Assembly: GCF_900100335.1 (NCBI RefSeq)
Contig: NZ_FNFE01000002.1
Span: forward strand, 682,001 to 746,000
Reading direction: 5' to 3'
DNA length: 64,000 bases
Source: Natronorubrum texcoconense
GTDB taxonomy: Archaea > Halobacteriota > Halobacteria > Halobacteriales > Natrialbaceae
The notes beneath the pieces were generated by a model. That model searched no databases. It saw only the letters and a program-made list of their open reading frames with translations, and was not told where the DNA came from. The position numbers and the translations under genes are program-made. Shown piece after piece: positions 1 to 64,000 of the stretch. The number at the start of each line of letters is the position of its first letter. Within the stretch, counting starts at the first letter, position 1.

Positions 1-179
1 CGCTCGGTCCGCAGTCGGACGACGGCGACGTTTCGCCGTGCTACCGGGCCTACATCGAACGCAACGACCACCGACCGGACGTCTGTACAATCTACTCGGC
101 GGTAACGGCCGGTTCGATCGAGGAGACGTGGATCAGGGCGAACGGCTCGGCGTTCGTCTCTCGAGACGACGTCCGGTAA
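1..179 (+). CDS. Small haloarchaeal protein, DUF7511-like (3' part only)
   Basis: The window opens inside a reading frame that runs from base 3 to a TAA at 177-179. The visible 58 residues contain the patterns CTIYSAV and ETWIRANG. Together these resemble the C-terminal half of the small haloarchaeal DUF7511 family, which is assigned from memory and has no known function. The N-terminus lies outside the window, so length and start cannot be judged. Composition is acidic and matches the neighbours. Confidence 0.55.
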   Translation, partial: LGPQSDDGDVSPCYRAYIERNDHRPDVCTIYSAVTAGSIEETWIRANGSAFVSRDDVR

Positions 180-276
180 CCGACCGAAGCCGTGATCGAA
201 CTGCCACCACGCAGTTCGAGATTCGATCCGCACCGATCGCCGATCAACCGACACCACCAGCGACCACCCAAATTCA

Positions 277-534
277 ATGTCAAACGCGTTCCAGACGGCC
301 GTCAAACCGGCCGTCCACCACACCGAACGACACGACGCGATCGACCGACTGATCGACGAGAACGAACGGACGAACCTCTCGATAATCGTCCAGATGGGCG
401 GCCTCCGCGCCAGCTTCCGGCGACAGGCACTCGAGGGGCTCGCGGACTGTAACGCGACCGACGAACTCGAGGAACTGGCCGAAGAGACGGCGATCGAGCC
501 GTCACTGCGCCGCCGGGCGGCCGCCCTCCGCTAA
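277..534 (+). CDS. Hypothetical haloarchaeal protein, 85 aa
   Basis: An 85-residue, highly charged, probably all-helical protein with no membrane segment, cysteine cluster or known motif. It starts at ATG 277 about 100 bp after the preceding stop. An LSIIVQMGG segment followed by SFRRQALEGLA suggests two or three amphipathic helices. I do not recognise the family. Codon use is typical for the window, with GC-rich third positions, which supports real coding. Function is unknown; a small DNA- or protein-binding helical protein is possible but not shown. Confidence 0.6.
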   Translation: MSNAFQTAVKPAVHHTERHDAIDRLIDENERTNLSIIVQMGGLRASFRRQALEGLADCNATDELEELAEETAIEPSLRRRAAALR

Positions 535-669
535 GAGCGGTGCTCGAAAGCTGTCCCGACGGCAGATGCCGACGGCGTGGTAATCCGCGTCGTCGGATCG
601 CGCTCGACGAGTGCCGGCGAGAGACCGCTCGTGCTTTTTGTATCTGTGCATCGTGAGTCGATACTGGCT

Positions 670-822
670 ATGTCCTACACCTGTTCCACCTGCGACGACT
701 CGTTCAAGTCCGCGGCCGGCGTCACCCAGCACGTCGCGCTGCACCACAACACCTGTGCCGTCTGTGACGATTCGTTCGACGAGACCGACGAACTCCGCGA
801 GCACATCCACGCGACGCACTGA
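670..822 (+). CDS. Small protein with two C2H2 zinc fingers, 50 aa
   Basis: The 50 residues consist almost entirely of two C2H2-type fingers: CSTC with HVALHH, then CAVC with HIHATH. Each has the classic C-x2-C ... H-x3-5-H spacing and a hydrophobic residue in the finger core. The start is taken at ATG 670 because the product begins directly before finger 1 (MSYTCSTC). The upstream extension of the same frame is arginine-rich and looks non-coding. Such mini zinc-finger proteins are common in haloarchaea and are thought to bind nucleic acid or protein partners; the target here is unknown. Confidence 0.8.
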   Translation: MSYTCSTCDDSFKSAAGVTQHVALHHNTCAVCDDSFDETDELREHIHATH

Positions 823-950
823 CGAGCGACCGACGCACCGAGGCCGGCGTCGGCGAGCGACTGCGGAACGACTCCATCGTCCATCTTTCTGCGGACGTCG
901 AAATCGCTACTGGAGAGCGGACGGGCCGTCGCACGCTCGAGAACCGCTAC

Positions 951-2270
951 TCAACAGTCGCAGTACTCCGGCTCGCAGCACTCGAGATCGTCTAAGAGCA
1001 TCTGCTTCTCGCGATAGGCCTCGAGCGGTGCGGTGTCGACGCCGAGGCGCTCGCCGACGGTTTCGGCGACGACGGCGAACCGCTGGCGGAACTTGTAGAT
1101 GAAACAGAACTGCTGGCCGTTGTGAGCCACTTGTGGGCCGACGAGAAACAGTCCCGGCGTCTCGGTCGATTCGTCGCGATCGGTGAGGGCGGGAAATCCG
1201 CGGTCGTCGAACGCGAATAGGTCGTCGACGAGCGTGAGACTCCCCTCGAACCCCGTTGTGAGAATTGGCGGCGTACTCGAGTGAATCCGATCACCGTCCT
1301 CGGTGACGACGGCGAACCCGTCGCTATCGAGGTCGATATCGGCTTCACTCGCCGACTCGCGATCGATTCGTTCGACGCGAGCCTCGGTGACGAGATCGAT
1401 CGGTCGGCCGGCCTCGAGCGCCGTCTCGAGTCGTTCCGTCGTCCGGGGCGAGAGCACCTCGCTGGGATCGGGGCTGCGGTACTGCCACGGGCCGTCGTCG
1501 TCCAGCACGGTGACGGAGAGCCCGGCGTCGGCCAGTCCGAGTGCGGCATCGATACCGCTCTCCGCCCCGCCAACGATCACGGCGTCGTCCGCGGCGGGGA
1601 TCGCGACGCCGGCACCGTCGGCCGCGACCGGTGTCGACGATTCCGGTTCCTCCGGCTCCGTCTCGCAGTCGGGAGCTGGGTTTTCGGTGGCTGAATCGGT
1701 CGAGTGCTGATCGGCGTAGGCCGACCACGAGTCGATCGTCGAGACGTGAACCGCGTCGGACGCGCCCGGAATCGACCCGCTCGAGGGGTACTGGTACTGT
1801 CCTGCGGCCCAGACGACGTACTGTGCGGCGATGGTCCCTCCACTGGTCTCGAGCGTGAACCCGCCTCGATTCGCGTCGCCTTCGTCCCCGCTCCGTTCGT
1901 CGGCCGACTCGTCGCCGTCGGGAACGACGGCCTCGACGTCGACCCCGGTCTCGATCGGGAGCTCGTGGAACTCCGCGACTGCCTCGAGGTAGTCGGCGTA
2001 CTGGTCGCCGGTCGGATGCTCGCGAGCCAGCGCGAGCGCGGGCGAGGTGTCGAGCGTGATCGCGTTCAAGTCGCGCACGCCGAAGGCGTTGGCCGGGAAC
2101 GACGGTGTTAGGAGCCGCATCTCGTCGGGCCACTGTCGAAACGAGGCACCGATACGGTCGCGCTCGAGGACGGCGTACTCGAGATCGAGCCGCTCGAGCG
2201 CCACTGCAGTCCCGATTCCTGCGGGCCCGGCACCGACGATTGCAACGTCGATCGGTCGTGAGAGCGTCAT
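951..2270 (-). CDS. FAD/NAD(P)-dependent oxidoreductase
   Basis: This 439-residue flavoprotein has an N-terminal dinucleotide-binding signature GAGPAGIGTA at residues 13-22 and a second Rossmann motif (IVGGAESGIDAA) near residue 230. That is the layout of the YpdA / flavin-monooxygenase-like pyridine nucleotide-disulfide oxidoreductases. A low-complexity acidic linker (about residues 195-225) separates the halves. The C-terminus ends ECCEPEYCDC, with four cysteines in the last ten residues that could bind a metal or take part in thiol chemistry. It starts at ATG 2270, 26 bp from a strong palindrome that overlaps its likely TATA region. Substrate unknown; thiol or disulfide redox balance is plausible. 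Confidence 0.8.
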   Translation of the reverse strand: MTLSRPIDVAIVGAGPAGIGTAVALERLDLEYAVLERDRIGASFRQWPDEMRLLTPSFPANAFGVRDLNAITLDTSPALALAREHPTGDQYADYLEAVAEFHELPIETGVDVEAVVPDGDESADERSGDEGDANRGGFTLETSGGTIAAQYVVWAAGQYQYPSSGSIPGASDAVHVSTIDSWSAYADQHSTDSATENPAPDCETEPEEPESSTPVAADGAGVAIPAADDAVIVGGAESGIDAALGLADAGLSVTVLDDDGPWQYRSPDPSEVLSPRTTERLETALEAGRPIDLVTEARVERIDRESASEADIDLDSDGFAVVTEDGDRIHSSTPPILTTGFEGSLTLVDDLFAFDDRGFPALTDRDESTETPGLFLVGPQVAHNGQQFCFIYKFRQRFAVVAETVGERLGVDTAPLEAYREKQMLLDDLECCEPEYCDC

Positions 2271-2296
2271 TCGGTACTAGCAACAGCCTCGACATT

Positions 2297-2326
2297 ATTA
2301 ACAACTTTGGTCCACAGGTTGTTAAT
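2297..2326. promoter_or_regulatory. Perfect 9-12-9 palindrome, likely operator
   Basis: ATTAACAAC at 2297-2305 is repeated as its exact reverse complement GTTGTTAAT at 2318-2326. It lies 26-56 bp upstream of the FAD oxidoreductase start, where a haloarchaeal TATA box (TTAATAAT on the minus strand) would sit, so a dimeric regulator bound here should repress that gene. The purU gene on the other strand starts 134 bp away and might also be affected. Confidence 0.6.
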
Positions 2327-2459
2327 CGTGGGCAAAAATAAGCTCGGACATAGTATCGTTCCATTCTCAGGAGCATCCACGGAAAGCAGGACTTTTGACT
2401 ACAGGTAGACTCAAACTCGTACTGATGACTCTCCATTCGCCCGAGCGGAGGTGGCTGCG

Positions 2460-3410
2460 ATGACGACCGACATCACCGAAATCACCGTGATCGGGGACGA
2501 CGACACCGGGCTCATCGCCCGGGTGACGAGCCTCCTGTTCGAGCGCGGAATCAACATCGAGGATCTCGATCAGGCCGTCCGCGACGGCGTCTTCCGCATG
2601 TATCTCGCCGTCGACACCTCCGAGATGGTCTGTACCGAAGAGACGCTTCGCGAGGATCTCTCCGAGCTCGGCGACGACCTCGGACTCGACGTCCAGGTTC
2701 GGTTCCCCGCCGACCGCGACAGCCAGCAGATCGCCGTCCTCGTCACGAAGGAGAGCCACTGTCTCGAGGCGATGTTCGAGGCGTGGGCCAACGACGAACT
2801 CGGCGCGGACATCGGCGTCGTCATCGGGAACCACGACGACCTCCAGCCGCTGGCCGAGCACTACGACGTCCCGTTCCACGACATCGGCGACGAGGGCGGC
2901 CAGCAGAACGAGGACGAACTTCTCGAACTCCTCGCCGAGTACGACGTCGACCTGATCGTCCTCGCGCGGTACATGCGCATCCTCAGCCCGAACGTCGTCT
3001 TCCGCTACGAGGACCGCATCATCAACGTTCACCCCTCGCTACTGCCCGCGTTCCCCGGCGCCGAAGCGTACCGACAGGCCATCGAAGAGGGCGTCCGCGT
3101 CGCCGGCGTCACCGCCCACTACGTGACGACCGACCTCGATCAGGGACCGATCATCACCCAGCGCGCGTTCGACGTCCCCGACGACGCCGAGCTAGACGAC
3201 ATGAAACACAGCGGTCAGCCGCTGGAGGCGGACGCCCTGCTCGAGGCCGTCAAACTCCACCTGAACGGCGACGTTTCGGTCCACCGCGGTCGAACGTCGG
3301 TCCGGGAGAACGGCGACGAGTACCAGCTCGGCCTGCCCGACGAGGTCGACGAGTTCACGCCGGACCGGCCGGTCGACGGGATCGGAAGCGTCGTCGCGAA
3401 CAACCAGTAG
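2460..3410 (+). CDS. purU: Formyltetrahydrofolate deformylase
   Basis: The 316-residue product has an N-terminal ACT-type domain (about residues 1-85, ITVIGDDDTGLIARV) and a C-terminal formyl-transferase-fold hydrolase domain. The latter carries the diagnostic NVHPSLLPAFPGA and GVTAHYVTTDLDQGPII motifs. It hydrolyses 10-formyl-tetrahydrofolate to formate and tetrahydrofolate in the cytoplasm, balancing one-carbon pools and supplying formate. A GTG at 2451 is in frame, but ATG 2460 is preferred because a GGAGGTG Shine-Dalgarno-like stretch ends about 6 nt before it. There is a C-terminal extension of roughly 45 residues beyond the usual bacterial end. purC and a formamidase lie nearby, consistent with formate metabolism. 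Confidence 0.88.
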   Translation: MTTDITEITVIGDDDTGLIARVTSLLFERGINIEDLDQAVRDGVFRMYLAVDTSEMVCTEETLREDLSELGDDLGLDVQVRFPADRDSQQIAVLVTKESHCLEAMFEAWANDELGADIGVVIGNHDDLQPLAEHYDVPFHDIGDEGGQQNEDELLELLAEYDVDLIVLARYMRILSPNVVFRYEDRIINVHPSLLPAFPGAEAYRQAIEEGVRVAGVTAHYVTTDLDQGPIITQRAFDVPDDAELDDMKHSGQPLEADALLEAVKLHLNGDVSVHRGRTSVRENGDEYQLGLPDEVDEFTPDRPVDGIGSVVANNQ

Positions 3411-3481
3411 TCGGACTGTTCGATACTGAATTCGACGGGGGAGTACCCACCCCTCGCGATTCGCTCGCCCGCTGTGTCGAC

Positions 3482-3640
3482 CTATGACTCCCAGTTCTCG
3501 AGACAGTCGTCGTTGCAGAAATGCAGGTACACCGCCTCGCTCTCCTCGAGCGTCGTGACGACGCGTTGCTCGGATGACGTTGCTACGGGGTCGCCACACG
3601 CTGGACACTCGGGTGAGTCTTCGTCCGTCGAATCAGCCAT
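3482..3640 (-). CDS. Small zinc-ribbon protein, 52 aa (DUF7576-like)
   Basis: This short frame encodes 52 residues with a CPACG knuckle near the N-terminus and a HFCNDDC knuckle near the C-terminus. The C-x2-C plus C-x3-C pair is typical of haloarchaeal one-domain zinc ribbons, and the end CLENWES matches that family as I remember it. It lies convergent to purU with its ATG at 3640. Such proteins are often regulatory or chaperone-like, but no role has been fixed for this one. Confidence 0.65.
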   Translation of the reverse strand: MADSTDEDSPECPACGDPVATSSEQRVVTTLEESEAVYLHFCNDDCLENWES

Positions 3641-3872
3641 TAGATGTTCGAAGGGACAAGAGCCACTTGAACGAACCTATTGCGGCGGAATCGGCCATCG
3701 GCCGGTACCTCCCCCGCTCGAGGGGAACGTAGGCGAACGGGCGGCCTCGAGCGACGACTCGGTGGAGTCGATCAGGCGTCCGCCGGATCGCCGTCATATC
3801 CGCGGACAGCGACTGGGTCGTGGTTCCGGGAGCAGTAGTCTTATCGCCGATTCGGTCGTAGATTGGTACGTT

Positions 3873-5180
3873 ATGGCACAACAAGAAGTCCAACAGGAGT
3901 TGTACGTCGATCAGTACACGCTCGGACTCGTGGGTCCCGACCAGGAGTGGGCGGGGACCGTCGCGGACGGCGGAACGATCCGAACGTACACGCCGCCGGG
4001 CTGCTGGGGACCGATGGTCACCCCCGAGTTCCGCGGGGGCCACGAGGTCACCCGACCGATTCGCGTCGAGGGGGCGTCCGTCGGCGACGCGGTCGCGCTC
4101 CGCATTCGGGACGTCGAGGTGACGAGCATGGCGACGAGTACGGGATCGATGGCCGAACGCGAGGACGCTTTCGGCGACGACCCGTTCGTCGATCATCGCT
4201 GTCCGGAGTGCGGGACGGAGTGGCCCGAAACGATCGTCGAAGGCACCGGAGAGGAGTCGATCAAGTGCGCCGAGTGCGGCGCGAACGCCTCCTCCTTCGG
4301 CTTCGAGTACGGCTACACCGTCGCGTTCGACGACGACAACACCGTCGGGATCACGCTCGACGAGGACGCCGCCCACGAACTCGCGGAGAACGCCGAGGAG
4401 GTGATGGATATACCCGAGAACTCCCGCCAGCACCCCATCCTGCTGTACGAACCCGGCGAGATGCCCGGCACACTGGGACGGCTTCGACCGTTCATCGGCA
4501 ACGTCGGCACCACGCCGCCGGTCACGATGCCCGACTCGCACAACGCGGGCGACTTCGGCCAGTTCCTCATCGGGGCCGAACACGACTACGGCGTCGAGAC
4601 CGAAGCCGACCTCGAGGATCGAACCGACGGCCACATGGACATCCCGCAGGTCCGGCCGGGTGCAACACTGATCTGTCCCGTCAAGGTCGACGGCGCCGGC
4701 GTCTACGTCGGCGACCTCCACGCGAATCAGGGCGACGGCGAACTCTCCCTGCACACGACCGACGTCAGCGGGACGGTCACGATGGACGTCGAAGTTATCG
4801 AGGGACTCGACATCGACGGCCCCCTCCTCCTCCCTCCAGAGGAGGACCTCCCCTTCATCAGCAAACCCTACAGCGACGAGGAGCGCGAAGCCGGCTGCGA
4901 ACTCGGCGCCCAACACGGCGTCGACGTCGAGGACGATATGGGCCCGATCCAGGTGATCGGCTCCGGCGCGACGGTCAACGACGCCACGCAGAACGCCTTC
5001 GACCGCGCGACCGACCTCCTCGAGATGAGCGAGGGCGAGGTCCGCTCGCGGTGTACGTTCACCGGCGGCGTCCAGATCGGGCGGCTCCCCGGCGTCGTGC
5101 AACTCGACCTGCTCGCGCCGATGGGGGTGCTCGAGGAGCGCGGCATCGGTCACCTGGTGCGCGAGCAGTACGAGTTGTAG
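3873..5180 (+). CDS. Acetamidase/formamidase family protein with inserted zinc ribbon
   Basis: The 435-residue protein belongs to the acetamidase/formamidase family, which hydrolyses formamide or acetamide to ammonia and the acid. Visible family hallmarks are GVYVGDLHANQGDGE, MPDSHNAGDF and RPGATLICPVKV. Between about residues 108 and 140 it carries a zinc ribbon, C110-x2-C113 and C132-x2-C135, inserted in the first beta domain. The start at ATG 3873 (MAQQEVQQ) follows an AT-richer stretch; the frame is open upstream but arginine/serine-rich and implausible. Substrate range is not readable from sequence. A nearby purU suggests a formate or ammonia context. Confidence 0.85.
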   Translation: MAQQEVQQELYVDQYTLGLVGPDQEWAGTVADGGTIRTYTPPGCWGPMVTPEFRGGHEVTRPIRVEGASVGDAVALRIRDVEVTSMATSTGSMAEREDAFGDDPFVDHRCPECGTEWPETIVEGTGEESIKCAECGANASSFGFEYGYTVAFDDDNTVGITLDEDAAHELAENAEEVMDIPENSRQHPILLYEPGEMPGTLGRLRPFIGNVGTTPPVTMPDSHNAGDFGQFLIGAEHDYGVETEADLEDRTDGHMDIPQVRPGATLICPVKVDGAGVYVGDLHANQGDGELSLHTTDVSGTVTMDVEVIEGLDIDGPLLLPPEEDLPFISKPYSDEEREAGCELGAQHGVDVEDDMGPIQVIGSGATVNDATQNAFDRATDLLEMSEGEVRSRCTFTGGVQIGRLPGVVQLDLLAPMGVLEERGIGHLVREQYEL

Positions 5181-5192
5181 GAACTCGGGCCG

Positions 5193-5459
5193 TTATTTTC
5201 GAGAGCCGCCCTGAACCGCGGGCGTCAGCGACAGCGACGCGTCGCCCGAAACCGGGTCCTCGAGTCCGACGCGCTCACCATCGATCGAGACCCTGACGCT
5301 CGGTCGCAGGTCGTCGCCGTCGTAGAGGTACTGGGCCGCTCGCGGATACGCATCGGCAAAGTCGTCGATAGCATCCCCAACGGTATCGCCGTCGAACTCG
5401 AGCGACACCGTCTTCGCCCCGGTCGCGCTTCGCAACGGGCCGTACACCGTGATATCCAT
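5193..5459 (-). CDS. MoaD/SAMP-like ubiquitin-fold modifier
   Basis: The 88-residue beta-grasp protein opens with MDITVYGPLRSATGAKTVSL and ends with VQGGSRK. Length and pattern fit the MoaD/ThiS-like small archaeal modifiers, which carry sulfur for molybdopterin or tRNA thiolation, or are conjugated to lysines as ubiquitin-like tags. Those functions need a C-terminal Gly-Gly. Here the Gly-Gly is followed by Ser-Arg-Lys, so activation would need trimming. The start is placed at ATG 5459; an upstream in-frame extension lacks family character. It is convergent with the formamidase gene. Confidence 0.7.
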   Translation of the reverse strand: MDITVYGPLRSATGAKTVSLEFDGDTVGDAIDDFADAYPRAAQYLYDGDDLRPSVRVSIDGERVGLEDPVSGDASLSLTPAVQGGSRK

Positions 5460-5592
5460 GCTCGTACGCGAGACTGGTTTCGGAGGACCATAACGTCGAT
5501 CCCCGATTCGAGTCAATTCGGACGGAAAGACGCGGGACTCGGGACTGATCCCACTGCGTACGAGAACCGTCCGCAAAAACGAACCGCGAACC

Positions 5593-5805
5593 TCAGTCGT
5601 CGCTCGGCTCGGCGCTCGGCGTGGCCGACGACGTGCTCGTGGCGCTCAACTGCTCGGCCCACGAGTCGGAGACGAGCGGCGCGAGGGCGAAGAAGACCAT
5701 CGCGCAGACGATGACGGCGAGCATGACGCTCGCGACGATCGTGATACCGTACGTTGGGTCAAACGGGACGATGCTCGTGACGATTCCACTGGCAGCGAGG
5801 GACAT
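5593..5805 (-). CDS. Small single-pass membrane protein, 70 aa
   Basis: Seventy residues with one clear transmembrane helix (about residues 20-45, ITIVASVMLAVIVCAMVFFA). A Ser/Thr/Ala/Asp-rich tail of about 22 residues follows and is probably cytoplasmic or extracellular linker. I recognise no family. The amino-acid pattern (hydrophobic block, then acidic low-complexity end) is typical of small haloarchaeal membrane proteins, and no better frame overlaps it. Confidence 0.5.
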   Translation of the reverse strand: MSLAASGIVTSIVPFDPTYGITIVASVMLAVIVCAMVFFALAPLVSDSWAEQLSATSTSSATPSAEPSDD

Positions 5806-6046
5806 CGGTACTCGAGCGTATGGTTGTGGAGCAGTCGATATGAGGATTACCTTTCAAACAGCGGATGGTAATGGCTAGCGAACTACACAGCGACGAGACG
5901 AAACCGCCGGAGTGCGCTTCGGCGTGAGCCAGAGCTACGACCGATCTATCGTGACAGTACCTGGAGCGAACGCCGCCCGGGACAGCCGCTCGTAGTCGAG
6001 ACGAAGTAGCCGAACCGCAACGAACGACGGATTCCGGTATCGATCC

Positions 6047-7066
6047 TTACAGCCGCTGGACGGCCCCGATCGCACTCGAGAGCGGCGGCGCGTCGAACAG
6101 CTCCTGGCCGGTGTAGGCGTTCGCGCCGGCACAGTACAGATCCCGCGCCGTCTCGAGGACGCCCTCCTCGAGCGGCTCCGGCGACTCGTCACAGAGGGAC
6201 TTCCAGTCCGCGACGTCCTCCTGCTTCGCTTCGGCCTTCGCGGCCTCGACGGCCTGGACCCACTCGGGCTGAGTGCGCTTGTGGTGCTGGCGGAGGACCT
6301 CCTTCGAAAGCTGGGTGCCCTCGTAGCTGAAGCGGTTCTCGTCGAACGTGCCGACGACGTCAGCGACGCGGATCTCGCCCTGGTAGTAGAGACACTCGAT
6401 CTTACCGTCCTCGTGGACCAGCCCGGCCGATTCGGCCTGCTCGGTGACGATCCGGTTGACCTCGCGAGCGACGGACTCGAGGTCGTCGATGTCGGCGACG
6501 CCCGCGATCGCGTCGGCCTCCTCGCGATCGAGCTGTCGGTCACCCTCCTCGTACTTCGTCGTGAATTCGACGATCGGCTCTTCGAGGTCGACGACTTCCT
6601 CGGGCCAGCTCTCGAACTCGAGGCCGTGGTCCGCGGGATCGGTCCGCCGGCGCAGACTCGAGCCGACCGGAACGCGGTTCCGGAAGACGACCTCGAGCGG
6701 GATCAGGTAGTTCTCGCCGGCCGCGTCGTGGTAGTGGTCGTAATCGTACTCCCGACCCTCGTTGGGCAGGTCGGGGACCTGCGTGAGGTCGATGGCCATC
6801 TCCCACGGCGGGCGCGACGAATCCGCGAGGGGGACGACGTCACCGTCTTCGACGACACCGCGGTAGTGGGTCGGGACGCCTTCGGACTCGAGCAGTTCGA
6901 AGTTGTACGCGCCCATCGCACAGAGGCTCGCGCCTTTCTCGGGGATCTGGTCGGGCATCTGTCCCCAGTCGAACACCGAGTAGGCGTCGGTGAAGACGAA
7001 CGAGCCGGCCCCGAACTCGTCGTCGGTCGCCGCCTCTTCGATGCGGAACTCTTTGACACTCGTCAT
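6047..7066 (-). CDS. purC: Phosphoribosylaminoimidazole-succinocarboxamide synthase (SAICAR synthetase)
   Basis: The 339-residue enzyme carries SAICAR synthetase motifs: [16 protein letters not shown] near residue 33, [17 protein letters not shown], then DGKIECLY and [14 protein letters not shown] toward the C-terminus. It joins aspartate to CAIR with ATP in step 8 of purine synthesis, in the cytoplasm. ATG 7066 (MTSVKEF) is chosen over an in-frame start three codons upstream because the family begins there. The gene stands alone, with no other pur genes adjacent except purU at 2.4 kb. Confidence 0.9.
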
Positions 7067-7178
7067 ACGAGACACCTCAAGACGTAGCCGCCGCCGCGGT
7101 TCATACCCCAGTTGCCGTGGCCGGACCGTAAGAAGGTTTCAGTATCCGGCGGCGTCTCGAGTCCAGCCGCGGGTCGTC

Positions 7179-8525
7179 TCACACCCCGCTGGATCGCCGC
7201 CTATCGGCCATCGAGACGCCGACGATCACCGACGCGGCGACGAGCAGGATTCCGACGATGACGAGGAACGCGGCGCCGACGGACACCTCGTCGATGACGA
7301 CGCCTAACAGCGCCGGGCTGATCACCGCGCCCAGCGAGAGCCCGGTGAAGAAGAAGCCGAAGCTCTTGCCGGTCGAGCCGGCTTCGGCGACGGTGGTCGC
7401 GAACGTATCCCGCGAGGGGAGCGCGACGCCGATGGCCAGCCCGATGCACGTAAAGAGGGCGGCAGCGGCGACGAAACTCGCGGAGGAGGGGATTATCACG
7501 GCGAGGAAGACGCCCGCAGCGGCGGCCACGAACGCGACGACGAGGACTGGCTGAAACGGGAGGCGGTCGGCGAGCGGGCCGCCCGCGATGACGCCGACCG
7601 CCGTTCCGACGAGGTAGGCGGTCAGCAGGTTGTTCGCGCTCGCGTCGCCGAAGCCGAGCGAGTCGACGGCGAACACGGTCGTGAACGACTGGAGCCCGAC
7701 GATCGCCATCATCGAGAGCAGGTAGAATCCGAACACGACGAGCAGTTTCGGTCGGAGGAGTTGCGAGACGGTCGCGACGAATCCACCGTCGTCGTCGCTC
7801 GCATCGGGATCGGGTTCGTTTTCGGAATTGCGTTCGTTTTCGGGCCCGCCGTAATCGTCGGAGCCTGCGGCCTCCGCAGGTTCGCCCGAGCCGTCCGCGG
7901 ACGCCGCTTGCTCGCGCTCGCGGATCTGTCGTCTGTAGACCGGTGCGGCCGTCACTAGCAGTATCGCGGCGTAGACGAAGCCGAGCGATCCGACGGCGAG
8001 CAGCGCCGGCTGCCAACCGTACCTGATGCCGATTCCGCCCACCAGTACGGGCGCCGCGGCGAAGCCGGCGAAGCCGCCGAAGGTGTGCAGACTGAACGCC
8101 GTTCCTTGATTCTCGCTGGTCGTCACGCTCTCGAGGAACGCGTAGTCCGCGGGGTGAAAGACCGACTGTCCGATGCCCGAGAGGAACGCGAAGGCGAGCA
8201 GCATCCAGTACCCCGTCGCCAGACCGGAGAGGGACACGCCGAGGGAGGTGACGACGAGTCCGCCCACGAGAATCCGCTTGGCGCCGATTCGGTCGACGAG
8301 TTCGCCCAACGGAATCTGCAGGAACAGCGTCGGGAGATAGATCGCCGTGACGAGCAGTCCGAGCTGGGCCGTCGTGAGGTCGAACTCGGCGCCAAGCAGC
8401 GGAAACAGCGGCGGAAACGCGAGCAGATAGACGTGAGAGAGGAAGTGCGCACCGGAAACCGCACCGACGATGTATCTCGTCCCGCCGCGTCGAAATCGCG
8501 GGTTCGCGTCGGTTCGAGATCCCAT
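7179..8525 (-). CDS. MFS transporter
   Basis: A 448-residue major facilitator with 12 predicted membrane helices in two halves. The first half shows the classic loop motif GELVDRIGAKRILVGG after helix 2. The halves are joined by a long, very acidic cytoplasmic loop (roughly residues 205-250, rich in Glu, Asp, Ser and Asn) that is typical of halophiles. ATG 8525 (MGSRTDANPRF) is used; upstream in-frame codons do not fit. Substrate cannot be told. It is divergent from cofH. Confidence 0.85.
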   Translation of the reverse strand: MGSRTDANPRFRRGGTRYIVGAVSGAHFLSHVYLLAFPPLFPLLGAEFDLTTAQLGLLVTAIYLPTLFLQIPLGELVDRIGAKRILVGGLVVTSLGVSLSGLATGYWMLLAFAFLSGIGQSVFHPADYAFLESVTTSENQGTAFSLHTFGGFAGFAAAPVLVGGIGIRYGWQPALLAVGSLGFVYAAILLVTAAPVYRRQIREREQAASADGSGEPAEAAGSDDYGGPENERNSENEPDPDASDDDGGFVATVSQLLRPKLLVVFGFYLLSMMAIVGLQSFTTVFAVDSLGFGDASANNLLTAYLVGTAVGVIAGGPLADRLPFQPVLVVAFVAAAAGVFLAVIIPSSASFVAAAALFTCIGLAIGVALPSRDTFATTVAEAGSTGKSFGFFFTGLSLGAVISPALLGVVIDEVSVGAAFLVIVGILLVAASVIVGVSMADRRRSSGV

Positions 8526-8689
8526 TCGTCTACCACCGGGACCTACCGGGGGTTGATTGTTACGAATCGAAATCTGCGACGCGATCACGCTGCGATGCAA
8601 CCGCCAGCGACCGAGTGACCGCTCTCTCGACCGGTCGAGTCCGTCGATAATCCACACGCTTTTCTCGCTGTACTGGTATTGGTAGGGCG

Positions 8690-10072
8690 ATGGAGCGACC
8701 GGTGACCGAGGCAGACCTCACGTTCGAGTACGTTCCCGAGACCGACCAGTCGTTCGAGAACGCACTCGAGAAGGCACGCGCCGGCGACCGACTCACGGTC
8801 GACGACGCCATCGAGTTACTCACGACCGGGACGGACGTCGAAGGTATCGACCGGACGCGCAAGGAGCGGGTGCTCGAGGCGGCCGACCGACGCCGCGCCG
8901 AGGTCGTCGGCGACGAGGTCACCTTCGTCGCGAATATCAACAACAACGTTACGACGGCCTGCAACGTGGGCTGTCTGTTCTGTAACTTCAAGGACGCCGC
9001 ACACACGTTCGAGCGGGACAGTGAGGTCGAGACCGCGGGCTTTACGAAAACGCCCGCGGAGTCCCGCGAAATCGTCGCGGACGCCGTCGAGCGCGGCGTC
9101 TACGAGGTCACCTCGGTCTCCGGTCTCCACCCCGCGTTCGCACTCGACGAGGAACACCGCGAGATCCTCGAGTCCCACCCCGAGCCGAAGGAGGTCAACT
9201 ACAAACCGCCCGAACGGTACGCGACCGATCCCGGCACCTACGTCGAGCAGATGAGCGCGATGAGCGTCGACGACGTCCACGTCCACTCGATGACGCCCGA
9301 GGAGGGCTACCACGCTCGACGGGGTACCGACTGGTCCTACGAGGAGATCTACGGCCGTCTCAAAGATGCCGGACTCGACACGGTTCCCGGCACGGCCGCC
9401 GAAATCCTCGTCGACGAGGTCAGAGACGTCATCTGTCCCGGCAAGATCGGCACCGACGACTGGCTCGAGGCGATGGAGGCCGCCGCGAGCGTCGGACTGG
9501 GCCTGACGGCGACGATCATGTACGGCCACGTCGAAAACGAGGCCCACCGCGCGATGCACCTGAAACGGGTTCGGGACCTTCAGGACCGGGTCGACGGCGC
9601 GATCGCGGAGTTCGTACCGCTCTCCTTTATCCACCAGAACACGCCACTTTTCGAGCACGACGTCGTCTCCGGCGGGGCGAGCATCGACGAGGACGAACTC
9701 ATGATCGCCGTCGCTCGACTCTTCCTCGACAATATCGACCACGTCCAGTCGTCGTGGGTCAAGTACGGCGACGAACAGGGGCTGAAAATGCTCGCCTGCG
9801 GCGCCGACGACTATATGGGGACGATCCTCTCGGAAGAGATCACGACCCGCGCCGGCGGCGAACACGGCGAGTTCCGCTCGTTCGAGGACTACGTCGAGAT
9901 GATCACCTCGGTCGGTCGAATCCCCGTCGAGCGCTCGACCGACTACGCGACCCGCCGCGTCATCGACCCCGACGATCCGCCCTTCGGCCCGCAACTGGGG
10001 CCGAAGGCGGACGGGACGCCGCTGCTCGACGCCGAAGAGCGCGCAGAGCGAACGGTTCCGGCCGACGACTGA
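8690..10072 (+). CDS. cofH: F420 biosynthesis radical SAM enzyme CofH
   Basis: This 460-residue radical SAM protein has the [4Fe-4S] motif C91-x3-C95-x2-C98 within NNNVTTACNVGCLFCNF, a CofH signature. CofH makes the first radical adduct from 5-amino-6-ribitylaminouracil and tyrosine; CofG then closes the ring to give FO, the F420 chromophore. The family residues YEVTSVSGLHP and PGTAAEILVDEVRDVICPGKI are present. cofG and cofC lie 3 kb downstream on the opposite strand, so the pathway is locally clustered but not one operon. Function is certain at the family level. Confidence 0.93.
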   Translation: MERPVTEADLTFEYVPETDQSFENALEKARAGDRLTVDDAIELLTTGTDVEGIDRTRKERVLEAADRRRAEVVGDEVTFVANINNNVTTACNVGCLFCNFKDAAHTFERDSEVETAGFTKTPAESREIVADAVERGVYEVTSVSGLHPAFALDEEHREILESHPEPKEVNYKPPERYATDPGTYVEQMSAMSVDDVHVHSMTPEEGYHARRGTDWSYEEIYGRLKDAGLDTVPGTAAEILVDEVRDVICPGKIGTDDWLEAMEAAASVGLGLTATIMYGHVENEAHRAMHLKRVRDLQDRVDGAIAEFVPLSFIHQNTPLFEHDVVSGGASIDEDELMIAVARLFLDNIDHVQSSWVKYGDEQGLKMLACGADDYMGTILSEEITTRAGGEHGEFRSFEDYVEMITSVGRIPVERSTDYATRRVIDPDDPPFGPQLGPKADGTPLLDAEERAERTVPADD

Positions 10073-10195
10073 CGGACGGCCGATTTCGGCCGACCGACGA
10101 GCGCGCGGAGCGAATGATTCCGGCCGGTACCGGGCGTCGACGCCGACCGACGAACCGGGGACGGTTTTTTGCGGATTCCCGTCGTAGCGTACGGT

Positions 10196-10468
10196 GTGAA
10201 CCATCTCGTTCCGATCGACGACGGAAACTGGCGGCTGCCGAACCACGCCCACGTCGTCGTCTACGACCGCGAGCCGAGAGACGGCGGCCTGCTGACGATT
10301 TACGACTGCGGGGCCGCCCAAAAGCCGCCGAAAGCGCAACTGCTCGGCACCCTCGAGTCGGTCGACGCCAGCGCCGAGGTCGAGTCGACGCCGACGGGCC
10401 AGGTCGTGACACTGCACGAGTCGGCGACGCTCACGGAGACCGATTCGAAGCAGTTCCGCATTCGATAG
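10196..10468 (+). CDS. Hypothetical haloarchaeal protein, 90 aa
   Basis: A 90-residue, mainly beta-strand soluble protein containing HAHVVVYDRE, GLLTIYDCG and VVTLHESATL. A GTG start at 10196 (MNHLVPIDDGNWRLPNHA) is preferred. A T-rich TATA-like run (TTTTTTG) lies about 27 bp upstream of it, which fits a leaderless transcript. A TTG further upstream would overlap that promoter. It follows cofH at 120 bp on the same strand. I do not recognise a function. Confidence 0.6.
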   Translation: MNHLVPIDDGNWRLPNHAHVVVYDREPRDGGLLTIYDCGAAQKPPKAQLLGTLESVDASAEVESTPTGQVVTLHESATLTETDSKQFRIR

Positions 10469-10565
10469 CAGTGGATAGTAGCGCGGTTTCGTTATTCAGA
10501 ACCCCACCTGAAACTGGAACGGGGAGTTCGATCACTACACGTGTGAACTGACCGTATGAGACTGA

Positions 10566-10871
10566 TTAGATTTCGGACTGCTGATATCGGTCAATAAGTA
10601 TCGTGCCTGCTTGAACGAGAATGTAGAGTGCAACCGTCGCTCCAGTCACCAGAAGGACGATCTGCCAAAGTATACTCGATTGGTGAAGCGACTCAACGAA
10701 AAACGCTTGGATACCAAACATCTCTAATATGACCTGTAGAAACGATAGCCCGATTCGAATTGCAAGCATTACTCCAGTCCAAAACAGGAAGACACCAGCA
10801 ATGATGACACCTTCACCAATCAACCATCGAAACGTTTCGCGGGGGGATTCGGAGAATTTACGGGAGGACAT
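10566..10871 (-). CDS. Low-GC two-TM membrane protein, 101 aa
   Basis: The product has two hydrophobic stretches, about residues 19-42 (GVIIAGVFLFWTGVMLAIRI) and 68-90 (IVLLVTGATVALYILVQAG). A charged N-terminus and a short tail, RYQQSEI, frame them. The DNA is distinctly AT-rich against its neighbours, uses codons such as ATA, AAT and TTA, and has an AT-rich upstream region. These features suggest recent acquisition. The start at ATG 10871 (MSSRKF) is followed by a plausible cytoplasmic N-terminus. No family recognised; it sits alone inside the F420 locus. Confidence 0.6.
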   Translation of the reverse strand: MSSRKFSESPRETFRWLIGEGVIIAGVFLFWTGVMLAIRIGLSFLQVILEMFGIQAFFVESLHQSSILWQIVLLVTGATVALYILVQAGTILIDRYQQSEI

Positions 10872-11137
10872 TGTATTATAATCTGATGTTTTCAATATAA
10901 AACTGCTGGAATAGTACTATCAGTCCCCGGTTACTATCTCAATTGTCGGTAGCTCTTTAATCTATATTGAACGCGATTTCACGAACCACTCTGAATAACG
11001 ATATCGTATTCCCAACGACTGATATTCCGAACGAGTTGGGAGGTCAGCTCAGGCCCAGTCGGTGACTCGTCCCACTCGAGCCGGCAGCCCAGTGCCGCGG
11101 AGCGATGCTTTATGATGGTTCTCGGAAACGTGTGCGT

Positions 11138-11896
11138 ATGCGACTCGAAGGCAAGACTGCGTTTATCACAGGTGCCGGGTCGGGACTAGGCCGTGAAGCC
11201 GCACAACTGTTCGCCGAGGAGGGCGCGTCGGTTGTCGGGGCCGATATCGATCTCGAGGGTGCCGAGGAGACGATCGATCGCGTCGAAGCGGCGGGACAGG
11301 AGGGAACCGCACTCGAACTCAACGTCACCGACGCGGACGCGGTCCACGCGGCCGTCGACGAGACAGTTTCGGAGTACGGACTCGATATCGTGGTGAACAA
11401 CGCGGGGATCAGCCACCAGCGCGCGAACGTCGAGGAGATCGACGAGGACGAACGCGATCGAATCATCGACGTCAACGTCAAGGGCGTCTGGAACGGCTGT
11501 CACGCCGCCATCCCCCACTTCAAGGAGCAGGGGTCGGGGACGATCGTCAACACGGCCTCGCTCGCGGGCGTCATCGGCGCGCCCCAGCTCGGGGCCTACT
11601 CGCTGACCAAGGGAGCCGTCGTCAACTTCACGCGCACGGTCGCCGCGGAGGTTGGTCCCCACGGCGTGCGCGCGAACGCGGTCTGTCCGGGCGTGACGGA
11701 TACGGCGATGCCTCGAGAGAACCGCACCGAGGAGGAGTGGGAGGCGACCAAGGCGGAGATGTCGAAGTACTATCCGCTGAAGCGACTCGGGCGGCCGGAG
11801 GACGTCGCCAACGCGATGCTGTTTCTCGCAAGCGACGAGGCCGACTGGATCACCGGCCAGGCGCTCGTCATCGACGGCGGCTTCTCCTGTACCTAA
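11138..11896 (+). CDS. Short-chain dehydrogenase/reductase (SDR)
   Basis: The 252-residue classical SDR has the cofactor motif TGAGSGLG at residues 10-17, NNAG, the catalytic Ser within NTASLAG, and YSLTK (Tyr-x3-Lys). Asp at the end of strand 2 (VVGADID) points to NAD(H) preference. It resembles glucose 1-dehydrogenase / 3-oxoacyl-ACP reductase types, but the substrate is unknown. ATG 11138 (MRLEGKTAF) is the family start. A related SDR begins at 63.9 kb with the same opening. The nucleoside deaminase follows 49 bp downstream and may be co-transcribed. Confidence 0.87.
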   Translation: MRLEGKTAFITGAGSGLGREAAQLFAEEGASVVGADIDLEGAEETIDRVEAAGQEGTALELNVTDADAVHAAVDETVSEYGLDIVVNNAGISHQRANVEEIDEDERDRIIDVNVKGVWNGCHAAIPHFKEQGSGTIVNTASLAGVIGAPQLGAYSLTKGAVVNFTRTVAAEVGPHGVRANAVCPGVTDTAMPRENRTEEEWEATKAEMSKYYPLKRLGRPEDVANAMLFLASDEADWITGQALVIDGGFSCT

Positions 11897-11945
11897 TCGC
11901 TGCCGTAGAGACAGGCGTTTCACTGCCGGCGACGAAGGGCGATCC

Positions 11946-12398
11946 ATGTCCACCGACGAGTCCTTCATCCGCGACGCGATCGACCTCGCTCGAGCGGCGG
12001 TCGACAACGGCAACACCCCGTTCGGATCGCTGCTCGTCGTCGACGACGCGGTCGTCCGGACGGCCGAGAACACGACCCGCAGCGACGACGATATCGCCGC
12101 CCACCCGGAGTTCAAACTGGCTCGCTGGGCCGCCAGCGAACTCGAGGCCGGCGAGCGCGAGGCGTGTACGATGTACACCAGCACGGAGCCGTGTCCGATG
12201 TGTGCGAGCGCGATCGTCTACGCGGGGCTGGGACGGGTCGTCTACAGCGTCTCCGTCGACTCGCTCGCGGCGCTTCGGGACGATGGAGTGATCGAAATCC
12301 CCTGCGAAGAAGTAATCGAGCGAGGCAATGGATCGACGACGGTCGAGGGGCCGGTCCTCGAGGACGAAGGGCTTGCGATCCACAAAGCGTTTTTCTGA
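11946..12398 (+). CDS. Nucleoside/cytidine deaminase family protein
   Basis: A 150-residue zinc deaminase of the CMP/dCMP type. The zinc and catalytic residues are visible: H53-x-E55 (AHPEFK) and PCPMC with C83 and C86. Members hydrolytically deaminate guanine, cytosine or adenosine in tRNA. The tRNA-specific type usually has HAE, so HPE points away from TadA and toward a base or nucleoside deaminase. It starts 49 bp after the SDR gene on the same strand and ends close to a small membrane protein gene. The substrate is inferred only at family level. Confidence 0.85.
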   Translation: MSTDESFIRDAIDLARAAVDNGNTPFGSLLVVDDAVVRTAENTTRSDDDIAAHPEFKLARWAASELEAGEREACTMYTSTEPCPMCASAIVYAGLGRVVYSVSVDSLAALRDDGVIEIPCEEVIERGNGSTTVEGPVLEDEGLAIHKAFF

Positions 12399-12527
12399 CG
12401 TCCGTTTCGGCGTCGGTCGCGAAACTCGAGGTATGGTGGAGGAGAGGACTACGACGGATGCTCAGCGCGGCCGATACTGCAGCGCTCCACTCGAAAATGA
12501 CTTGTCGGTTGACATCAACGGGCCAGT

Positions 12528-12809
12528 ATGATAAACGGACTGTTCAGGGAGCCCGACGGATGGCAGTCGGGAGGACTGTTGATCGCCGTCGGTCTCTTTT
12601 TCCTCGGACTGTACGCGTTCTACGGCCTCTTCGGCGCGGGAACGATATCGTCAGCGCTCCACTTCGGTGTACTGTGGCTGTTGCTGGGGATTCCGGAACT
12701 GCTGCCGAAAGAGCGTACGCAGATCGCTGGCGGGCTTCGAGTTCTCGGATTGGTGTTCGCCGTCGTGTTACTAATCTTCTACCTCTCGCGGCTGTCGATC
12801 TTCCAGTAG
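12528..12809 (+). CDS. Small three-TM membrane protein, 93 aa
   Basis: Three hydrophobic helices cover most of the 93 residues: about 16-36 (GLLIAVGLFFLGLYAFYGLF), 42-58 and 68-87 (VLGLVFAVVLLIFYL). It starts at ATG 12528 and ends 60 bp before the convergent cofG gene. No catalytic motif is visible and I do not recognise the family. Its placement between nucleotide and F420 genes gives no clear functional hint. Confidence 0.6.
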   Translation: MINGLFREPDGWQSGGLLIAVGLFFLGLYAFYGLFGAGTISSALHFGVLWLLLGIPELLPKERTQIAGGLRVLGLVFAVVLLIFYLSRLSIFQ

Positions 12810-12868
12810 CAGCAGTGAGATGACCGTCGTCGCTCGAGATGCGGCCGCACCGCCGAATCGAACGCTCG

Positions 12869-14059
12869 CTACCGCGACACAACGCTCGTCTCGCTTCGAA
12901 GCACGGACCGGTATCGGTCGCCGGCCTCGTCGTCGGCCTCGAGCGCCGCCCGAATCGTCGGAGAGATCCACTCCCGCTCGGTGTCCGGTGCTCGAGGCCC
13001 CGACGCACCGGCCGTTCCGTCGGCGGCGACGCCGTCGAAGCCGTCGGTCCGCAAGTCCCCCGGCAGAAACCGCTCGTAGACCGGCAGTCGTTCGCCGAGC
13101 GGCAGGTCCGCGGCGGCCGCAATCTCCTCGAGTTCGCGCAGCGCGGGCCACTTGTAGTCGGGGTTGATGTGATCGTCCGTGATCGGCGACACCCCGCCCA
13201 GGTCGTCGACGCCGCAGTCGATCAGGTCGCGAGCGGGCGCGAGATTCGGCGGCACCTGCACCGAAATCTCTTCGGGGAGCGCGACGCGGGCCATCGCCGT
13301 CACGCGGCGCATCGTCTCGAGGTCGGGCGAGCCGTCTGACCAGCGCTCGTTATTCATGACTGGCTGGACGATCACCTCCTGGATGTGGTCGTAGCGCTCG
13401 TGTAGCTCGCGAATCGCGAGCAAGCTTTCGGCCCGATCGCGCCACGTCTCGCCGATGCCAACGAGGATGCCCGTCGTGAAGGCGACGTCGAGTTCGCCGG
13501 CATTTTTGATCGTTCGGAGGCGCTGTCCCGGCTCTTTCTGCCGCGGGCCGGCGTGAGCGCCGACCTCGGCGGTCGTCTCGAGCATCACGCCCATGCTGGC
13601 GTTGACGTCCGCCACTTCGGCCATCTGCTCGAGGGTCTGGTCGCCCGGATTGGCGTGTGGGAGCAGACCTTCCTCGAGGGCGACCTCGCAGGCCGCCCGG
13701 AGGTAGGTGTGAATCGAGTCGTGGCCCCACTCCGCGAGTTGCTCGTGGATCTCGGTGTACCGATCGTCGGGGTCATCGCCGAACGTAAAGAGGGCTTCCG
13801 TACAGCCCGCGTCGGCCCCGCGGGCACAGATGTCGCGGACCTCCTCGAGCGTGAGCAGGGAGGCCTGACCCGGCGGATCGAAGTACGTACAGTACGTGCA
13901 GGTGTAGCGACACGCCGTCGTCAGCGGAATAAAAACGTTTCGCGCGAAAGTCAACGCCGGCGGTGCCTCGACGTCGTCGGGCGTAACGGTGAGGAGGTCG
14001 CTGACCGCCGCGTCGTCGACCGCGATGTCGACGCCGTACTCGCTCGCACCGGGGAACAT
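12869..14059 (-). CDS. cofG: 7,8-didemethyl-8-hydroxy-5-deazariboflavin synthase subunit CofG
   Basis: The 396-residue radical SAM enzyme has C50-x3-C54-x2-C57 in PLTTACRYTCTYCTYF, the CofG version of the motif. It partners with CofH to make FO. Further CofG features are TFGDDPDDRY, PHANPGDQTLEQM and VIVQPVMNNERWSDG. The last 50 or so residues form an acidic, low-complexity tail. It is followed on the minus strand, further from its own start, by nothing of the pathway, while cofC lies 67 bp upstream in the same orientation. cofC-cofG can therefore be read as one transcript. Confidence 0.93.
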   Translation of the reverse strand: MFPGASEYGVDIAVDDAAVSDLLTVTPDDVEAPPALTFARNVFIPLTTACRYTCTYCTYFDPPGQASLLTLEEVRDICARGADAGCTEALFTFGDDPDDRYTEIHEQLAEWGHDSIHTYLRAACEVALEEGLLPHANPGDQTLEQMAEVADVNASMGVMLETTAEVGAHAGPRQKEPGQRLRTIKNAGELDVAFTTGILVGIGETWRDRAESLLAIRELHERYDHIQEVIVQPVMNNERWSDGSPDLETMRRVTAMARVALPEEISVQVPPNLAPARDLIDCGVDDLGGVSPITDDHINPDYKWPALRELEEIAAAADLPLGERLPVYERFLPGDLRTDGFDGVAADGTAGASGPRAPDTEREWISPTIRAALEADDEAGDRYRSVLRSETSVVSR

Positions 14060-14126
14060 TACTGCAGAGTCCCGTCGCTCGACACATAAGGTTTCACTTC
14101 TGGCGAACGCGTGCCCGCGTTCGCAG

Positions 14127-14828
14127 CTATCGGTCCCGGTCTGCGGGTTCGCATCTGACGACGCCGACGCGACCGTCCCGTCGCTCGAGTTCGAACCCTA
14201 AATCGCGGAGCGTTTCGGGGGCGCGAGCGCGCTCGTCGCCGTGGACGAGCACCTCGACGAGATCGTCGGGTTCGTCGATATCGGTTCCTAATCGGAGGGA
14301 GTCGACCGTCTCGAGGCTCGCACCCACCTCCTCGGCGATCTCGCGGTGGTCCAGATAGGACGCCCCGTGGTAGTCCACCCGAAACGCGGGGTCGCGAACG
14401 ACGAGCGCGTTCGTGCCGCCGCCGCGGCCGGGCGCGATGGCGACGGCCGTTTCGGTCGCAAAGAGGTCCTCGAGGGCGTCAGTCGCCGCGAGGGCGAGAT
14501 CGGCCATGACGACGGCGACGGCCTCACTCGGGCCCTCGTCGCCGTGGTCACTGTGCTCTCCGCTCGGAAGCCGCGCGTTGACCGCGTCCGTGAGCGGACG
14601 GTCGTCCACCGCGACCGACACCGCCTCGAGCACGTGCGTCGGAAGGTCGAGTTCGGCGGGATCGATCGGCGCCGTCGACACCACCGTCGGCTTCTGGCCC
14701 GCCTCGACGATCGCAGACAGAACGTCCGCGAGCATTGCCCGTGCGAACGCCGACCGCTCCGTGGGAGAGAGCACCGACTCGAGGCGCGTCTTCGGGTCGG
14801 TCGCGGCGAACGGAACGACGACGTGCAT
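14127..14828 (-). CDS. cofC: 2-phospho-L-lactate guanylyltransferase CofC
   Basis: A 233-residue nucleotidyltransferase beginning MHVVVPFAATDPKTRLESVL, the CofC form of the NTP-transferase signature. It contains VMADLALA (metal-binding Asp) and IAPGRGGGTNALV. It activates 2-phospholactate (or phosphoenolpyruvate in some archaea) with GTP for transfer onto FO during F420 synthesis. The gene is directly upstream of cofG in the same orientation, supporting co-transcription. The substrate choice among phospholactate-type acids is not visible. Confidence 0.92.
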   Translation of the reverse strand: MHVVVPFAATDPKTRLESVLSPTERSAFARAMLADVLSAIVEAGQKPTVVSTAPIDPAELDLPTHVLEAVSVAVDDRPLTDAVNARLPSGEHSDHGDEGPSEAVAVVMADLALAATDALEDLFATETAVAIAPGRGGGTNALVVRDPAFRVDYHGASYLDHREIAEEVGASLETVDSLRLGTDIDEPDDLVEVLVHGDERARAPETLRDLGFELERRDGRVGVVRCEPADRDR

Positions 14829-14982
14829 CTATCGACGGTTGTCCGGACGCGGGCAAAAACACGTCGAAGCCGAGACCGAGGTGCAACGAGACGCCGTCGT
14901 TCGTCGACACCAGACACCACCGTCGTGCCCCCCGACACGAGCGCGGCCGCTGGGGTCGTCGAGTCGCGAAAGAACTGAGAGC

Positions 14983-16164
14983 CTAGAACAGCGGCTCGAG
15001 TTCGTCCTCGTCGTCTTCGACGAGTTCTTCGAGGTTCTCCTCGCTCTCCTGCTGGATGTCGTCCATGTTCTCCTGGGCCTCGATGGCGACCTGCTGGAGA
15101 CGCTTGATTCGCGGCACGTTCGTCACGCCCGAGAGCAGAAGTGCTGCGGCCACTTCCGGCTCTTCTCGCGGGAAGTCGCCACCGCGGACTTCCATGCTTC
15201 CCGTTTCCTCCTCGAGCCACTTCCGCCCGCGTTCGATGCCTTTCCGGTTGAGATACTCCGACGGACCGGAGACGACGAGCAGCGCGCGCTCGGTGCCTTC
15301 GATCTCACACGGGAGCGTCAGTCGGCCGAGTGCGGCCTTCCGGACGAGGCTCGTGATGCGGTTGGTCGTGTTCGCGGCGTCTAAGTCGTCGGTGCTGCCG
15401 CCACCGTCGCCGGTAAAGCGCGAGAGCAGACCGCCGCTCGTGTTCAGGTCGACTTCCTCGCTGGCGAAGCCGACGGTCGAGACGCCGCCGCCCGAGAGCG
15501 TGTTGATGATTTCCGACGAGTCGACGACGCTCTCGGCAACTTCCTGTCCGTCACCGACTTCACCCGCACCGAAGAGAATGCCGAACCGGCGGACGATCTC
15601 CTCGTTGATCTGATCGTAGCCGCCTTCGACGGACTCGCCGGTCTGTCGCCAGGAGTCGTTGTCGAAGACCATCAGATTGTCCACTTCGCGGACGAAGGTC
15701 TGGAACGACCTGGCCGCGTTGAGGGTGTAGATCCCACCCTCGTCCGTGCCCGGGAGCACGCCGAGACCGTAGACAGGAATCGTGTAGATACGCTTCAAGT
15801 GTTTGGCGAGGACGGGTGCACCGCCGGATCCGGTTCCGCCGCCCATACCGGCGACGACCAGGAACGCGTCGACCTCGTGGGTCGGGATCGCGTCGATGGC
15901 GTTTTGCACCTCGTCGATGTCCTCCTCGGCGACTTCCGCGCCGAGTTCGTTGTCTGCACCCACGCCGTGGCCCTTTACGCGGGCCTGGCCGATGAGTACG
16001 CGGTTCTCCTCCGGAATATTATCGAGACCGATGAGGTCCGCTTTCGCGGAGTTGACGGCTATCGCCGCGCGGACGATTCCGCTACCCGTCCGATCGTCGT
16101 AATCGAGGAATCGATCGACGATCTTGCCACCAGCCTGTCCGAATCCGATCATCGCCAGCTTCAT
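14983..16164 (-). CDS. cetZ: Tubulin/FtsZ-like cell-shape protein CetZ
   Basis: The 393-residue GTPase has the tubulin-type T1 region (FGQAGGKI) and the signature GGGTGSG at residues 108-114, followed by VYGLGVLPG. It carries no FtsZ-type C-terminal peptide. These mark the archaeal CetZ family, which polymerises under the membrane and, for CetZ1, controls rod formation and motility in Haloferax. The C-terminus is acidic (NLEELVEDDEDELEPLF), probably a partner-binding tail. It is just upstream of cofC on the same strand but 150 bp apart. Its 5' region holds an A-rich inverted repeat. Which CetZ paralog it is cannot be set without an alignment; CetZ1-like is likely. Confidence 0.9.
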   Translation of the reverse strand: MKLAMIGFGQAGGKIVDRFLDYDDRTGSGIVRAAIAVNSAKADLIGLDNIPEENRVLIGQARVKGHGVGADNELGAEVAEEDIDEVQNAIDAIPTHEVDAFLVVAGMGGGTGSGGAPVLAKHLKRIYTIPVYGLGVLPGTDEGGIYTLNAARSFQTFVREVDNLMVFDNDSWRQTGESVEGGYDQINEEIVRRFGILFGAGEVGDGQEVAESVVDSSEIINTLSGGGVSTVGFASEEVDLNTSGGLLSRFTGDGGGSTDDLDAANTTNRITSLVRKAALGRLTLPCEIEGTERALLVVSGPSEYLNRKGIERGRKWLEEETGSMEVRGGDFPREEPEVAAALLLSGVTNVPRIKRLQQVAIEAQENMDDIQQESEENLEELVEDDEDELEPLF

Positions 16165-16519
16165 AATTTGTCAGGGGGCTCCGTTGAATTGGTACAGAGT
16201 GATCAAGGGCATAAGTCTTTTGTTGAATTGAATGTCTCTTCTTCTTTTGTGTTCCGGGAAATCGGACGCCGGCAGCCGATTCCGACTCGAAAAAACTCGC
16301 GAAAAACGAGTCGGTTTCGACGTCAGATCTGTTCTTTATACTAAATCTTTGGGCCGATCTGTCCACCCTTGAGTTCCCCGTACGGAACCGCAAACCGCCG
16401 ATACGGCGACCGACCGATCTCAGACCGGCGTCGAACCTGTCCGTCGCCTCGAGATCGTGTCAGTCAGCGATTGAATACGTCAAGCAGACGCTGAACGCGT
16501 CACGCGACCGCCGACCGTC
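16165..16519. other. cetZ upstream region, no gene
   Basis: This 355-bp stretch between the cetZ start and the stop of the next minus-strand gene has lower GC than its flanks and no convincing frame. It should hold the cetZ promoter (a CTTATG/AATTCAAC-type AT-rich patch 30-60 bp from the start) and a CCGACTCG / CGAGTCGG inverted repeat listed separately. Confidence 0.5.
16282..16314. promoter_or_regulatory. 8-17-8 inverted repeat upstream of cetZ
   Basis: CCGACTCG (16282-16289) and CGAGTCGG (16307-16314) are exact reverse complements around an A-rich 17-base loop. It lies 118-150 bp upstream of the cetZ start. It could be an operator, a terminator for an unseen transcript, or part of a small RNA. 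Confidence 0.4.
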
Positions 16520-17440
16520 TCAGGCGGATTCGCGCTGTGGCTCGCGAGGTTCGTGGATACCGACCTCGAGATACGCGCCGAGCGTCGTCAGGTCGTCCTC
16601 CGAGACGCCGAACGCGCTCACATCGTTGGTGACGACGGTGTTGTTCATCTCGAGCGAGCGCGCCTGATCCGGGCCGAACGGAACGAGTGGGACCGCGCCG
16701 GCCGCGGTCAACCCGAGTTTCGTCAGCGAGAGGGGGACCGAGAGGATCTTGACGGACTTCCCCTCGGCCGCGTAGGCCAGTCGCGTCGCGTCCGCGAGCG
16801 TGACGATCTGCGGGCCGGCGATCTCGTAGATTTCGCCGACGTGGCTGTGATCCTCGACGGCGTCCGCGAGCATGGGGACCAGATCGCCGACCCAGATCGG
16901 CTGGAATCGCGTCTCGCCGCCGTTCGGGAGTCCCGTCACGTACGGCGTCGTGACCTGCTTGGTGAACTCGAGGAACTCCGCGCCGTCGCCGAAGACGACG
17001 GAGGGGCGGAAGATCGTCCACGCGAGGTGTGAGTCTCGGACGACGTCCTCGGCTTTTCCCTTGGCTTGGAGGAAGTCCGTCGGCGCATCCGGATCCGCGC
17101 CGAGGCCGCTCATCTGGACGAAACGATCGACGCCGCCCGCTTCGGCAGCTCGGACCAGATTGGCCGTGCCGCCGAGGTGGACGGTCTCGTGGTCGAGGTC
17201 GCCCGGCGGCTGGTACAGCGGCGAGAGCGAGACGAGATTGACGACGGCGTCGTGGCCCGCGACGGTGTCGACGATGGAGTCGTAGGCGCTGACGTCGCCC
17301 ATCGCGCGGTCGACTTCCGCAGGGAGATCGCCGTCGCTGGGATCGCGAGACAGCGCCGTCACGTCGTGGCCGCGGTCGTCGAGTTCCGTACAGAGAGTCG
17401 TCCCGATGAACCCAGTACCGCCGGCAACGAGCACCTTCAT
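16520..17440 (-). CDS. Complex I NDUFA9-like NAD(P)-binding protein
   Basis: This 306-residue extended-SDR-fold protein has GGTGFIG at residues 7-13 and is of the atypical SDR (NmrA/NDUFA9-like) class. It has no clear Tyr-x3-Lys active site. The segment GRPSVVFGDG-like (FRPSVVFGDGAEFL) and WVGDL are family features. Members bind NADPH and serve as accessory subunits or lipid/quinone-related epimerase-like proteins. It starts at ATG 17440 with TATTTATC on the minus strand about 25 bp upstream. It is divergent from tmk. Exact role unknown. Confidence 0.8.
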   Translation of the reverse strand: MKVLVAGGTGFIGTTLCTELDDRGHDVTALSRDPSDGDLPAEVDRAMGDVSAYDSIVDTVAGHDAVVNLVSLSPLYQPPGDLDHETVHLGGTANLVRAAEAGGVDRFVQMSGLGADPDAPTDFLQAKGKAEDVVRDSHLAWTIFRPSVVFGDGAEFLEFTKQVTTPYVTGLPNGGETRFQPIWVGDLVPMLADAVEDHSHVGEIYEIAGPQIVTLADATRLAYAAEGKSVKILSVPLSLTKLGLTAAGAVPLVPFGPDQARSLEMNNTVVTNDVSAFGVSEDDLTTLGAYLEVGIHEPREPQRESA

Positions 17441-17544
17441 ACACCGAATATCCCCACGCAGCGATAAATAGCTGGTCGCCTCCGTAGTTTGGCCTTCGGG
17501 TCTCGATAGCGGTTACTAAGTAGTTCTCGCCACGAGGTGCGAGC

Positions 17545-18144
17545 ATGCTGGTCACGCTCGAGGGATTGGACGGCAGCGGCAAAACGACGGTCTGGGAGGC
17601 CCTCCGGGAGTCCTACCCCGAGGCGACGTTCACCCGCGAACCGACGAACGACTCCTGGTACGGCGACGCCGTCTACCGATCGATCGGGGACGACGACGCC
17701 GACTCGCTCGCGGAACTGTTTCTCTACACCGCCGACCACGCCGACCACCTCTCGCGCGTGATCGAACCGGCGCTCGAGCGCGGCGACCTCGTCGTCTCCG
17801 ATCGCTACTCGGACTCCCGCTACGCGTACCAGGGGGCGACCCTCGAGTCGTACGACCGCCTCGAGGCCGACCCCCTCGAGTACGTCGTCGACGTCCACGA
17901 GCCGTTCACCATCGACCCCGACCTGACGATCTACCTCGATCTCGACCCAGAGACGGCCGCGGAGCGCGCGGGCGCGACGAACAAGTTCGAACATGCGGAC
18001 TACCTCGAGTCAGTGCGCGCGAACTACAAACGGTTACTCGAGCGTGATCCGGACCGGTTCGTTCGGGTGGATGCAACGCAGGAGCCGGAACGAGTGCTCG
18101 AGGCGGTCGAGGACGTGCTGGCCGATGTCGTTGCTGGCGAATAA
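17545..18144 (+). CDS. tmk: dTMP kinase (thymidylate kinase)
   Basis: A 199-residue P-loop kinase with GLDGSGKTT (residues 7-15), TREPTN and the DR(Y/F)-type [13 protein letters not shown] motif. These identify thymidylate kinase, which makes dTDP from dTMP and ATP in the cytoplasm. [13 protein letters not shown] forms the lid-side strand. The start at ATG 17545 lies about 30 bp after a TTACTAAG TATA-like box, typical for a leaderless or short-leader transcript. Length is normal for the family. Confidence 0.92.
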
Positions 18145-18199
18145 CGGAACTGTTCAGCATAGAGAACGGGTTTGCTATCGGCCGATTAGTACAGGAAAC

Positions 18200-18415
18200 T
18201 CACTGACCGCAAGTGTAGAGATATTGTGAGAGCAGAAACACAAACGCGGTAGAAAAGAAGATTCCCAGTATTTCAATTGCTAACTCACCGATAGTCCAGT
18301 ACTGATACGAGAGAACAACAAATCCAGCGACTAGAGCCGCTGTGAACCCGTTTCTGTAGCTTTTCGCTTTATTAGCATCTAAATCAGAATCTAGAACGGT
18401 TTCAGCAATCCCCAT
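18200..18415 (-). CDS. Low-GC two-TM membrane protein, 71 aa
   Basis: A short AT-rich frame with two hydrophobic stretches, about residues 25-43 (FTAALVAGFVVLSYQYW) and 48-66 (IEILGIFFSTAFVFLLSQYL). ATG 18415 is used (MGIAETVLDSD); a TTG seven codons upstream is also in frame. Codon use (AAA, AAT, ATT, TTA) is unlike the neighbours, as in the small membrane protein at 10.6 kb. No family recognised. It lies next to a long non-coding hairpin region. Confidence 0.5.
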   Translation of the reverse strand: MGIAETVLDSDLDANKAKSYRNGFTAALVAGFVVLSYQYWTIGELAIEILGIFFSTAFVFLLSQYLYTCGQ

Positions 18416-18557
18416 CGGAGTATCTATGAATTCCAACCACTTTGTTAAAAAGTTTCTGACGCTCAGGTCGCAGTTGTAGTGAAGTCCCCTTCGATCTCTG
18501 AATGGATTCTATGGCCGGAAGCGCGACGCGAGCACCGCGAGAGGCGCGCGACCCAAT

Positions 18558-18631
18558 GGAAGATGCACAGCATCTTCCAAGCATCGCGGAAGGAAACCTT
18601 CCGCTCAACGGGGAAGGGCAGGCTATTGCCC
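18558..18631. repeat. Array of three tandem short-loop hairpins
   Basis: Stem GGAAGATGC with loop ACA and exact return arm (18558-18578). Then stem GCGGAAGG with loop AAA (18586-18604). Then GGGCA with a six-base loop and TGCCC (18616-18631). Two of the stems are perfect with three-base loops, the same design as the arrays at 35.8 and 48.7 kb. Confidence 0.7.
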
Positions 18632-18782
18632 AGAAAATCACCACGAGCGACCGTAGGGAGCGAGCGGGCCGACGACTGACCTGAAACGGAGTGAAGGGGA
18701 AGGAGGAGTGTCTTCGTGAGCGGAGCGAACGAAGGCTCGGAAGTCGCAGCCCGCGAACGAAGTGAGCAGGAACGTCTTCCGT

Positions 18783-18844
18783 TGCTTTTAATCGAATTTT
18801 TGCCGAGGGCGCGGCTCCGCCGCGCCCGCAGAGCAAAACTTCGT
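18783..18844 (-). terminator. 62-bp terminator-like repeat, copy 1 (loop TCC on + strand)
   Basis: Directly behind the stop of the RAM-domain gene. A perfect 9-bp GC stem, GGGCGCGGC / GCCGCGCCC (18807-18827), has a three-base loop and is flanked by A/T-rich runs (TTTTGC before, CAAAAATTCGATTAAAAGC after, minus strand). The copy at 20594-20655 is identical outside the loop. Confidence 0.65.
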
Positions 18845-18846
18845 TC

Positions 18847-19077
18847 TTAGTCCATCGCGATGTACGTCTGTGTGTCCTCGATGCCGTCGATACCCTGTAT
18901 CTGGGTTGCGGCGATCTCCTTGACCGCCGCGGGCGTCTCGACGCTGGCTTTCGCGATGATGTCGACGTCGCCGGCGACGATGTGAGCCGACTGGACGCCG
19001 TCGATCGATTCGATGCTGTCTCGGAGCCGATCCGCCTCGCCGGTGTTCGCCTTGACCATGATGAATGCTGTAACCAT
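18847..19077 (-). CDS. Stand-alone Lrp/AsnC ligand-binding (RAM) domain protein
   Basis: This 76-residue protein is a single RAM/ACT-like Lrp ligand-binding domain without a helix-turn-helix. Opening MVTAFIMVKANTGEAD, central AHIVAGDVDIIAK and end DTQTYIAMD are typical. Such domains bind small metabolites (often amino acids) and form oligomers. Its ATG overlaps the stop of the TrkA-type gene (ATGA, 19077-19079), so the two are translationally coupled, with the RAM protein second. A close paralog starts divergently at 19918. Together they suggest a ligand-sensing partner for the TrkA protein. Confidence 0.85.
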   Translation of the reverse strand: MVTAFIMVKANTGEADRLRDSIESIDGVQSAHIVAGDVDIIAKASVETPAAVKEIAATQIQGIDGIEDTQTYIAMD

Positions 19078-19796
19078 CAGTTGACACCTCCAGTACCCGA
19101 CGTCGCGTCCGAACCCGTGTTCGCGGCCGCCTGCGCTTCCGACTCGCCGACGAGCAGTTGGCGAACCTCGCTCAACACGCCGTAATCCGCGAGCACGACG
19201 AGCCGGTCACCGTCCTCGAGCGAAAGATCCTCGTCCGGTAGCCCGAGGTCCTGGTCGCGCTTGCCGAAGGCGAGCACGGTCGCGTTGGCGGGCAGTTGCA
19301 GTTCGCTGATCGTGTAGCCGTTGACTGGGGCCCCGTTCGTGATCGTGAGTTCGACGACCTGCAGGTGCGGCGCGATGTCCGCGATGGCGCGGATGGTGCC
19401 GCCCAGCAGGGCGTTTTTCGCGCCGATGGCGCCGAGCCGTTCGGGGTAGATCACCTCGTCGACCTCGTCGGCGTACTTGCGGTAGATCCCCTCGCGGTAG
19501 GCCTCGTCGATGCGCATGATCGTCCGACAGCCGTAGTGGTTGGCGATCATACACGCCGTAAAGTTGACGTTCAGGTCGCCGGTCAGCGCACCCAGCGCGT
19601 CGGCGTCGGCGATGCCGGCCTCCTCGAGGACGTCCTCCCGAGAGCCGTCACCCTCGACGACGGTGAACTCCTGGTTGCGGGCCCGACGAATCATCGCCTC
19701 GTCTCGTTCGATTACCGACACCTCGTGGCCCTCTTCTCGAAGAACGCGCGCCGTGCGCAGGCCAACTCGTCCTGCCCCGATGATCACGAACCGCAT
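19077..19796 (-). CDS. trkA: TrkA-type potassium uptake regulator
   Basis: The 239-residue cytoplasmic protein starts with a TrkA-N Rossmann domain (VIIGAGRVG, residues 4-12, with ERD after strand 2). It ends with a TrkA-C domain (VVELTITNGAPVNGYTISEL ... LEDGDRLVVLADY). It binds NAD(H) or nucleotides and gates Trk/Ktr potassium channels. No membrane subunit (TrkH) is adjacent. ATG 19796 (MRFVIIG) is the family start. It overlaps the downstream RAM gene by four bases. The C-terminal 25 residues are low-complexity Ala/Ser/Thr/Gly. Confidence 0.87.
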   Translation of the reverse strand: MRFVIIGAGRVGLRTARVLREEGHEVSVIERDEAMIRRARNQEFTVVEGDGSREDVLEEAGIADADALGALTGDLNVNFTACMIANHYGCRTIMRIDEAYREGIYRKYADEVDEVIYPERLGAIGAKNALLGGTIRAIADIAPHLQVVELTITNGAPVNGYTISELQLPANATVLAFGKRDQDLGLPDEDLSLEDGDRLVVLADYGVLSEVRQLLVGESEAQAAANTGSDATSGTGGVN

Positions 19797-19917
19797 GCAC
19801 TGGGGTACGCTTCCCCCCGGCAATAAGCTTGCGCCGATATACCATGCCAACCAGTCGAACAGTGTCGAAAATCGGGCAAAGGTTTTAGTCATGCGAAGAT
19901 GTACCACACCGTCGAGA

Positions 19918-20148
19918 ATGGTTCACGCGTTTATTATGATCAAGACGGCCGCCGGGAAGTCCGAGGGGCTTCTCGAGTCGATCCGGGACGTCGAGTCGGT
20001 CTCCGACGCCCACATCGTCGCGGGCACGTACGACATTATCGCGGAGATCGACGCACCCGAGGTGTACAACGTCCTTCAGGCCGTCTCCTCGGGCGTACAG
20101 GGGCTCGAGGGCGTGACGGATACGAAGACGTACATCGCGATGGACTAG
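19918..20148 (+). CDS. Stand-alone Lrp/AsnC ligand-binding (RAM) domain protein (paralog)
   Basis: A 76-residue RAM-only protein, MVHAFIMIKTAAGKSEGLLE ... HIVAGTYDIIAEID ... DTKTYIAMD, same length as the protein at 18847-19077 and clearly paralogous. It has no DNA-binding domain. It is divergent from trkA, with 121 bp between the starts, so one intergenic region may drive both. Its 3' end is followed by a GC hairpin and a repeat shared with the other two genes here. Heteromer formation with its paralog is an inference. Confidence 0.85.
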   Translation: MVHAFIMIKTAAGKSEGLLESIRDVESVSDAHIVAGTYDIIAEIDAPEVYNVLQAVSSGVQGLEGVTDTKTYIAMD

Positions 20149-20173
20149 AGACCAGCTTTTACGCTGCGGTCTG

Positions 20174-20209
20174 CCGCGCTGACGGCAGCAGAGCTGCCGC
20201 ACAGCGCGG
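20174..20209 (+). terminator. Interrupted GC hairpin behind the RAM gene
   Basis: An outer stem CCGCGCTG / CAGCGCGG encloses an inner stem CGGCAGC / GCTGCCG with a three-base AGA loop. It is followed by CCTCGGTAAAACC and ATCAAAAGC. It matches the layout of the 62-bp terminator element (GC stem, then CTCGGYAAAA and AAAAGC) although the stem sequence differs. Confidence 0.55.
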
Positions 20210-20512
20210 TGTCCCTCGGTAAAACCTGGATCAAAAGCACTCCTCCTTCCGTTCTCTCACTCCGTTCCGTCGTTCGCACACATCAGTCGTCGGCCCGCTC
20301 GCTCCCTACGGTCGCTCGCGGTCGATGAACGGGCGAGTGCCTGCCCTCCCCCGGGTCCTACGACGCTCGCGGTGCTCGCGTCGCACTCCCGGCCATCTGA
20401 ACGACTTGCAATCCGATCCCAGCAGAGGGCAAGCGGACGACGACCGATGAATCGTTCCACGAATGTTGCATCGGCGAGCGAGCGGTTTGAAAAACCCGAG
20501 CGTTGCCGTTCA

Positions 20513-20544
20513 CCGAGCGAAACGCGTGAGCGCGTTTCGCTCGG
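20513..20544. repeat. Perfect 14-bp stem, 4-base loop hairpin
   Basis: CCGAGCGAAACGCG, loop TGAG, then the exact reverse complement CGCGTTTCGCTCGG. It is the longest perfect stem I found in the window and lies between the two head-to-head trailer repeats. Confidence 0.7.
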
Positions 20545-20593
20545 GCCGACGACTGACTCGGAGCGAGTGAAACGAGCGCAGAGGAAGGAAGAG

Positions 20594-20655
20594 TGCTTTT
20601 AATCGAATTTTTGCCGAGGGCGCGGCGGAGCCGCGCCCGCAGAGCAAAACTTCGT
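20594..20655 (-). terminator. 62-bp terminator-like repeat, copy 2 (loop GGA on + strand)
   Basis: Identical in flanks and stem to 18783-18844, but the loop triplet between GGGCGCGGC and GCCGCGCCC is GGA instead of TCC (20618-20638). Like copy 1 it begins within two bases of the stop codon of the minus-strand gene it follows. Confidence 0.7.
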
Positions 20656-20656
20656 A

Positions 20657-21187
20657 CTACATCGGCATGCCGCCACTCTCTCCTTCGCTGGCCTGCTGGC
20701 CGCGGCTCTGGGCGTTCTCGAGCAGCGTCGCCGCCGCCCCCTGATACTCGTAGCCGGGGATGATCCCCTGCGCGTAGGTGCCCTCGACGTACTCGATGAG
20801 GGCCTTGGCGTCGTCGACGCCCTCGCCGGCGTCCCAGGCGACGTACTCGAGGGACACGGTGACGTCGGTCGCGTCGCGCTCGACGACCGGTTCGTCGTGC
20901 GTGCTCGTGTGGGCGACGGTGAAGACGTCCTCGAGGCGGCGCTCGAGCGTCTCGAGCCAGCCGTCTTCGACGACGGGAGCGACGGCTTCGCCCGCGACGG
21001 CGGCGTCGAGCGTCGGAAGCGTGACGGTGACGCGAAACTCTCCATCTCGCTTTCCCTCTGCATCGGTGGCAGTGACGGTCGCCTCGAAGACCGTCGTCGT
21101 GAGTTCGTAGCTGCCGTCGTCGGTAGTCGGTTCGAACGCGTCGTGCGACTCGAGTTCGCGGGCGACGGGCTCCGGAAGGGGGGTCAT
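20657..21187 (-). CDS. Haloarchaeal DUF5813-like protein
   Basis: A 176-residue acidic soluble protein, mostly beta-strand in the N-terminal two thirds (FRVTVTLPTLDA, VTVSLEYVAWD) with a helical C-terminal part (DDAKALIEYVEGTYAQGIIPGYEY). It ends in a Gln/Gly/Ser/Met tail. I match it from memory to DUF5813, whose function is unknown. ATG 21187 (MTPLPEPVARELESHDAF) is preferred to one seven codons upstream. It is followed by the 62-bp terminator-like repeat. Confidence 0.7.
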   Translation of the reverse strand: MTPLPEPVARELESHDAFEPTTDDGSYELTTTVFEATVTATDAEGKRDGEFRVTVTLPTLDAAVAGEAVAPVVEDGWLETLERRLEDVFTVAHTSTHDEPVVERDATDVTVSLEYVAWDAGEGVDDAKALIEYVEGTYAQGIIPGYEYQGAAATLLENAQSRGQQASEGESGGMPM

Positions 21188-21557
21188 TACCGAACACACG
21201 GGCGTCACGAAAAAGGGTGTTACGTTCCGACCCCAGATCGGACAACCGTTTCATCCTATTACACAGTTAAAACCGAAAAAACGCCCGACTGCAGCGGGAT
21301 CGTTTCACCGTCGTAGCCGACTGTTTCTGCGCAAAATGGGCTACATAACTACAACGGATATTGCCGTTTTTTGTCGGCATGAGTCTCGATAGACATGCTG
21401 CCGAACGACGCCGGTTCGCCCGCCTCCTCGGTATCGATGGCGAACTCGGGAGTGGGCTGCCGATCGGCACCCACTCGAGTGGAACCGCCGAGGGGGAACG
21501 CAACTGCGACCATCGCCGCGAGGCAGAACAGACCGGACGGAGCGACCGGCCCGAGCG
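21188..21557. other. Intergenic region without a supported gene
   Basis: About 370 bp between two minus-strand genes. Short frames exist on both strands but have no family character. The stretch 21250-21400 is AT-richer and should contain the promoter of the DUF5813 gene. I see no repeat or clear hairpin. Confidence 0.4.
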
Positions 21558-21947
21558 CTAGTCGAGCGCCCGCTCGCCGAGAAACGAGTTGAGCGCCGTT
21601 GCAACTTCTTCGAAATCCTTGACCGTCAGTCCGTCAGTCGTGACCAACACGCCCTCCCTGTCGTTGGTCACTCGGATCAGGAAGCCGTTGTCGAAGACCC
21701 GAATCGTGTAGTTGTAGTCGCCGAGCTCCGACCCTTCGTAGGCGGTCTGGGCCGTTTTGAAGCCGCGCCACTCGTGGCCGATAAAGGTCGACAGGTCAGC
21801 GTCGCGTTCCAGATCCTCACGAAGGTAGAGCTGCTGGTAATCGTCGCGGGTGAAATACGTCGCCGAGCGGAGGCTGTCGCCGATAGCCGTCCGACAGGTC
21901 GTGACGATCTGGTCTGACGCGTCGTCGGTAAGTAATCCAGTAGGCAT
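21558..21947 (-). CDS. Hypothetical haloarchaeal protein (DUF7522-like), 129 aa
   Basis: A 129-residue alpha/beta protein with no membrane segment. N-terminal helices (DDASDQIVTTCRTAIGDSLRSA) are followed by strands YTIRVFDNGFLIRVTND and GVLVTTDGLT, and a last helix. The pattern resembles small haloarchaeal regulators or sensors; I associate it weakly with DUF7522. ATG 21947 (MPTGLL) is chosen because the residues before it are arginine-rich and unlike a protein start. It is 85 bp downstream of the sulfhydrylase gene stop on the opposite side of that locus. Confidence 0.6.
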   Translation of the reverse strand: MPTGLLTDDASDQIVTTCRTAIGDSLRSATYFTRDDYQQLYLREDLERDADLSTFIGHEWRGFKTAQTAYEGSELGDYNYTIRVFDNGFLIRVTNDREGVLVTTDGLTVKDFEEVATALNSFLGERALD

Positions 21948-22032
21948 AACTGATGGATCGAACCCCCGAGACCTTAACCGCAGGGGCAATTGTCGATCAG
22001 TTGAGACGGAATCGCCCGCGGCGGTGTCGGTC

Positions 22033-23325
22033 TCAGACGGCGTCGATCGCCCGCTCGAGGTCCGCGATCACGTCCTCGACGTCCTCGATCCCGACCGAGA
22101 GCCGCACGAGGTCGTCGGTGGTGCCGCTCGCCAGTTTCTCCTCCTCGGTGAGCTGCTGGTGGGTCGTGCTCGCGGGGTGGATGATCAGCGTCTTCGCGTC
22201 GCCGACGTTCGCCAGCAGGCTCGCGAGGTCGACCTCGTTACAGACCGTCTCCGCGGCGTCGTAACCGCCCTCCAGTCCGAACGTGATCATGCCGCCGTAT
22301 CCCCCTTCGAGATACTCGCTCGCGTTTTCGTGGGTCTCGTGGCTCTCGAGGCCGGGATAGTTCACCCAGTCGACCGCGTCGTGGTCCTCGAGGAACTCGG
22401 CGACGGCCATCGCGTTCTCGCAGTGTTTTTCCATCCGCAGGGGGAGCGACTCGAGTTTCTGCAGTGTCGTCCAGGCGTCGAAGGGTGACTGCTGGTTGCC
22501 CAGGTCGCGCAGGCCGCGGGTTCTGGCGACGATGGAGAACGCCTGCTCGCCGAAGGTTTCGGAGAAGTTGACGCCGTGGTAGGCCGGATTCGGCTCCGTG
22601 ATTTCGGGGTAGTCGCCTTCCTCCCACGGGAACGAGCCGCCGTCGACCAGTATCCCGCCGACCGTCGACCCCGCGCCGTGGAGCCACTTCGTCGTCGAGT
22701 TCCAGACGAGGTCCGCGCCGTGCTCGAGCGGCCGGCAGAGGTACGGCGTCGCGAACGTGTTGTCGACGAACAGCGGTACGTTGTGCTCGTGTGCGATATC
22801 CGCGATGCGTTCGATGTCGGGCGTGACGAGCGCCGGGTTGCCGATCGTCTCGAGGTGGACGAACGCGGTGTCGTCGTCGATCGCTTCGTCGTACGCGTCG
22901 TAATCGAGGGTGTCGACGAATTTCGTCTCGATGCCGCGTTTCGCGACGGTGTGGGTGAGGTAGGTGTAGGTTCCGCCGTAGAGCGAGGAGGCGCTCACGA
23001 TGTTGTCCCCGACGTCCGCGAGGATGAACGTCGCCAGATCGAACGCGGCCATTCCCGAGGCCGTCGCGAGCGCGCCGACGCCGCCCTCGAGCGTCGCGAT
23101 GCGCTCCTCTAACATCGCGTTCGTCGGGTTCATAATCCGCGAGTAGATGTTCCCGAACTCCTCTAAGCCGAACAGCGCCGCGGCGTGATCGGTGTCGTCG
23201 AACTCGTAGGAGGTGGTCTGGTAGATCGGCGGGGCGCGCGCCCCCGTCGTCGGATCGGGTTCCTGGCCGGCGTGGATGCTGTCCGTGGCGAATCGGTGGT
23301 CGATGTCGTCGGAATCCTCACTCAT
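22033..23325 (-). CDS. metY: O-acetylhomoserine sulfhydrylase / aminocarboxypropyltransferase
   Basis: The 430-residue PLP enzyme belongs to the Cys/Met metabolism (gamma-family) group. PLP-lysine is K213 in [19 protein letters not shown] and DNTFATPY are also present. The opening [27 protein letters not shown] and the long C-terminal domain fit O-acetylhomoserine sulfhydrylase, making homocysteine from O-acetylhomoserine and sulfide. ATG 23325 ([10 protein letters not shown]) is taken, since the longer frame begins with non-conserved residues. A homoserine acetyltransferase is not in the window. Confidence 0.88.
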
Positions 23326-23444
23326 GTGAGTACAGCCCACACAGCGAGTAGCAAAAGCCTTGGCGAAAATTGCCACGAGGGAGGAGTAGCGAGCCGGGGT
23401 TTCCGACGTGCTCGGCAAGTGAGCGGACGGGGGGTCCAGAACTG

Positions 23445-25028
23445 CTACTCGAGCAGCGGCTCGCCGGTCATCTCGGGTGGCTGCCGGACGCCGATCAACT
23501 CGAGCATGGTCGGTGCGATATCGGCGAGCGTGCCGCCCTCGCGGACCGCCCGACCGCCGTCGGTTCCATCGCTGGCAACGTAGACGAACGGCACGAGGTT
23601 GTACGTGTGTGCCGTGTGGGGATCCTCCTCGGTCCCCATATCGTCCGCGTTGCCGTGATCCGCAGTGATGAGGACGTGCGAGCCGGCGGCCTGAAGTGCA
23701 TCCGTGAGCCTGCCGAGTTCGGTATCGACTGCCTCGACGGCCTCGATGGCCGCCTCGTAGTCGCCCGTGTGGCCGACCATGTCGGGATTGGCGTAGTTGA
23801 GCACGAGCACGTCCGGGTCGTCTCCGTCGCGGATCGTTCCTCCCCGCTCGCTTTCTCGAGGCCCTCGCTCCGCTCGCGCCTCGCCTTCGATGGCCTCAAT
23901 CGCGGTGTCAGTGACCTCGGGCGCGCTCATCTCGGGCTGCAGGTCGTAGGTCGGTACGTCCGGACTCTCCACGATCTTGCGGATCTCGCCGTCGAACTCG
24001 ACCTCGCGGCCGCCGTTCAAGAAGTAGGTGACGTGGGCGTACTTCTCGGATTCGGCGATCCGAAGTTGGGTCTTGCCCGCGTCGGCGAGCACCTCGCCGA
24101 GCACCTGTTCGGGCTGGTTCGGCGGGTAGGCGATCGGGAGGTCGAACGTCTTGTCGTACTGGGTCAGCATGACGAGCTCCGTCTCCGGCGGGTCGGTCTC
24201 GAACTCGTCCGCCCAGTCCTCGGGACGGATGTCTGCGAGCAGTCGCGTGAGTTGACGGGCGCGGTCCGAGCGGAAGTTGAACCAGACGACCGAGTCACCG
24301 TCCTCGAGCGCCGGCTGATCCGCTATCACGGTCGGCTCGACGAACTCGTCCATCTCGTCGCGGTCGTAGGACGCCTCGACGGCTTCGACGGCCGAATCGG
24401 CGGTCCACTCGGCCTCGCGCTCGACGATGGCGTCGTAGGCGCGTTTCGTCCGGTCCCAGTTCTGGTCGCGGTCCATCGCGTAGTATCGGCCCGAAACGGT
24501 GGCCACGTCTCCCGTACCGTGTTCGTCGACGATGCCCTCGAGTTCGGCCAGGTACTCCCGCCCGCCCGTCGGCGACGTGTCCCGGCCGTCGGTGAAGGCG
24601 TGGGTGACGGCCTCGACGTCGCGGTCGGCCGCCAGCTCGATCAGCGCGTGGAGATGTTCCTGATCGGCGTGGACCCCCCCGTCGCTGACGAGGCCGAGGA
24701 AATGGACACGGCCCCCACTCTCTCGCGCGTGGTCGAAAGCCGTGTTGATCGCGTCGTTGTCCCGGAAGGAGCCGTCGGCGATCGAGTCCGAGATGCGCGT
24801 GTACTCCTGGTGGACCACGCGTCCAGCCCCGATATTGAGGTGGCCGACCTCGCTGTTGCCCATCTGACCGTCGGGGAGGCCGACGCGTCGACCCGCGACC
24901 TCGAGCGAGCCGTCGGCACCCGCCTCTGCGAGTCGATCAAAGTTCGGCGTTTCGGCTGCCTCGACGGCGTCTCTGCTCGTTCCGTCGCCGAGTCCCCACC
25001 CATCGAGGATGATCAGCGCTGCGTTCAT
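23445..25028 (-). CDS. gpmI: 2,3-bisphosphoglycerate-independent phosphoglycerate mutase
   Basis: A 527-residue enzyme of the alkaline phosphatase superfamily. ILDGWGLG holds the first metal Asp (D9), GNSEVGHLNIGAGR holds the phospho-Ser (S59), and ITADHGNADDM and HTAHTYNLVPF hold later metal ligands. It interconverts 2- and 3-phosphoglycerate with two metal ions. An acidic/arginine insertion before DPDVLVLNYANPDMVGHTG is haloarchaea-like. Length is normal. It starts at ATG 25028, divergent from the DCC protein gene. Confidence 0.93.
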   Translation of the reverse strand: MNAALIILDGWGLGDGTSRDAVEAAETPNFDRLAEAGADGSLEVAGRRVGLPDGQMGNSEVGHLNIGAGRVVHQEYTRISDSIADGSFRDNDAINTAFDHARESGGRVHFLGLVSDGGVHADQEHLHALIELAADRDVEAVTHAFTDGRDTSPTGGREYLAELEGIVDEHGTGDVATVSGRYYAMDRDQNWDRTKRAYDAIVEREAEWTADSAVEAVEASYDRDEMDEFVEPTVIADQPALEDGDSVVWFNFRSDRARQLTRLLADIRPEDWADEFETDPPETELVMLTQYDKTFDLPIAYPPNQPEQVLGEVLADAGKTQLRIAESEKYAHVTYFLNGGREVEFDGEIRKIVESPDVPTYDLQPEMSAPEVTDTAIEAIEGEARAERGPRESERGGTIRDGDDPDVLVLNYANPDMVGHTGDYEAAIEAVEAVDTELGRLTDALQAAGSHVLITADHGNADDMGTEEDPHTAHTYNLVPFVYVASDGTDGGRAVREGGTLADIAPTMLELIGVRQPPEMTGEPLLE

Positions 25029-25169
25029 GTGCGACGGGTCATCTGCGTTCCGTAATTAGCTGTCGTTGTCGCACGAACGGGCGCGGCGTGACGACCGAAC
25101 CCACTCCCGGCTCGAATCGGGGGCAACCGGAACGCTGAATTGTCGCTCCCCCCAACCCTCTCGTATCCG

Positions 25170-25586
25170 ATGGGCACAGATATCCCGGAGGACGACCCGA
25201 TTATCCTCTTCGACGGCGTCTGCAACCTCTGTCACGGCTTCGTGCAGTTCGTCGTTCCCCGAGACACGGAGGGCCAGTTCCACTTCGCGTCCCTGCAGTC
25301 CGACGTCGGACAGCAGTTGCTCGCCGATCACGGACTCGAGGGACACGACCTCGACTCCGTCGTCCTGATCGAGGGCGGCGAGACCTACGTGAAATCCGGC
25401 GCGGTGATCCGAATCGCCAGCCTGCTGGGCGGCGTCTACCGCCTCCTCGGGCCCACGCGATACCTCCCGCGGCGACTGCGCGACTGGGCGTACGACCTCG
25501 TCGCCGAACACCGCTATCGGCTCTTCGGCCAGAAAGAGCAGTGCATGATGCCGACGGGGAACGTCCAGGAGCGGTTTCTCGAGTAA
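25170..25586 (+). CDS. Thiol-disulfide oxidoreductase-like DCC family protein
   Basis: The 138-residue protein starts with the DCC signature: ILFDGVCNLCHGFVQF, with C-x2-C right after the Asp-Gly-Val (DxxCxxC). The family (DUF393) is predicted to be a thioredoxin-like thiol oxidoreductase. ATG 25170 (MGTDIPEDD) fits family start sites. A C-terminal KEQCMMPT adds a third cysteine. It lies between gpmI and a Tat-exported protein; the substrate is unknown. Confidence 0.85.
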   Translation: MGTDIPEDDPIILFDGVCNLCHGFVQFVVPRDTEGQFHFASLQSDVGQQLLADHGLEGHDLDSVVLIEGGETYVKSGAVIRIASLLGGVYRLLGPTRYLPRRLRDWAYDLVAEHRYRLFGQKEQCMMPTGNVQERFLE

Positions 25587-25607
25587 GCTTCCGGCGAGCG
25601 TCGGCCG

Positions 25608-26600
25608 TCAGTCCGTCGATCCCGACCCCGCAGTCACGGTGACATCCTCACGCCAGGTGCCCGTCGCCGTCACGCGGTCACCGTCGACATCGAGCGAGCG
25701 CTCGTCAGCAGAGATGCCGATAATTTCCTCGAGCACCGCCTCGTCCGGATCGTCGACGATCGCCGCGAACTCGCCGGTAGCCGTCTCCGCGTCTGCTGCA
25801 GTGAGCGACGATACGATCGCCTCGGCGTCCTCGAGGCCGTCGAACGTGAACTCAGGGTCGGACGGATCGCCGTACTGGCCGACGGCGACATCGCCGCCCC
25901 CGGCGCTCTCGAGGAGCCACTCGAACGTCTCGGACTCCTCTGTCGCCCGTTCCACGTCGCCCGCCGCGGCGCCGACGGTCGTCTCGAGCGTCGTCGTCGG
26001 CTCGGTCTCACTGCCGAGTTCCGCGGCAACCACGAGTGCATCTTCGTCGACGGCAATGGCCGCGTCATCGGTCCCGTCGGCCGGAGTGTAGACGTCCGCG
26101 CCTGCAATTTCGCCGGTCGACTCGAACTGTCTGATGAACTCCGCTTCGGGCTCGGCAGTGAGTTGCTCGTCGATCTCTTCCGGTATCAGGTCTCCCGTAA
26201 CGACGAACGCGGCGGGCGTCTGTAACAGCCCCTCCACGGTCGACTCGAACGCGGCCTCCTCGAGGAGTCGGCCGAGCCGGAACTGGCCGAGCGAAAGCCC
26301 GACGAATAGGTACGTCGAGAGCGCTCCCTCCGAGACGGGCCCGATCATCGGGTCTGCCTCGTACTCCGGTGGAATCTCCTCGCCGGGGTCTATCTCCTCG
26401 GAATCAGCCCGAATGACCTCGCCGAGACTCCCCCAGTCGAGGTACGCGAACTCGAGCGCCCCGTCCTCGAGCGTGAGCCACTGGCCGTACGCCGGGAGGT
26501 CGTCGTCGGGGTCTTCCTGGGCGACAACTGCGGGTCCGGTAACAGTCACTGCCGTGGTGGCCCCTGCGAGTTTCAGCACGTCTCTTCGACTCAGCGTCAT
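25608..26600 (-). CDS. Tat-exported hypothetical protein, 330 aa
   Basis: The N-terminus MTLSRRDVLKLAGATTAVTV has the twin-arginine motif (SRRDVLK) and a hydrophobic stretch ending near VVAQ, so the folded protein is exported by Tat. The mature part is very acidic, with little Lys or Cys, and contains repeated TDDAAIAVDEDALVVA-like beta segments. No C-terminal anchor is visible. I recognise no family. It sits downstream of the ABC permease genes on the same strand (117 bp gap), so it may be an exported partner or passenger. Confidence 0.7.
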   Translation of the reverse strand: MTLSRRDVLKLAGATTAVTVTGPAVVAQEDPDDDLPAYGQWLTLEDGALEFAYLDWGSLGEVIRADSEEIDPGEEIPPEYEADPMIGPVSEGALSTYLFVGLSLGQFRLGRLLEEAAFESTVEGLLQTPAAFVVTGDLIPEEIDEQLTAEPEAEFIRQFESTGEIAGADVYTPADGTDDAAIAVDEDALVVAAELGSETEPTTTLETTVGAAAGDVERATEESETFEWLLESAGGGDVAVGQYGDPSDPEFTFDGLEDAEAIVSSLTAADAETATGEFAAIVDDPDEAVLEEIIGISADERSLDVDGDRVTATGTWREDVTVTAGSGSTD

Positions 26601-26717
26601 GAAACGGTTCCACACCGTTGGTCCCAATATAGCCCGTCCCCTCGTTCATCGCACGAAGAGTGTCGACGCGTGAGTGTCAGGCGCCACAGCACGTGGACGA
26701 AAAAAGAGGTGGTGGCC

Positions 26718-27500
26718 TCAGATGTCCCGGCGCGTGAAGACAACAGTGGCGACGACGATCAAAACGAGAAAGACTGCCAGGAGGAGTCCGGCGTCGAGGA
26801 ACGCGTACTCCTCGTGGACGAGAATGTCCGTCTCTTCGTAGTATCGGCTCGGGGTGAGCGTACCGATCCACTCGTAGTCCAGGTCTATGCGGGAGACGCT
26901 ATCGACTAGCCAGAGGGCGAAGACCAGGGTCAGAGCCGTCGATCTGGCGCGTCTCACGCGGTCGACGACGACGGACAGGACGACTCCGATCCCGGCACAG
27001 ACCAGCAGATAGGGAATCGAGAGCAGATGAACCATCGCGAGCGCGACGGGATTGAACGATTCGCCGATGACGAGTGCGCCGACGTAGACGATGATCGGGA
27101 CCCCGACGTTCAACGCGACCAGGGGAACCCACAGGGCGGCGACTTTCTGGAGCACGACCGATTCGCGAGAAACCGGGTTCGAAAGCGTGAGGTCCATCCT
27201 TCGTTCCTGAACGTCACTTGCGATCAGCCCGGCCCCGACGTACGCAAAGTAAATGGCGAGAAGGAGGCTCCAGAAGAACGAGTACAGTTCGGCAGCGATG
27301 AATCCCTCGATCGTGTGGAGGTCTTCGATTCCGAACATGTCGAACATGTACTCCGGAAACGCGTCATCGAAAACGTCCATCTCCTCTTGGATACCGGGAA
27401 ACATCGAGAAGTAAAGCGCTGCGAGTACGGCGAAGACGACGATCAGGACGACCGACCCACGGACGCGTTTTCTGGACTCGAGTCGGAGGATAGCCGTCAT
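26718..27500 (-). CDS. ABC-2 type permease (copy 2)
   Basis: A 260-residue membrane protein with six helices and the ABC-2 family arrangement. The conserved cytoplasmic segment reads RRMDLTLSNPVSRESVVLQK and the C-terminus is FTRRDI. It is 2 bp downstream of the paralogous permease stop, so the two form a heterodimeric or redundant pair with the ATPase at 28281-29222. Substrate unknown; the family includes drug, lipid and bacteriocin exporters. The periplasmic-facing stretch after helix 1 (PGIQEEMDVFDDAFPEYMF) is acidic. Confidence 0.85.
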   Translation of the reverse strand: MTAILRLESRKRVRGSVVLIVVFAVLAALYFSMFPGIQEEMDVFDDAFPEYMFDMFGIEDLHTIEGFIAAELYSFFWSLLLAIYFAYVGAGLIASDVQERRMDLTLSNPVSRESVVLQKVAALWVPLVALNVGVPIIVYVGALVIGESFNPVALAMVHLLSIPYLLVCAGIGVVLSVVVDRVRRARSTALTLVFALWLVDSVSRIDLDYEWIGTLTPSRYYEETDILVHEEYAFLDAGLLLAVFLVLIVVATVVFTRRDI

Positions 27501-27501
27501 G

Positions 27502-28284
27502 CTAGATATCCCTCCGGACGAAGACGAGGACGGAAACGGCGACCAGAACGAGAAACGTCACGAGGAGGATCGTCGCGTCTATCGGGGCGTACTCCTCGTG
27601 GACGAGGATCGCCGACGGATCGTAGTATCGACTTGGAGTGATCTCGCCGACCCACTCGAAGTCGGAGTTCATCTGAGAGAGGCCGTCGATCAGCCAGAGC
27701 GCGAACACCAGAATCAACGCCGTGGTCTGAGCGGTTTCGACGCGGTCGACGACGACCGACAGGAGGAGACCGATCCCGGCACAGACCAGCAGGTAGGGAA
27801 CCCCGAGCAGGTGGACCATCGCAAGAGAGGCGAGATCGATCGGCTCACCGAGGACGGTCGCCCCGGCGAATAAGACGGCCATCATCCCGACGTTCAACGC
27901 CACCACGGGGACCCACAGGGCGGCGACCTTCTGAAGGACGACCGACTCGCGCGAGACCGGATTGGAGAGCGTGAGATCCATCCGTCGCGTGCGGATATCT
28001 CGCGAGATCATGCCCGCGCTGACATATGCGAAGTAGATCCCGGCCAGCAGGATCCAGACGAACGGGAAAATGTAGCCGCCGATGAACCCCTCGATCGTGT
28101 GGAGTTCTTCGATCCCCAGAAGGGCGAGCAAGTAGTCCGGATACACCGCCTCGAACAGCTCCGCCTCCTCCTGAATACTCGGGAAGACGACGAAGAAAAA
28201 CGCTGAGAGCACGACGAGCAACCCGGTCAGGATCACCGTTCCCCGGACCAGCTTCCGCGACTCGACGCGCAGGATGGCCGTCAT
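27502..28284 (-). CDS. ABC-2 type permease (copy 1)
   Basis: The same 260-residue length and helix plan as the next gene, sharing VSRESVVLQKVAALWVP and the terminal RRDI. It is a tandem duplicate that has diverged across the membrane segments. Its ATG overlaps the stop of the ATPase gene (TGA within ATGA at 28281-28284), a sign of translational coupling. It makes the membrane channel of an exporter together with the second copy. Confidence 0.86.
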   Translation of the reverse strand: MTAILRVESRKLVRGTVILTGLLVVLSAFFFVVFPSIQEEAELFEAVYPDYLLALLGIEELHTIEGFIGGYIFPFVWILLAGIYFAYVSAGMISRDIRTRRMDLTLSNPVSRESVVLQKVAALWVPVVALNVGMMAVLFAGATVLGEPIDLASLAMVHLLGVPYLLVCAGIGLLLSVVVDRVETAQTTALILVFALWLIDGLSQMNSDFEWVGEITPSRYYDPSAILVHEEYAPIDATILLVTFLVLVAVSVLVFVRRDI

Positions 28285-29222
28285 CCTGTCTCTCCGAGGG
28301 TACTGCCCCCGTAGTAGTGTTTGAAGATGTCGTCGAGCTGTGGATCGCCGATATCGACATCCTCGACGTCGAACCGAGCGAGGTGCGCCAACAGCGCGTT
28401 GGCCTCGCCGGTGTAGGTGAATCGAACCGTTCGGTCGACGGTTTCGACGTCGATCATCGCTGGCGTCGTGAACCGCTCCTCGTCGACCGGCTCGGCCAGG
28501 TGCACTCGAACGTCCTTTCCGCCGCGCTCGAGCAAGTCGTCGATGTTCTCGAGAGCGACCAGTTCCCCCTCGCGGATGATCCCCACCCGGTCGCAGACGC
28601 GCTGGACCTCGCTGAGGACGTGCGAGGAGAAGAAGATCGTCTTCCCGGCGTCGCGTTCGTTCTCGAGGAAGGCGTGGAGTCGATCCTGTTTGAGCGGGTC
28701 CAGACCGGATGTCGGCTCGTCGAGGATCGCGAGCGTCGGATCGTGCATGAACGCCTGGACGATCCCGAGCATCCGCTTGTTCCCGTGCGAGTACGTCTCG
28801 ACCGGCTTCTCGAGCGGCGGACGGAACAGCTCCAGCAGCTCCGCTCGCCGTTCGTCGCCGCGCATCCGGGCGAAGTAGTCGAGCACTTGCTGCCCTGTCA
28901 GGCGCTCCTCGAATCCGAGGGAATCCGGCAGATAGCCGATGTCGGCTTTCACTTCGGTGAGCGCTCGTCGATCGTGGATGTCGGCACCGAGCACGTCTGC
29001 GGTGCCGGAGGTCGGGTTGATGAGTCCGAGCAGCAGCCGAATGGTCGTCGTCTTCCCCGCTCCGTTCGGACCGAGGTAACCGAATATCTCGCCGGCGTGG
29101 ACGTCGAAACTGACCGCATCGTTGGCGGTGACCTCGCCGTAGTGTTTCGCGAGTTCGTCGAGTCTGATCGTCGCCGCGTCACGGTCCGAATTGGTCTCGA
29201 CAACGTCGGTCTGAGCGCACAT
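28281..29222 (-). CDS. ABC transporter ATP-binding protein
   Basis: The 313-residue ATPase has Walker A GPNGAGKTTT (near residue 52), Walker B LAILDEPTSGLDP, and the H-loop SSHVLSEV. The signature motif reads SHGNKR instead of the usual SGGxxxR, as in the YhaQ/NatA-type exporters. A C-terminal extension of about 90 residues follows. It is the first gene of a three-gene operon with two permeases. GGTGAC-T-GTCACC and a TATTTTATAG box lie upstream. Confidence 0.88.
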   Translation of the reverse strand: MCAQTDVVETNSDRDAATIRLDELAKHYGEVTANDAVSFDVHAGEIFGYLGPNGAGKTTTIRLLLGLINPTSGTADVLGADIHDRRALTEVKADIGYLPDSLGFEERLTGQQVLDYFARMRGDERRAELLELFRPPLEKPVETYSHGNKRMLGIVQAFMHDPTLAILDEPTSGLDPLKQDRLHAFLENERDAGKTIFFSSHVLSEVQRVCDRVGIIREGELVALENIDDLLERGGKDVRVHLAEPVDEERFTTPAMIDVETVDRTVRFTYTGEANALLAHLARFDVEDVDIGDPQLDDIFKHYYGGSTLGETG

Positions 29223-29289
29223 AGCTGATCACTAATTCAAAGGTACCGGGGACCGCTCCGTTCGTCTCGCTCGAGCGAACGTCAACCAG

Positions 29290-29326
29290 CTATAAAATAG
29301 TCTTCACGCCGACGGTGACTGTCACC
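29290..29326 (-). promoter_or_regulatory. TATA-like box with adjacent palindrome, ABC operon
   Basis: On the minus strand TATTTTATAG (29290-29300) is preceded by GGTGAC-T-GTCACC (29314-29326), a perfect 6-1-6 palindrome just outside the TATA/BRE position. The ATPase gene starts 68 bp from the box, implying a leader of about 40 nt. An activator or repressor site is plausible. Confidence 0.5.
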
Positions 29327-29384
29327 ACGGAACGAAGACAGCCGCTCCGACTCGAGACGCGGTCGCGAAAATCACGCCGGACGG

Positions 29385-29636
29385 TCAGTGTTCGAACGTC
29401 GCACCGCAGTCGCCACAGATCGTGCTGTGGCCGGGTGCGGTCCGCTGGGCGAAGACGGCCCCGCAGTCGTCACAGATCATAAAGAGCCGGTGTTCCGGCC
29501 GGACGCCGGCCTCGAACGTCATCCGAACCCAGGCGTCGGGGTTGGTCTCGTCGTAGAGCGTGACGCCGTCGCCGTTCTGTCGCCAATTGATCGGTTGTCC
29601 GTCAGTTTCGCTCGCGTGCCTTCCTCGCTTGGACAT
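29385..29636 (-). CDS. Small zinc-ribbon protein, 83 aa
   Basis: The protein ends with a zinc ribbon, C-x2-C (MICDDCGAVFAQ) and C-x2-C (TICGDCGATFEH). The N-terminal part has DAWVRMTFEAGV and a charged opening (MSKRGRHASE). ATG 29636 is used. Such ribbons bind zinc and often act in transcription or protein contacts. It lies 160 bp upstream of the ABC operon in the same direction but has its own end. I cannot name the family with confidence. Confidence 0.65.
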   Translation of the reverse strand: MSKRGRHASETDGQPINWRQNGDGVTLYDETNPDAWVRMTFEAGVRPEHRLFMICDDCGAVFAQRTAPGHSTICGDCGATFEH

Positions 29637-29772
29637 CGGGATAGACGGCTCCACACCGCCGGTATATATAATTTTTCTGATGGTAATTTACACGTCCTCG
29701 AGTTAACGACGAACGAAACTCGGGCCACCCCCGACCGCTGACTTTTTGCGGGTGGACTGTGCGCGACAGGAT

Positions 29773-31047
29773 ATGACGCTCGATCCGGTCCACTACGACG
29801 GCATCGCGCGCCTCGCGAGGCGGATCGACCACGGCGCCGACGAGCGCGACCGTCGCGCGTTCGCCGAGACGGTCTGGGCGGAGTTTCTGGATCCGCTGCT
29901 CGACGACGGCCGGACCGTCGTCGACCCGGTCGGCGAACAGCGCCGCCGGTACGTCGACTGCGAGGACGTCGCCCTCCACGACCGGCCGTTCCCGACCGAA
30001 CACGGCCTCGACGCGGGGACGATCAACCCGACCACGTTCAAGAACGGCCTCGTCATCGACATCGCACAAGCCGCGATGAGCGCGACGCCGAGCGATCTCG
30101 ACCTCCATCGCTCGCGAACCACCGTGATGACGGTCCACTCGAACGACGAGACGATGACCGTCGACGAGACCTGGGGGAAGTTCGACGAGGGCTACAGCCG
30201 GAGCCGCGCCGTGAAGATCCCGCCGCTCCCGCGATTCGCGGAGGGCGTCGTCCACGCCCTCGCGCTCTACCTCGCGGAGAGCAAACACGCCTGCGACCAC
30301 GTCGAGGACGTCGAAGACCTGCTCGTCCTCGACGGCCCGCTCTACCCCCGTGGGCTGCTCCGCTGGGCCGACCAGCACCCCGACCTCGCGGACTTCCTAC
30401 TCGAGGATCCGCGACCCACGACGGTGCTCGAGAACTACGTCCGACTGGTCGAACGCTTCGTCGACAAAGAGGTTCCCCTCGTCGGCTTCGTCAAGAATCC
30501 GGCGACGCGAGTCATCACGCGGACGCTGAAGTCCCGCCGAGACGTCGACATCAGCGCCCCGTGGAACGACGATTCGGCGCTGTTCACCCGGCTCCTCGAG
30601 CGCGGGGAGTACGTCGACGACGTCGAGGGCGAGCGCTGGGAGCGAGACACGTCGGCGCTGACCTACACCAACTGGTTCCGATCGCGAGGCGGTGTCGACC
30701 GGCCGCTCTCGGTCGACGGCGACGCCCTCGGGGTCGAACGCGAACTGCCGCACGAAATTTACGAAGTAACGTTCTTCGTCGTCTACGACCCGCGCGACGA
30801 CCTCGTCTACCGGATCGAGGCCCCCTACGCGTTCACGCGGGATCCCGAACTGCGCGAACGGCTGACGCACCAGTTGTTACAGAACGTCGCAGTCGCCCAC
30901 GGGCCGCCGACGATCGTCCAGAAGGCCGACGAACTCGCCCGCATCAGTCGTTCGGAGAAACGGTCGCTCCGCGAGACGCTCGAGGCGCAGTTCGATACGT
31001 CCCAGGCCCGTACCTACGACGACCACCGGTGGGACGAGGACTACTAG
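29773..31047 (+). CDS. nurA: NurA-type 5'-3' nuclease for DNA end resection
   Basis: The 424-residue protein matches the haloarchaeal NurA form: MTLDPVHYDGIARLA at the start, RRRYVDCEDVAL (metal-binding Asp region), GLDAGTINPTTFKNGLVIDIAQAAMS, and a C-terminal HQLLQNVAVAHGPPTIVQKAD helix-strand unit. NurA trims 5' ends with HerA and Mre11-Rad50 in double-strand break repair. ATG 29773 follows a TTTTTGCGG promoter-like patch. herA lies 6.4 kb downstream on the same strand, separated by an unrelated set of genes. Confidence 0.8.
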   Translation: MTLDPVHYDGIARLARRIDHGADERDRRAFAETVWAEFLDPLLDDGRTVVDPVGEQRRRYVDCEDVALHDRPFPTEHGLDAGTINPTTFKNGLVIDIAQAAMSATPSDLDLHRSRTTVMTVHSNDETMTVDETWGKFDEGYSRSRAVKIPPLPRFAEGVVHALALYLAESKHACDHVEDVEDLLVLDGPLYPRGLLRWADQHPDLADFLLEDPRPTTVLENYVRLVERFVDKEVPLVGFVKNPATRVITRTLKSRRDVDISAPWNDDSALFTRLLERGEYVDDVEGERWERDTSALTYTNWFRSRGGVDRPLSVDGDALGVERELPHEIYEVTFFVVYDPRDDLVYRIEAPYAFTRDPELRERLTHQLLQNVAVAHGPPTIVQKADELARISRSEKRSLRETLEAQFDTSQARTYDDHRWDEDY

Positions 31048-31154
31048 CCCGGGACGTGTGACTACGTCGCCCATTCGAGTCCGCATGTGGAAAAAGTATC
31101 CGGAGAGCTAGTCGGATGTAAATCTATTAGTGGCTGCTATCGGTGAGTGTCACC

Positions 31155-33347
31155 ATGACGCGAACCTCTACTGAGGTCGATAGTCACGAAGACGAACCAG
31201 CCGTCGACTCGAGCCGACGCCGATTTCTCGGGACGACCGCCGGCGTGTCGGCCGCGGCGCTCCTGCCGACCACGGCGAGCGCGGCGGCACAGTCGGGCGA
31301 CGAGACGGTGACGCTCGTCCACGACACGCACTTTCACGGCCGATTCGAGGACGCCCAGGAGTCGGAACTAAATATCGCGCGGTACTACACGGTCGTCCAA
31401 GAGGCGCTCGAGGAAGCGGAGCAGTCGATGTTCGTCGGGAACGGCGACGAGATCGCCCCCTCGGTGCTCGGACTCGAGTTCGAGGGCGAACACATGATCG
31501 AGGCGCTGAACTACATGGATATCGACGTCGTCGGCGTCGGCAACCACGAGTACGACTTCGGCGCCGACGTCGCGACCGCTCGATTCGAGGAGAGCGAGTT
31601 CCCCTGGGTCGTCGCGAACCTGCTCGACGACGAGGGCGAGCCCGTCCCGGGAACGGAGCGCTGGCGAACGTTCGAGCAGGGGGACCTGACCGTCGGCGTC
31701 TTCGGCCTCGTCTCCGAGGGCTTTCACTCGCTGACCGACTATCCCGAGGAGTGGGAGGTGCTCGGCTACGTCGAGGGCTCACAGGAGGCGGTCGACGCGC
31801 TTCGGGACGAAGGCACGGACGTCGTCGTCTGTGCCTCGCACGTCTCGACGGGGGTCCACTACACCCTCGCGGAGGAGGTCGACGGTCTCGACGCCATCGT
31901 CGGCTCGCACTCCGGCGTCGTCTTCGACGAACCGGAGACCGTCGACGGGACGATCATCAGCGAGTTCGGCGACGAGTTCGACCACGTCGGCTCGATCACG
32001 CTCGACGCGAACGGCGACCTCGTCGACTGGCAGCGGACCGATCTCCTGCTCCCCGAGTGGGACCCCTCGCCGGCGGCCGAGGAGTACGACGAGATCAGCG
32101 TCCGCTACACCGACGAGATCGAGGAGGACGAGCACCTCGCCGAGCTGACCGACGAGTGGACCGGCGAACTCGAGGACGAACTCGGCCAGCCGGTCGTCGA
32201 GAGCGAGGTCGAACTGAACGCCACGTTCGACAACTACGCCGTCGAGACCAACTGGGGGAACTTCATGACCGACGTGATGCGCACCGTCGGCGACACGGCC
32301 GATATCGAGGTCGACATCGCCGCACAGAACGGCGGCGGCATCCGCGGCGACTCGACGCACGGACCGGGCGAAATCACGGGCATGGCCATCATGGACATCC
32401 TCCCGTTCCCGAACGAGATCGAAGTGGTCGAGGTGACCGGCGAGGACGTCGTCGCCTATCTCGAAGAGGAGCTTCGCACCCACCCGGACGACGCCTTCGG
32501 CGCCCAGCCGGCGATTCAGGTCTCGGGCGTCTCCTACGAGTGGAAGGGCCACGAGGACGACAACTGGGTCGACAACGTGTTCGTCGGCGGCGAGCCCGTC
32601 GACGAGGACGAGACGTACTACTTCGCGCACAACGACTACTCGATCGGAAACTCGCCCACACTCTCGGAGGCCGAGCGGATCCTCGCGTCCGGCCAGTTCC
32701 AGGGGCCGCTGCTCCTCGAGTACCTCGAGGACGTGGACACCATCGCGCCCGAGCGCGAAAACCGGATGCTCCGCGTCGACGAGACGGTCGACGAGGCGAC
32801 GGTGTCCGGCGACGGCGACGAACGGACGCTCACTATCGACGTGCCGGACGGCGCCGCGGAGATCCAGCCCGACTCGTTCCGCGCGGTGATCCGCACCGGC
32901 GACGACCTCGAGGCCGAGTCGGCGGCCGTCGACGGCGACAGCGTCGCGGTCGCGTTCGACGCGGACGACCTGCTCGCGCTCATCGAGGACGTCGACGACC
33001 CCGCACTTCGACTGTTCGGGGAGTACGAACCGGATCAAGACCACTGGCCCTACGAGTTCGACGTGCCGACCTCCGACGGCTACGACTACTTCAAATTGCG
33101 CGCGGACGTCGACGCCGCGGCCGTCGAGGACCCGAGCGACGACGATTCCGGCGTCGACGGCGATCCGGACAACCACGCCGACGATGACGACTCCGACGAC
33201 GGCGACGGCATGCCCGGCTTCGGGCCGCTCGGCGCGGTCGCCGGCGGCGGTGCCGGCGCGTACCTCTACGCGCGCAGTCGTTCCAGCGGTGACAACGATG
33301 AACGGACGGAGAGCACCGAACGCCCATCCGACGGTGACGGCCGCTAA
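31155..33347 (+). CDS. Tat-exported 5'-nucleotidase / metallophosphatase with C-terminal anchor
   Basis: The 730-residue protein has a Tat signal (SSRRRFLGTTAG). A metallophosphatase domain follows with DTHFHGR, GNGDE, GNHEYD and later His motifs, then a 5'-nucleotidase C-terminal domain (NWGNFMTDVMR, AAQNGGGIRG). The C-terminus has a Thr/Asp-rich linker, MPGFGPLGAVAGG, a hydrophobic stretch and an Arg-rich end, which resembles a PGF-CTERM/archaeosortase tail. It cleaves phosphate from nucleotides or sugar nucleotides at the cell surface. ATG 31155 is taken after the GTG at 31143. A cohesin-like gene follows 56 bp downstream. Confidence 0.87.
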   Translation: MTRTSTEVDSHEDEPAVDSSRRRFLGTTAGVSAAALLPTTASAAAQSGDETVTLVHDTHFHGRFEDAQESELNIARYYTVVQEALEEAEQSMFVGNGDEIAPSVLGLEFEGEHMIEALNYMDIDVVGVGNHEYDFGADVATARFEESEFPWVVANLLDDEGEPVPGTERWRTFEQGDLTVGVFGLVSEGFHSLTDYPEEWEVLGYVEGSQEAVDALRDEGTDVVVCASHVSTGVHYTLAEEVDGLDAIVGSHSGVVFDEPETVDGTIISEFGDEFDHVGSITLDANGDLVDWQRTDLLLPEWDPSPAAEEYDEISVRYTDEIEEDEHLAELTDEWTGELEDELGQPVVESEVELNATFDNYAVETNWGNFMTDVMRTVGDTADIEVDIAAQNGGGIRGDSTHGPGEITGMAIMDILPFPNEIEVVEVTGEDVVAYLEEELRTHPDDAFGAQPAIQVSGVSYEWKGHEDDNWVDNVFVGGEPVDEDETYYFAHNDYSIGNSPTLSEAERILASGQFQGPLLLEYLEDVDTIAPERENRMLRVDETVDEATVSGDGDERTLTIDVPDGAAEIQPDSFRAVIRTGDDLEAESAAVDGDSVAVAFDADDLLALIEDVDDPALRLFGEYEPDQDHWPYEFDVPTSDGYDYFKLRADVDAAAVEDPSDDDSGVDGDPDNHADDDDSDDGDGMPGFGPLGAVAGGGAGAYLYARSRSSGDNDERTESTERPSDGDGR

Positions 33348-33403
33348 CTGACCGATCGTGGCACCGAACGACAGATGATGATCCCGAACCCTCTCCGACG
33401 ACC

Positions 33404-34225
33404 GTGATTCCGAACCCCACCCGCCGATCGACCGTCACCTCCCGATCGGTCGCCGTCGGCGCCGGAATCGTACTCGTCGCGACAGCCCTCGCGTTCCTCG
33501 TCGTCGCGACGCTGGGGCTCGCCGCCGGAACGGCCGTCGCCGGCGATCAGTCGGCGGTGCTCCGGCCGTCGCCGTACGCGATCGACGCGGATCCCGGCGA
33601 GGAGTTCACCGTCGAGATCACCATGCAGAGCCAGGGCGGTCACGGCGGCGAGGGCGTCGAGTCGGTCGCGCTCGTCGCGCAGTACCACCCCGACTACCTC
33701 GAGATCACCGATATCGAACGGGGGCCGTGGCTCGAGCAGGGGACGGAGACCGACGTCGAAGCCGAACGAGTGCTCGCCCACGACGAGGGCACCGCCGTCC
33801 TCGAGCAGTGGCGAAACCCCGTCGAAGGCGGCGCGACGGGCAACGCCGAACTCGCGACGATCACCGTCGAGGTGGCCGACGACGCGCCGCCGTCCGAGGC
33901 GACGATCAGCGTCGGCGAGAGCCGCGTCGAGGTCCTTCGACAGATGCCGCTCCCGATCTTCGACCAGGACGCGACCGTCACGATCGACGGCGGTGGCGAG
34001 GCGGCGCCGGCGTTCGACCACCCGGATCCACACGACCTCGAAACGGACGCCGTCGACGACGGGGAGGGCGAGGATGCATCCGGAGCGAATTCGACGACGG
34101 CTGATGAGGGGGACGAAACTGACGGTGGCGATGCGGTCTCCGGTCTCTCGGCACCGGCAACGGCGGTGATCGTCGTCGGGACGGTACTGGCGTTCGTCGG
34201 CCGACGGTCGGTCGGAAACGTGTAG
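33404..34225 (+). CDS. Cohesin-domain-like surface protein
   Basis: The 273-residue product has an N-terminal signal or anchor helix (about residues 17-42) and a beta-rich domain. That domain reads DADPGEEFTVEITMQSQ, VESVALVAQYHPDYLEI, AELATITVEV; these strands follow the cohesin / type III dockerin-binding fold pattern. An Asp/Glu/Thr-rich spacer and a second C-terminal membrane helix (SAPATAVIVVGTVLAFVGRR) follow. A GTG start at 33404 is used. It sits 56 bp behind the exported 5'-nucleotidase and probably shares its transcript. Function is inferred from fold pattern only. Confidence 0.65.
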   Translation: MIPNPTRRSTVTSRSVAVGAGIVLVATALAFLVVATLGLAAGTAVAGDQSAVLRPSPYAIDADPGEEFTVEITMQSQGGHGGEGVESVALVAQYHPDYLEITDIERGPWLEQGTETDVEAERVLAHDEGTAVLEQWRNPVEGGATGNAELATITVEVADDAPPSEATISVGESRVEVLRQMPLPIFDQDATVTIDGGGEAAPAFDHPDPHDLETDAVDDGEGEDASGANSTTADEGDETDGGDAVSGLSAPATAVIVVGTVLAFVGRRSVGNV

Positions 34226-34280
34226 TACCGGCGAGAACGGACGGGAAGCTGGAATGAGGGGCTCGGCGTCGAGGACGCGG

Positions 34281-34628
34281 TTACGTGTCGGCGGCGTCGC
34301 CGTCGCGCTTCTCGACCTCGAGTTCGACGTCGACCGGATCGATGCCGATCCGGGCGAACTGCGTTCGAACGTGGTCTCTGGCCCCCTCGAGGGCCTGATC
34401 TCGAGTATCGAAGCCGCGGGGCATGGGCGACTCGAACGCGAGGTTCACCTCGCGCCCGTCGACCAGCTGCGTCGACCCGCCGCTGTCCACCTCGTAGAAC
34501 TCGTCACAGACCCAGACGTACGCGGCGTCTTCGTCGGGCGCGCCGCGAAACGAGGGCGCTCGTTCACCTCGTTCGTACAGCGTGCCAGTCAGTTCGGTGC
34601 CGCCGGCACGACCGCGTACCAGGATCAT
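34281..34628 (-). CDS. Hypothetical haloarchaeal protein (DUF7113-like), 115 aa
   Basis: An acidic 115-residue protein with MILVRGRAGGTELTGTLYERG at the start, AAYVWVCDEFYEVDSGG in the middle and a charged C-terminal helix. It is soluble, with one cysteine. I link it weakly to DUF7113. The ATG at 34628 is favoured because the open frame before it is Arg/Ser-rich. It is convergent with the cohesin-like gene. Function unknown. Confidence 0.6.
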   Translation of the reverse strand: MILVRGRAGGTELTGTLYERGERAPSFRGAPDEDAAYVWVCDEFYEVDSGGSTQLVDGREVNLAFESPMPRGFDTRDQALEGARDHVRTQFARIGIDPVDVELEVEKRDGDAADT

Positions 34629-34967
34629 AGCCCGAATACGACTCGCGACTGCAAAAAGACAGTGGCGGGCTGACAATCGCGCAGTCGACCGGTCGACAGT
34701 CTCGACCCGTCGGCGATGTGATCCGGCGAACGGGAGCACCGACCCGTGGCTTTCCGGACCCACGCCGTCCGTATCCGGTGCCAAAACAAGTTAGAGACCC
34801 GTATTATGCGGTTTATAGTACTGTTTCTATCAGCCGTATCGTTGCCACTACACCGGTATTTCGGGCCGCTGAGCGAGTTATCCGTCTCTTACGAAAGTAA
34901 TCGCAGATTCTCGAGCCAAATCGTTTTGGAAACGGGCTTATCCCCCCTGCAGCAGTGGGTGTTAGTA
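34629..34967. promoter_or_regulatory. Long AT-rich upstream region of the tandem-repeat regulator
   Basis: This 339-bp stretch has no gene. From about 34780 to 34960 it is AT-richer (for example ATTATGCGGTTTATAGTACTG) and should hold divergent promoters for the genes at 34628 (minus) and 34968 (plus). No strong inverted repeat is visible. The spacing leaves room for a small RNA, but nothing supports one directly. Confidence 0.4.
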
Positions 34968-35594
34968 ATGAGTTCGGAAGCATCCTTCGGCGGCGGAAGC
35001 AAGCGGGACCCGTTGGCAGACGTTCCAACGGAGTGTTACGACGTCCTCCGGCACCCACGACGGCTTCGCCTCCTCGAGGTACTCGGTACCTACCGGACAC
35101 GACTCTCCCTCGAGGAGCTCACGACGGAGCTCGTCGAACGCGAGTCCCTCGGAGTCTCGACGGGACAGGCGCGACACGACGTTCGCGTCAGCCTCGTCCA
35201 CAACCACCTCCCGCGACTGGCCGAGTACGATATCCTCGAGTGGGACGCCGAAACCGGGGCCGAACTGGTCGACGAGCCGCCGGTCCACCCCGCGGACCTC
35301 GCGGGACTGCTCGCGCTCTGTGACGGCGACCGCGGACAGGAGCTGCTCGACGCGGTCGTCCACCCCGTCCGGATGCCGGTCGTCTCGGTCCTCTCGGACC
35401 ACAAACGACCGCTCTCCGTCGAACAGCTCGCGTCTGAGCTCGTCGCACACGGCGTCGATATCGATCCCGAGCAGGCGAAGATCTCGCTCTACCACTCGCA
35501 CCTCCCGACGCTCGCCGACATCGGCGTGCTCGAGTTCGATCACGACTCCGGGCTGGTCGTCCGACACGAACAGGAGCTGTCGACAATTCAGTAA
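34968..35594 (+). CDS. Two-repeat DUF7344-type winged-helix regulator
   Basis: The 208-residue protein has two copies of an 80-residue winged-helix unit: residues about 20-105 (YDVLRHPRRLRLLEVLGTYR ... HNHLPRLAEYDILEWD) and 122-203 (LDAVVHPVRMPVVSVLSDHK ... HSHLPTLADIGVLEFD). The recurring H-x-HLP-LA/D pattern is typical of haloarchaeal DUF7344 proteins, likely DNA-binding regulators. A single-repeat relative is at 50936-51289. ATG 34968 follows a TTAGTA-type AT patch. Targets are unknown. Confidence 0.75.
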   Translation: MSSEASFGGGSKRDPLADVPTECYDVLRHPRRLRLLEVLGTYRTRLSLEELTTELVERESLGVSTGQARHDVRVSLVHNHLPRLAEYDILEWDAETGAELVDEPPVHPADLAGLLALCDGDRGQELLDAVVHPVRMPVVSVLSDHKRPLSVEQLASELVAHGVDIDPEQAKISLYHSHLPTLADIGVLEFDHDSGLVVRHEQELSTIQ

Positions 35595-35979
35595 CCGCAC
35601 TCGCCGGAACCCACCGTCTCCGCCCAACTGACGGAGTTAGCCGGTCTCAACCGTACCCTGCTTCCGACGCGTTTCGCCGACTCGCCGATCACCGCTTTTT
35701 GCCAGCGATCGTCGTTCGAACGAGTGACTGTCCCGAAATTACCACCGCGAGGGAACCCGCAGCTCCGGTTTACCTAAATCGAGGCGCTAAAGCCCCTTCC
35801 TCAGCGAGCGCCGAAGGCGCGAGCAGGGAGGGGATACAGCGTCCCCAGAAATCTCCGATTTCTGGTGTGCAAACGAGGCGCAAAGCGTCTCGTTAACGCT
35901 GAACAAGTTTCTTAGACTGTTCTACAGCAGGCCCACGTTATCGATATCATTATGAGTATCTACTTCGTAGATACACCCA
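35595..35979. other. Left flank of the TnpB element, hairpin-rich, no gene
   Basis: Non-coding. From about 35700 it moves into the element's left part: a right-end-like hairpin (35793-35833) and two triloop hairpins (35845-35894), then AT-rich sequence with TATA-like patches before the DUF2080 gene. The exact left border of the element is not visible. Confidence 0.5.
35793..35894. repeat. Three tandem hairpins at the left side of the TnpB element
   Basis: Hairpin 1: CCCCTTCCT pairs with AGGGAGGGG (one G-U), with inner GCGCC-GAA-GGCGC (35793-35833). Hairpin 2: CCAGAAATC-TCC-GATTTCTGG (35845-35865), perfect. Hairpin 3: AACGAGGCGC-AAA-GCGTCTCGTT (35872-35894), one G-U. Hairpin 1 closely copies the right-end hairpin at 37366-37410. 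Confidence 0.65.
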
Positions 35980-36129
35980 ATGGATCGGTACGAGGTCGAA
36001 GGACACGAAGTCCTCGAAGCCAAAGTCAAACCGACCGGCAACGGTGCGCACATATACGTCCCGAAAGCGTGGACCGGCGCAACCGTCAAAGTCGTCCGTG
36101 TCACCGATCCGTCCGACGAAGACGAGTAG
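35980..36129 (+). CDS. DUF2080 transposon-associated protein, 49 aa
   Basis: The 49 residues MDRYEVEGHEVLEAKVKPTG ... AHIYVPKAWTGATVKVVRV match the DUF2080 family that travels with IS1341-type elements in haloarchaea. The fold looks like an AbrB/MazE-type beta-swapped DNA-binding domain (VKPTGNGAHIYVPKAW). It ends three bases before the tnpB ATG, so the two are almost certainly co-transcribed. It could be a repressor of the element. The start is ATG 35980, just behind a TAGATACACCC stretch. Confidence 0.85.
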   Translation: MDRYEVEGHEVLEAKVKPTGNGAHIYVPKAWTGATVKVVRVTDPSDEDE

Positions 36130-36132
36130 ACA

Positions 36133-37344
36133 ATGCGCTACAACTACAGGTATCGGCTCAACCCGACCGACGAACTCCACGACCGCTTAGCATGGACTGT
36201 CGATACCTGCCGACAGGTCTACAACCACTTCCTGCACCGGCTCAACCGGGAGGACGACACGTCAGCCTACTCCGAACAGTCGGTCCTTCCCGACCTGAAG
36301 CGCGAGTGGACTGAACTCAAGCAGGTCCACTCGAAAGTGTTGCAGAAGGTCGTACAACGGCTGTACGACAACCTCTCGACACTGAGGGGCCGGAAGGACA
36401 ACGGCTACCGCGTCGGAGAACTCAAGTGGAAGGCCCCGCAGGAATATCGCTCGATCAAGTACAGCCAAACCGGCTTCGAACTCAAAAACACGAGTGGTCG
36501 CGCTGTACTTTCTCTTTCCAAAATCGGTGATATTCCGCTGGTCTACCACCGCAACGTTCCCGACGACGCCACGATCAAAGAGGTCGTCGTCAAGCAGGAA
36601 CCAACCGGCGAGTGGTTCACTGTCCTCGGGATCGAAATGGATCGAAAGTCGCCAGAGAAACCGGAGCATCCGAAGGACGTTGTCGGCATCGACGTGGGTA
36701 TCCTGAAATACGCCCACGACACCGACGGGCTCGCCGTCGAACGCCCCGATCTGTCCGACGAACGCGGGCGGCTGGAACGCGAGCAACGGGAACTCTCTCG
36801 GAAAGAGCACGGCTCGGCGAACTACCGCAAGCAACAGCGAGTGGTCGCCAAACGTCACGCCGACCTGATGCGAAAGCGTCGGGACTTCTTGCACAAGCTT
36901 TCGAACCACTACGCTCGGACGTACGATCTCGTGGCGGTCGAAGATCTCGACGCCAAAGGATTGATCGAACTGCCATCGAACAGCCGAAACCGTGCCGGAG
37001 CGGCGTGGGGAACGTTCCTCCAGATGCTCGAGTACAAGTGCGAACGCGAAGGCACGCACTTCGTCGCCGTCGACCCGGCAGGGACGACCAAAGAGTGTGC
37101 GGCCTGTGGCGTCGAGTCGGACAAGCCGCTGTGGGTCCGCGAACACTCGTGTCCGTCGTGCGGCTTCACGGCAGACAGAGACTGGAACGCGGCCTACAAC
37201 ATCTTGGTACGCGGTCTGAATCAAGTAGGGACGGGCAGTCCCAAATCAACGCCTGCGGAGACTGCGCTCCCTACGGGAACCGATTCAGTTCCTGCAAAGC
37301 GCGTTTGTCGAGGGAACCTCGACAGGCTGTCAGACGTAGTCTGA
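36133..37344 (+). CDS. tnpB: RNA-guided nuclease TnpB (OrfB)
   Basis: The 403-residue protein has an intact RuvC active site: D187 in VVGIDVGI, E270 in LVAVEDLD, and D350 in ADRDWNAAYN. The C4 zinc finger is C322-x2-C325 and C340-x2-C343. TnpB uses an omega RNA made from the element's right end to cut DNA next to a short adjacent motif and so retain the element. N-terminal REC/wedge features (TVDTCRQVYNHFLHRLN) are also present. All hallmarks are kept, so it is probably active. It follows DUF2080 by three bases. Confidence 0.92.
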   Translation: MRYNYRYRLNPTDELHDRLAWTVDTCRQVYNHFLHRLNREDDTSAYSEQSVLPDLKREWTELKQVHSKVLQKVVQRLYDNLSTLRGRKDNGYRVGELKWKAPQEYRSIKYSQTGFELKNTSGRAVLSLSKIGDIPLVYHRNVPDDATIKEVVVKQEPTGEWFTVLGIEMDRKSPEKPEHPKDVVGIDVGILKYAHDTDGLAVERPDLSDERGRLEREQRELSRKEHGSANYRKQQRVVAKRHADLMRKRRDFLHKLSNHYARTYDLVAVEDLDAKGLIELPSNSRNRAGAAWGTFLQMLEYKCEREGTHFVAVDPAGTTKECAACGVESDKPLWVREHSCPSCGFTADRDWNAAYNILVRGLNQVGTGSPKSTPAETALPTGTDSVPAKRVCRGNLDRLSDVV

Positions 37345-37424
37345 CAACGTCGTGGAAACAGGAAGCCCTATCCTCAAGGAGCGAACGGCGTCAGCCGTGA
37401 GCGAGTAGGGTGGGGAGGAAGTCA
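37345..37424 (+). ncRNA. Putative omega RNA 3' part / element right end
   Basis: Behind the tnpB stop lies CCCTA (37366-37370) pairing with TAGGG (37406-37410), with inner stem ACGGC-GTCA-GCCGT (37385-37398). GGGGAGGAAGTCAC follows. This is the usual place and shape of the TnpB omega RNA scaffold; the guide would be the bases directly after the end (from about 37424). The 5' limit probably lies inside tnpB. Confidence 0.6.
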
Positions 37425-37489
37425 CCGGATCGCTGTTTCAGCCGAAGCGGAGGGAAACGGGTTTGAGGACTCGGCCAGATGGAGTTGCT

Positions 37490-39343
37490 ATGACCGATCT
37501 GGGTGACTTCGGTGAGTTCAGCGCCGACGCTGACACCGATTCGTCCGCTTCAGGCGACGTTGAAGCCGATTCGACCGGATCCGACACGGCGACCTCGAGT
37601 GCCGACGGATCGACAGGAACGAGCACGGAACCGACCGACGACTTCGAAGCGACGAGCGTCGAGCCCCGCGGCGAGGACGTCGGTATCGGTGCGCTCTGTG
37701 TCTCCCAGGGGCTGCGCGTCGCCGAGGACGAAGAGGAGACCTCGCTGCGCGCGTACGTCACCCACGGCAACCGCTCGTCGATTCGCATCGGCAGCTATCT
37801 GCTCGCGCCCTACCCCGACGGCGAGACGCTGTTCTGTCGCATTACGGGACTGGAGTACGCCCAGCAGTACCACGCCGACGACGCGACGGAGATCCACGCC
37901 CGACGCGCGATGCGAGTCGACGAGGTGGACGAGTCGGATTACAAGTTCGTCGCCGAACTCGAGCCGGTCGCGGTTCTGTACGACGACGACGGCGAACTGA
38001 AGCGGCGGATGACCGACCGCGTCCCGAAACCGCAGACGGTGATCGCGATGGCCGACGACACCGAGCAGATCAAGACGGGACTCAAGATGCCCGAAAACGG
38101 TGTCTTCCTGGGCCACCTCTCGGTCGGCGGCGAGAAGGTCAGAACCGCGGCGTCGCCGCCGACGATCGACTACCGGATCAAGGACGACTACGAGGCGGGC
38201 GATCCGCTGATCTTCCGACACACCTTGATCGCCGGCGGCACGGGATCGGGGAAGACCCACGGCGCGAAGAACATCCTCCGGCAGTTCCTCGCCGAGGAGC
38301 GGACGTACCCGATGGACGACGGCCGCGAGGTTAGCCCCGCGGTCGTCCAGTTCGACCCGCAGGACGAGTACGCCCAGATGCACGACGACAACCCGGATCT
38401 GGACGACGAGTTCGCGCGCCGTCTCGAGCGGGAGGGCATCGCCTACGGCGGCCACGACGAGACGACGGCGTTTGTCCCGAAGGTCGGCGATGCGTCGTAC
38501 GCCGCGGGCCACCACAGCGCCCAGCAAGTCGAGTTCACGATTCCGTTCACGATGTGTCGAACGCGACCCTGGCTCGTCTCGGGCGGCTCGCTCAACGACA
38601 ACCAGTACGGCGGGCTCACCTACCTCATCGACCGGTTCTTCGACGATTACGGGGACGGCGGAACCTACGCCGAGTTCAAATCCTTCCTCGACGACCCCGC
38701 GCTGCGCGAGGAGCTCGACGAGTCCGGTCGCGTCCACGAGGCCACCTACGACGCCGTCCGCCGGCGCGTCTTCGGCTTCGACGACGTCTTCGACCAGGAC
38801 GCCCGGCCGATCACCGAGCTAATCCACCAGTTCGTCCGCCCCGGCGGACTCTCGGTCGTCCCGACCTACCACGTCAACGATACGCGGGCGACGGAGGCAG
38901 TCGTCCTCGCGCTCTCCTCGCTGCTGATCGACGAGAAGCTCTCGAACGATCCGTTCTTCGATCGGATCAAGGAGACGCCGCTCGTGCTGGGGATGGACGA
39001 GGCCCACAACTTCCTCACCGACGCCGACAGCGTTCAAGCGCGGAAGGTCATCAGCAAGTTCACGGAAGCCGCCAAGCAGGGCCGCAAGGAACGCCTCGGT
39101 CTCTTTCTCATCACCCAGGACCCACAGGACATCGACGACGCCGTCTTCAAACAGATTAACACCACCGTCGTCCTGAACCTGGGCGACGAGGACGCGATCA
39201 AGAGCGTCAACATCCCGAGCACGCTCGAGTCGAAAGTGCCCTACATGGAGAAAGGGCAGATGGTCGTCTACTCGCCGGACAACTCCGAGCCGGTGGAACT
39301 GATCGGTCTGCCGAAGTGTCTGACCAGACACGGTCGGGATTGA
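37490..39343 (+). CDS. herA: HerA-type DNA translocase/helicase
   Basis: The 617-residue ATPase begins with an acidic low-complexity region (about 1-55). It then has a HerA N-terminal barrel (IRIGSYLLAPYPDGETLFCRI) and the RecA/FtsK-like core with Walker A GGTGSGKTH (about residues 249-257). Walker B is LVLGMDEAHNFL and sensor-like LFLITQDP follows. HerA pumps DNA and works with NurA and Mre11-Rad50 to resect ends. ATG 37490 follows the element tail closely, so the promoter may have been altered by the insertion. nurA is at 29.8 kb. Confidence 0.87.
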   Translation: MTDLGDFGEFSADADTDSSASGDVEADSTGSDTATSSADGSTGTSTEPTDDFEATSVEPRGEDVGIGALCVSQGLRVAEDEEETSLRAYVTHGNRSSIRIGSYLLAPYPDGETLFCRITGLEYAQQYHADDATEIHARRAMRVDEVDESDYKFVAELEPVAVLYDDDGELKRRMTDRVPKPQTVIAMADDTEQIKTGLKMPENGVFLGHLSVGGEKVRTAASPPTIDYRIKDDYEAGDPLIFRHTLIAGGTGSGKTHGAKNILRQFLAEERTYPMDDGREVSPAVVQFDPQDEYAQMHDDNPDLDDEFARRLEREGIAYGGHDETTAFVPKVGDASYAAGHHSAQQVEFTIPFTMCRTRPWLVSGGSLNDNQYGGLTYLIDRFFDDYGDGGTYAEFKSFLDDPALREELDESGRVHEATYDAVRRRVFGFDDVFDQDARPITELIHQFVRPGGLSVVPTYHVNDTRATEAVVLALSSLLIDEKLSNDPFFDRIKETPLVLGMDEAHNFLTDADSVQARKVISKFTEAAKQGRKERLGLFLITQDPQDIDDAVFKQINTTVVLNLGDEDAIKSVNIPSTLESKVPYMEKGQMVVYSPDNSEPVELIGLPKCLTRHGRD

Positions 39344-39426
39344 GACGGCAACCACCGGTCGCTCGAGACGAACGATCTACTCTTGAATGGTAATCGATAA
39401 CGAGGGTGAGTGTGACGTCGAAAGTA

Positions 39427-39669
39427 ATGTCTCGTAACTACGTTCCCTGTCTGGTGTGCGATCCGGAGATGCGGTTCGATCCCGAACTCGAGTTTCTGCA
39501 TCCAGCACACCACAAAGCCACGCACGATTCCTCATCGCCACAAGACCACGAGTCGTATCTGACGTGGGTCACTGAGGAATACGAGATCGATCCGGAGCAC
39601 CCCGTCTTCGATCCAGGTGGGTTGACGCGGCCGGAAGATTTCGAACGGTTCGAACACTTATTCGAGTAG
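39427..39669 (+). CDS. Hypothetical small Cys/His protein, 80 aa
   Basis: An acidic 80-residue protein with C-x2-C near the start (YVPCLVCDPEM) and HPAHHKATH near residue 25; together they could form one zinc site. The rest is acidic and helical (RPEDFERFEHLFE). ATG 39427 is taken. No family recognised. It lies downstream of herA on the same strand with 83 bp between. Confidence 0.5.
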   Translation: MSRNYVPCLVCDPEMRFDPELEFLHPAHHKATHDSSSPQDHESYLTWVTEEYEIDPEHPVFDPGGLTRPEDFERFEHLFE

Positions 39670-39701
39670 GCGAGAACGAAAACCGCCGAAGTCGGTTCTG
39701 A

Positions 39702-40334
39702 TTACGTCGAGTGGAGCAGCGTCCGCTCGAAGAAATCGCCGACGGAGTCGGCGATCGTTCCGTTCTGGCCGACGAAGAAGTGATCGCCCGAGACTGCAGT
39801 GATCGTATCGCCGCACTCCCGCGCACGCTCGACCACGGGCTCCCAGTCGACGGTGGAGTCCCGCTCGCCGTAGAGGACCTGAACGGGACACTCGAGTCCG
39901 TTGAGCGCCTTCTCCGCATCGAGGTCGTCGCCGAGTCGAGCCGTCGGTGCGAGGGCGGAGACGGCGTCGACGCCGCCAACATCTGATGCTGCAAGGAGGG
40001 CTAGACTCGCGCCGAAGCTGTAGCCGAAGACGCCGACGGGGAACGTCTCGTCTGCTCCACTGTCAAAACGGTCGTCGTCGCGAGCCCAGCGGACGGCGTT
40101 GCGCACGTCCTCGCGCTCGCCGTAGCCGTCGTCCCACGGGCCGTAATCGAATCGCAAGCAGGCGATACCCGACTCCCGAAGGGTCTCCGCGACCGCGACG
40201 AGCCGCGAATCGGTGCGCGAGCCCCCGTGCTGGGGATGGGGCGGGCAGGCAACGACGATCGCGTTCGTCTCGCCGTCAGGCTCCTCGAGCGTCCCGCGGA
40301 CGTCGCGGCCGCCGGGAACGAGCACGTCGGTCAT
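39702..40334 (-). CDS. Alpha/beta hydrolase
   Basis: A 210-residue alpha/beta hydrolase with the nucleophile elbow GYSFGA, an oxyanion region CPPHPQHGGS near the start, ALAPTARLGDD, and a catalytic His in SGDHFFVGQ. Such HGGS-type esterases act on short esters or lipids. ATG 40334 (MTDVLVPGGRDVRG) is chosen because residues further upstream do not fit. It is divergent from pspA and convergent to the small Cys/His gene. Confidence 0.82.
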   Translation of the reverse strand: MTDVLVPGGRDVRGTLEEPDGETNAIVVACPPHPQHGGSRTDSRLVAVAETLRESGIACLRFDYGPWDDGYGEREDVRNAVRWARDDDRFDSGADETFPVGVFGYSFGASLALLAASDVGGVDAVSALAPTARLGDDLDAEKALNGLECPVQVLYGERDSTVDWEPVVERARECGDTITAVSGDHFFVGQNGTIADSVGDFFERTLLHST

Positions 40335-40503
40335 GGATGGTCCGACGACGCGCCGCCTATAGTAGCCACTGGAAGTCGGTGCACACGCGATCGTCGACGG
40401 CCGTGTGATCGGTGCGTAACCCGTTTCAGTTACGACGAGAATCAACGCGGCGAGAATCGTCCCGAATACCGTCGCTATCGTCATCGTCTGTCGCTGATGT
40501 GAT

Positions 40504-40511
40504 GTTTTTAA
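40504..40511 (+). promoter_or_regulatory. TATA box of pspA
   Basis: TTTTTAAG about 25-32 bp before the pspA ATG at 40536 is in the typical haloarchaeal TATA position for a leaderless transcript. Confidence 0.45.
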
Positions 40512-40535
40512 GGGCGACGAGCGATACGTAGGAGT

Positions 40536-41357
40536 ATGGGCATCCTCTCTCGGACCTCCTACGTCATCCGGTCGAAAATCAACTCGGTGCTCAACCGGGC
40601 TGAGGATCCGACGCAGACGCTCGATTACTCCTACGAGCAGATGCGCGACCAGCTCCAGCAGGTCAAACGGGGCATCGCGGACCTCACGACACAGAAAAAG
40701 CGCCTCGAGATGCAGAAGCGACGTCTCGAGGAGAACGTCGACAAACACAACGATCAGGCCCGCACCGCGGTCCAGCAGGGGCGCGAAGATCTTGCGCGAC
40801 GCGCCCTGGAGAAGAAGAAGACGAAGATGAACCAGATCGAGGATCTGGAGCGTCAGATCTCCCAACTCCAGAGCCAGCAGGACAGCCTGATCGATCAGAA
40901 AGACGAGCTCCAGAACCGCATCGAGGAGTTCCGTACGAAGAAGGAGACGATGAAAGCGCGCCACGAGGCCGCGAAGGCGAGCTCCACCGTCTCGGAAGCG
41001 ATGACGGCCACGGGCGAGGAGTTCGAGGACGTCGGCCGCGCCATCGAGCGCGCCGAAGAGCAGACCGAGGATATGGAGGCGCGGGCCGCCGCACTGGACG
41101 AACTCCACGAGTCCGGGGCGTTCGACGACGTGCTCTCGGACAAGGACAACATCGACCGCGAACTCGAGGCTCTCGAGACGGGCAGCGGGGTCGACGCCGA
41201 ACTCGAGACGCTCAAATCCGAAATGGGCGAGGGCGAGACGGAGGCGTCCGAGCCAGCAGCCGACGTCGACGAGGAGGAACTCGACGACGTCGAAAGCGAG
41301 GTCGACGAAGAGGTCGAGGCCGAGCTCGCGGAGTTACAGGACGAAGAGAACGCCTGA
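40536..41357 (+). CDS. pspA: PspA/IM30 (Vipp1) family membrane-stress protein
   Basis: The 273-residue protein is a long coiled coil (about residues 5-205) starting MGILSRTSYVIRSKINSVLNRAEDP, the PspA/IM30 amphipathic helix a. An acidic tail (EVDEEVEAELAELQDEENA) follows. Family members polymerise into ESCRT-III-like scaffolds that bind and repair membranes. A TTTTTAAG TATA box sits upstream. No psp partners are visible nearby. Membrane maintenance under salt or pH stress is the likely role. Confidence 0.88.
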   Translation: MGILSRTSYVIRSKINSVLNRAEDPTQTLDYSYEQMRDQLQQVKRGIADLTTQKKRLEMQKRRLEENVDKHNDQARTAVQQGREDLARRALEKKKTKMNQIEDLERQISQLQSQQDSLIDQKDELQNRIEEFRTKKETMKARHEAAKASSTVSEAMTATGEEFEDVGRAIERAEEQTEDMEARAAALDELHESGAFDDVLSDKDNIDRELEALETGSGVDAELETLKSEMGEGETEASEPAADVDEEELDDVESEVDEEVEAELAELQDEENA

Positions 41358-41474
41358 TCGCGACCGGCGGGCAGTAATCGGACGGCGTGAGCGACTCGGC
41401 GATCGTTTTCGTGACGATTTGCGCGGCGTGTATGCAAGAGCAACGACTACCACGGTCGACGCGAAAGGGGCCGT

Positions 41475-41816
41475 ATGGGCACGGAACAGGCGTTCGAGAC
41501 GCTGTCACTCACCAATCAGATCGTCCTTCTCGGGGTCTCCGAACTGCATCGAGACGGCGAGACACCGGTCCAGACGCACGAACTTCGACACGTATGCACG
41601 AGCCAGCTCGAGCACGTCGACACGGAAGTCGTCGGCACGATCACCGAGGCGGACGTCATGCGATCGCTCTACCGACTCGAGGACGAAGGGTTCGTCGAGG
41701 AGGTCGAGATCGACGGAACGTCGCCGACGGGGAAGGGGCGGCCGGCGTACGCGCTCGCGCTCACGCCGGACGAAGTTCGTGAGGGGGTCGACGACACCCT
41801 CCTCGAGGACGAGTAA
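41475..41816 (+). CDS. Stand-alone winged-helix protein, Orc1/Cdc6 C-terminal-like
   Basis: The 113 residues resemble the C-terminal winged-helix domain of archaeal Orc1/Cdc6: LSLTNQIVLLGVSELHRDGE, then VMRSLYRLEDEGFVEEVEIDG and the wing ending GRPAYALALTPDEV. No AAA+ ATPase part precedes it; the frame upstream is not related. It may bind DNA alone or compete with Orc1. ATG 41475 (MGTEQAFETLS) fits. I am moderately sure of the family link. Confidence 0.65.
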   Translation: MGTEQAFETLSLTNQIVLLGVSELHRDGETPVQTHELRHVCTSQLEHVDTEVVGTITEADVMRSLYRLEDEGFVEEVEIDGTSPTGKGRPAYALALTPDEVREGVDDTLLEDE

Positions 41817-41864
41817 CGACTCGAGGCGCTACGCTCGGGGTTCTCTCAGTTCGAGTTCGAACCG

Positions 41865-42437
41865 CTACTCTCGCGCGTCTCGCGGTTTAAACCCGAACCA
41901 CTCGGCGAGCGTCGAGATGACGCGGTCGTGGAGATACCAGAGGATAGCGACGGCGACGACGATGATGGCGCCATCCTCGAGACCGCCCATCAGTCCGAGC
42001 GCGACGATCAGCGTCGTCGCACACGCGGCCGCGTGATTCGTCTTCGTCAGCAGCATCGTCGTCGTCGTCAGCATCATCGCGAGCGTCGCACTCGCCATCA
42101 GGTAGACGAGTTCCCACGAGAACGCGATGTTTGGTCGGTCGAAGACCACGTACGCGCTGACCTCGTTGCCGACCAGCGCGTAGGCGATCAGCCCGCAGAC
42201 GACGGCGACCGCGTGGCCGCCGATAACGTGGTAGCCACCTTCCGCCCGCGGCTGCTCGCCGGTCGCCATCAGGTACGCCGACGGGCCGAGGCTCGGAAAC
42301 AGGAACGGCCGGCCGGTGACCAGCGTGATCACGCCGAGTACCATAAAGTGGAGAAAGACGTTGACCGTCGCGCTGTACTCGTCTTTCAGGTCGAAATCGG
42401 TCTCCGGCTCGTCGACCTCGAGATCGGCGTCGGGCAC
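41865..42437 (-). CDS. HPP family membrane protein
   Basis: A 190-residue protein with about five helices and HPP-domain features: FLFPSLGPSAYL and HVIGGHAVAVVCGLIAYALVG. HPP proteins are integral membrane proteins; a plastid/cyanobacterial member transports nitrite, but other roles are likely. It opens with an acidic cytoplasmic segment (DADLEVDEPETDFDLKDE) from a GTG at 42437. It is divergent from the cupredoxin lipoprotein gene. Substrate unknown. Confidence 0.75.
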   Translation of the reverse strand: MPDADLEVDEPETDFDLKDEYSATVNVFLHFMVLGVITLVTGRPFLFPSLGPSAYLMATGEQPRAEGGYHVIGGHAVAVVCGLIAYALVGNEVSAYVVFDRPNIAFSWELVYLMASATLAMMLTTTTMLLTKTNHAAACATTLIVALGLMGGLEDGAIIVVAVAILWYLHDRVISTLAEWFGFKPRDARE

Positions 42438-42588
42438 GGGAGTCGAACGACACCGCGTACGGACAAAAGCGCTCGCGCTGCAGCTAGTTTCCCCGATTGG
42501 TCCGTGGAAACAGTGACTCGAGGAGCGAAGGGAGGCGACCTCCCGTAGCGACCGCGTTCTTATTCCGATCGCCCGCCAACTCCGGCTT

Positions 42589-43140
42589 GTGAGTGGACGA
42601 CGATCTCGACGACGACTGCTGTCGGCGAGCGCCGCAGCCGTCGCGACCGGAGTCGCCGGCTGTCTCAAGGAGGAAGTGGGCGCGGACGACCCGCTGTTGG
42701 GCGATCCCAAAGCGTACGCCGAGGTCGAGCTCTCGAGCGGCGACGCCGGGGATCAGATCGAGCCGCCGGTCGTCCACCTCGTCGCCGGCGGAACGGTCGA
42801 GTGGATCGTCGACGACGGCGATCACGAGATAGTCGCGTACCACCCTGACACGCACGGCGATCAGCGACGGATTCCCGACGCCGCGGAGCCGTGGTCGAGC
42901 GGCGAACTGGGTCCCGGTGACGCCTTCGACCGCGTCCTCGACGACGAGGGCGTGTACGATTACGTTTCTACACCTTACGAATCGGCCGGCGCGGTCGGCA
43001 GCATCGTCGTCGGCTGGCCGGACCCGGACGAAGAGCCGGGGCTCGACTCGCCGTCCGAGGCGTACCCGGACGCCGCGAGAGACGCCCTCGAGCGGCGCAA
43101 CGATCGGGTCCGAGCCCTGCTCGAGGACGTTCACGAGTGA
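42589..43140 (+). CDS. Cupredoxin-fold Tat lipoprotein lacking copper ligands
   Basis: The 183-residue protein has a Tat/lipobox signal (RRSRRRLLSASAAAVATGVAGC, lipid Cys C25) and one plastocyanin/halocyanin-type domain. The family's copper site is a His plus the loop C-T-P-H-E-x-x-G-M. Here the first His is kept (DDGDHE, H79), but the loop reads STPYESAGA. S127 replaces Cys, Y130 replaces His and A135 replaces Met. It therefore cannot hold type-1 copper and is probably a non-redox binder or a decayed copy. GTG 42589 is the start. Confidence 0.8.
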   Translation: MSGRRSRRRLLSASAAAVATGVAGCLKEEVGADDPLLGDPKAYAEVELSSGDAGDQIEPPVVHLVAGGTVEWIVDDGDHEIVAYHPDTHGDQRRIPDAAEPWSSGELGPGDAFDRVLDDEGVYDYVSTPYESAGAVGSIVVGWPDPDEEPGLDSPSEAYPDAARDALERRNDRVRALLEDVHE

Positions 43141-43229
43141 GCACGCGTTCTCGGCTGCCGATCAGCCGCTCGACCCGTCACGATATGACCCGTTCGAGGG
43201 TTGGCCCGTCGCGGTACGGCCCGTGGGAG

Positions 43230-43733
43230 CTACGTCGGCGTCCCGAGCGCGGTGATATCGTACTCGGCGAGATCTTCGGGGGGCTCGAGGATGATAACCT
43301 GAAACTCCCAGACGACGCCGCCGTCCAGGTCACCGGTCGACGCGAGGTAGCGGCCGATCTGCTCGCCGTCGTCGTTGTAGACCCGGACGCGGACCTCGAC
43401 GAGTTCGATTCGATCGCCGCCGGTGTTCTCGACGGTTCCCTGCACGGTCGAGCCGCGGTAGTCGTCCTCGAAGACGAACTCGTGGTCGGTGAGCGAGACC
43501 TCCTCGAGCGGCGTGACGCCTTCGTCGATCTCCTGTTCGGCGAGCGCCTCGGCGGCGACCAGTTCGTCCTCCGTGCGCGGTTCGCCGTCGACATCGCCGA
43601 TCTCGCCGGCCTCGTACTCCGGATCACCGCCGATTCCGGGACCGCCGTCGCCGGTGCACCCAGCGAGTGCGGTCGCGGAGCCGACGCCGAACGCGGCGAG
43701 TGCGCGGCGACGGCTCAGCGTCGGTCGCGTCAT
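43230..43733 (-). CDS. FxLYD-like Tat lipoprotein
   Basis: A 167-residue protein with a Tat motif (SRRRALAAFGVG) and lipobox LAGC, then an acidic spacer and one beta-sandwich domain. Its strands VQGTVENTGGDRIELVEVRVRVYND and WEFQVIIL match the FxLYD (extracellular Ig-like) pattern. It is anchored at the outer membrane surface face. It is convergent with the cupredoxin gene. Binding partner unknown. Confidence 0.72.
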   Translation of the reverse strand: MTRPTLSRRRALAAFGVGSATALAGCTGDGGPGIGGDPEYEAGEIGDVDGEPRTEDELVAAEALAEQEIDEGVTPLEEVSLTDHEFVFEDDYRGSTVQGTVENTGGDRIELVEVRVRVYNDDGEQIGRYLASTGDLDGGVVWEFQVIILEPPEDLAEYDITALGTPT

Positions 43734-43952
43734 CGATACCGACCTCGCGTGGCGGGCGACGGAGGAACTCGCCGGCGATTTGCGTAGCCGAGCATGGTGA
43801 TATCGTCAGGCTGAACGCATTTGAGTGTAAGCCCTGAAGGGGCAGCGTCGAGCGGGGCGAAACCGGTCCACACTCGTCACAGTGCGCGGAAATGCATGGA
43901 ATCAGTATGTGCAACGCAGCCCCTTATTGTCGCCTCGGCTGTCAGTACGAGT

Positions 43953-44996
43953 ATGGGGTCTTCTGAGACCGACGAGACGCTCGAATCCTACGGCACCGAG
44001 ATCGGAAAGCGAACGAACTCGGTCACTCGCGTTCGAGAGTGGGTGCTGGTCGAAGGGGACCGACTGTTCATCGCTTCACTCGTCTCCGTTGCCGTCTTCT
44101 TGCTGTTTCTCGCCATGAATCAGATCGGATTTATTTCGTTTACCAACGACGACTCGATCACTCGGCTCGCGGGCGGAATGATCGCTGGTACCTTCTCGCT
44201 GGTCACGCTCGTCGTCTCGATCAACCAGCTGATCCTCTCTCAAGAGTTCGCTTCGGCCGGCGACGCGCGCGAGCAACTCGAGGGCGTGATGAGCTTCCGG
44301 GAGGACGTCTCCGAGACGACGGACGTCGCGGCGAGTCCGGCCTCGCCGTCCCGGCTGCTCGAGTTGCTCGTCGAGACGATCAACGAGCAGGCCGCCGCGC
44401 TCGACGACGCCGCTTCGGAGTACGACGACGCGGAGGTCAGAGAGCTGATCGGTCGGTACACGAACAGCATCAAGGAGAGCACCGAACGGGTCGACGACAC
44501 CTTAGAGCACACGCGATTCGGAACGTTCAAGGCAGTTTCCGCGGCGGTAGGCTACGATGCCGCCTGGCAGCTCTACGTCGCGAGGAACCTCCGCGGGCGC
44601 TACGACGAGTCGCTCCCCGACGACGCGGTCGACGCGCTGGACGACCTGATCGGGACGCTAGAGCTGTTCAACACGACCCGCGAGCACTTCAAGACGACGT
44701 ACCTGCAGAAGGAGCTCACCCGGTTCTCGCAGTTGACGATTTACTGCGGCGTGCCGGCGATTCTGGGGGCGATGACGCTCGGCTTCGTCTACGCGGATCT
44801 CACCGGGCCGACGATCAGCGCGGTCTATCTTCCGTTCGTCGCCAGCGCACTCATCGCGATTGTCATCTCTCCGCTCGCCCTGTTGGTCGCGTTCATCCTG
44901 CGGACGGCGACCGTCACCCGGCGGACGGCGTCCGTCGGGCCGATGTTACCGCAGAAGGATCCAGACGCCGGGCCGTTCGAGGTCACCGACGACTGA
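43953..44996 (+). CDS. Four-TM membrane protein, family member 1
   Basis: A 347-residue protein with two N-terminal helices (about residues 40-62 and 78-102), a central helical domain (about 105-255) and two C-terminal helices (about 275-300 and 308-335). The second helix ends in the family motif SINQLILSQE. The central region has FREDVSE and REHFKTTYLQKEL. Two relatives follow at 46.0 and 47.1 kb and are closer to each other than to this one. No known domain recognised. A channel or signalling scaffold is possible but unproven. Confidence 0.75.
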   Translation: MGSSETDETLESYGTEIGKRTNSVTRVREWVLVEGDRLFIASLVSVAVFLLFLAMNQIGFISFTNDDSITRLAGGMIAGTFSLVTLVVSINQLILSQEFASAGDAREQLEGVMSFREDVSETTDVAASPASPSRLLELLVETINEQAAALDDAASEYDDAEVRELIGRYTNSIKESTERVDDTLEHTRFGTFKAVSAAVGYDAAWQLYVARNLRGRYDESLPDDAVDALDDLIGTLELFNTTREHFKTTYLQKELTRFSQLTIYCGVPAILGAMTLGFVYADLTGPTISAVYLPFVASALIAIVISPLALLVAFILRTATVTRRTASVGPMLPQKDPDAGPFEVTDD

Positions 44997-45268
44997 GGCG
45001 ACACGGCGACCAGTTTCTCGAGCACTCACCCACCGAATTCGTCTCCCGAGTAGTCACTCGAACACCAACCTGTCGAACTCGTCGAGGTCAGCATCCTCCC
45101 GGTCTGCTAAGTCGTAACGGTCGTCTTCTCGCCCCGTATCGCGTGCTCGAGCGATACGTTTCGGGTCGCGTCGATCGCGAGCCGAACGGACGATTCTGGC
45201 CGTTCGAACCGCGAGCGGAGTTCGAAAAGAGCGGCGTCGGGCGGTTCTGATCGGCAGCTACTCGACTG

Positions 45269-45835
45269 TTACGCAGACTCGTCGGCCTCGTCGAACGGCG
45301 CGTCGGTTGCCTCGGCCTTCGGTTTGATCTCGGCGACGAGCGCGAACAGCGCGCCGAGCAGCAGGCCGTACAGCAGATGTCCGACGAGGCTCTCGAGGGC
45401 GAACGCCGGGAACCCGGTCTCACCGCCGCCGACAGTCGCCCAGAGGGTGAGGGCGATAACCGGGAGGAACGCCCAGACGGCCAGCCCGTAGACGACCCCG
45501 GCGAGCGTCAGCCGTAGGCCGGGCCCCATCGCCGCGAGGAATCCGGTCTCGACGTCGGCCGTGATCGTTCCGAGAATCGGCCCTCGAGTGACGAGTAAGC
45601 CGAAGACCGTCCCGAGGATCAGTCCGTGGGCGACGTGGAACGCCCAGCCGGCCGTCCCGACCGGCTCGAGACCGTATATGCCGGGGATGGCGTCGGTGAC
45701 GATCGCCGGATCGACCAGCCACAGCACCGCGCCGAACAGCAGCGAACCGATCGCGCCACCGACCGCGCCGCCGACCAGCCAATTCAGGCTGCCGCCAACA
45801 CCGAACGTCGTCGGGTCGTCGATCTGGTAGCTCAT
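45269..45835 (-). CDS. Polytopic membrane protein, 188 aa
   Basis: Glycine-rich protein with about five membrane helices (GGAVGGAIGSLLFGAVLWLV, LILGTVFGLLVT, LAGVVYGLAVWAFLPVIAL, LLYGLLLGALFALVAEI). It has an acidic C-terminus and no catalytic motif. It lies between the first and second four-TM paralogs on the opposite strand. A TTTATTCG-type box lies about 30 bp upstream of ATG 45835. Function unknown. Confidence 0.7.
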   Translation of the reverse strand: MSYQIDDPTTFGVGGSLNWLVGGAVGGAIGSLLFGAVLWLVDPAIVTDAIPGIYGLEPVGTAGWAFHVAHGLILGTVFGLLVTRGPILGTITADVETGFLAAMGPGLRLTLAGVVYGLAVWAFLPVIALTLWATVGGGETGFPAFALESLVGHLLYGLLLGALFALVAEIKPKAEATDAPFDEADESA

Positions 45836-46020
45836 CGTAGTTCGTCGGTCGGCTTCGACGCGAATAAAGTCGCGACCTGTACATCAAAGTCGTCGCGCGC
45901 TCGCCGAGCCGTCGATCGCCACCGGACGAACTCGATCGTGTTTCCGTGCGAACACGTCCCAGTGCCGTCGCCTTCCGGGCCGGGTATTTTGCCGGCCACG
46001 GCCGTCCGTTCGAACAGTCG

Positions 46021-47046
46021 ATGAGCGACGCTGACTCGGGCGACGACTCCGGCGGGCAGGACAGACTGGGCGGGGCCCGACTGTGGATCCTGCTGCAGTT
46101 GAATCGGTGGGCGTTCACGGGGGCGATCCTTCTGATCGTCTACGTGATTCTCGTCGCCGCCAGCCTGCTCGATCTCACGCCGCTACGAACGATCGTCGAG
46201 AATCAGGACGGGATCGAGTTCCTCTTCTCGGCCTTTATCGGGGCGATCATCACCGGCACCTCGATCGTCGTCACGATCAACCAGCTCGTGCTCTCCCAGG
46301 AGCTCGGCGCGGTCGGCGACCAGCGCGAGCGCATGGGCGAGGCGATGGACTTCCGGCAGGACGTCGAGGACACGATTTCCGAGGACGCGAGTCCCCCCGA
46401 ACCCGGTGCGTTCCTCTTCGAACTCGTCGACGGCGTCTCCGAGCGGGCGAAAGAACTCGAGGAAGTCATGGAAGACGAACGGGACGAAGAGCTGCGGGAG
46501 AAGATTTCCGATTACGTCGACGACGCGACGGAGAACGCCGAAAGCGTCAAAGAGGACCTCGACGGCGCCCAGTTCGGGACGTTCCAGGTTATCTGGAACG
46601 CCCTCCAGTTCAATTACTCGCGGAAGATCTACGACGCCCGGAAGATCCGTGACGATCACGCGGACTCGCTTTCGGACGACGCCGACGAAAAGATCGATCA
46701 CATGATCGAGACGCTGAAACTGTTCGGGCCGGCCCGCGAGCACTTCAAGACGCTGTACTTCCAGTGGGAGCTGATCAACCTCTCGCGGGCGCTGCTCTAC
46801 ATCTCGGTGCCCGCGCTGACGATCATGGGGATCATGATCATGTACGTCGACGGGAACACGCTGCTGGGGACGACGATGGGCGTCGACAACCTCGTCTGGA
46901 TCACCAGCGCCGGCTTCGTCGTCGGCATCTCGCCGTTCGTCGTCTTCATCACGTACATCCTCCGGATCGCAACCGTCGCGAAGCGAACGCTAGCGATGGG
47001 GCCGTTCATTCTCCGGGAGTCAGAGCGGGACGAGGACCTGGGGTAG
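46021..47046 (+). CDS. Four-TM membrane protein, family member 2
   Basis: A 341-residue paralog with the same plan: helices at about 27-50 and 66-92, a central region with INQLVLSQELGAVGDQRERM, MDFRQDVED and REHFKTLYFQWELINLSRA, then two C-terminal helices. Its closest relative is the next gene. ATG 46021 (MSDADSGDDSGG) is chosen. It ends 92 bp before member 3 on the same strand, so the pair may share a transcript. Confidence 0.75.
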   Translation: MSDADSGDDSGGQDRLGGARLWILLQLNRWAFTGAILLIVYVILVAASLLDLTPLRTIVENQDGIEFLFSAFIGAIITGTSIVVTINQLVLSQELGAVGDQRERMGEAMDFRQDVEDTISEDASPPEPGAFLFELVDGVSERAKELEEVMEDERDEELREKISDYVDDATENAESVKEDLDGAQFGTFQVIWNALQFNYSRKIYDARKIRDDHADSLSDDADEKIDHMIETLKLFGPAREHFKTLYFQWELINLSRALLYISVPALTIMGIMIMYVDGNTLLGTTMGVDNLVWITSAGFVVGISPFVVFITYILRIATVAKRTLAMGPFILRESERDEDLG

Positions 47047-47138
47047 TCTGCGTTCCCGGCTTCCGCACTGGGTGGGCCCCGTCGCTGGCTGCAGTGTTTC
47101 CGTAGCTATTTCCGCCCCATCGTGGTAGCTCGCGAGCG

Positions 47139-48182
47139 ATGAGCGGTGACGGCTCACAGCCCAGTGACACGATGGCCGAGCGAAGCGCTGACCCCACCTG
47201 GAAACATCAGCTCCTGCTGAACGCGAACCGGTGGCTCGTCACGGCCGGACTCATGGCTTTCGTCTTCGTCGGCCTGCTCGCCGTCGGGGAACTGAGTCCG
47301 ATCTCGCTGCGGGCGCTGATGGGCGAGAAAGAGCCCGTCCACACGCTCTTTCAGGCGCTCGTCACCGCGCTGATCACCGGCGTCACGCTGGTCGTGACGA
47401 TCAACTCGCTGGTGCTCTCACAGGAACTGGGGGCCGTCGAGGACCAGCGCGGCCGTCTCGATGGCGCCCTCGACTTCCGAACCGACGTCGAGAGCTCGAT
47501 CGACGCCCCGATCAGCCCGCCGGAGCCGGCGTCGTTCGTCCAGGCGATCATCGCCGCCTCCGAAGAGCGCGCGCGAGAGTTCCGCGAAGCCGTCTCCGAC
47601 AGTCGGGACGACGAACTCATCGAGCGCGTCGACGACTTCGTCGACAACCTGACGACGCACGCCGACTCGATCCGGGACGACCTCGAGGACGCCCAGTTCG
47701 GCACCTACGACGTCGTCAAGGCCGCGCTGGACTACAACTACTCCTGGAAGATTTTCAGAGCGCGGCGGATCAAGAACGCCCACGTCGACTCCTTCGACGA
47801 GGAGGCCGAAGCAGCCTACGACGAACTGCTCGAGTCGCTGAAGCTGTTCGGCCTCGCTCGCGAGCACTTCAAGACGCTCTACTTCCAGTGGGAGCTGATC
47901 AACCTCTCGCGGGCGATGATGTACGTCGCCGTCCCGGCGCTGGTCGTGGCGATGTCGATGCTGCTCTTCTTCGACGCCGATGCCGTGACCGGGACCGTCC
48001 TCGGCATCGACGCCGTCGTCTGGGTCGTCGTCGCCACCTCGACCGTCGCCGTCACCCCCTTCCTGCTCTTGATCGCCTTCATCCTGCGAATCGCGACGAT
48101 GGCCAAGCGGACGCTCGCGATCGGTCCCTTTATTCTGCGGGACTCGAGTCGCGGCGAGGAGATCGACTGGGAGTCGGAGTGA
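47139..48182 (+). CDS. Four-TM membrane protein, family member 3
   Basis: A 347-residue paralog with helices at about 30-50 and 70-95, INSLVLSQELGAVEDQRG, LDFRTDVES and the highly conserved REHFKTLYFQWELINLSRA. Conservation peaks in this last block and around the second helix, which suggests the functional core. N-terminal 20 residues are polar. It follows member 2 by 92 bp. Confidence 0.75.
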   Translation: MSGDGSQPSDTMAERSADPTWKHQLLLNANRWLVTAGLMAFVFVGLLAVGELSPISLRALMGEKEPVHTLFQALVTALITGVTLVVTINSLVLSQELGAVEDQRGRLDGALDFRTDVESSIDAPISPPEPASFVQAIIAASEERAREFREAVSDSRDDELIERVDDFVDNLTTHADSIRDDLEDAQFGTYDVVKAALDYNYSWKIFRARRIKNAHVDSFDEEAEAAYDELLESLKLFGLAREHFKTLYFQWELINLSRAMMYVAVPALVVAMSMLLFFDADAVTGTVLGIDAVVWVVVATSTVAVTPFLLLIAFILRIATMAKRTLAIGPFILRDSSRGEEIDWESE

Positions 48183-48250
48183 CGGCGCCGAGAAGCGCCG
48201 AAGTCGGCGCCGCCCCGAGCTACTTCTCGCTCGGCGACGACTAGTAACGT

Positions 48251-48535
48251 ATGGCCAGCACTGCCTCCGACACCGTCCGCGTCTGGCTCGTCGAACGAAC
48301 GTACTCGGACGATGAACAGAACCTGATCATCCTCACCTACGCGACCACCGACGGGGACCGATACTTCCGCAAGGAACGGGCGCTGACGTCGTTTACGGAC
48401 GCTCGAGACACGACTGCCGCGATCGACGCCGATCCCGGAAATCTCGGTGCCGTCGACGACCCCGTCCTGCGAGAGCAGTACGCCGCCGAGGCCCGACGGA
48501 TGGCCGACGTTCACGATCCCGATGACGTGATCTGA
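48251..48535 (+). CDS. Hypothetical haloarchaeal protein, 94 aa
   Basis: Ninety-four residues with a beta-strand start (VRVWLVERTYSDDEQNLIILTYATTDGDRYFRKERAL is split over three strands) and an acidic, helical C-terminus (REQYAAEARRMADVHDPDDVI). No cysteine, no membrane helix, no known motif. ATG 48251 is used. It sits 68 bp downstream of four-TM member 3. Function unknown. Confidence 0.6.
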   Translation: MASTASDTVRVWLVERTYSDDEQNLIILTYATTDGDRYFRKERALTSFTDARDTTAAIDADPGNLGAVDDPVLREQYAAEARRMADVHDPDDVI

Positions 48536-48881
48536 CTACCGCTACCGACCAGAATCGATCGGACCACGTGCGGTGGCGCGCACTGGGCCGGAGTTCGCTC
48601 TTCAGAGGGAACTCCGGCTCGACTTTACGCGAGGTCGTCGCGAGTGTCACGAGCGACTGCGTGGAAGACGCGAAGCGTCTTCCTCTGGATGAGCGAGCGA
48701 CTGAAAGGAGCGAACGTTAGCGCGGGACCGAAGGTCCCGCGAACCATGCAAACGGGTGCTCCGCACCCGTGAGCAGAAATCGGCTGGGGAGGACGTGGAA
48801 ACCCTAGCCGCCATCGTCAGCAGCGTACTCGTTTTCGCTTCCAGTGATTCTCACTCTCCCCCGCTGAAATTCGTCAGGGAA
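48536..48881. other. Hairpin-array intergenic region, no gene
   Basis: About 345 bp between convergent genes. It contains four perfect hairpins in a row (48587-48770) and a GCTGGGGAGGACGTGGAAAC stretch that resembles the tail of TnpB elements. No frame with family character. Confidence 0.55.
48587..48770. repeat. Array of four perfect hairpins
   Basis: (1) GCCGGAGTTC with a 12-base loop and exact return arm (48587-48618). (2) GGAAGACGC-GAA-GCGTCTTCC (48663-48683). (3) CGCGGGACC-GAA-GGTCCCGCG (48721-48741). (4) ACGGGTGC-TCC-GCACCCGT (48752-48770). Three of the four have three-base loops, as at 18.56 and 35.8 kb. TGCAAACG before hairpin 4 also precedes a hairpin in the TnpB left end. Confidence 0.75.
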
Positions 48882-49226
48882 TCACAGCGGCGCGCCGACG
48901 AGCACGAGTTTGACACGCTCGTCGCCGCGGTTGAAGATCTGGCGCGACTCCTCGGCGTCGAGTCGAACGAGATCGTCCGCCTCGAGCGTCACCGTCTCGT
49001 CCCGATCGGTCAACTCGATCTCGGCGGTTCCCTCGACCACGTAGTAGATCTCCTCCTGATCGGTGTGGGTCTCGTCGTGTTCCTTCCCCTTCCCGCCGGG
49101 CTCGAGTTCGAGGATCGAGAAGCCGACGTGGTCGGACTCGAGTTCGTCCTTGAGAAACCACATGCCGCCGAACTCCTCGGGGACGACTGACTCCGGATCG
49201 GTCTTGGACGCGGTATCGTAGCCCAT
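48882..49226 (-). CDS. Cupin-domain protein, 114 aa
   Basis: A single cupin barrel: LELEPGGKGKEHDETHTDQEEIYYVVEGTAEIEL is split over the two cupin motifs, with the metal His/Glu residues in HDETHTDQEE and RLDAEESRQIFNRGD. Such proteins bind a metal and act as isomerases, dioxygenases or small-molecule sensors. ATG 49226 (MGYDTASKTDP) is used. Function within the family is open. Confidence 0.82.
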   Translation of the reverse strand: MGYDTASKTDPESVVPEEFGGMWFLKDELESDHVGFSILELEPGGKGKEHDETHTDQEEIYYVVEGTAEIELTDRDETVTLEADDLVRLDAEESRQIFNRGDERVKLVLVGAPL

Positions 49227-49511
49227 GCTCGGCTATTCGGGTGGAACGGCTAAATCGGTGGGGAAAGCGGAAATCGCGTTGGTCGGTGCAGATGGGACGA
49301 TCGATCGGACGACGATCGGCGTTCGATCGCTGCATTCGAACACGCCGTCACGACCGTCGCTCGCTCTCCTCCGGAAGCCATGTCTGTTGAATGACTCACA
49401 TGGGTTCAGTTACACTGATTCGTGCTATCACGATTCCCGCAAATCGTTTACTTGAGCCGCTGATAGTCACTTCATCAACTTCGAATCAGCCACACAGTAT
49501 GAGGATATGAT

Positions 49512-50519
49512 ATGAGTGATGCGAAAGACGTGCTGCTGTTCGGTGCGCTCGCACTTATCTGGGGGACGGCCTTCACGGCGATCGAAATCGGGCTCGAAAC
49601 CTTGCCACCGCTCCTGTTCGCGGCGGCCCGGTTAGACATCGCTGCGATCGTCTTCGCCGGCGTCGTTCTCCTCCGCCGCCTCGAGTGGCGACCCCGGACG
49701 AAAGCGGATCTGGCGCTCGTGCTCTCGAACGGACTCCTCGTCATCGGCGCGCACTTTGCGTTCTCCTTCGTCGGCCAGAGTTACGTCTCGAGTAGCGTCG
49801 CCGCGATTGTCCTCAGCTTCACGCCGATCATCACCCCGCTCATCGCGATTCGCCTCCTCGCGACGGAACGGATCGTCGTCACGGACGTCGTCGGTCTGGG
49901 CGCCGGACTCGCCGGCGTGATCGCGATCGCCGTCGCCGGAGGCACCTTCGACGGACAGCTCCTCGGCATCGGACTGCTCCTGGCGTCCGCGGTCGTCTTC
50001 GCGCTCGGCTCCGTGCTGACGGAACGCTGGACGCCGGTTCTCCCGACGATGTCGCTCCACGCCTGGTCGATGGGTATCGGCGCGGTGTTCCTCCACGCCA
50101 CGGCCTACGCGCATTCGGGGGCGTCGATCCGAAGCGTGACGTGGACGCCGTCGGCAGTCGCGGCGCTCGCCTATCTCGGTATCGTCGCGACCGCGGGCGG
50201 ATTCCTCCTCTATTTCGCCCTCCTGAGTCGGACCGGGGCGACGAACGTCAGCCTCATCAACTACGCGACGCCCGTCGTTGCCACCGTCTTCGGCGCGACG
50301 CTTCTCGGCGAGCAGATCACCGCGGCGACCGTCGCCGGGTTCGCGCTCATCGTCATCGGCTTCGCGCTCTGCAATATCCGCCCGCTCTGGCGGCTCGCCC
50401 GGTCCACTCGGAGCGCGAAGGGCGGCGGCCGCCCGCTCGAGCGCGGCGAGATTTGCGTCCGGGGGAACGTGTACACGGCGACACACGATTCACAGAGCCG
50501 TCTGCAACCGAGCGATTAA
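49512..50519 (+). CDS. EamA/DMT-family transporter
   Basis: The 335-residue protein has ten membrane helices in two EamA repeats (ALIWGTAFTAIEIGLETLPP in the first, ATAGGFLLYFALLSRTGATN in the second). Transporters of this type export amino acids, metabolites or drugs. A charged C-terminal tail of about 40 residues follows the last helix. ATG 49512 lies about 50 bp after an AT-rich stretch. Substrate not known. Confidence 0.85.
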   Translation: MSDAKDVLLFGALALIWGTAFTAIEIGLETLPPLLFAAARLDIAAIVFAGVVLLRRLEWRPRTKADLALVLSNGLLVIGAHFAFSFVGQSYVSSSVAAIVLSFTPIITPLIAIRLLATERIVVTDVVGLGAGLAGVIAIAVAGGTFDGQLLGIGLLLASAVVFALGSVLTERWTPVLPTMSLHAWSMGIGAVFLHATAYAHSGASIRSVTWTPSAVAALAYLGIVATAGGFLLYFALLSRTGATNVSLINYATPVVATVFGATLLGEQITAATVAGFALIVIGFALCNIRPLWRLARSTRSAKGGGRPLERGEICVRGNVYTATHDSQSRLQPSD

Positions 50520-50935
50520 CGCCGCTCGCTCGTTATCCAAGGCTCGCGGATAGCAGTACCGCTTCTTTCGCTGATTGACAATTTATTTTCTTATTTAACG
50601 TCGGGCATGAAACTCGTGGTAAGTGCAGTTCGAGGCGTTATCGGAGCAGCTACCTATCTCTCGGACAGGCGTCAGAAACGACCTGCTGAATATAGAGGGT
50701 GTGTGCAGCACGAGAGATGCATTTGTTTCACACCAAAACCAGTGAACCATCTGCTCCCTACACTTGTGATCCAAGCAGCGAAATGCGCGAATGCATCACG
50801 AGATTCGACTCGATCTACGAAAGCAAAGATCGGCGTACAGAAGACGTATCTATTGGCCTTGGACAATCACTGACTCCACCAGTAGAGCTGGACCGCCACC
50901 TGAAAATGGGATCGACACCGGAACGTCACTCCGAC
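50520..50935. other. AT-richer intergenic region without a supported gene
   Basis: About 415 bp between convergent genes, with lower GC than the flanks. Short frames on both strands have no family likeness and poor codon pattern. A decayed gene or insertion remnant is possible, but nothing identifies it. Confidence 0.4.
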
Positions 50936-51289
50936 CTACAGCCAGCGTACCGGAAGCTCGTCCCGGTGGGTGGTGATCAACTCGATAAGCGGGGCGATCT
51001 CGTCGAAGCGCGGTCCGCGCGTAATCGTCTTCGAACCCCGGTTCCATTCGATGAACCCCGCCTCGTCGAGCTTTGGGAGGTGAGCGTGGTGTAGACGTAC
51101 CAAGGCGTCCTCGCGTTGCTCGTCGCTGGTGAAGTCGCGTGGAGCGAATTCGACTTCGTCTCTCGGGTTCGCGTCGGCAAGCGCCGTCAGGATGCGGCGT
51201 CGAGGGGGCTTGCTGAGTACGTCGAATAGCTCGTCAAGGCTGGCACGCTCTCGTTGAACAGCCCGATTGCGTGGCGAATGGTTAGTCAT
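50936..51289 (-). CDS. Single-repeat DUF7344-type winged-helix protein
   Basis: The 117-residue protein has one winged-helix unit with SLDELFDVLSKPPRRRILTAL, HHAHLPKLDEAGFIEWN and the wing TITRGPRF, the same pattern as the two-repeat protein at 34968-35594. ATG 51289 (MTNHSPRN) is chosen because it is followed by the family start. Probably a DNA-binding regulator. It lies 181 bp downstream of the Lrp gene's stop in the same orientation with its own AT-rich promoter (TTTTATGCATATG). Confidence 0.75.
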   Translation of the reverse strand: MTNHSPRNRAVQRERASLDELFDVLSKPPRRRILTALADANPRDEVEFAPRDFTSDEQREDALVRLHHAHLPKLDEAGFIEWNRGSKTITRGPRFDEIAPLIELITTHRDELPVRWL

Positions 51290-51470
51290 AGGTTGTGAAG
51301 GAACAGATGAGCTTTTCCTCCCGATCCATCTGTTTCGATCTGCTAGTCTGCTCATATGCATAAAAGAGTTGCGCCAAACGCAGAATTCGGGCCGCATATT
51401 TCGTATTTGAGCGCTCAATAATTGCTGAATCAACAATCTAATCAGATATATTGATATTCTACTAGTTGAG

Positions 51471-51947
51471 CTACTCTTCGCCTGAGTTGGATTCGAACTC
51501 CCCCCACGGACGGGTGTAGTGGCTGGTGATGATTTCAGTGGATTCGACGGTGAAGCCTTGCGAAGAGAGGTCGTTAGTGATGTCGGTCAGGTCGCGGGTA
51601 TCCGTTGCGACGACCTCGACGTAGATATTGCGTTTACTGGTGAGCATCTCACGGACGTCAACGACCCCGCGCTGTTCTAATATACGGCGTGCCAGCTCCT
51701 CGCGTTCCTCGGCGGGGGCGCTGCAGACGAACAGTACGTGGAGCGGAAAGTTCGCCCGCTCGTAGTTGATCTTCGGGAAGTAGCCCTCGATGACGCCCCC
51801 TTCTTCCATCTCCTCGATGCGGTTGCGAACGGTGCTGGCAGAGACCTCAACCTCCTCTGCGATCTCGGCAATCGTGATGTTCCGGGCGTCCTTCTGGAGC
51901 AAGAACAGGATACCGCGATCAATCTCGTCGAGTGTGACGTCACTCAT
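51471..51947 (-). CDS. Lrp/AsnC family transcriptional regulator
   Basis: A 158-residue regulator: N-terminal helix-turn-helix (LDEIDRGILFLLQKDARN ... VSASTVRNRIEEMEEGGVI, about residues 5-50), then a RAM/ligand-binding domain (HVLFVCSAPAEEREELARR). It should respond to an amino acid or similar ligand and bind DNA as a dimer or octamer. ATG 51947 (MSDVTLDEID) is the family start. Neighbouring targets may include the HalOD1 gene, which starts 202 bp away on the other strand. Confidence 0.87.
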   Translation of the reverse strand: MSDVTLDEIDRGILFLLQKDARNITIAEIAEEVEVSASTVRNRIEEMEEGGVIEGYFPKINYERANFPLHVLFVCSAPAEEREELARRILEQRGVVDVREMLTSKRNIYVEVVATDTRDLTDITNDLSSQGFTVESTEIITSHYTRPWGEFESNSGEE

Positions 51948-52117
51948 GGATCTGTACAGTGTCGCCGCCTGTATGAATCTTCGTCCATCTTGGGGAATCC
52001 ACATCGGTGGCGTCTCTCACCGCGAGAGGGATGGACTGAGACTGTCCTTTGAAAGGAGACCTGTGCTTTTTGCATATTGGCTGGCGATATTTGTGAAATC
52101 GGCATTTTCGGGGCAAC

Positions 52118-52125
52118 ATATATAC
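52118..52125 (+). promoter_or_regulatory. TATA box of the HalOD1 gene
   Basis: ATATATAC 25-32 bp before the ATG at 52150, in an AT-rich patch, is a good haloarchaeal TATA box for a leaderless or short-leader transcript. Confidence 0.5.
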
Positions 52126-52149
52126 ACCATCGCAGCGCATGGGTAGGTA

Positions 52150-52446
52150 ATGGTATCACACGTCCCGTCGTACCGGGTGGTCGAGGCGGTAGCCCAAAAG
52201 GAGGGGGTCTCGCCGACCGAGTTATCTCCGCCATTGTTCAACGTCGTCGATCCGGAGGCGCTGGACGCGCTCGTTCAGGATGATGCGAACTCGAACACCA
52301 GTCAGGTAGTGGTTGAGTTCACGTACTTGAATTACGTCGTTCAGATCCGGAGCGGCCCCACAATGAGCATCTCGGTGCAGGCTAAAGACGCATCAATTGA
52401 CAATCCCGAGTTTATGCCCGAACAGAAAGCCAGCTTCGAGGAGTAG
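52150..52446 (+). CDS. HalOD1 output-domain protein, 98 aa
   Basis: The 98 residues are a single HalOD1 domain: VVEAVAQKEGVSPTELSPPLFNVVDPEALDAL is its typical helix-loop start, split here over the first half, and VVVEFTYLNYVVQIRS the beta end. HalOD1 is a predicted haloarchaeal signal output domain, usually a stand-alone small protein near sensors. ATG 52150 is supported by the TATA box. Its partner is not known. Confidence 0.82.
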   Translation: MVSHVPSYRVVEAVAQKEGVSPTELSPPLFNVVDPEALDALVQDDANSNTSQVVVEFTYLNYVVQIRSGPTMSISVQAKDASIDNPEFMPEQKASFEE

Positions 52447-52819
52447 TCCTCTCGAAACGTCGTATTCTCAGGGAGCTGTAGATACGTAGCGGGAGACCAC
52501 GATGAGTCCTCATCGATAGAATCCCGTATCTTTTGAACGAATCGTCCTTCACGCTCTGTATTCAGTAGGCCATTTCTGATAACCATCCGAGAGATGGATG
52601 ACCGCTCCAGTAACGCTTTGGCCTGTATTGAGCGATCACCACCTTCGCAAATCGGGCTGAACCTCGTGCCCCATTCGCGCTGTGTATTCATCACGACTTT
52701 TCGAAGGGATACGCTGATTGGTAGGAACCCCGGCAGTCAATATGCATCTGTAGTTACCGAACGGTTCTAAATCGAGTACCCGCAGTACTGACTGCTGAAC
52801 GTATGACTTTGAGTACCGA
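52447..52819. other. Intergenic region without a supported gene
   Basis: About 370 bp with lower GC than the flanks. A minus-strand frame of about 117 codons overlaps the HalOD1 gene end and has no family features, so it is not called. It may be a decayed gene. No strong hairpin seen. Confidence 0.4.
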
Positions 52820-53872
52820 CTACAGCCCCGGCACCAACGCCGCGAGGTCATCCGGGAGGTGCTGGGGGACGAGATCTTCTGGAAGCGTCTCCCAGCTCAG
52901 TTCGTCGGTGCCAGGTTCGGCGTCGGTCTCGAGGCCGGCGTTCTCGGCGGGCTCTTGCTCGCGGTACTCCGGCGGCGGCGCGCCGTGGGCGTAGACGCCC
53001 TCGGGGTGGTCGACGGTCCAGACGTGCATCATGCAGGGCGTTCGACAGGGTAGCTCGAGCCCGGCGAGCCCGTCCTGAGCGAAGTCCTGTTCGTAGGCCT
53101 GCCGGTAGTACCACCACCCGAACCGACCGGGGAGGCCGGCGTGGTAGTGCCAAGGGGAGCAACGACCCGGTTCTCCGTCATGATCGCCGTGGCCATGGTG
53201 GTCGTCGTGCCCATCGTGGTCGCCGTGATCGCCGTCTCCGTCGTGGTGATCTCCGTTGTGTTCATCGTGGCCGTCACCGTGTCCATCGTGATCATCTCCG
53301 TCCGCCGGCTCGCCGTCGATCACGTCGTCCGCTTCGTCCTCGTCCCCATCGGCGTCGCCGTCGTCGTACACCGCCGGCGGCGGATCTATCGGTTCGCCGC
53401 CTCGAGTCGCGATGAACATCACGCCGATCGAGCGCCAGGAGTCGTTGTCCACCAGCACGGACTCCGGCCGCTCGGGGTTCAGGATCTCGTCGTCGCCGAC
53501 GTACTCGGGGTTGATCCAGTGGGACCAGCCGTCGTCGTCCCGGTTGAGCGTATCGAAGTAGGGTTTGAACCCCGCGTCGATTAACGCGGCGACGTCGGGG
53601 TACTGCTCCTCGAGCGACTCCCGAACGGCCGTCTGCAGCGCGATCGTCTCCGGGTGGTCGTCGTCGCAGCCGTCCATGCTCGCGTCGTCGCAGTGACCCA
53701 TACTCGGCTCGATCGTCGCGTCGGGACAGCGGTCGTCGAACCAGGACTGCGCCCCGCCGGAGTCGCTCGCACTCGCCTGTCCTGCACCCACCACCGTAAT
53801 CGCGCCGACACCCGCCGACGCGCGCAAAAGTGTCCGCCGGGACACGTTTCGACTGCCGTCATCGTCGTACAT
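52820..53872 (-). CDS. Tat-exported protein with His/Asp-rich metal-binding tract
   Basis: The 350-residue protein has a Tat signal (SRRTLLRASAG, residues 11-21). A conserved core has HWINPEYVGDDEILNPERPESVL, then after the tract SPWHYHAGLPG and MMHVWTVDHPEGVYAHG. Between them (about residues 170-232) is a linker of only Asp, His, Gly and Asn with many HDGH / HDHG repeats, suited to bind several metal ions. The core resembles a family of unknown function with an HxH loop and two Cys (CRTPC). It could store or sense zinc, nickel or copper. ATG 53872 is taken. Confidence 0.78.
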   Translation of the reverse strand: MYDDDGSRNVSRRTLLRASAGVGAITVVGAGQASASDSGGAQSWFDDRCPDATIEPSMGHCDDASMDGCDDDHPETIALQTAVRESLEEQYPDVAALIDAGFKPYFDTLNRDDDGWSHWINPEYVGDDEILNPERPESVLVDNDSWRSIGVMFIATRGGEPIDPPPAVYDDGDADGDEDEADDVIDGEPADGDDHDGHGDGHDEHNGDHHDGDGDHGDHDGHDDHHGHGDHDGEPGRCSPWHYHAGLPGRFGWWYYRQAYEQDFAQDGLAGLELPCRTPCMMHVWTVDHPEGVYAHGAPPPEYREQEPAENAGLETDAEPGTDELSWETLPEDLVPQHLPDDLAALVPGL

Positions 53873-53990
53873 ACCCGCATTTCCACACCGAGAAACGACA
53901 TAAACCCCTGTTGACGATTCGACCGACACTCGTTCCGTGAAACTACTCGAGGGGCGAACGTTGATTTCCCACGGGCTAGTCCGACTTCGA

Positions 53991-55031
53991 TTACCGCAGT
54001 ACGGCACCCGTCCCCGCCCGCTCGAGACCCGACAGATCGATCCGACCGTCGGGCATCGGGACGCCGTCGTAGGGATCCTCGGCGAGCAACAGCGAGCCGT
54101 CGAGGTCGACGTAGTCGAGCAGCGGCGCGAGGTGGCACGCCGCCGCAATGGAGGCGTTGGACTCGGTCATACAGCCGCACATGACCTCGAGACCGTGGGC
54201 GCGGGCGGTGTGAATCATCCGTTTGGCCTCCCGGAGGCCGCCGCACTTCATGAGTTTGAGGTTCGCGATGTCACAGCGGTCGGCGATCCGTGGGATGTCC
54301 TCCAGCGTGATACAGGACTCGTCGGCCGCGATCGGCAGCGGCGAGCGCTCGTAGACGAACCGCAGCCCCTCGGGGTCCTCGGCGGCGACGGGCTGTTCGA
54401 CGAACGCAAGGTCGTACTCGGTCAGTCGCTCGATCTTCGAAACGGCCTCGCGGGGCGTCCAGGCTTCGTTGGCGTCGACGAACAGGGAGACGTCCGGAGC
54501 GACCGAGCGGATCGTCTCGACGATCTCGAGGTCGCGGTCCGTCCCCAGTTTGACCTTCAGCGTGCCGTGGCCGCGCTCGAGGGCCGTCTCGGTCTTCTCG
54601 CGCATCGTCTCCGTGTCGTCGAGCCCGATGGTGTAGGAGGTCTCGAGGGTTCGCTCGGGATCGAGTCCCCAGTAGCGATAGAGGGGGACCTCGAGCCGTT
54701 TCGCCGCCAGATCGTGCAGCGCAATGCTGACGGCACAGCGGGCCGCCGGGTTCCGGTTGACGGTCTCGCGCATCCGGCGTTCGATCCGCTCGAGCTGGTG
54801 GACGTCGCCACAGTCCTCGACGACGGCGAGCAGGTCGGGGAGGACCGTCGTCACCGTGTCGACGGTCTCGCCGTAGTGGGGTGACGGGCCGGCGCCGCCG
54901 ACGCCGACCGTCCCGTTCTCGTCCTCGATCCGAACCGTCACCACCTCGGCCTCGGTCGCCGTCCCGCGGGCGATGGTGAAGGGGTACTCGAGCGGCAGCG
55001 CGTGTCGTTCGAAGGAGGTCTCGAGCGTCAT
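53991..55031 (-). CDS. dgcA: Enolase-superfamily epimerase, DgcA-like (N-acetyl-D-glutamate racemase)
   Basis: The 346-residue enzyme is of the muconate-lactonizing/dipeptide-epimerase subgroup. K159-V-K161 (general bases), D186 (DANEAW), E212 (VEQPV), D237 (ADES) and K262 (KLMK) are all present. In the D-glutamate pathway known from marine bacteria and haloarchaea, DgcA isomerises N-acetyl-D-glutamate to the L-form. The gene starts directly behind the stop of a DUF1611 gene (dgcN), the established partner, so this role is more likely than plain Ala-Glu epimerase. It shares one transcript with dgcN. Confidence 0.8.
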   Translation of the reverse strand: MTLETSFERHALPLEYPFTIARGTATEAEVVTVRIEDENGTVGVGGAGPSPHYGETVDTVTTVLPDLLAVVEDCGDVHQLERIERRMRETVNRNPAARCAVSIALHDLAAKRLEVPLYRYWGLDPERTLETSYTIGLDDTETMREKTETALERGHGTLKVKLGTDRDLEIVETIRSVAPDVSLFVDANEAWTPREAVSKIERLTEYDLAFVEQPVAAEDPEGLRFVYERSPLPIAADESCITLEDIPRIADRCDIANLKLMKCGGLREAKRMIHTARAHGLEVMCGCMTESNASIAAACHLAPLLDYVDLDGSLLLAEDPYDGVPMPDGRIDLSGLERAGTGAVLR

Positions 55032-56051
55032 TTACATCAACTCCTCGAGCAGGGCGTCGCTCCCGAAGCGGATGACGTCGGACGCGGGCATGCCGAGGTC
55101 GCTCGCGTACTCGTCGACCGCCTCGCGTGCGGCCGCGTCGTCGTCGATGTTCGACGTGTTCAGGGCGCCGGCGACGACCTCGCTGTCCGCGACCGATGTG
55201 GCGAGGTCTTCGTAGAGATCGACGTACGTCGAGAGTTCGGGGAGCGCGAACGATTCGTAGCCGTGAATTACCTCCCGACCGGCGTCGTGACAGAGCACGA
55301 GTTTGTCGGCCATCGCGCCGTGGAGGATGCCGCAGGTAACCGCGGAGTACGCCGGGTGAACGATGCTGCCCTGGCCCTCGACGAAGAGGTAGTCGTGCTC
55401 GTCGCCTTTCTCGAGGATCATCTCCTCGACGGCGCCGGCGGTGAAATCGGACACCACGCGGTCGATCGGGTTCCCCCAGCCCTCGATCATGATCCCCGTC
55501 TGGCCGGTCGGGATCACTTCGGCGTCGTAGCCCGCCTCGCGAGCGTCGCGAGCGAGTTCCATCGAGACGGTCATCTTGCCGACCGAGCAGTCGGTGCCGA
55601 CCGTGAGAATGACCTCGGCGTCGACCTGATCCGCGATGCCCTGACTGACCGTCAGATCCTCGGGGGGTTTGCGCACGTCCCAGAGTTCGCAGTCGTTCTC
55701 GGCCGCGAGCGCCGCGAGCTCCTCGTCCTCCTCGAGGAAGTAGTGCAGGCCGGAGACGACGTCGCAGCCGTACTCGAGTGCGGTTCGAACGTCTTCTCGC
55801 CAACTTTCCTCGAAGCCGCCGCCGATGGGCGCGATCCCGATCAGCAGCGCGTCGACGTCCTCGGCCGCGAGGTCGGCCATCCCCTCCCGGATCGGGGCGT
55901 TCTGTACGTCGGGGACGAAATCAGTGACCTGCTTCCCGACGTTGTCTCGGTCGAGAACGGCGACGACGTCGTCGTCGCTGTACCGCAACACGCCGAGAGC
56001 GGTCTTGGCGCGTCCGGGGAACTCCTCGTGGGCAAGTATTGCAATTCGCAT
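55032..56051 (-). CDS. dgcN: DUF1611 N-acetyltransferase, DgcN-like
   Basis: The 339-residue DUF1611 protein has an N-terminal Rossmann part (IAILAHEEFPGRAKTALGVLRY). A P-loop-like GTDCSVGKMTVSM follows near residue 152, and GQTGIMIEGWG, EGQGSIVHPAYS lie further on. DUF1611 proteins were shown to N-acetylate D-glutamate in the DgcN-DgcA pathway. Its stop touches the start of the DgcA gene (no gap). ATG 56051 lies about 25 bp from TTAAGTAG-like TATA and 48 bp from a CACTGTC/GACAGTG palindrome that may control the operon. Confidence 0.8.
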   Translation of the reverse strand: MRIAILAHEEFPGRAKTALGVLRYSDDDVVAVLDRDNVGKQVTDFVPDVQNAPIREGMADLAAEDVDALLIGIAPIGGGFEESWREDVRTALEYGCDVVSGLHYFLEEDEELAALAAENDCELWDVRKPPEDLTVSQGIADQVDAEVILTVGTDCSVGKMTVSMELARDAREAGYDAEVIPTGQTGIMIEGWGNPIDRVVSDFTAGAVEEMILEKGDEHDYLFVEGQGSIVHPAYSAVTCGILHGAMADKLVLCHDAGREVIHGYESFALPELSTYVDLYEDLATSVADSEVVAGALNTSNIDDDAAAREAVDEYASDLGMPASDVIRFGSDALLEELM

Positions 56052-56098
56052 ACCCGATCATGAACGAGGGCCTACTTAACGGTAGATATTCACGAGAT

Positions 56099-56121
56099 CA
56101 CTGTCGTTTCGATTGACAGTG
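56099..56121. promoter_or_regulatory. Perfect 7-9-7 palindrome, likely dgcN-dgcA operator
   Basis: CACTGTC (56099-56105) and GACAGTG (56115-56121) are exact reverse complements around 9 bases. The pair lies just outside the TATA-like GTTAAGTAG box of dgcN, about 48-70 bp from its start, a normal place for an activator or repressor. Confidence 0.5.
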
Positions 56122-56221
56122 GCGAAAACGGGGTGGTGCTGCCCACAGCCCGGCTTCGACGGCCGCGAGTTCGACCGCCGCCAGCGTTCGACGGCCGCGG
56201 CCTCGAGATCGAAATCGTCGA

Positions 56222-56323
56222 TTACTCGAGCGCACACGCGGGGGAACAGAACTCACGATCCGCGGCGTTGGTGCCGGGATGGGTCGTGAACTGTTCGCAC
56301 GTAACGGAGACGAAGTCGGACAT
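56222..56323 (-). CDS. Possible 33-aa cysteine-containing mini-protein
   Basis: A short frame, ATG 56323 to TAA 56222, with one Cys in SVTCEQF and C-x3-C in EFCSPACALE. The spacing resembles half of a small haloarchaeal zinc-finger protein, but it is missing one cysteine of a C4 set. It lies in a gap upstream of dgcN. It could be real, a decayed ribbon or chance. Confidence 0.3.
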   Translation of the reverse strand: MSDFVSVTCEQFTTHPGTNAADREFCSPACALE

Positions 56324-56421
56324 GACGTCCGGTCGATAGTACGGTCGCACCGATCAAAACGGCAGGAGGTCAGTTCACCGTCCTGAGGTGGTGAAACAGA
56401 CGGAATCGGCACTCGGCTGGG

Positions 56422-57372
56422 TTAGAGGACTCGCAGATCGGTCGTCCAGAACGACCGGTGAGCGTCCTCGAGCGCCGGTTTCGGATCGCCGGTCGCGTCG
56501 ACGGCGGCGGTCCCCGCAACGTCGAGCCCCGATTCCTCGACGAGCGTGTCGACGACGCCCCGCTGACCGACGACGAACAGGCGCTCGACGTCGTAGTCGG
56601 CGAGAGCTTCCGTACAGCGCTCGAGGTGGTCGTCGATCTGGTCGTCCCGAATGCGCTCGAATCGAGCCTGCGAGAAGCCGCCTTTCGAGTGGCTGCCCTT
56701 GACGTCGCTCTCGAAGCCCCGGTAGTCGACGCGCTCGTCGCCCTCGTAGACGCCGAGGGCGAAGAGATCGGTTCGAACGAGCGCGAGCGCGTACCGGCCG
56801 GTCGGCAGGAGCCACGCCTCCTCGAGGGCGAAGCGGTCGGCCCACGTCACGCGCGAGTCACCGTTGCCGAACGTCACGTCGGCGAGATCGACCGGCGGCT
56901 CGAGCGTGACGGCGACGAGGCCGGCGTCGTCGACGCAGAGCAGGCACGGGACAGCTTCGTCGACGAGTCCGGTTCGGTCGCCCAGCACGTCCTGCAGGTC
57001 CAGATCGAACTCGTCCTGAAGATCGTCGACGGTATCGTCGGCCCCGAGAACGGCCGTCAGAGCCCCCTCGGGACCGGTCCGAACGGAGGTCAGTCGATCG
57101 ACCACGTCGGCGAGGCGACTTCCGCGCAGGCGTTCGCGACGACGGACCGCGAGGCTGTCGCCGTCGTCGTCGACCTGCTCGAGTTCGCCCTCGAGTTGGG
57201 CGATACGGTCCTCGAGTCGGTTAACTTGCTCTTCGGCGTCCTGTCTGGCCGTGGCCGCGTCGGCCCGGCGCTCGGATTCGGCCTCGTAGCGGCTCTGCAG
57301 TCGCTCGTTTTCCTCCTCGAGTTCGTCGATACGGTCTTTCAGCGAGGCGCGGCCGAGCAACTCGTCGAGCAT
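56422..57372 (-). CDS. Vms1/ANKZF1-type peptidyl-tRNA hydrolase (archaeal release-factor-like)
   Basis: The 316-residue protein has an N-terminal coiled coil (about residues 8-70), then an eRF1-like domain with catalytic-loop motif KGSHSKGGFSQARFER. Gln Q235 in GGFSQ corresponds to the active Gln of Vms1/ANKZF1. The C-terminal part is LFVVGQRGVVDTLVEE. Such enzymes free nascent chains from stalled ribosomes (ribosome quality control). The zinc finger of eukaryotic Vms1 is missing, as usual in archaea. It is co-oriented with a DUF5802-like gene 29 bp upstream. Confidence 0.85.
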   Translation of the reverse strand: MLDELLGRASLKDRIDELEEENERLQSRYEAESERRADAATARQDAEEQVNRLEDRIAQLEGELEQVDDDGDSLAVRRRERLRGSRLADVVDRLTSVRTGPEGALTAVLGADDTVDDLQDEFDLDLQDVLGDRTGLVDEAVPCLLCVDDAGLVAVTLEPPVDLADVTFGNGDSRVTWADRFALEEAWLLPTGRYALALVRTDLFALGVYEGDERVDYRGFESDVKGSHSKGGFSQARFERIRDDQIDDHLERCTEALADYDVERLFVVGQRGVVDTLVEESGLDVAGTAAVDATGDPKPALEDAHRSFWTTDLRVL

Positions 57373-57401
57373 TCGTTCGAAGGGGCGAAGCGAGAATACT
57401 T

Positions 57402-57779
57402 CTAGGTTCCGGCGTTTCGCACGTCGTCGCTGGAATCGGGCCAGCCGCCGGACCAGGTGAGCAGTCGCTCGGCGTGCTCGCGTCGGGCGAGCAACACCTC
57501 CCGAAGCGACGGCGGATTCCGGACGTCGCAGCCCTCGAGCATCGGCTCCGGAAGGGCGAGCGTGTTCGTCGGCACGTTCTCGTTCCCGTGGACCGGAAAG
57601 TGCTGGCTCTCGAGTTTCATCACGAGCGGGGCGTCGAGGCGTTCGACGCCGTCGCCGGTCGCGTACACCGCTTCGTTGATCTGCTCGTGTTGATCGCTGT
57701 GCATGAGGGCGTGATCCCCGTCGGTCGGCGTCACGTAGAGTCGTCCGAGATAGTAGCTCCGCGAAAAGCGCTCGAACAT
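57402..57779 (-). CDS. Haloarchaeal DUF5802-like protein, 125 aa
   Basis: The 125-residue soluble protein opens MFERFSRSYYLGRLYVTP and contains DAPLVMKLESQHFPVHGNENVPTNTL in two parts, with a helical REVLLARREHAERLLTW end. I match it from memory to DUF5802 of unknown function. It lies 29 bp upstream of the Vms1-type gene in the same orientation and probably shares its mRNA, which may point to a translation-related role. Confidence 0.65.
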   Translation of the reverse strand: MFERFSRSYYLGRLYVTPTDGDHALMHSDQHEQINEAVYATGDGVERLDAPLVMKLESQHFPVHGNENVPTNTLALPEPMLEGCDVRNPPSLREVLLARREHAERLLTWSGGWPDSSDDVRNAGT

Positions 57780-58191
57780 GCTATGTCATACCACACTCCG
57801 ACGAGATATAACTATTTTCGGACAGGCTTAAGTCGAAGGACTATCAGCGAAGACGGTCACCGGCAACGGATTCCGGACCGCGAGGAGACGGTTCGGCTGG
57901 CCGATCAGTTCACGAACGATCAGGGAAGCGTGTGAACGATAGTCACGGCCTGGGAGCGCGACCCGACGGCGTGGGCCGCGACCGTCGCTCATACGGACAC
58001 CGATCGGTGATGAACGGTCGTCCCGATCATGGCGTTCAAGTAAAACTCGGATTCAAGGATCGGTTGGATACCACCACAAACGGCGCTAACGGTTGTGAAC
58101 GGTCAAAACTGGACCGATGATACGCGAACTCGATTGAACGGTACGAACGAAGGTCAGTCTTTTTAGTATGTTCGGGACAAGTAGAATAGTA
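57780..58191. other. Intergenic region with divergent promoters, no gene
   Basis: About 410 bp between divergent genes. Near 57800 GATATAACTATTTTC is a likely TATA region for the minus-strand DUF5802 gene. Near 58158 TTTTTAGTATG is one for the secreted protein gene. The middle holds no frame with family features. Confidence 0.4.
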
Positions 58192-59226
58192 ATGAGAACC
58201 AGTCGGTCGGTCGCGTTCCTCGTACTGGTCGCCATCGTCGGACTCACGGTCGCCCCGGTCGCGAGTGGTGCCGTCGTGGGGACGCTTACCGACGAGTCCG
58301 ACAGCGAGGGCGAGTCGAGCGGCGAGGTGGACACGGACGTATCCGCGTTCATGCAATCCGTGGCAACCGACACCGATCGGTCAGTCGAGTCCGGCATGCA
58401 CAACTCGAAGTACGAAGCAGCCGACGACGATCGCCGGGCCGATATCGTCCTCGAGCGAACGGCCGACCTCGAGGATCGACACGCCGATCTCGAGGGCGAA
58501 CGTGCGGAACTCGAGGAGCGGAAAGACGAACTCCACCGGGGTGAGTACCAGGCGCGGATGACGCAGTTGACCGTCGAGATCCAGTCGCTCGAGCGCGCGA
58601 TCGATCGGACCGAACAGCAGGCCAACGAAACCGGCGTCGACGAGGAGCGACTCGAAGAACTCCGAGAGAACGCCGCAACGCTGTCGGGTCCGGAGGTAGC
58701 CGAGATCGCACGCGGGATCGGCGGTCCTGACGGTACTTTCGGCGGTGGCCCACCGGCACACGCAAGCGCCGGCAATCAGTCAAACGGTGCTCTCGACCAG
58801 GGAAACGGTAGCCCGCCGGATCACGCCGGTCCCGGAAACCAGTCGGAAACTGGGAGTACAGGGCCGGGAAACGATAGCCCGCCCGGTCAGGCCGATCCCG
58901 GCAACCAGTCGGACGACGGAAATCCGGGGCAAGGAAACGCTAGCCCGCCAGAACAGAGCGATTCTGACGATCGGACCGACGACGAAGCGCAGGCCGACAG
59001 CGAGAACCCGGGGCAGGGAGCCAGTCCTGACCGAGATACCGACGCCGATCGAGGAGCCGGTAGTTCGCCGGACCACGCCGAGTCCGACGGCCAGACCGAT
59101 GACGGAGACGCCGAACAGGGCGACGAGCGTCCCTCGAACGAGGACGACTCCGGCAACCAGGCAAACGCCGGAAATCCGGGGCAGGGAAACGCTAACCCGC
59201 CGGGCCACGCTGGCGCCGGCAACTGA
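58192..59226 (+). CDS. Secreted protein with coiled coil and Gly/Asn-rich repeats
   Basis: The 344-residue protein has a Sec-type signal (RTSRSVAFLVLVAIVGLTVA), an acidic charged coiled-coil domain (about residues 75-170, ERTADLEDRHADLEGERAEL), and a long disordered tail. The tail is made of degenerate 20-residue repeats such as GNQSDDGNPGQGNASPP. No C-terminal anchor is visible. It resembles haloarchaeal DUF7096-type secreted proteins, though I am unsure. ATG 58192 is preferred to one eight codons upstream. An ArsR-type regulator follows 128 bp downstream. Confidence 0.7.
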   Translation: MRTSRSVAFLVLVAIVGLTVAPVASGAVVGTLTDESDSEGESSGEVDTDVSAFMQSVATDTDRSVESGMHNSKYEAADDDRRADIVLERTADLEDRHADLEGERAELEERKDELHRGEYQARMTQLTVEIQSLERAIDRTEQQANETGVDEERLEELRENAATLSGPEVAEIARGIGGPDGTFGGGPPAHASAGNQSNGALDQGNGSPPDHAGPGNQSETGSTGPGNDSPPGQADPGNQSDDGNPGQGNASPPEQSDSDDRTDDEAQADSENPGQGASPDRDTDADRGAGSSPDHAESDGQTDDGDAEQGDERPSNEDDSGNQANAGNPGQGNANPPGHAGAGN

Positions 59227-59354
59227 CGGACGATTCGAACACCGACTCGAGCGATACGCCACCGTTCTCACGGATCGCCACCGACCCAGACCCGTACGTC
59301 TGCGTTCGCACCGAGCAGACACCCTTTTCAGCGACGACCCCTAACCCCCTTACG

Positions 59355-60011
59355 ATGGACTCCGCCGCGTTGCTGGATTTGTTGGGGAACGAAAACCGGA
59401 GACGGATCCTCCGGCTGCTCGCCCGCAAACCCTGTTATGTCACCGAAATTTCGGAGTACCTCGGCGTGAGTCCCAAGGCGGTTATCGAACACCTCCGGAA
59501 GCTCGAGGAGGCGGGACTGATCGAGAGCCGGGTCGACGACCAGCGCCGGAAGTACTTTCATATCGCTCGCCACGTCCGTCTCGAGGTGAACGTCTCGCCC
59601 TACGGCTTCGCGAGCAAGAGCGCCTATCCCGCCAACAGCAGCTTCGATATCACGACCTGTCGGCATCTCACGCTCGACGTCTCCTGGGACGAAGGCGGGG
59701 ATCTCGACGACCTCCTCCACGCACTGGAAGATCTCGAGCAACTCGAGAACGAACTCTCGCTGGCCCAGCGGTGGGTTCAGGGACGACTCTGTGACGTGCT
59801 CGACGGCATCTCCGAGACGGTCGGCACCGGTCCCGAAAGTCGGATCTACGCCGACCTGCTGGCGAGTATTCGCTCCGAACCGAAATCGGTCGGCGAACTC
59901 GGCGAGGACGTCGACGCACCTCGCGAACTCGTCGCCGAACTGCTCGAGTCGATGGCCGACGAGGGGGTCGTTCGCCGGACCGAGCGGGGCTGGGAGCTGA
60001 CGACGGCCTAA
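59355..60011 (+). CDS. ArsR-family winged-helix regulator
   Basis: A 218-residue regulator with an N-terminal ArsR-like winged helix: LLGNENRRRILRLLARKPCYV, then VSPKAVIEHLRKLEEAGLI (recognition helix), SRVDDQRRKYFHIA wing. A further 140 residues include a second possible winged helix (SIRSEPKSVGELGEDVDAP ... ELLESMADEGVVRRT). No metal-binding CxC box is seen, so it is not a classic metal sensor. It follows the secreted repeat protein and might control it or the membrane genes downstream. Confidence 0.8.
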   Translation: MDSAALLDLLGNENRRRILRLLARKPCYVTEISEYLGVSPKAVIEHLRKLEEAGLIESRVDDQRRKYFHIARHVRLEVNVSPYGFASKSAYPANSSFDITTCRHLTLDVSWDEGGDLDDLLHALEDLEQLENELSLAQRWVQGRLCDVLDGISETVGTGPESRIYADLLASIRSEPKSVGELGEDVDAPRELVAELLESMADEGVVRRTERGWELTTA

Positions 60012-60038
60012 ACGAGCTCGACACCGCGAGTCGGTCAC

Positions 60039-60656
60039 TCAGTCGATATCTCGAACGAGACCGTTACGCAGGTCTCGACCGAAGTAATACCCGATGAGAC
60101 AGCCGACGAGCCCGGCGGCAACGCCGACGGCGACGACGGCCTGATAGGAGCCGGCGACCGCGAGCACGGTGTAGCTGGCCAACGCGGAGAGGCCGCCGAC
60201 CGTCGTCCCCGCGGCGGCCATCTCGAGGTAGCGTCGTTTCGACGTGAGGAGTCCGATCGCGAAGGCGACGCCGAACATGCCGAGGACGCGGCCCGCGAAC
60301 GGAATCGTCATTCCCCCGGCGACCAGTCCGGTTCCGACCAACAGGACGAACGCGAAGAACGCTCGCGGCGAGAAGTACTGCTCGAGCGAGGGTCCCGACG
60401 TGGGGATCGAGAGTTTCGATCTGAGCCTCGAGAGCCGCGACGAACCAGATTTGGTGTCGGATTCGGCGGGAGTATCGAGCGGCGTGGACGACGGTCGCGA
60501 ATCCGTTTCGACCGACCGCCGTGGCTCGCTCTCCGCTGGGGCCCGCGGCTCGTCGGTGTCGACTCCGCCCCCAGTCCCCGAGAGCAGCTCCTCGGTCTCC
60601 GCGAGGAGATCCTCGGTGTCGCGGCTCTCGGTCACTTCTTCAGAGCGATCGCTCAT
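60039..60656 (-). CDS. Membrane protein with long acidic N-terminus (DUF456-like), 205 aa
   Basis: The first half (about residues 1-95) is an acidic/Ser-rich disordered region. The second half has four helices with Gly-x3-Gly patterns (FAFVLLVGTGLVAGGM, VLGMFGVAFAIGLLT, LSALASYTVLAVAGSY, VAAGLVGCLIGYYFG). It resembles DUF456-type membrane proteins, function unknown. ATG 60656 (MSDRSEEVTESRD) is used; the frame upstream lacks sense. It is convergent with the regulator gene. Confidence 0.68.
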   Translation of the reverse strand: MSDRSEEVTESRDTEDLLAETEELLSGTGGGVDTDEPRAPAESEPRRSVETDSRPSSTPLDTPAESDTKSGSSRLSRLRSKLSIPTSGPSLEQYFSPRAFFAFVLLVGTGLVAGGMTIPFAGRVLGMFGVAFAIGLLTSKRRYLEMAAAGTTVGGLSALASYTVLAVAGSYQAVVAVGVAAGLVGCLIGYYFGRDLRNGLVRDID

Positions 60657-60738
60657 ACTCGTTCGTTGCATTCGAGAGCGCATGGGTTTTTCCCCGTCCG
60701 GCCACAGGATATACGACTCCGGAACACCCATCGGAGCC

Positions 60739-60948
60739 ATGGAGTGGCTCGCGCCGGCGACGTTCGGACTGTTCGCGGCCGGCGCCGGCGTGCTGTGTTA
60801 CGTCCTCGTCTCGAACCTCGAGCCACAACCGGAGTATCCGGCGCTGATGACGGACCTGATGCGACTGCTCGGGGCCGGCATCGCGCTCTGCGGGCTCGCG
60901 ATCGGCGGCGTGTTTCTGTACGCGGCTGGAGGGCTGTATCTCGGCTGA
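60739..60948 (+). CDS. Small two-TM membrane protein, 69 aa
   Basis: Two hydrophobic helices (TFGLFAAGAGVLCYVLVS and GAGIALCGLAIGGVFLYAAG) joined by a polar loop EPQPEYPALMTDLMRL. ATG 60739. It may be co-regulated with the similar small protein at 61108-61305. I do not recognise a family. Confidence 0.6.
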   Translation: MEWLAPATFGLFAAGAGVLCYVLVSNLEPQPEYPALMTDLMRLLGAGIALCGLAIGGVFLYAAGGLYLG

Positions 60949-61107
60949 TCGACCGCTCGGAGCCGACGCAGATACCGACTTGCGATGCATCGTCTCCGTC
61001 CGTCGCGTCGCTGTTGCTCCCGTGGCCCGACGTCAGGCACAGCGACAGTTCTCGGCAGCCGATACGAAGAGACCTATTTTTCACCGCGGAGCCAGTATTT
61101 ATCAGCG

Positions 61108-61305
61108 ATGAACGCCGAACTGCTCGCGTTCGGTGTCAGTGCACTCGCCTTAGGGATCGGTGCGTTGGTCGGTGCCCGGCACCTCTATCCGCGACTCGAG
61201 CTCGCCGAGGACGCCGAGTCCTCGCTGCAGTTGCTGACCGCGATGATCGCGGGCGTTCTCCTCCTGACCGGGTTAGGACTGGTGCTGGTCGGATTGTTCG
61301 GCTAA
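61108..61305 (+). CDS. Small two-TM membrane protein, 65 aa
   Basis: Two helices (LLAFGVSALALGIGALVGA and LLTAMIAGVLLLTGLGLVLV) with a short acidic loop (LELAEDAESS). ATG 61108 follows an AT-rich patch (CTATTTTTCACC) about 30-40 bp upstream. Similar size and plan to the gene at 60739, but no clear sequence identity. It ends 8 bp from the convergent siroheme decarboxylase gene. Confidence 0.6.
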   Translation: MNAELLAFGVSALALGIGALVGARHLYPRLELAEDAESSLQLLTAMIAGVLLLTGLGLVLVGLFG

Positions 61306-61312
61306 CGTAGCG

Positions 61313-62353
61313 TCACTGTCCGACGAGTTCCTCGTAGCGCGCGCCGGTCTGTTTCAACGTCTCGGTCGAGTAGAGCCGCTCGTGTTCGACCGGAAGGTAG
61401 TCGCTCGCCAACTCGTCGATTTTCGCGTCGACGGCGTCGGGATCGCGGCCGTGGATCATCGTGAACAGGTTGTACGACCAGCCCTGCTCGGGCCGGCGCG
61501 GTCGGTGATAACAGAGCGTGACGTAGGGCAGTCCGCCCGCACGCTCCCCCCACGCGTCGAGGTGGTCGTCCGGGACGTCCCAGACGACCATGCAGTTCGA
61601 GTCGAAGCCGGTGACGACGTGGTTGACCACGCAGCCAATGCGCTTGATGCAGCCGTTGTCGACGAGTCGGTCGATCGACTCGAGCACGTCCTCGACGTCC
61701 GCCTCGAGTCGAGCCGCGATATCCCGGTAGGGCGTTTTCGAGAGCGGGAAGCCGTTCTGGATCGCGAGTAAGAGGTCGGCGTCGAACGCGGAGAGGTCGC
61801 CGGTCGCCTCCTCGCTCATGCGGGTCGCAGAGGAGTCAGTGCTCTCGTCTATCGATTCGCGTGCGAACCGGTCCGCGTTGACGACGGGGAACTCGAGATC
61901 GATATAGTAGTCCGTCAGCATCGGCAAGTTGAGAACCGCACAGCCGGTTCGGGCCTCGATTTCCGCGAGGATATCGTCCCGCGTCGTCCGCGAGCCCGCG
62001 GTGACGACGAACCACATGTTCCACTCGTGGTCGCGGGCGTAGTTGTGGTTGACCTGCCGGTACTCGTTGATTATCGCGGCGACCTCGTCGAATCGGTCGT
62101 CGGGTGCCTGGACGGCTGCCAGCGTCGACGAGCCGATCACCGGCGGGTTGAGGACGGCACCGAACCGCCGGACGATGCCGGCGTCGTGGAGTCGGTTGAC
62201 CCGCTCGAGCGCGTCGTCCTCGTCGATACCGAGTTCCGAGCCGATCTGTCGAAACGGACGTTCCGCGACGGGAACGCCGCTCTGGTAGCCGTCGATGATA
62301 GCCGCGTCGACGTCGTCGATCGACTCGCGCCACTCCCCCGAGAGGCTGCTCAT
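61313..62353 (-). CDS. Fused two-domain siroheme decarboxylase (AhbA-AhbB/NirDL-type)
   Basis: The 346-residue protein has two tandem Lrp-like units. Unit 1 (about 1-165) has AERPFRQIGSELGI and the catalytic-type segment HNYARDHEWNMWFV. Unit 2 (about 190-346) has KTPYRDIAARLEADVEDVLE and VTLCYHRPRRPEQGWSYNLF. In other organisms AhbA and AhbB are separate subunits that decarboxylate siroheme to didecarboxysiroheme on the heme/d1 route; here they are one chain. It may be mistaken for a transcription regulator. ATG 62353 (MSSLSGEW) is taken. Confidence 0.82.
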   Translation of the reverse strand: MSSLSGEWRESIDDVDAAIIDGYQSGVPVAERPFRQIGSELGIDEDDALERVNRLHDAGIVRRFGAVLNPPVIGSSTLAAVQAPDDRFDEVAAIINEYRQVNHNYARDHEWNMWFVVTAGSRTTRDDILAEIEARTGCAVLNLPMLTDYYIDLEFPVVNADRFARESIDESTDSSATRMSEEATGDLSAFDADLLLAIQNGFPLSKTPYRDIAARLEADVEDVLESIDRLVDNGCIKRIGCVVNHVVTGFDSNCMVVWDVPDDHLDAWGERAGGLPYVTLCYHRPRRPEQGWSYNLFTMIHGRDPDAVDAKIDELASDYLPVEHERLYSTETLKQTGARYEELVGQ

Positions 62354-62606
62354 TGGATGGGCTAGGGAGAACGGGACCGTATTGCTTTCGGGTCCGCGCG
62401 AGCGCCGGCGCGGTGTCGCGTTCGGTCCGCTCGAACGAGCCACTGGACGGCAGACCTGACACTCGACCAGCAGCCGCCCAAGAAACCGGAAGTAACCGGT
62501 CCGATTTCCGTCACTGTTCGCGCTGCTGGCCCAAAAACCCGTCATTCGTCGGCGACACGAGACCGGAAACGGGAGGTTTTTGCGCGGCCCGTCCCAACGA
62601 GAGCGT

Positions 62607-63677
62607 ATGGCGAAGGCAACCCAGGAGTTCGGCGAGTGGCCGCTCAAACGGCTGATGACGGAGATCGTCGGCTCCGGTCCGAAGTCCGCCGACGACATGA
62701 CTCGCGAGCAGGCTCGAGAGGCCTTCCAGCGCATTCTGGCCGGCGAACCCGACGAGACGACCCTCGGCGCGTTCTGGCTGGCCAACCGCTGGAAGCGCAA
62801 CAACCCCGAAGAGCTGGCCGGCTACACCGACGTCATGCTCGAGGAGTCGGTCGAGACGGCCGAACCCGACGCGAACCCCGTCGACTGCGGCGCGAACTAC
62901 GACGGCAAGCACACCTCCGCCGTCCTCGGCGTCGGCGCCGGCCTCGTCGCCGCCGCCGCGGGAACCCCCGTCGTCGTCCACTCCGGTGATCGGGTTCCGA
63001 CCCAGAAGGCGACGGCGTACAAACACGTCCTCGACGAACTCGGCGTCCGGACGGAACTCGAGCCGACCGAGAGCGCCGACATGGTCGACGAGACCGGCTT
63101 CGGCTTCTACTACCAGCCAGCGTTCAATCCCGGCATTCAGGACCTCTACGAGCGACGCGACATGATGGGCGTCCGGACGTTCGTCAACACCATCGAGACC
63201 GTCGCCAACCCGGCCAACGCCGACGTTCACCTCGGCTCGTTCTACCACCTCGCGTTCGCGAAGAAGATGACCGATCTGATCGAGGAGAGCGACCATCTCT
63301 CCTTCTCCCGCGCCATCTTCTTCCAAGGGATGGAGGGCTACGACGATATCCGACCCGGCTACACGAAGGTGGCCGAGTGGGACGAGGGTGAAGACGAACT
63401 CGAGGACTACGAGGTCGAAACTGCGAACTACGGCATGGAGATGGAAGCCGAGGACCTCGCGGTCGACGACGTGACCGCCGACTCCGCGTCGATCACCGAG
63501 GAGGTACTGGCCGGCGAGCGCGACGATCACTTCGCCGACGCCATCGCGCTCAACGGCGCGTTCCGGATGTACGCCCGACAGGACGTCGAGAGTTTGGAGG
63601 CGGGGCTCGAGGAGGCTCGAGCGGTTATTGCGGACGGGAGTGCTGCAGCGGTGCTCGAGGATCTTCGCTCGTTCTGA
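62607..63677 (+). CDS. TrpD-like phosphoribosyltransferase
   Basis: The 356-residue protein has the glycosyl-transferase-family-3 fold: N-terminal helices (PLKRLMTEIVGSG), a phosphate loop (YDGKHTSAVLGVGAGL), VVVHSGDRVPTQKATAYKH and MGVRTFVNTIETVANPA. It resembles anthranilate phosphoribosyltransferase paralogs (TrpD2-type), but anthranilate-binding residues are not clear, so its acceptor may differ. ATG 62607 (MAKATQEFGEW) is preferred. No other trp genes are adjacent. A TTTTTGCGC-type promoter patch lies about 27 bp upstream. Confidence 0.75.
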   Translation: MAKATQEFGEWPLKRLMTEIVGSGPKSADDMTREQAREAFQRILAGEPDETTLGAFWLANRWKRNNPEELAGYTDVMLEESVETAEPDANPVDCGANYDGKHTSAVLGVGAGLVAAAAGTPVVVHSGDRVPTQKATAYKHVLDELGVRTELEPTESADMVDETGFGFYYQPAFNPGIQDLYERRDMMGVRTFVNTIETVANPANADVHLGSFYHLAFAKKMTDLIEESDHLSFSRAIFFQGMEGYDDIRPGYTKVAEWDEGEDELEDYEVETANYGMEMEAEDLAVDDVTADSASITEEVLAGERDDHFADAIALNGAFRMYARQDVESLEAGLEEARAVIADGSAAAVLEDLRSF

Positions 63678-63892
63678 TCTACCCGGGTTTCCGTTCACCG
63701 ACATCGATTGTCTGATTTCGAGCCAACGGCAACAGTTCACTTCGGAGTGTACGCGAGGGTCGATTTTTCAGCCCTTGATTAGCAGTGCGTGTTTACCACT
63801 GTTTGTGAATTGAACGAGTCCGTCAAACAAACCGGCCACCTGAACTATAAATAATGAACGAATTTATGTAGCTACCGTCCGATACCGCGAGT

Positions 63893-64000
63893 ATGCGATT
63901 AGCAGACAAGACCGTCGTCATTACGGGTGCGGCATCGGGGATCGGCGAGGAGACAGCGAAGCGGTGTGCAGAGGAGGGCGCACGCGTCGTCGTGACGGAC
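63893..64000 (+). CDS. Short-chain dehydrogenase/reductase (5' part, runs off the window)
   Basis: The first 36 residues, MRLADKTVVITGAASGIGEE and on to VVVTD, are a classical SDR start with the TGAASGIG cofactor loop and Asp at the end of strand 2 (NAD-type). It opens like the SDR at 11138-11896 (MRLEGKTAFITGAGSGLG), so the two are likely paralogs. ATG 63893 is followed by no stop in the window. An AT-rich TATA region (ACTATAAATAATG) lies about 40-50 bp upstream. Confidence 0.85.
   Translation, partial: MRLADKTVVITGAASGIGEETAKRCAEEGARVVVTD

Follow-up and report, generated by a model that had tools for sequence, protein, structure and literature searches.

What process could leave two stretches of DNA identical over almost their whole length and different only in the three bases at a hairpin tip, where one triplet is the reverse complement of the other? 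The question is raised by two 62-mers, at positions 18783-18844 and 20594-20655 of the 64,000-nucleotide stretch of the Natronorubrum texcoconense genome that we analyzed (the window). An earlier note on this DNA had described them as matching at every base outside the loop, and a base-by-base check bears this out. Of the 62 positions, 59 agree between the two, and the sole difference is the triplet TCC (18816-18818) in one and GGA (20627-20629) in the other, exact reverse complements set between 9-bp arms. The borders of the match are exact, extending by 0 bases at one end and 0 at the other. Both 62-mers lie directly 3' of minus-strand stop codons, in the same orientation (TAA at 18849-18847 and TAG at 20659-20657). 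The sequence GCTTTTAATCGAATTTTTGC occurs twice at up to 3 mismatches and in none of 100 shuffles, so the repeat is not due to chance.

There are indeed two similar elements here, but the 62 bp do not make up a bounded unit; they are what the two copies have in common within a longer, modular 3'-end region. Nor is the pair complete, since the plus strand holds a third copy between them, a diverged one (20151-20238). The first element, copy A (18784-18844, minus strand; covariance model 89.2 bits, E 4e-18; also read directly), follows a 76-amino-acid gene with an Lrp/AsnC ligand-binding domain (18847-19077, minus strand; PF01037, E 3.4e-13), and its loop reads GGA in gene sense. Its inner palindrome, GGGCGCGGC-TCC-GCCGCGCCC (18807-18827), carries the inverted triloop at 18816-18818. 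Its outer stem (18793-18843) pairs CGAATTTTTGC (18793-18803) with GCAAAACTTCG (18833-18843) with one mismatch, as indicated by covariation and by the DNA fold (z of -4.6 or lower). Copy B (20595-20655, minus strand; 89.3 bits, E 3.9e-18) follows a DUF5813 gene (20657-21208, minus strand; E 1.9e-58) and has the gene-sense loop TCC. It consists of the inner palindrome GGGCGCGGC-GGA-GCCGCGCCC (20618-20638), with the inverted triloop at 20627-20629, and, on fold evidence, an outer stem (20604-20654) of 20604-20614 with 20644-20654. The E values of about 4e-18 for copies A and B are those of sequences that are themselves among the model's 40. Copy C, from outside the model set, scores 46.6 bits (E 2.7e-8); it has a diverged outer stem and a long inner hairpin with the loop AGA, and it stands behind the stop codon of a second 76-amino-acid gene with an Lrp/AsnC ligand-binding domain (19918-20148, plus strand; E 2e-9). 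Domain matches identify two further genes nearby, a TrkA-N/TrkA-C gene (19077-19796, minus strand) and a thymidylate kinase gene that is convergent towards copy A (17545-18144, plus strand). Behind copy A, at 18711-18783 on the minus strand and after AAAAGC, an extra module (AACGGAAGACGTTCCTGCTC...CTTCCGAGCCTTCG...) interrupts the usual AAAAGC-ACTCCTCC junction, and similar GGAAGACG modules are found behind four other copies (L004, L187, L232, and L233).

Beyond the window, we found the family with a 76-base query and then by a motif search (TCGGCAAAANTTNGATNAAAAGCA). The genome-wide search for copies that the earlier note had proposed returned 12 motif copies at up to 3 mismatches and about 14 by the covariance model. 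The element is present in 9 of the 10 genomes of the genus Natronorubrum and, at one mismatch, in 89 of 121 Natrialbaceae genomes, while a reversed control pattern had no matches. In an order-wide sample it is nearly confined to the Natrialbaceae: 3 genomes of other families have a single one-mismatch match each. The window pair represents two copies of a dispersed, palindromic 3'-end element of this family, with an inner hairpin that can be exchanged.

The position and structure of the element are well conserved. It starts 0-6 nt after a stop codon in 110 of 151 placed copies, with a median of 3. Read in gene sense, the stop codon and this short gap are followed by the outer arm CGAA-x-TTTTGC, the motif KCTGC, the inner hairpin, TCG, the other outer arm GCAAAA-x-TTCG, GATNAAAAGC, often ACTCCTCCTTCC, and, further on, CAGTCGTCGGCCCGCTCG. 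Thus a run of T4-T5 lies within an imperfect outer stem, which encloses a conserved internal loop (KCTGC / TCGG) and a GC-rich inner hairpin with a triloop. Both helices covary across the 40 aligned sequences, with 97.9% of cells paired and 0 of 500 shuffles as good; 48 cells are altered on both sides of a stem and only 3 on one side, all of them G-U. The element strand also folds far better than shuffled sequence (z -4.6 to -5.7). No Rfam family matched up to E 1 across 18100-20800. A crude count of neighboring genes (114 convergent, 60 in the same direction) is too noisy to use.

Some copies are more elaborate. In L004/L008, L063, L070, L273, L274, and L243, three or more hairpins sit inside the same outer arms in a branched-like arrangement, with GAGAGAGC-nnn-GCTCTCTC and AAAGGCGC-nnn-GCGCCTTT preceding the usual hairpin. 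In the alignment (columns 6, 48, and 55 of A2), the outer-stem mismatch varies in step with a base 7 nt behind it, the usual combinations being G/A/T, C/C/G, and A/T/C, as if a third position were tied to the stem.

A fixed position behind stop codons, conserved pairing, and a T-run point to a role at transcript 3' ends, and judging from sequence, the element probably helps end or protect transcripts. Counting against termination, the T4-T5 run precedes the hairpin and a U-tract after the hairpin is absent. Intergenic termination sites of Haloferax volcanii have T stretches, some with hairpins upstream (PMC7237163). They resemble the element in having a T stretch and hairpins, which in Haloferax are linked to RNA 3' ends, but their sequence differs. 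Like REP palindromes (PMC3733652), the element is short, dispersed, and intergenic, with possible effects on termination or mRNA stability; unlike them, it is tied to stop codons, has an exchangeable inner hairpin, and has a low copy number (about 14). The tetranucleotide tag GTAG or CGTC that by definition marks one end of a REP palindrome is absent from the 40-sequence alignment. The PATEs, SMRs, and MITEs of Haloquadratum (PMC3119063) are likewise small haloarchaeal repeats that bear palindromes. In contrast to these, most copies of our element sit just behind the stop codons of orthologous genes, and neither a target duplication nor a terminal inverted repeat is established for it. A PATE would have the near-terminal palindromes of an IS605-type element, and what bears on this here is a repeated block of ~190 bp that holds some copies.

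Which triplets are found at the tip of the inner hairpin? Of 165 distinct element triloops, 154 (93%) read [AG]NA or its complement TN[CT], compared with 76 of 266 (29%) control triloops elsewhere in long stretches (Fisher p 5e-44). Loops outside this class are rare (11/165), and the closing pair is C-G in 161 of the 165. This rule matches known stable DNA minihairpins (GNA and AAA). According to work cited in PMC6479982 (references 43, 44, 47, and 48 there), GNA loops with a C-G closing pair form extraordinarily stable DNA minihairpins, and a structure has been published for an AAA loop closed in the same way. It is on this cited work that the loop preference rests, as the DNA parameters of ViennaRNA assign an identical energy to all triloops. 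The rule may be general for intergenic palindromes, to judge from a wider, non-element set in which it holds for 9 of 10 palindromes in stretches that lack an open frame of 100 codons, a small number, and for 118 of 305 in long open frames. In the window, other, probably intergenic palindromes at 18557-18604, 35845-37346, and 48663-48770 have mostly loops of the same class (ACA, TCC, TTC, GTA, and GAA), which suggests that the rule is perhaps general in these genomes. The extra hairpins of the branched-like copies mostly follow it too, and inversion is found there as well (GAA/TTC in L089/L331).

The sense strand carries the purine form of the loop in 82 cases and the antisense strand in 72 (p 0.47). 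Loop orientation is therefore free, as expected if inversion is free and the constraint acts on the DNA of either strand. A flipping tip could also be a programmed switch, with a recombinase or HUH nuclease turning the loop round to alter gene expression or to move the element. Palindromic ends are substrates of IS200/IS605 transposases, palindrome-associated elements exist in halophiles (PMC3119063), and some copies lie in a repeated block that is not behind a stop codon. However, orientation is near 50:50, and inverting a triloop leaves the stem, the flanks, and the predicted fold energy unchanged and is without evident function, while the 0-6 nt spacing behind stop codons in 110 of 151 copies fits a gene-end function better than random insertion. 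We regard such a switch as extremely improbable. A variable tip behind stop codons also recalls integron attC sites, a reading that we set aside because we are aware of no cassette array and no attC core here.

If the loops flip, the same gene ends in related species should tell, and we grouped copies by the gene that they follow in order to compare orthologous sites. The earlier note had named two outcomes that would speak against flipping: a loop fixed at every locus across strains, and unrelated loops with no inversion bias. For the first, the comparison covers species, and across these the loops vary; at the copy-A site alone, other species have GGA, TCC, GAA, TTC, and AAA on the same arms. 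As for the second, other loops do exist, yet they form one restricted class and show an inversion bias. A loop and its exact reverse complement are both found in 12 of 27 site-and-arm groups, above the expectation from loop composition (mean 5.3 when loops are shuffled among groups in a composition-matched null; p 0.0006, which serves as a guide rather than an exact probability because the groups consist of related species). Among near-identical pairs, which have up to 8 differences elsewhere in 60 nt, reverse complements make up 12 of 43 (28%). The composition-matched null gives 10%; an earlier null of 5% was too low for element loops. As in the window pair, the triplet is replaced by its exact reverse complement with unchanged arms in L196/L222 (TTC/GAA) and L197/L248 (GCA/TGC), each with 0 differences outside the loop in 60 nt, in L213/L234 (GGA/TCC), with 1, and in L067/L077 (AAA/TTT), with 3. 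L208/L241 (GCA/TGC) is a further inverse pair with no or few other differences.

Could such pairs arise by independent substitution, with loops drifting within [AG]NA / TN[CT] under selection for stability and meeting their reverse complement by chance? Single-base loop changes do occur, and in so narrow a class about one random pair in ten would be reverse complements. In many pairs with the same arms, the loops are unrelated or differ at one or two bases, which indicates that loops also change by substitution or exchange. The observed frequency in close pairs and the permutation result both exceed this chance level, however, and a change from GGA to TCC would take three steps via outside-class loops, which only 11 of 165 triloops represent. 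In the window, where 59 bases are identical and all three changes fall in the loop, three separate substitutions are unlikely. We therefore consider substitution an improbable source of the inverse pairs.

The main rival to inversion is the copying of a hairpin with the opposite loop. In its strict form, inner hairpins would be exchanged between elements by ectopic gene conversion only, with both orientations already present in the pool. The inner hairpin is indeed often swapped whole, with different arms in 131 orthologous pairs. The arms come from a small shared vocabulary (GGGCGCGGC, GGGTGCGCC, GTGCGGTCGC, GGGCCAGC, GGGCCGGC, and others), and three hairpins sometimes replace one. Some of the variation in loops may thus have been copied in from other elements. 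Polyploidy and active gene conversion are described for haloarchaea in PMC8223754. In the closest relative (G009), which is 94% identical at this locus, the copy-A site holds the long AGA hairpin that is found here at the copy-C site, and because of this case, copying of opposite-loop hairpins very probably happens too. Exchange as the only process nevertheless has to account for inversions at arms that are rare or unseen elsewhere in the sample, with 0 differences in 60 nt (L196/L222 and L197/L248). The arms of L196/L222, GGGTCAGC, are confined to that site within the sample, so that no sampled paralogue has to be invoked as a donor. Exchange alone also has to account for the excess over loops shuffled among groups, and some inversion would be needed anyway to stock the pool with both orientations. 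As the whole explanation, exchange seems unlikely to us.

Inversion of the loop in place, by template switching or by cruciform cutting, is in our view the probable explanation. Because the same gene ends in relatives show the flip in excess of chance, the hairpin tips seem to be inverted again and again by DNA copying or repair. Perfect inverted arms of 7-10 bp around a 3-base spacer that can form a very stable minihairpin (C-GNA-G or C-ANA-G) on one strand would make these sites prone to spacer inversion. In template switching, the nascent strand would leave its template for the complementary strand within the first arm and return within the second; alternatively, an extruded cruciform could be cut and rejoined. 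Either route would leave the spacer reversed and the arms intact. The earlier note had ascribed the pair to hairpin resolution or cruciform-loop flipping; the inversion itself has held up, whereas the two routes leave an identical trace and are not separated by these data. By template switching, one arm is also rewritten from its partner, and the scarcity of G-U pairs agrees with this. For this genome, the order of events that we infer is local copying and then inversion. Recent local copying is the most likely reason why the gene ends of copies A and B share one element; either that event or a later one would have inverted one loop of the pair.

How far the process extends depends on the palindromes compared. 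In two 400-kb related regions (G089 and G056), 34 matched triloop palindromes showed no inversion; this set lies nearly all in long open frames, with arms often only 7 bp, and few intergenic palindromes aligned. A second comparison over 80 kb (G003 and G006) yielded one inversion. Given this coding-dominated test, the excess is established only for the element family and its close kin. Plasmid records, searched as a source of near-identical strains, gave three matches and no close pairs. Assembly error is possible at single sites and unlikely as the source of a reverse-complement excess across independent assemblies.

A bolder reading can be offered tentatively, and we would sooner doubt it than rely on it. 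The gene-end palindromes may extrude as DNA cruciforms or hairpins in haloarchaeal cells in vivo, with C-[AG]NA-G minihairpins on one strand or the other as nuclei, and the loop may be re-inverted so often that its orientation records extrusion or template-switch events. The same events might rewrite and exchange the arms and so yield the hairpin vocabulary.

The flip process itself is already described in yeast genes and chloroplasts. In chloroplasts, small hairpin loops between short inverted repeats are inverted between related genomes, a phenomenon known as flip-flop. Those inversions are at single sites, whereas the loops described here belong to a conserved family of elements and obey a sequence rule. 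In Saccharomyces coding genes, spacer inversion by template switching has been documented phylogenetically (PMC8604942). Table 2 of that paper lists four 3-bp spacers, all of them GNA/TNC; one, tcc/gga in PIM1, is closed by C-G, as here. The yeast cases share with ours the perfect short arms (10-11 bp around the 3-bp spacers), the replacement of a 3-bp spacer by its exact reverse complement, and flips in both directions, and the yeast loops tcc/gga and ttc/gaa are also among the element loops. Our case differs in its occurrence in archaea, at gene 3' ends, and in a dispersed family, with arms of 8-10 bp and exchange of whole hairpins besides.

The element family appears to be undescribed. In the open-access literature that we searched, we found no archaeal case of loop inversion and no account of this family, which is weak evidence of novelty. 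The family supplies dozens of matched sites in closely related species, and a sequence rule that ties inversion to stable DNA minihairpins. Together, these bring within reach of measurement a process that is usually difficult to demonstrate, the formation of DNA hairpins inside living cells. The family is also a warning that clustered loop differences in terminators should be read as one event instead of three substitutions. For spacers of inverted repeats close to terminators, an excess of substitutions has been reported in a recent survey, which in the passages covered here does not consider inversion (PMC13155455).

Two further observations come from other genomes. In the closest relative, at L113, the first half of the element of the plus-strand AsnC-domain gene passes directly into the end of the DUF5813 gene; from this arrangement, two facing elements seem to have recombined and deleted the space between them. 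Finally, a near-identical repeated block of ~190 bp, from about CTACRYGTGC to about CGCCTGTACTGA, carries the element in L188, L189, L190, and L182 (G079), L062 and L069 (G008), and L056 (G002). With several copies per genome, mostly away from stop codons, this block has the look of a small mobile repeat with the element inside it.
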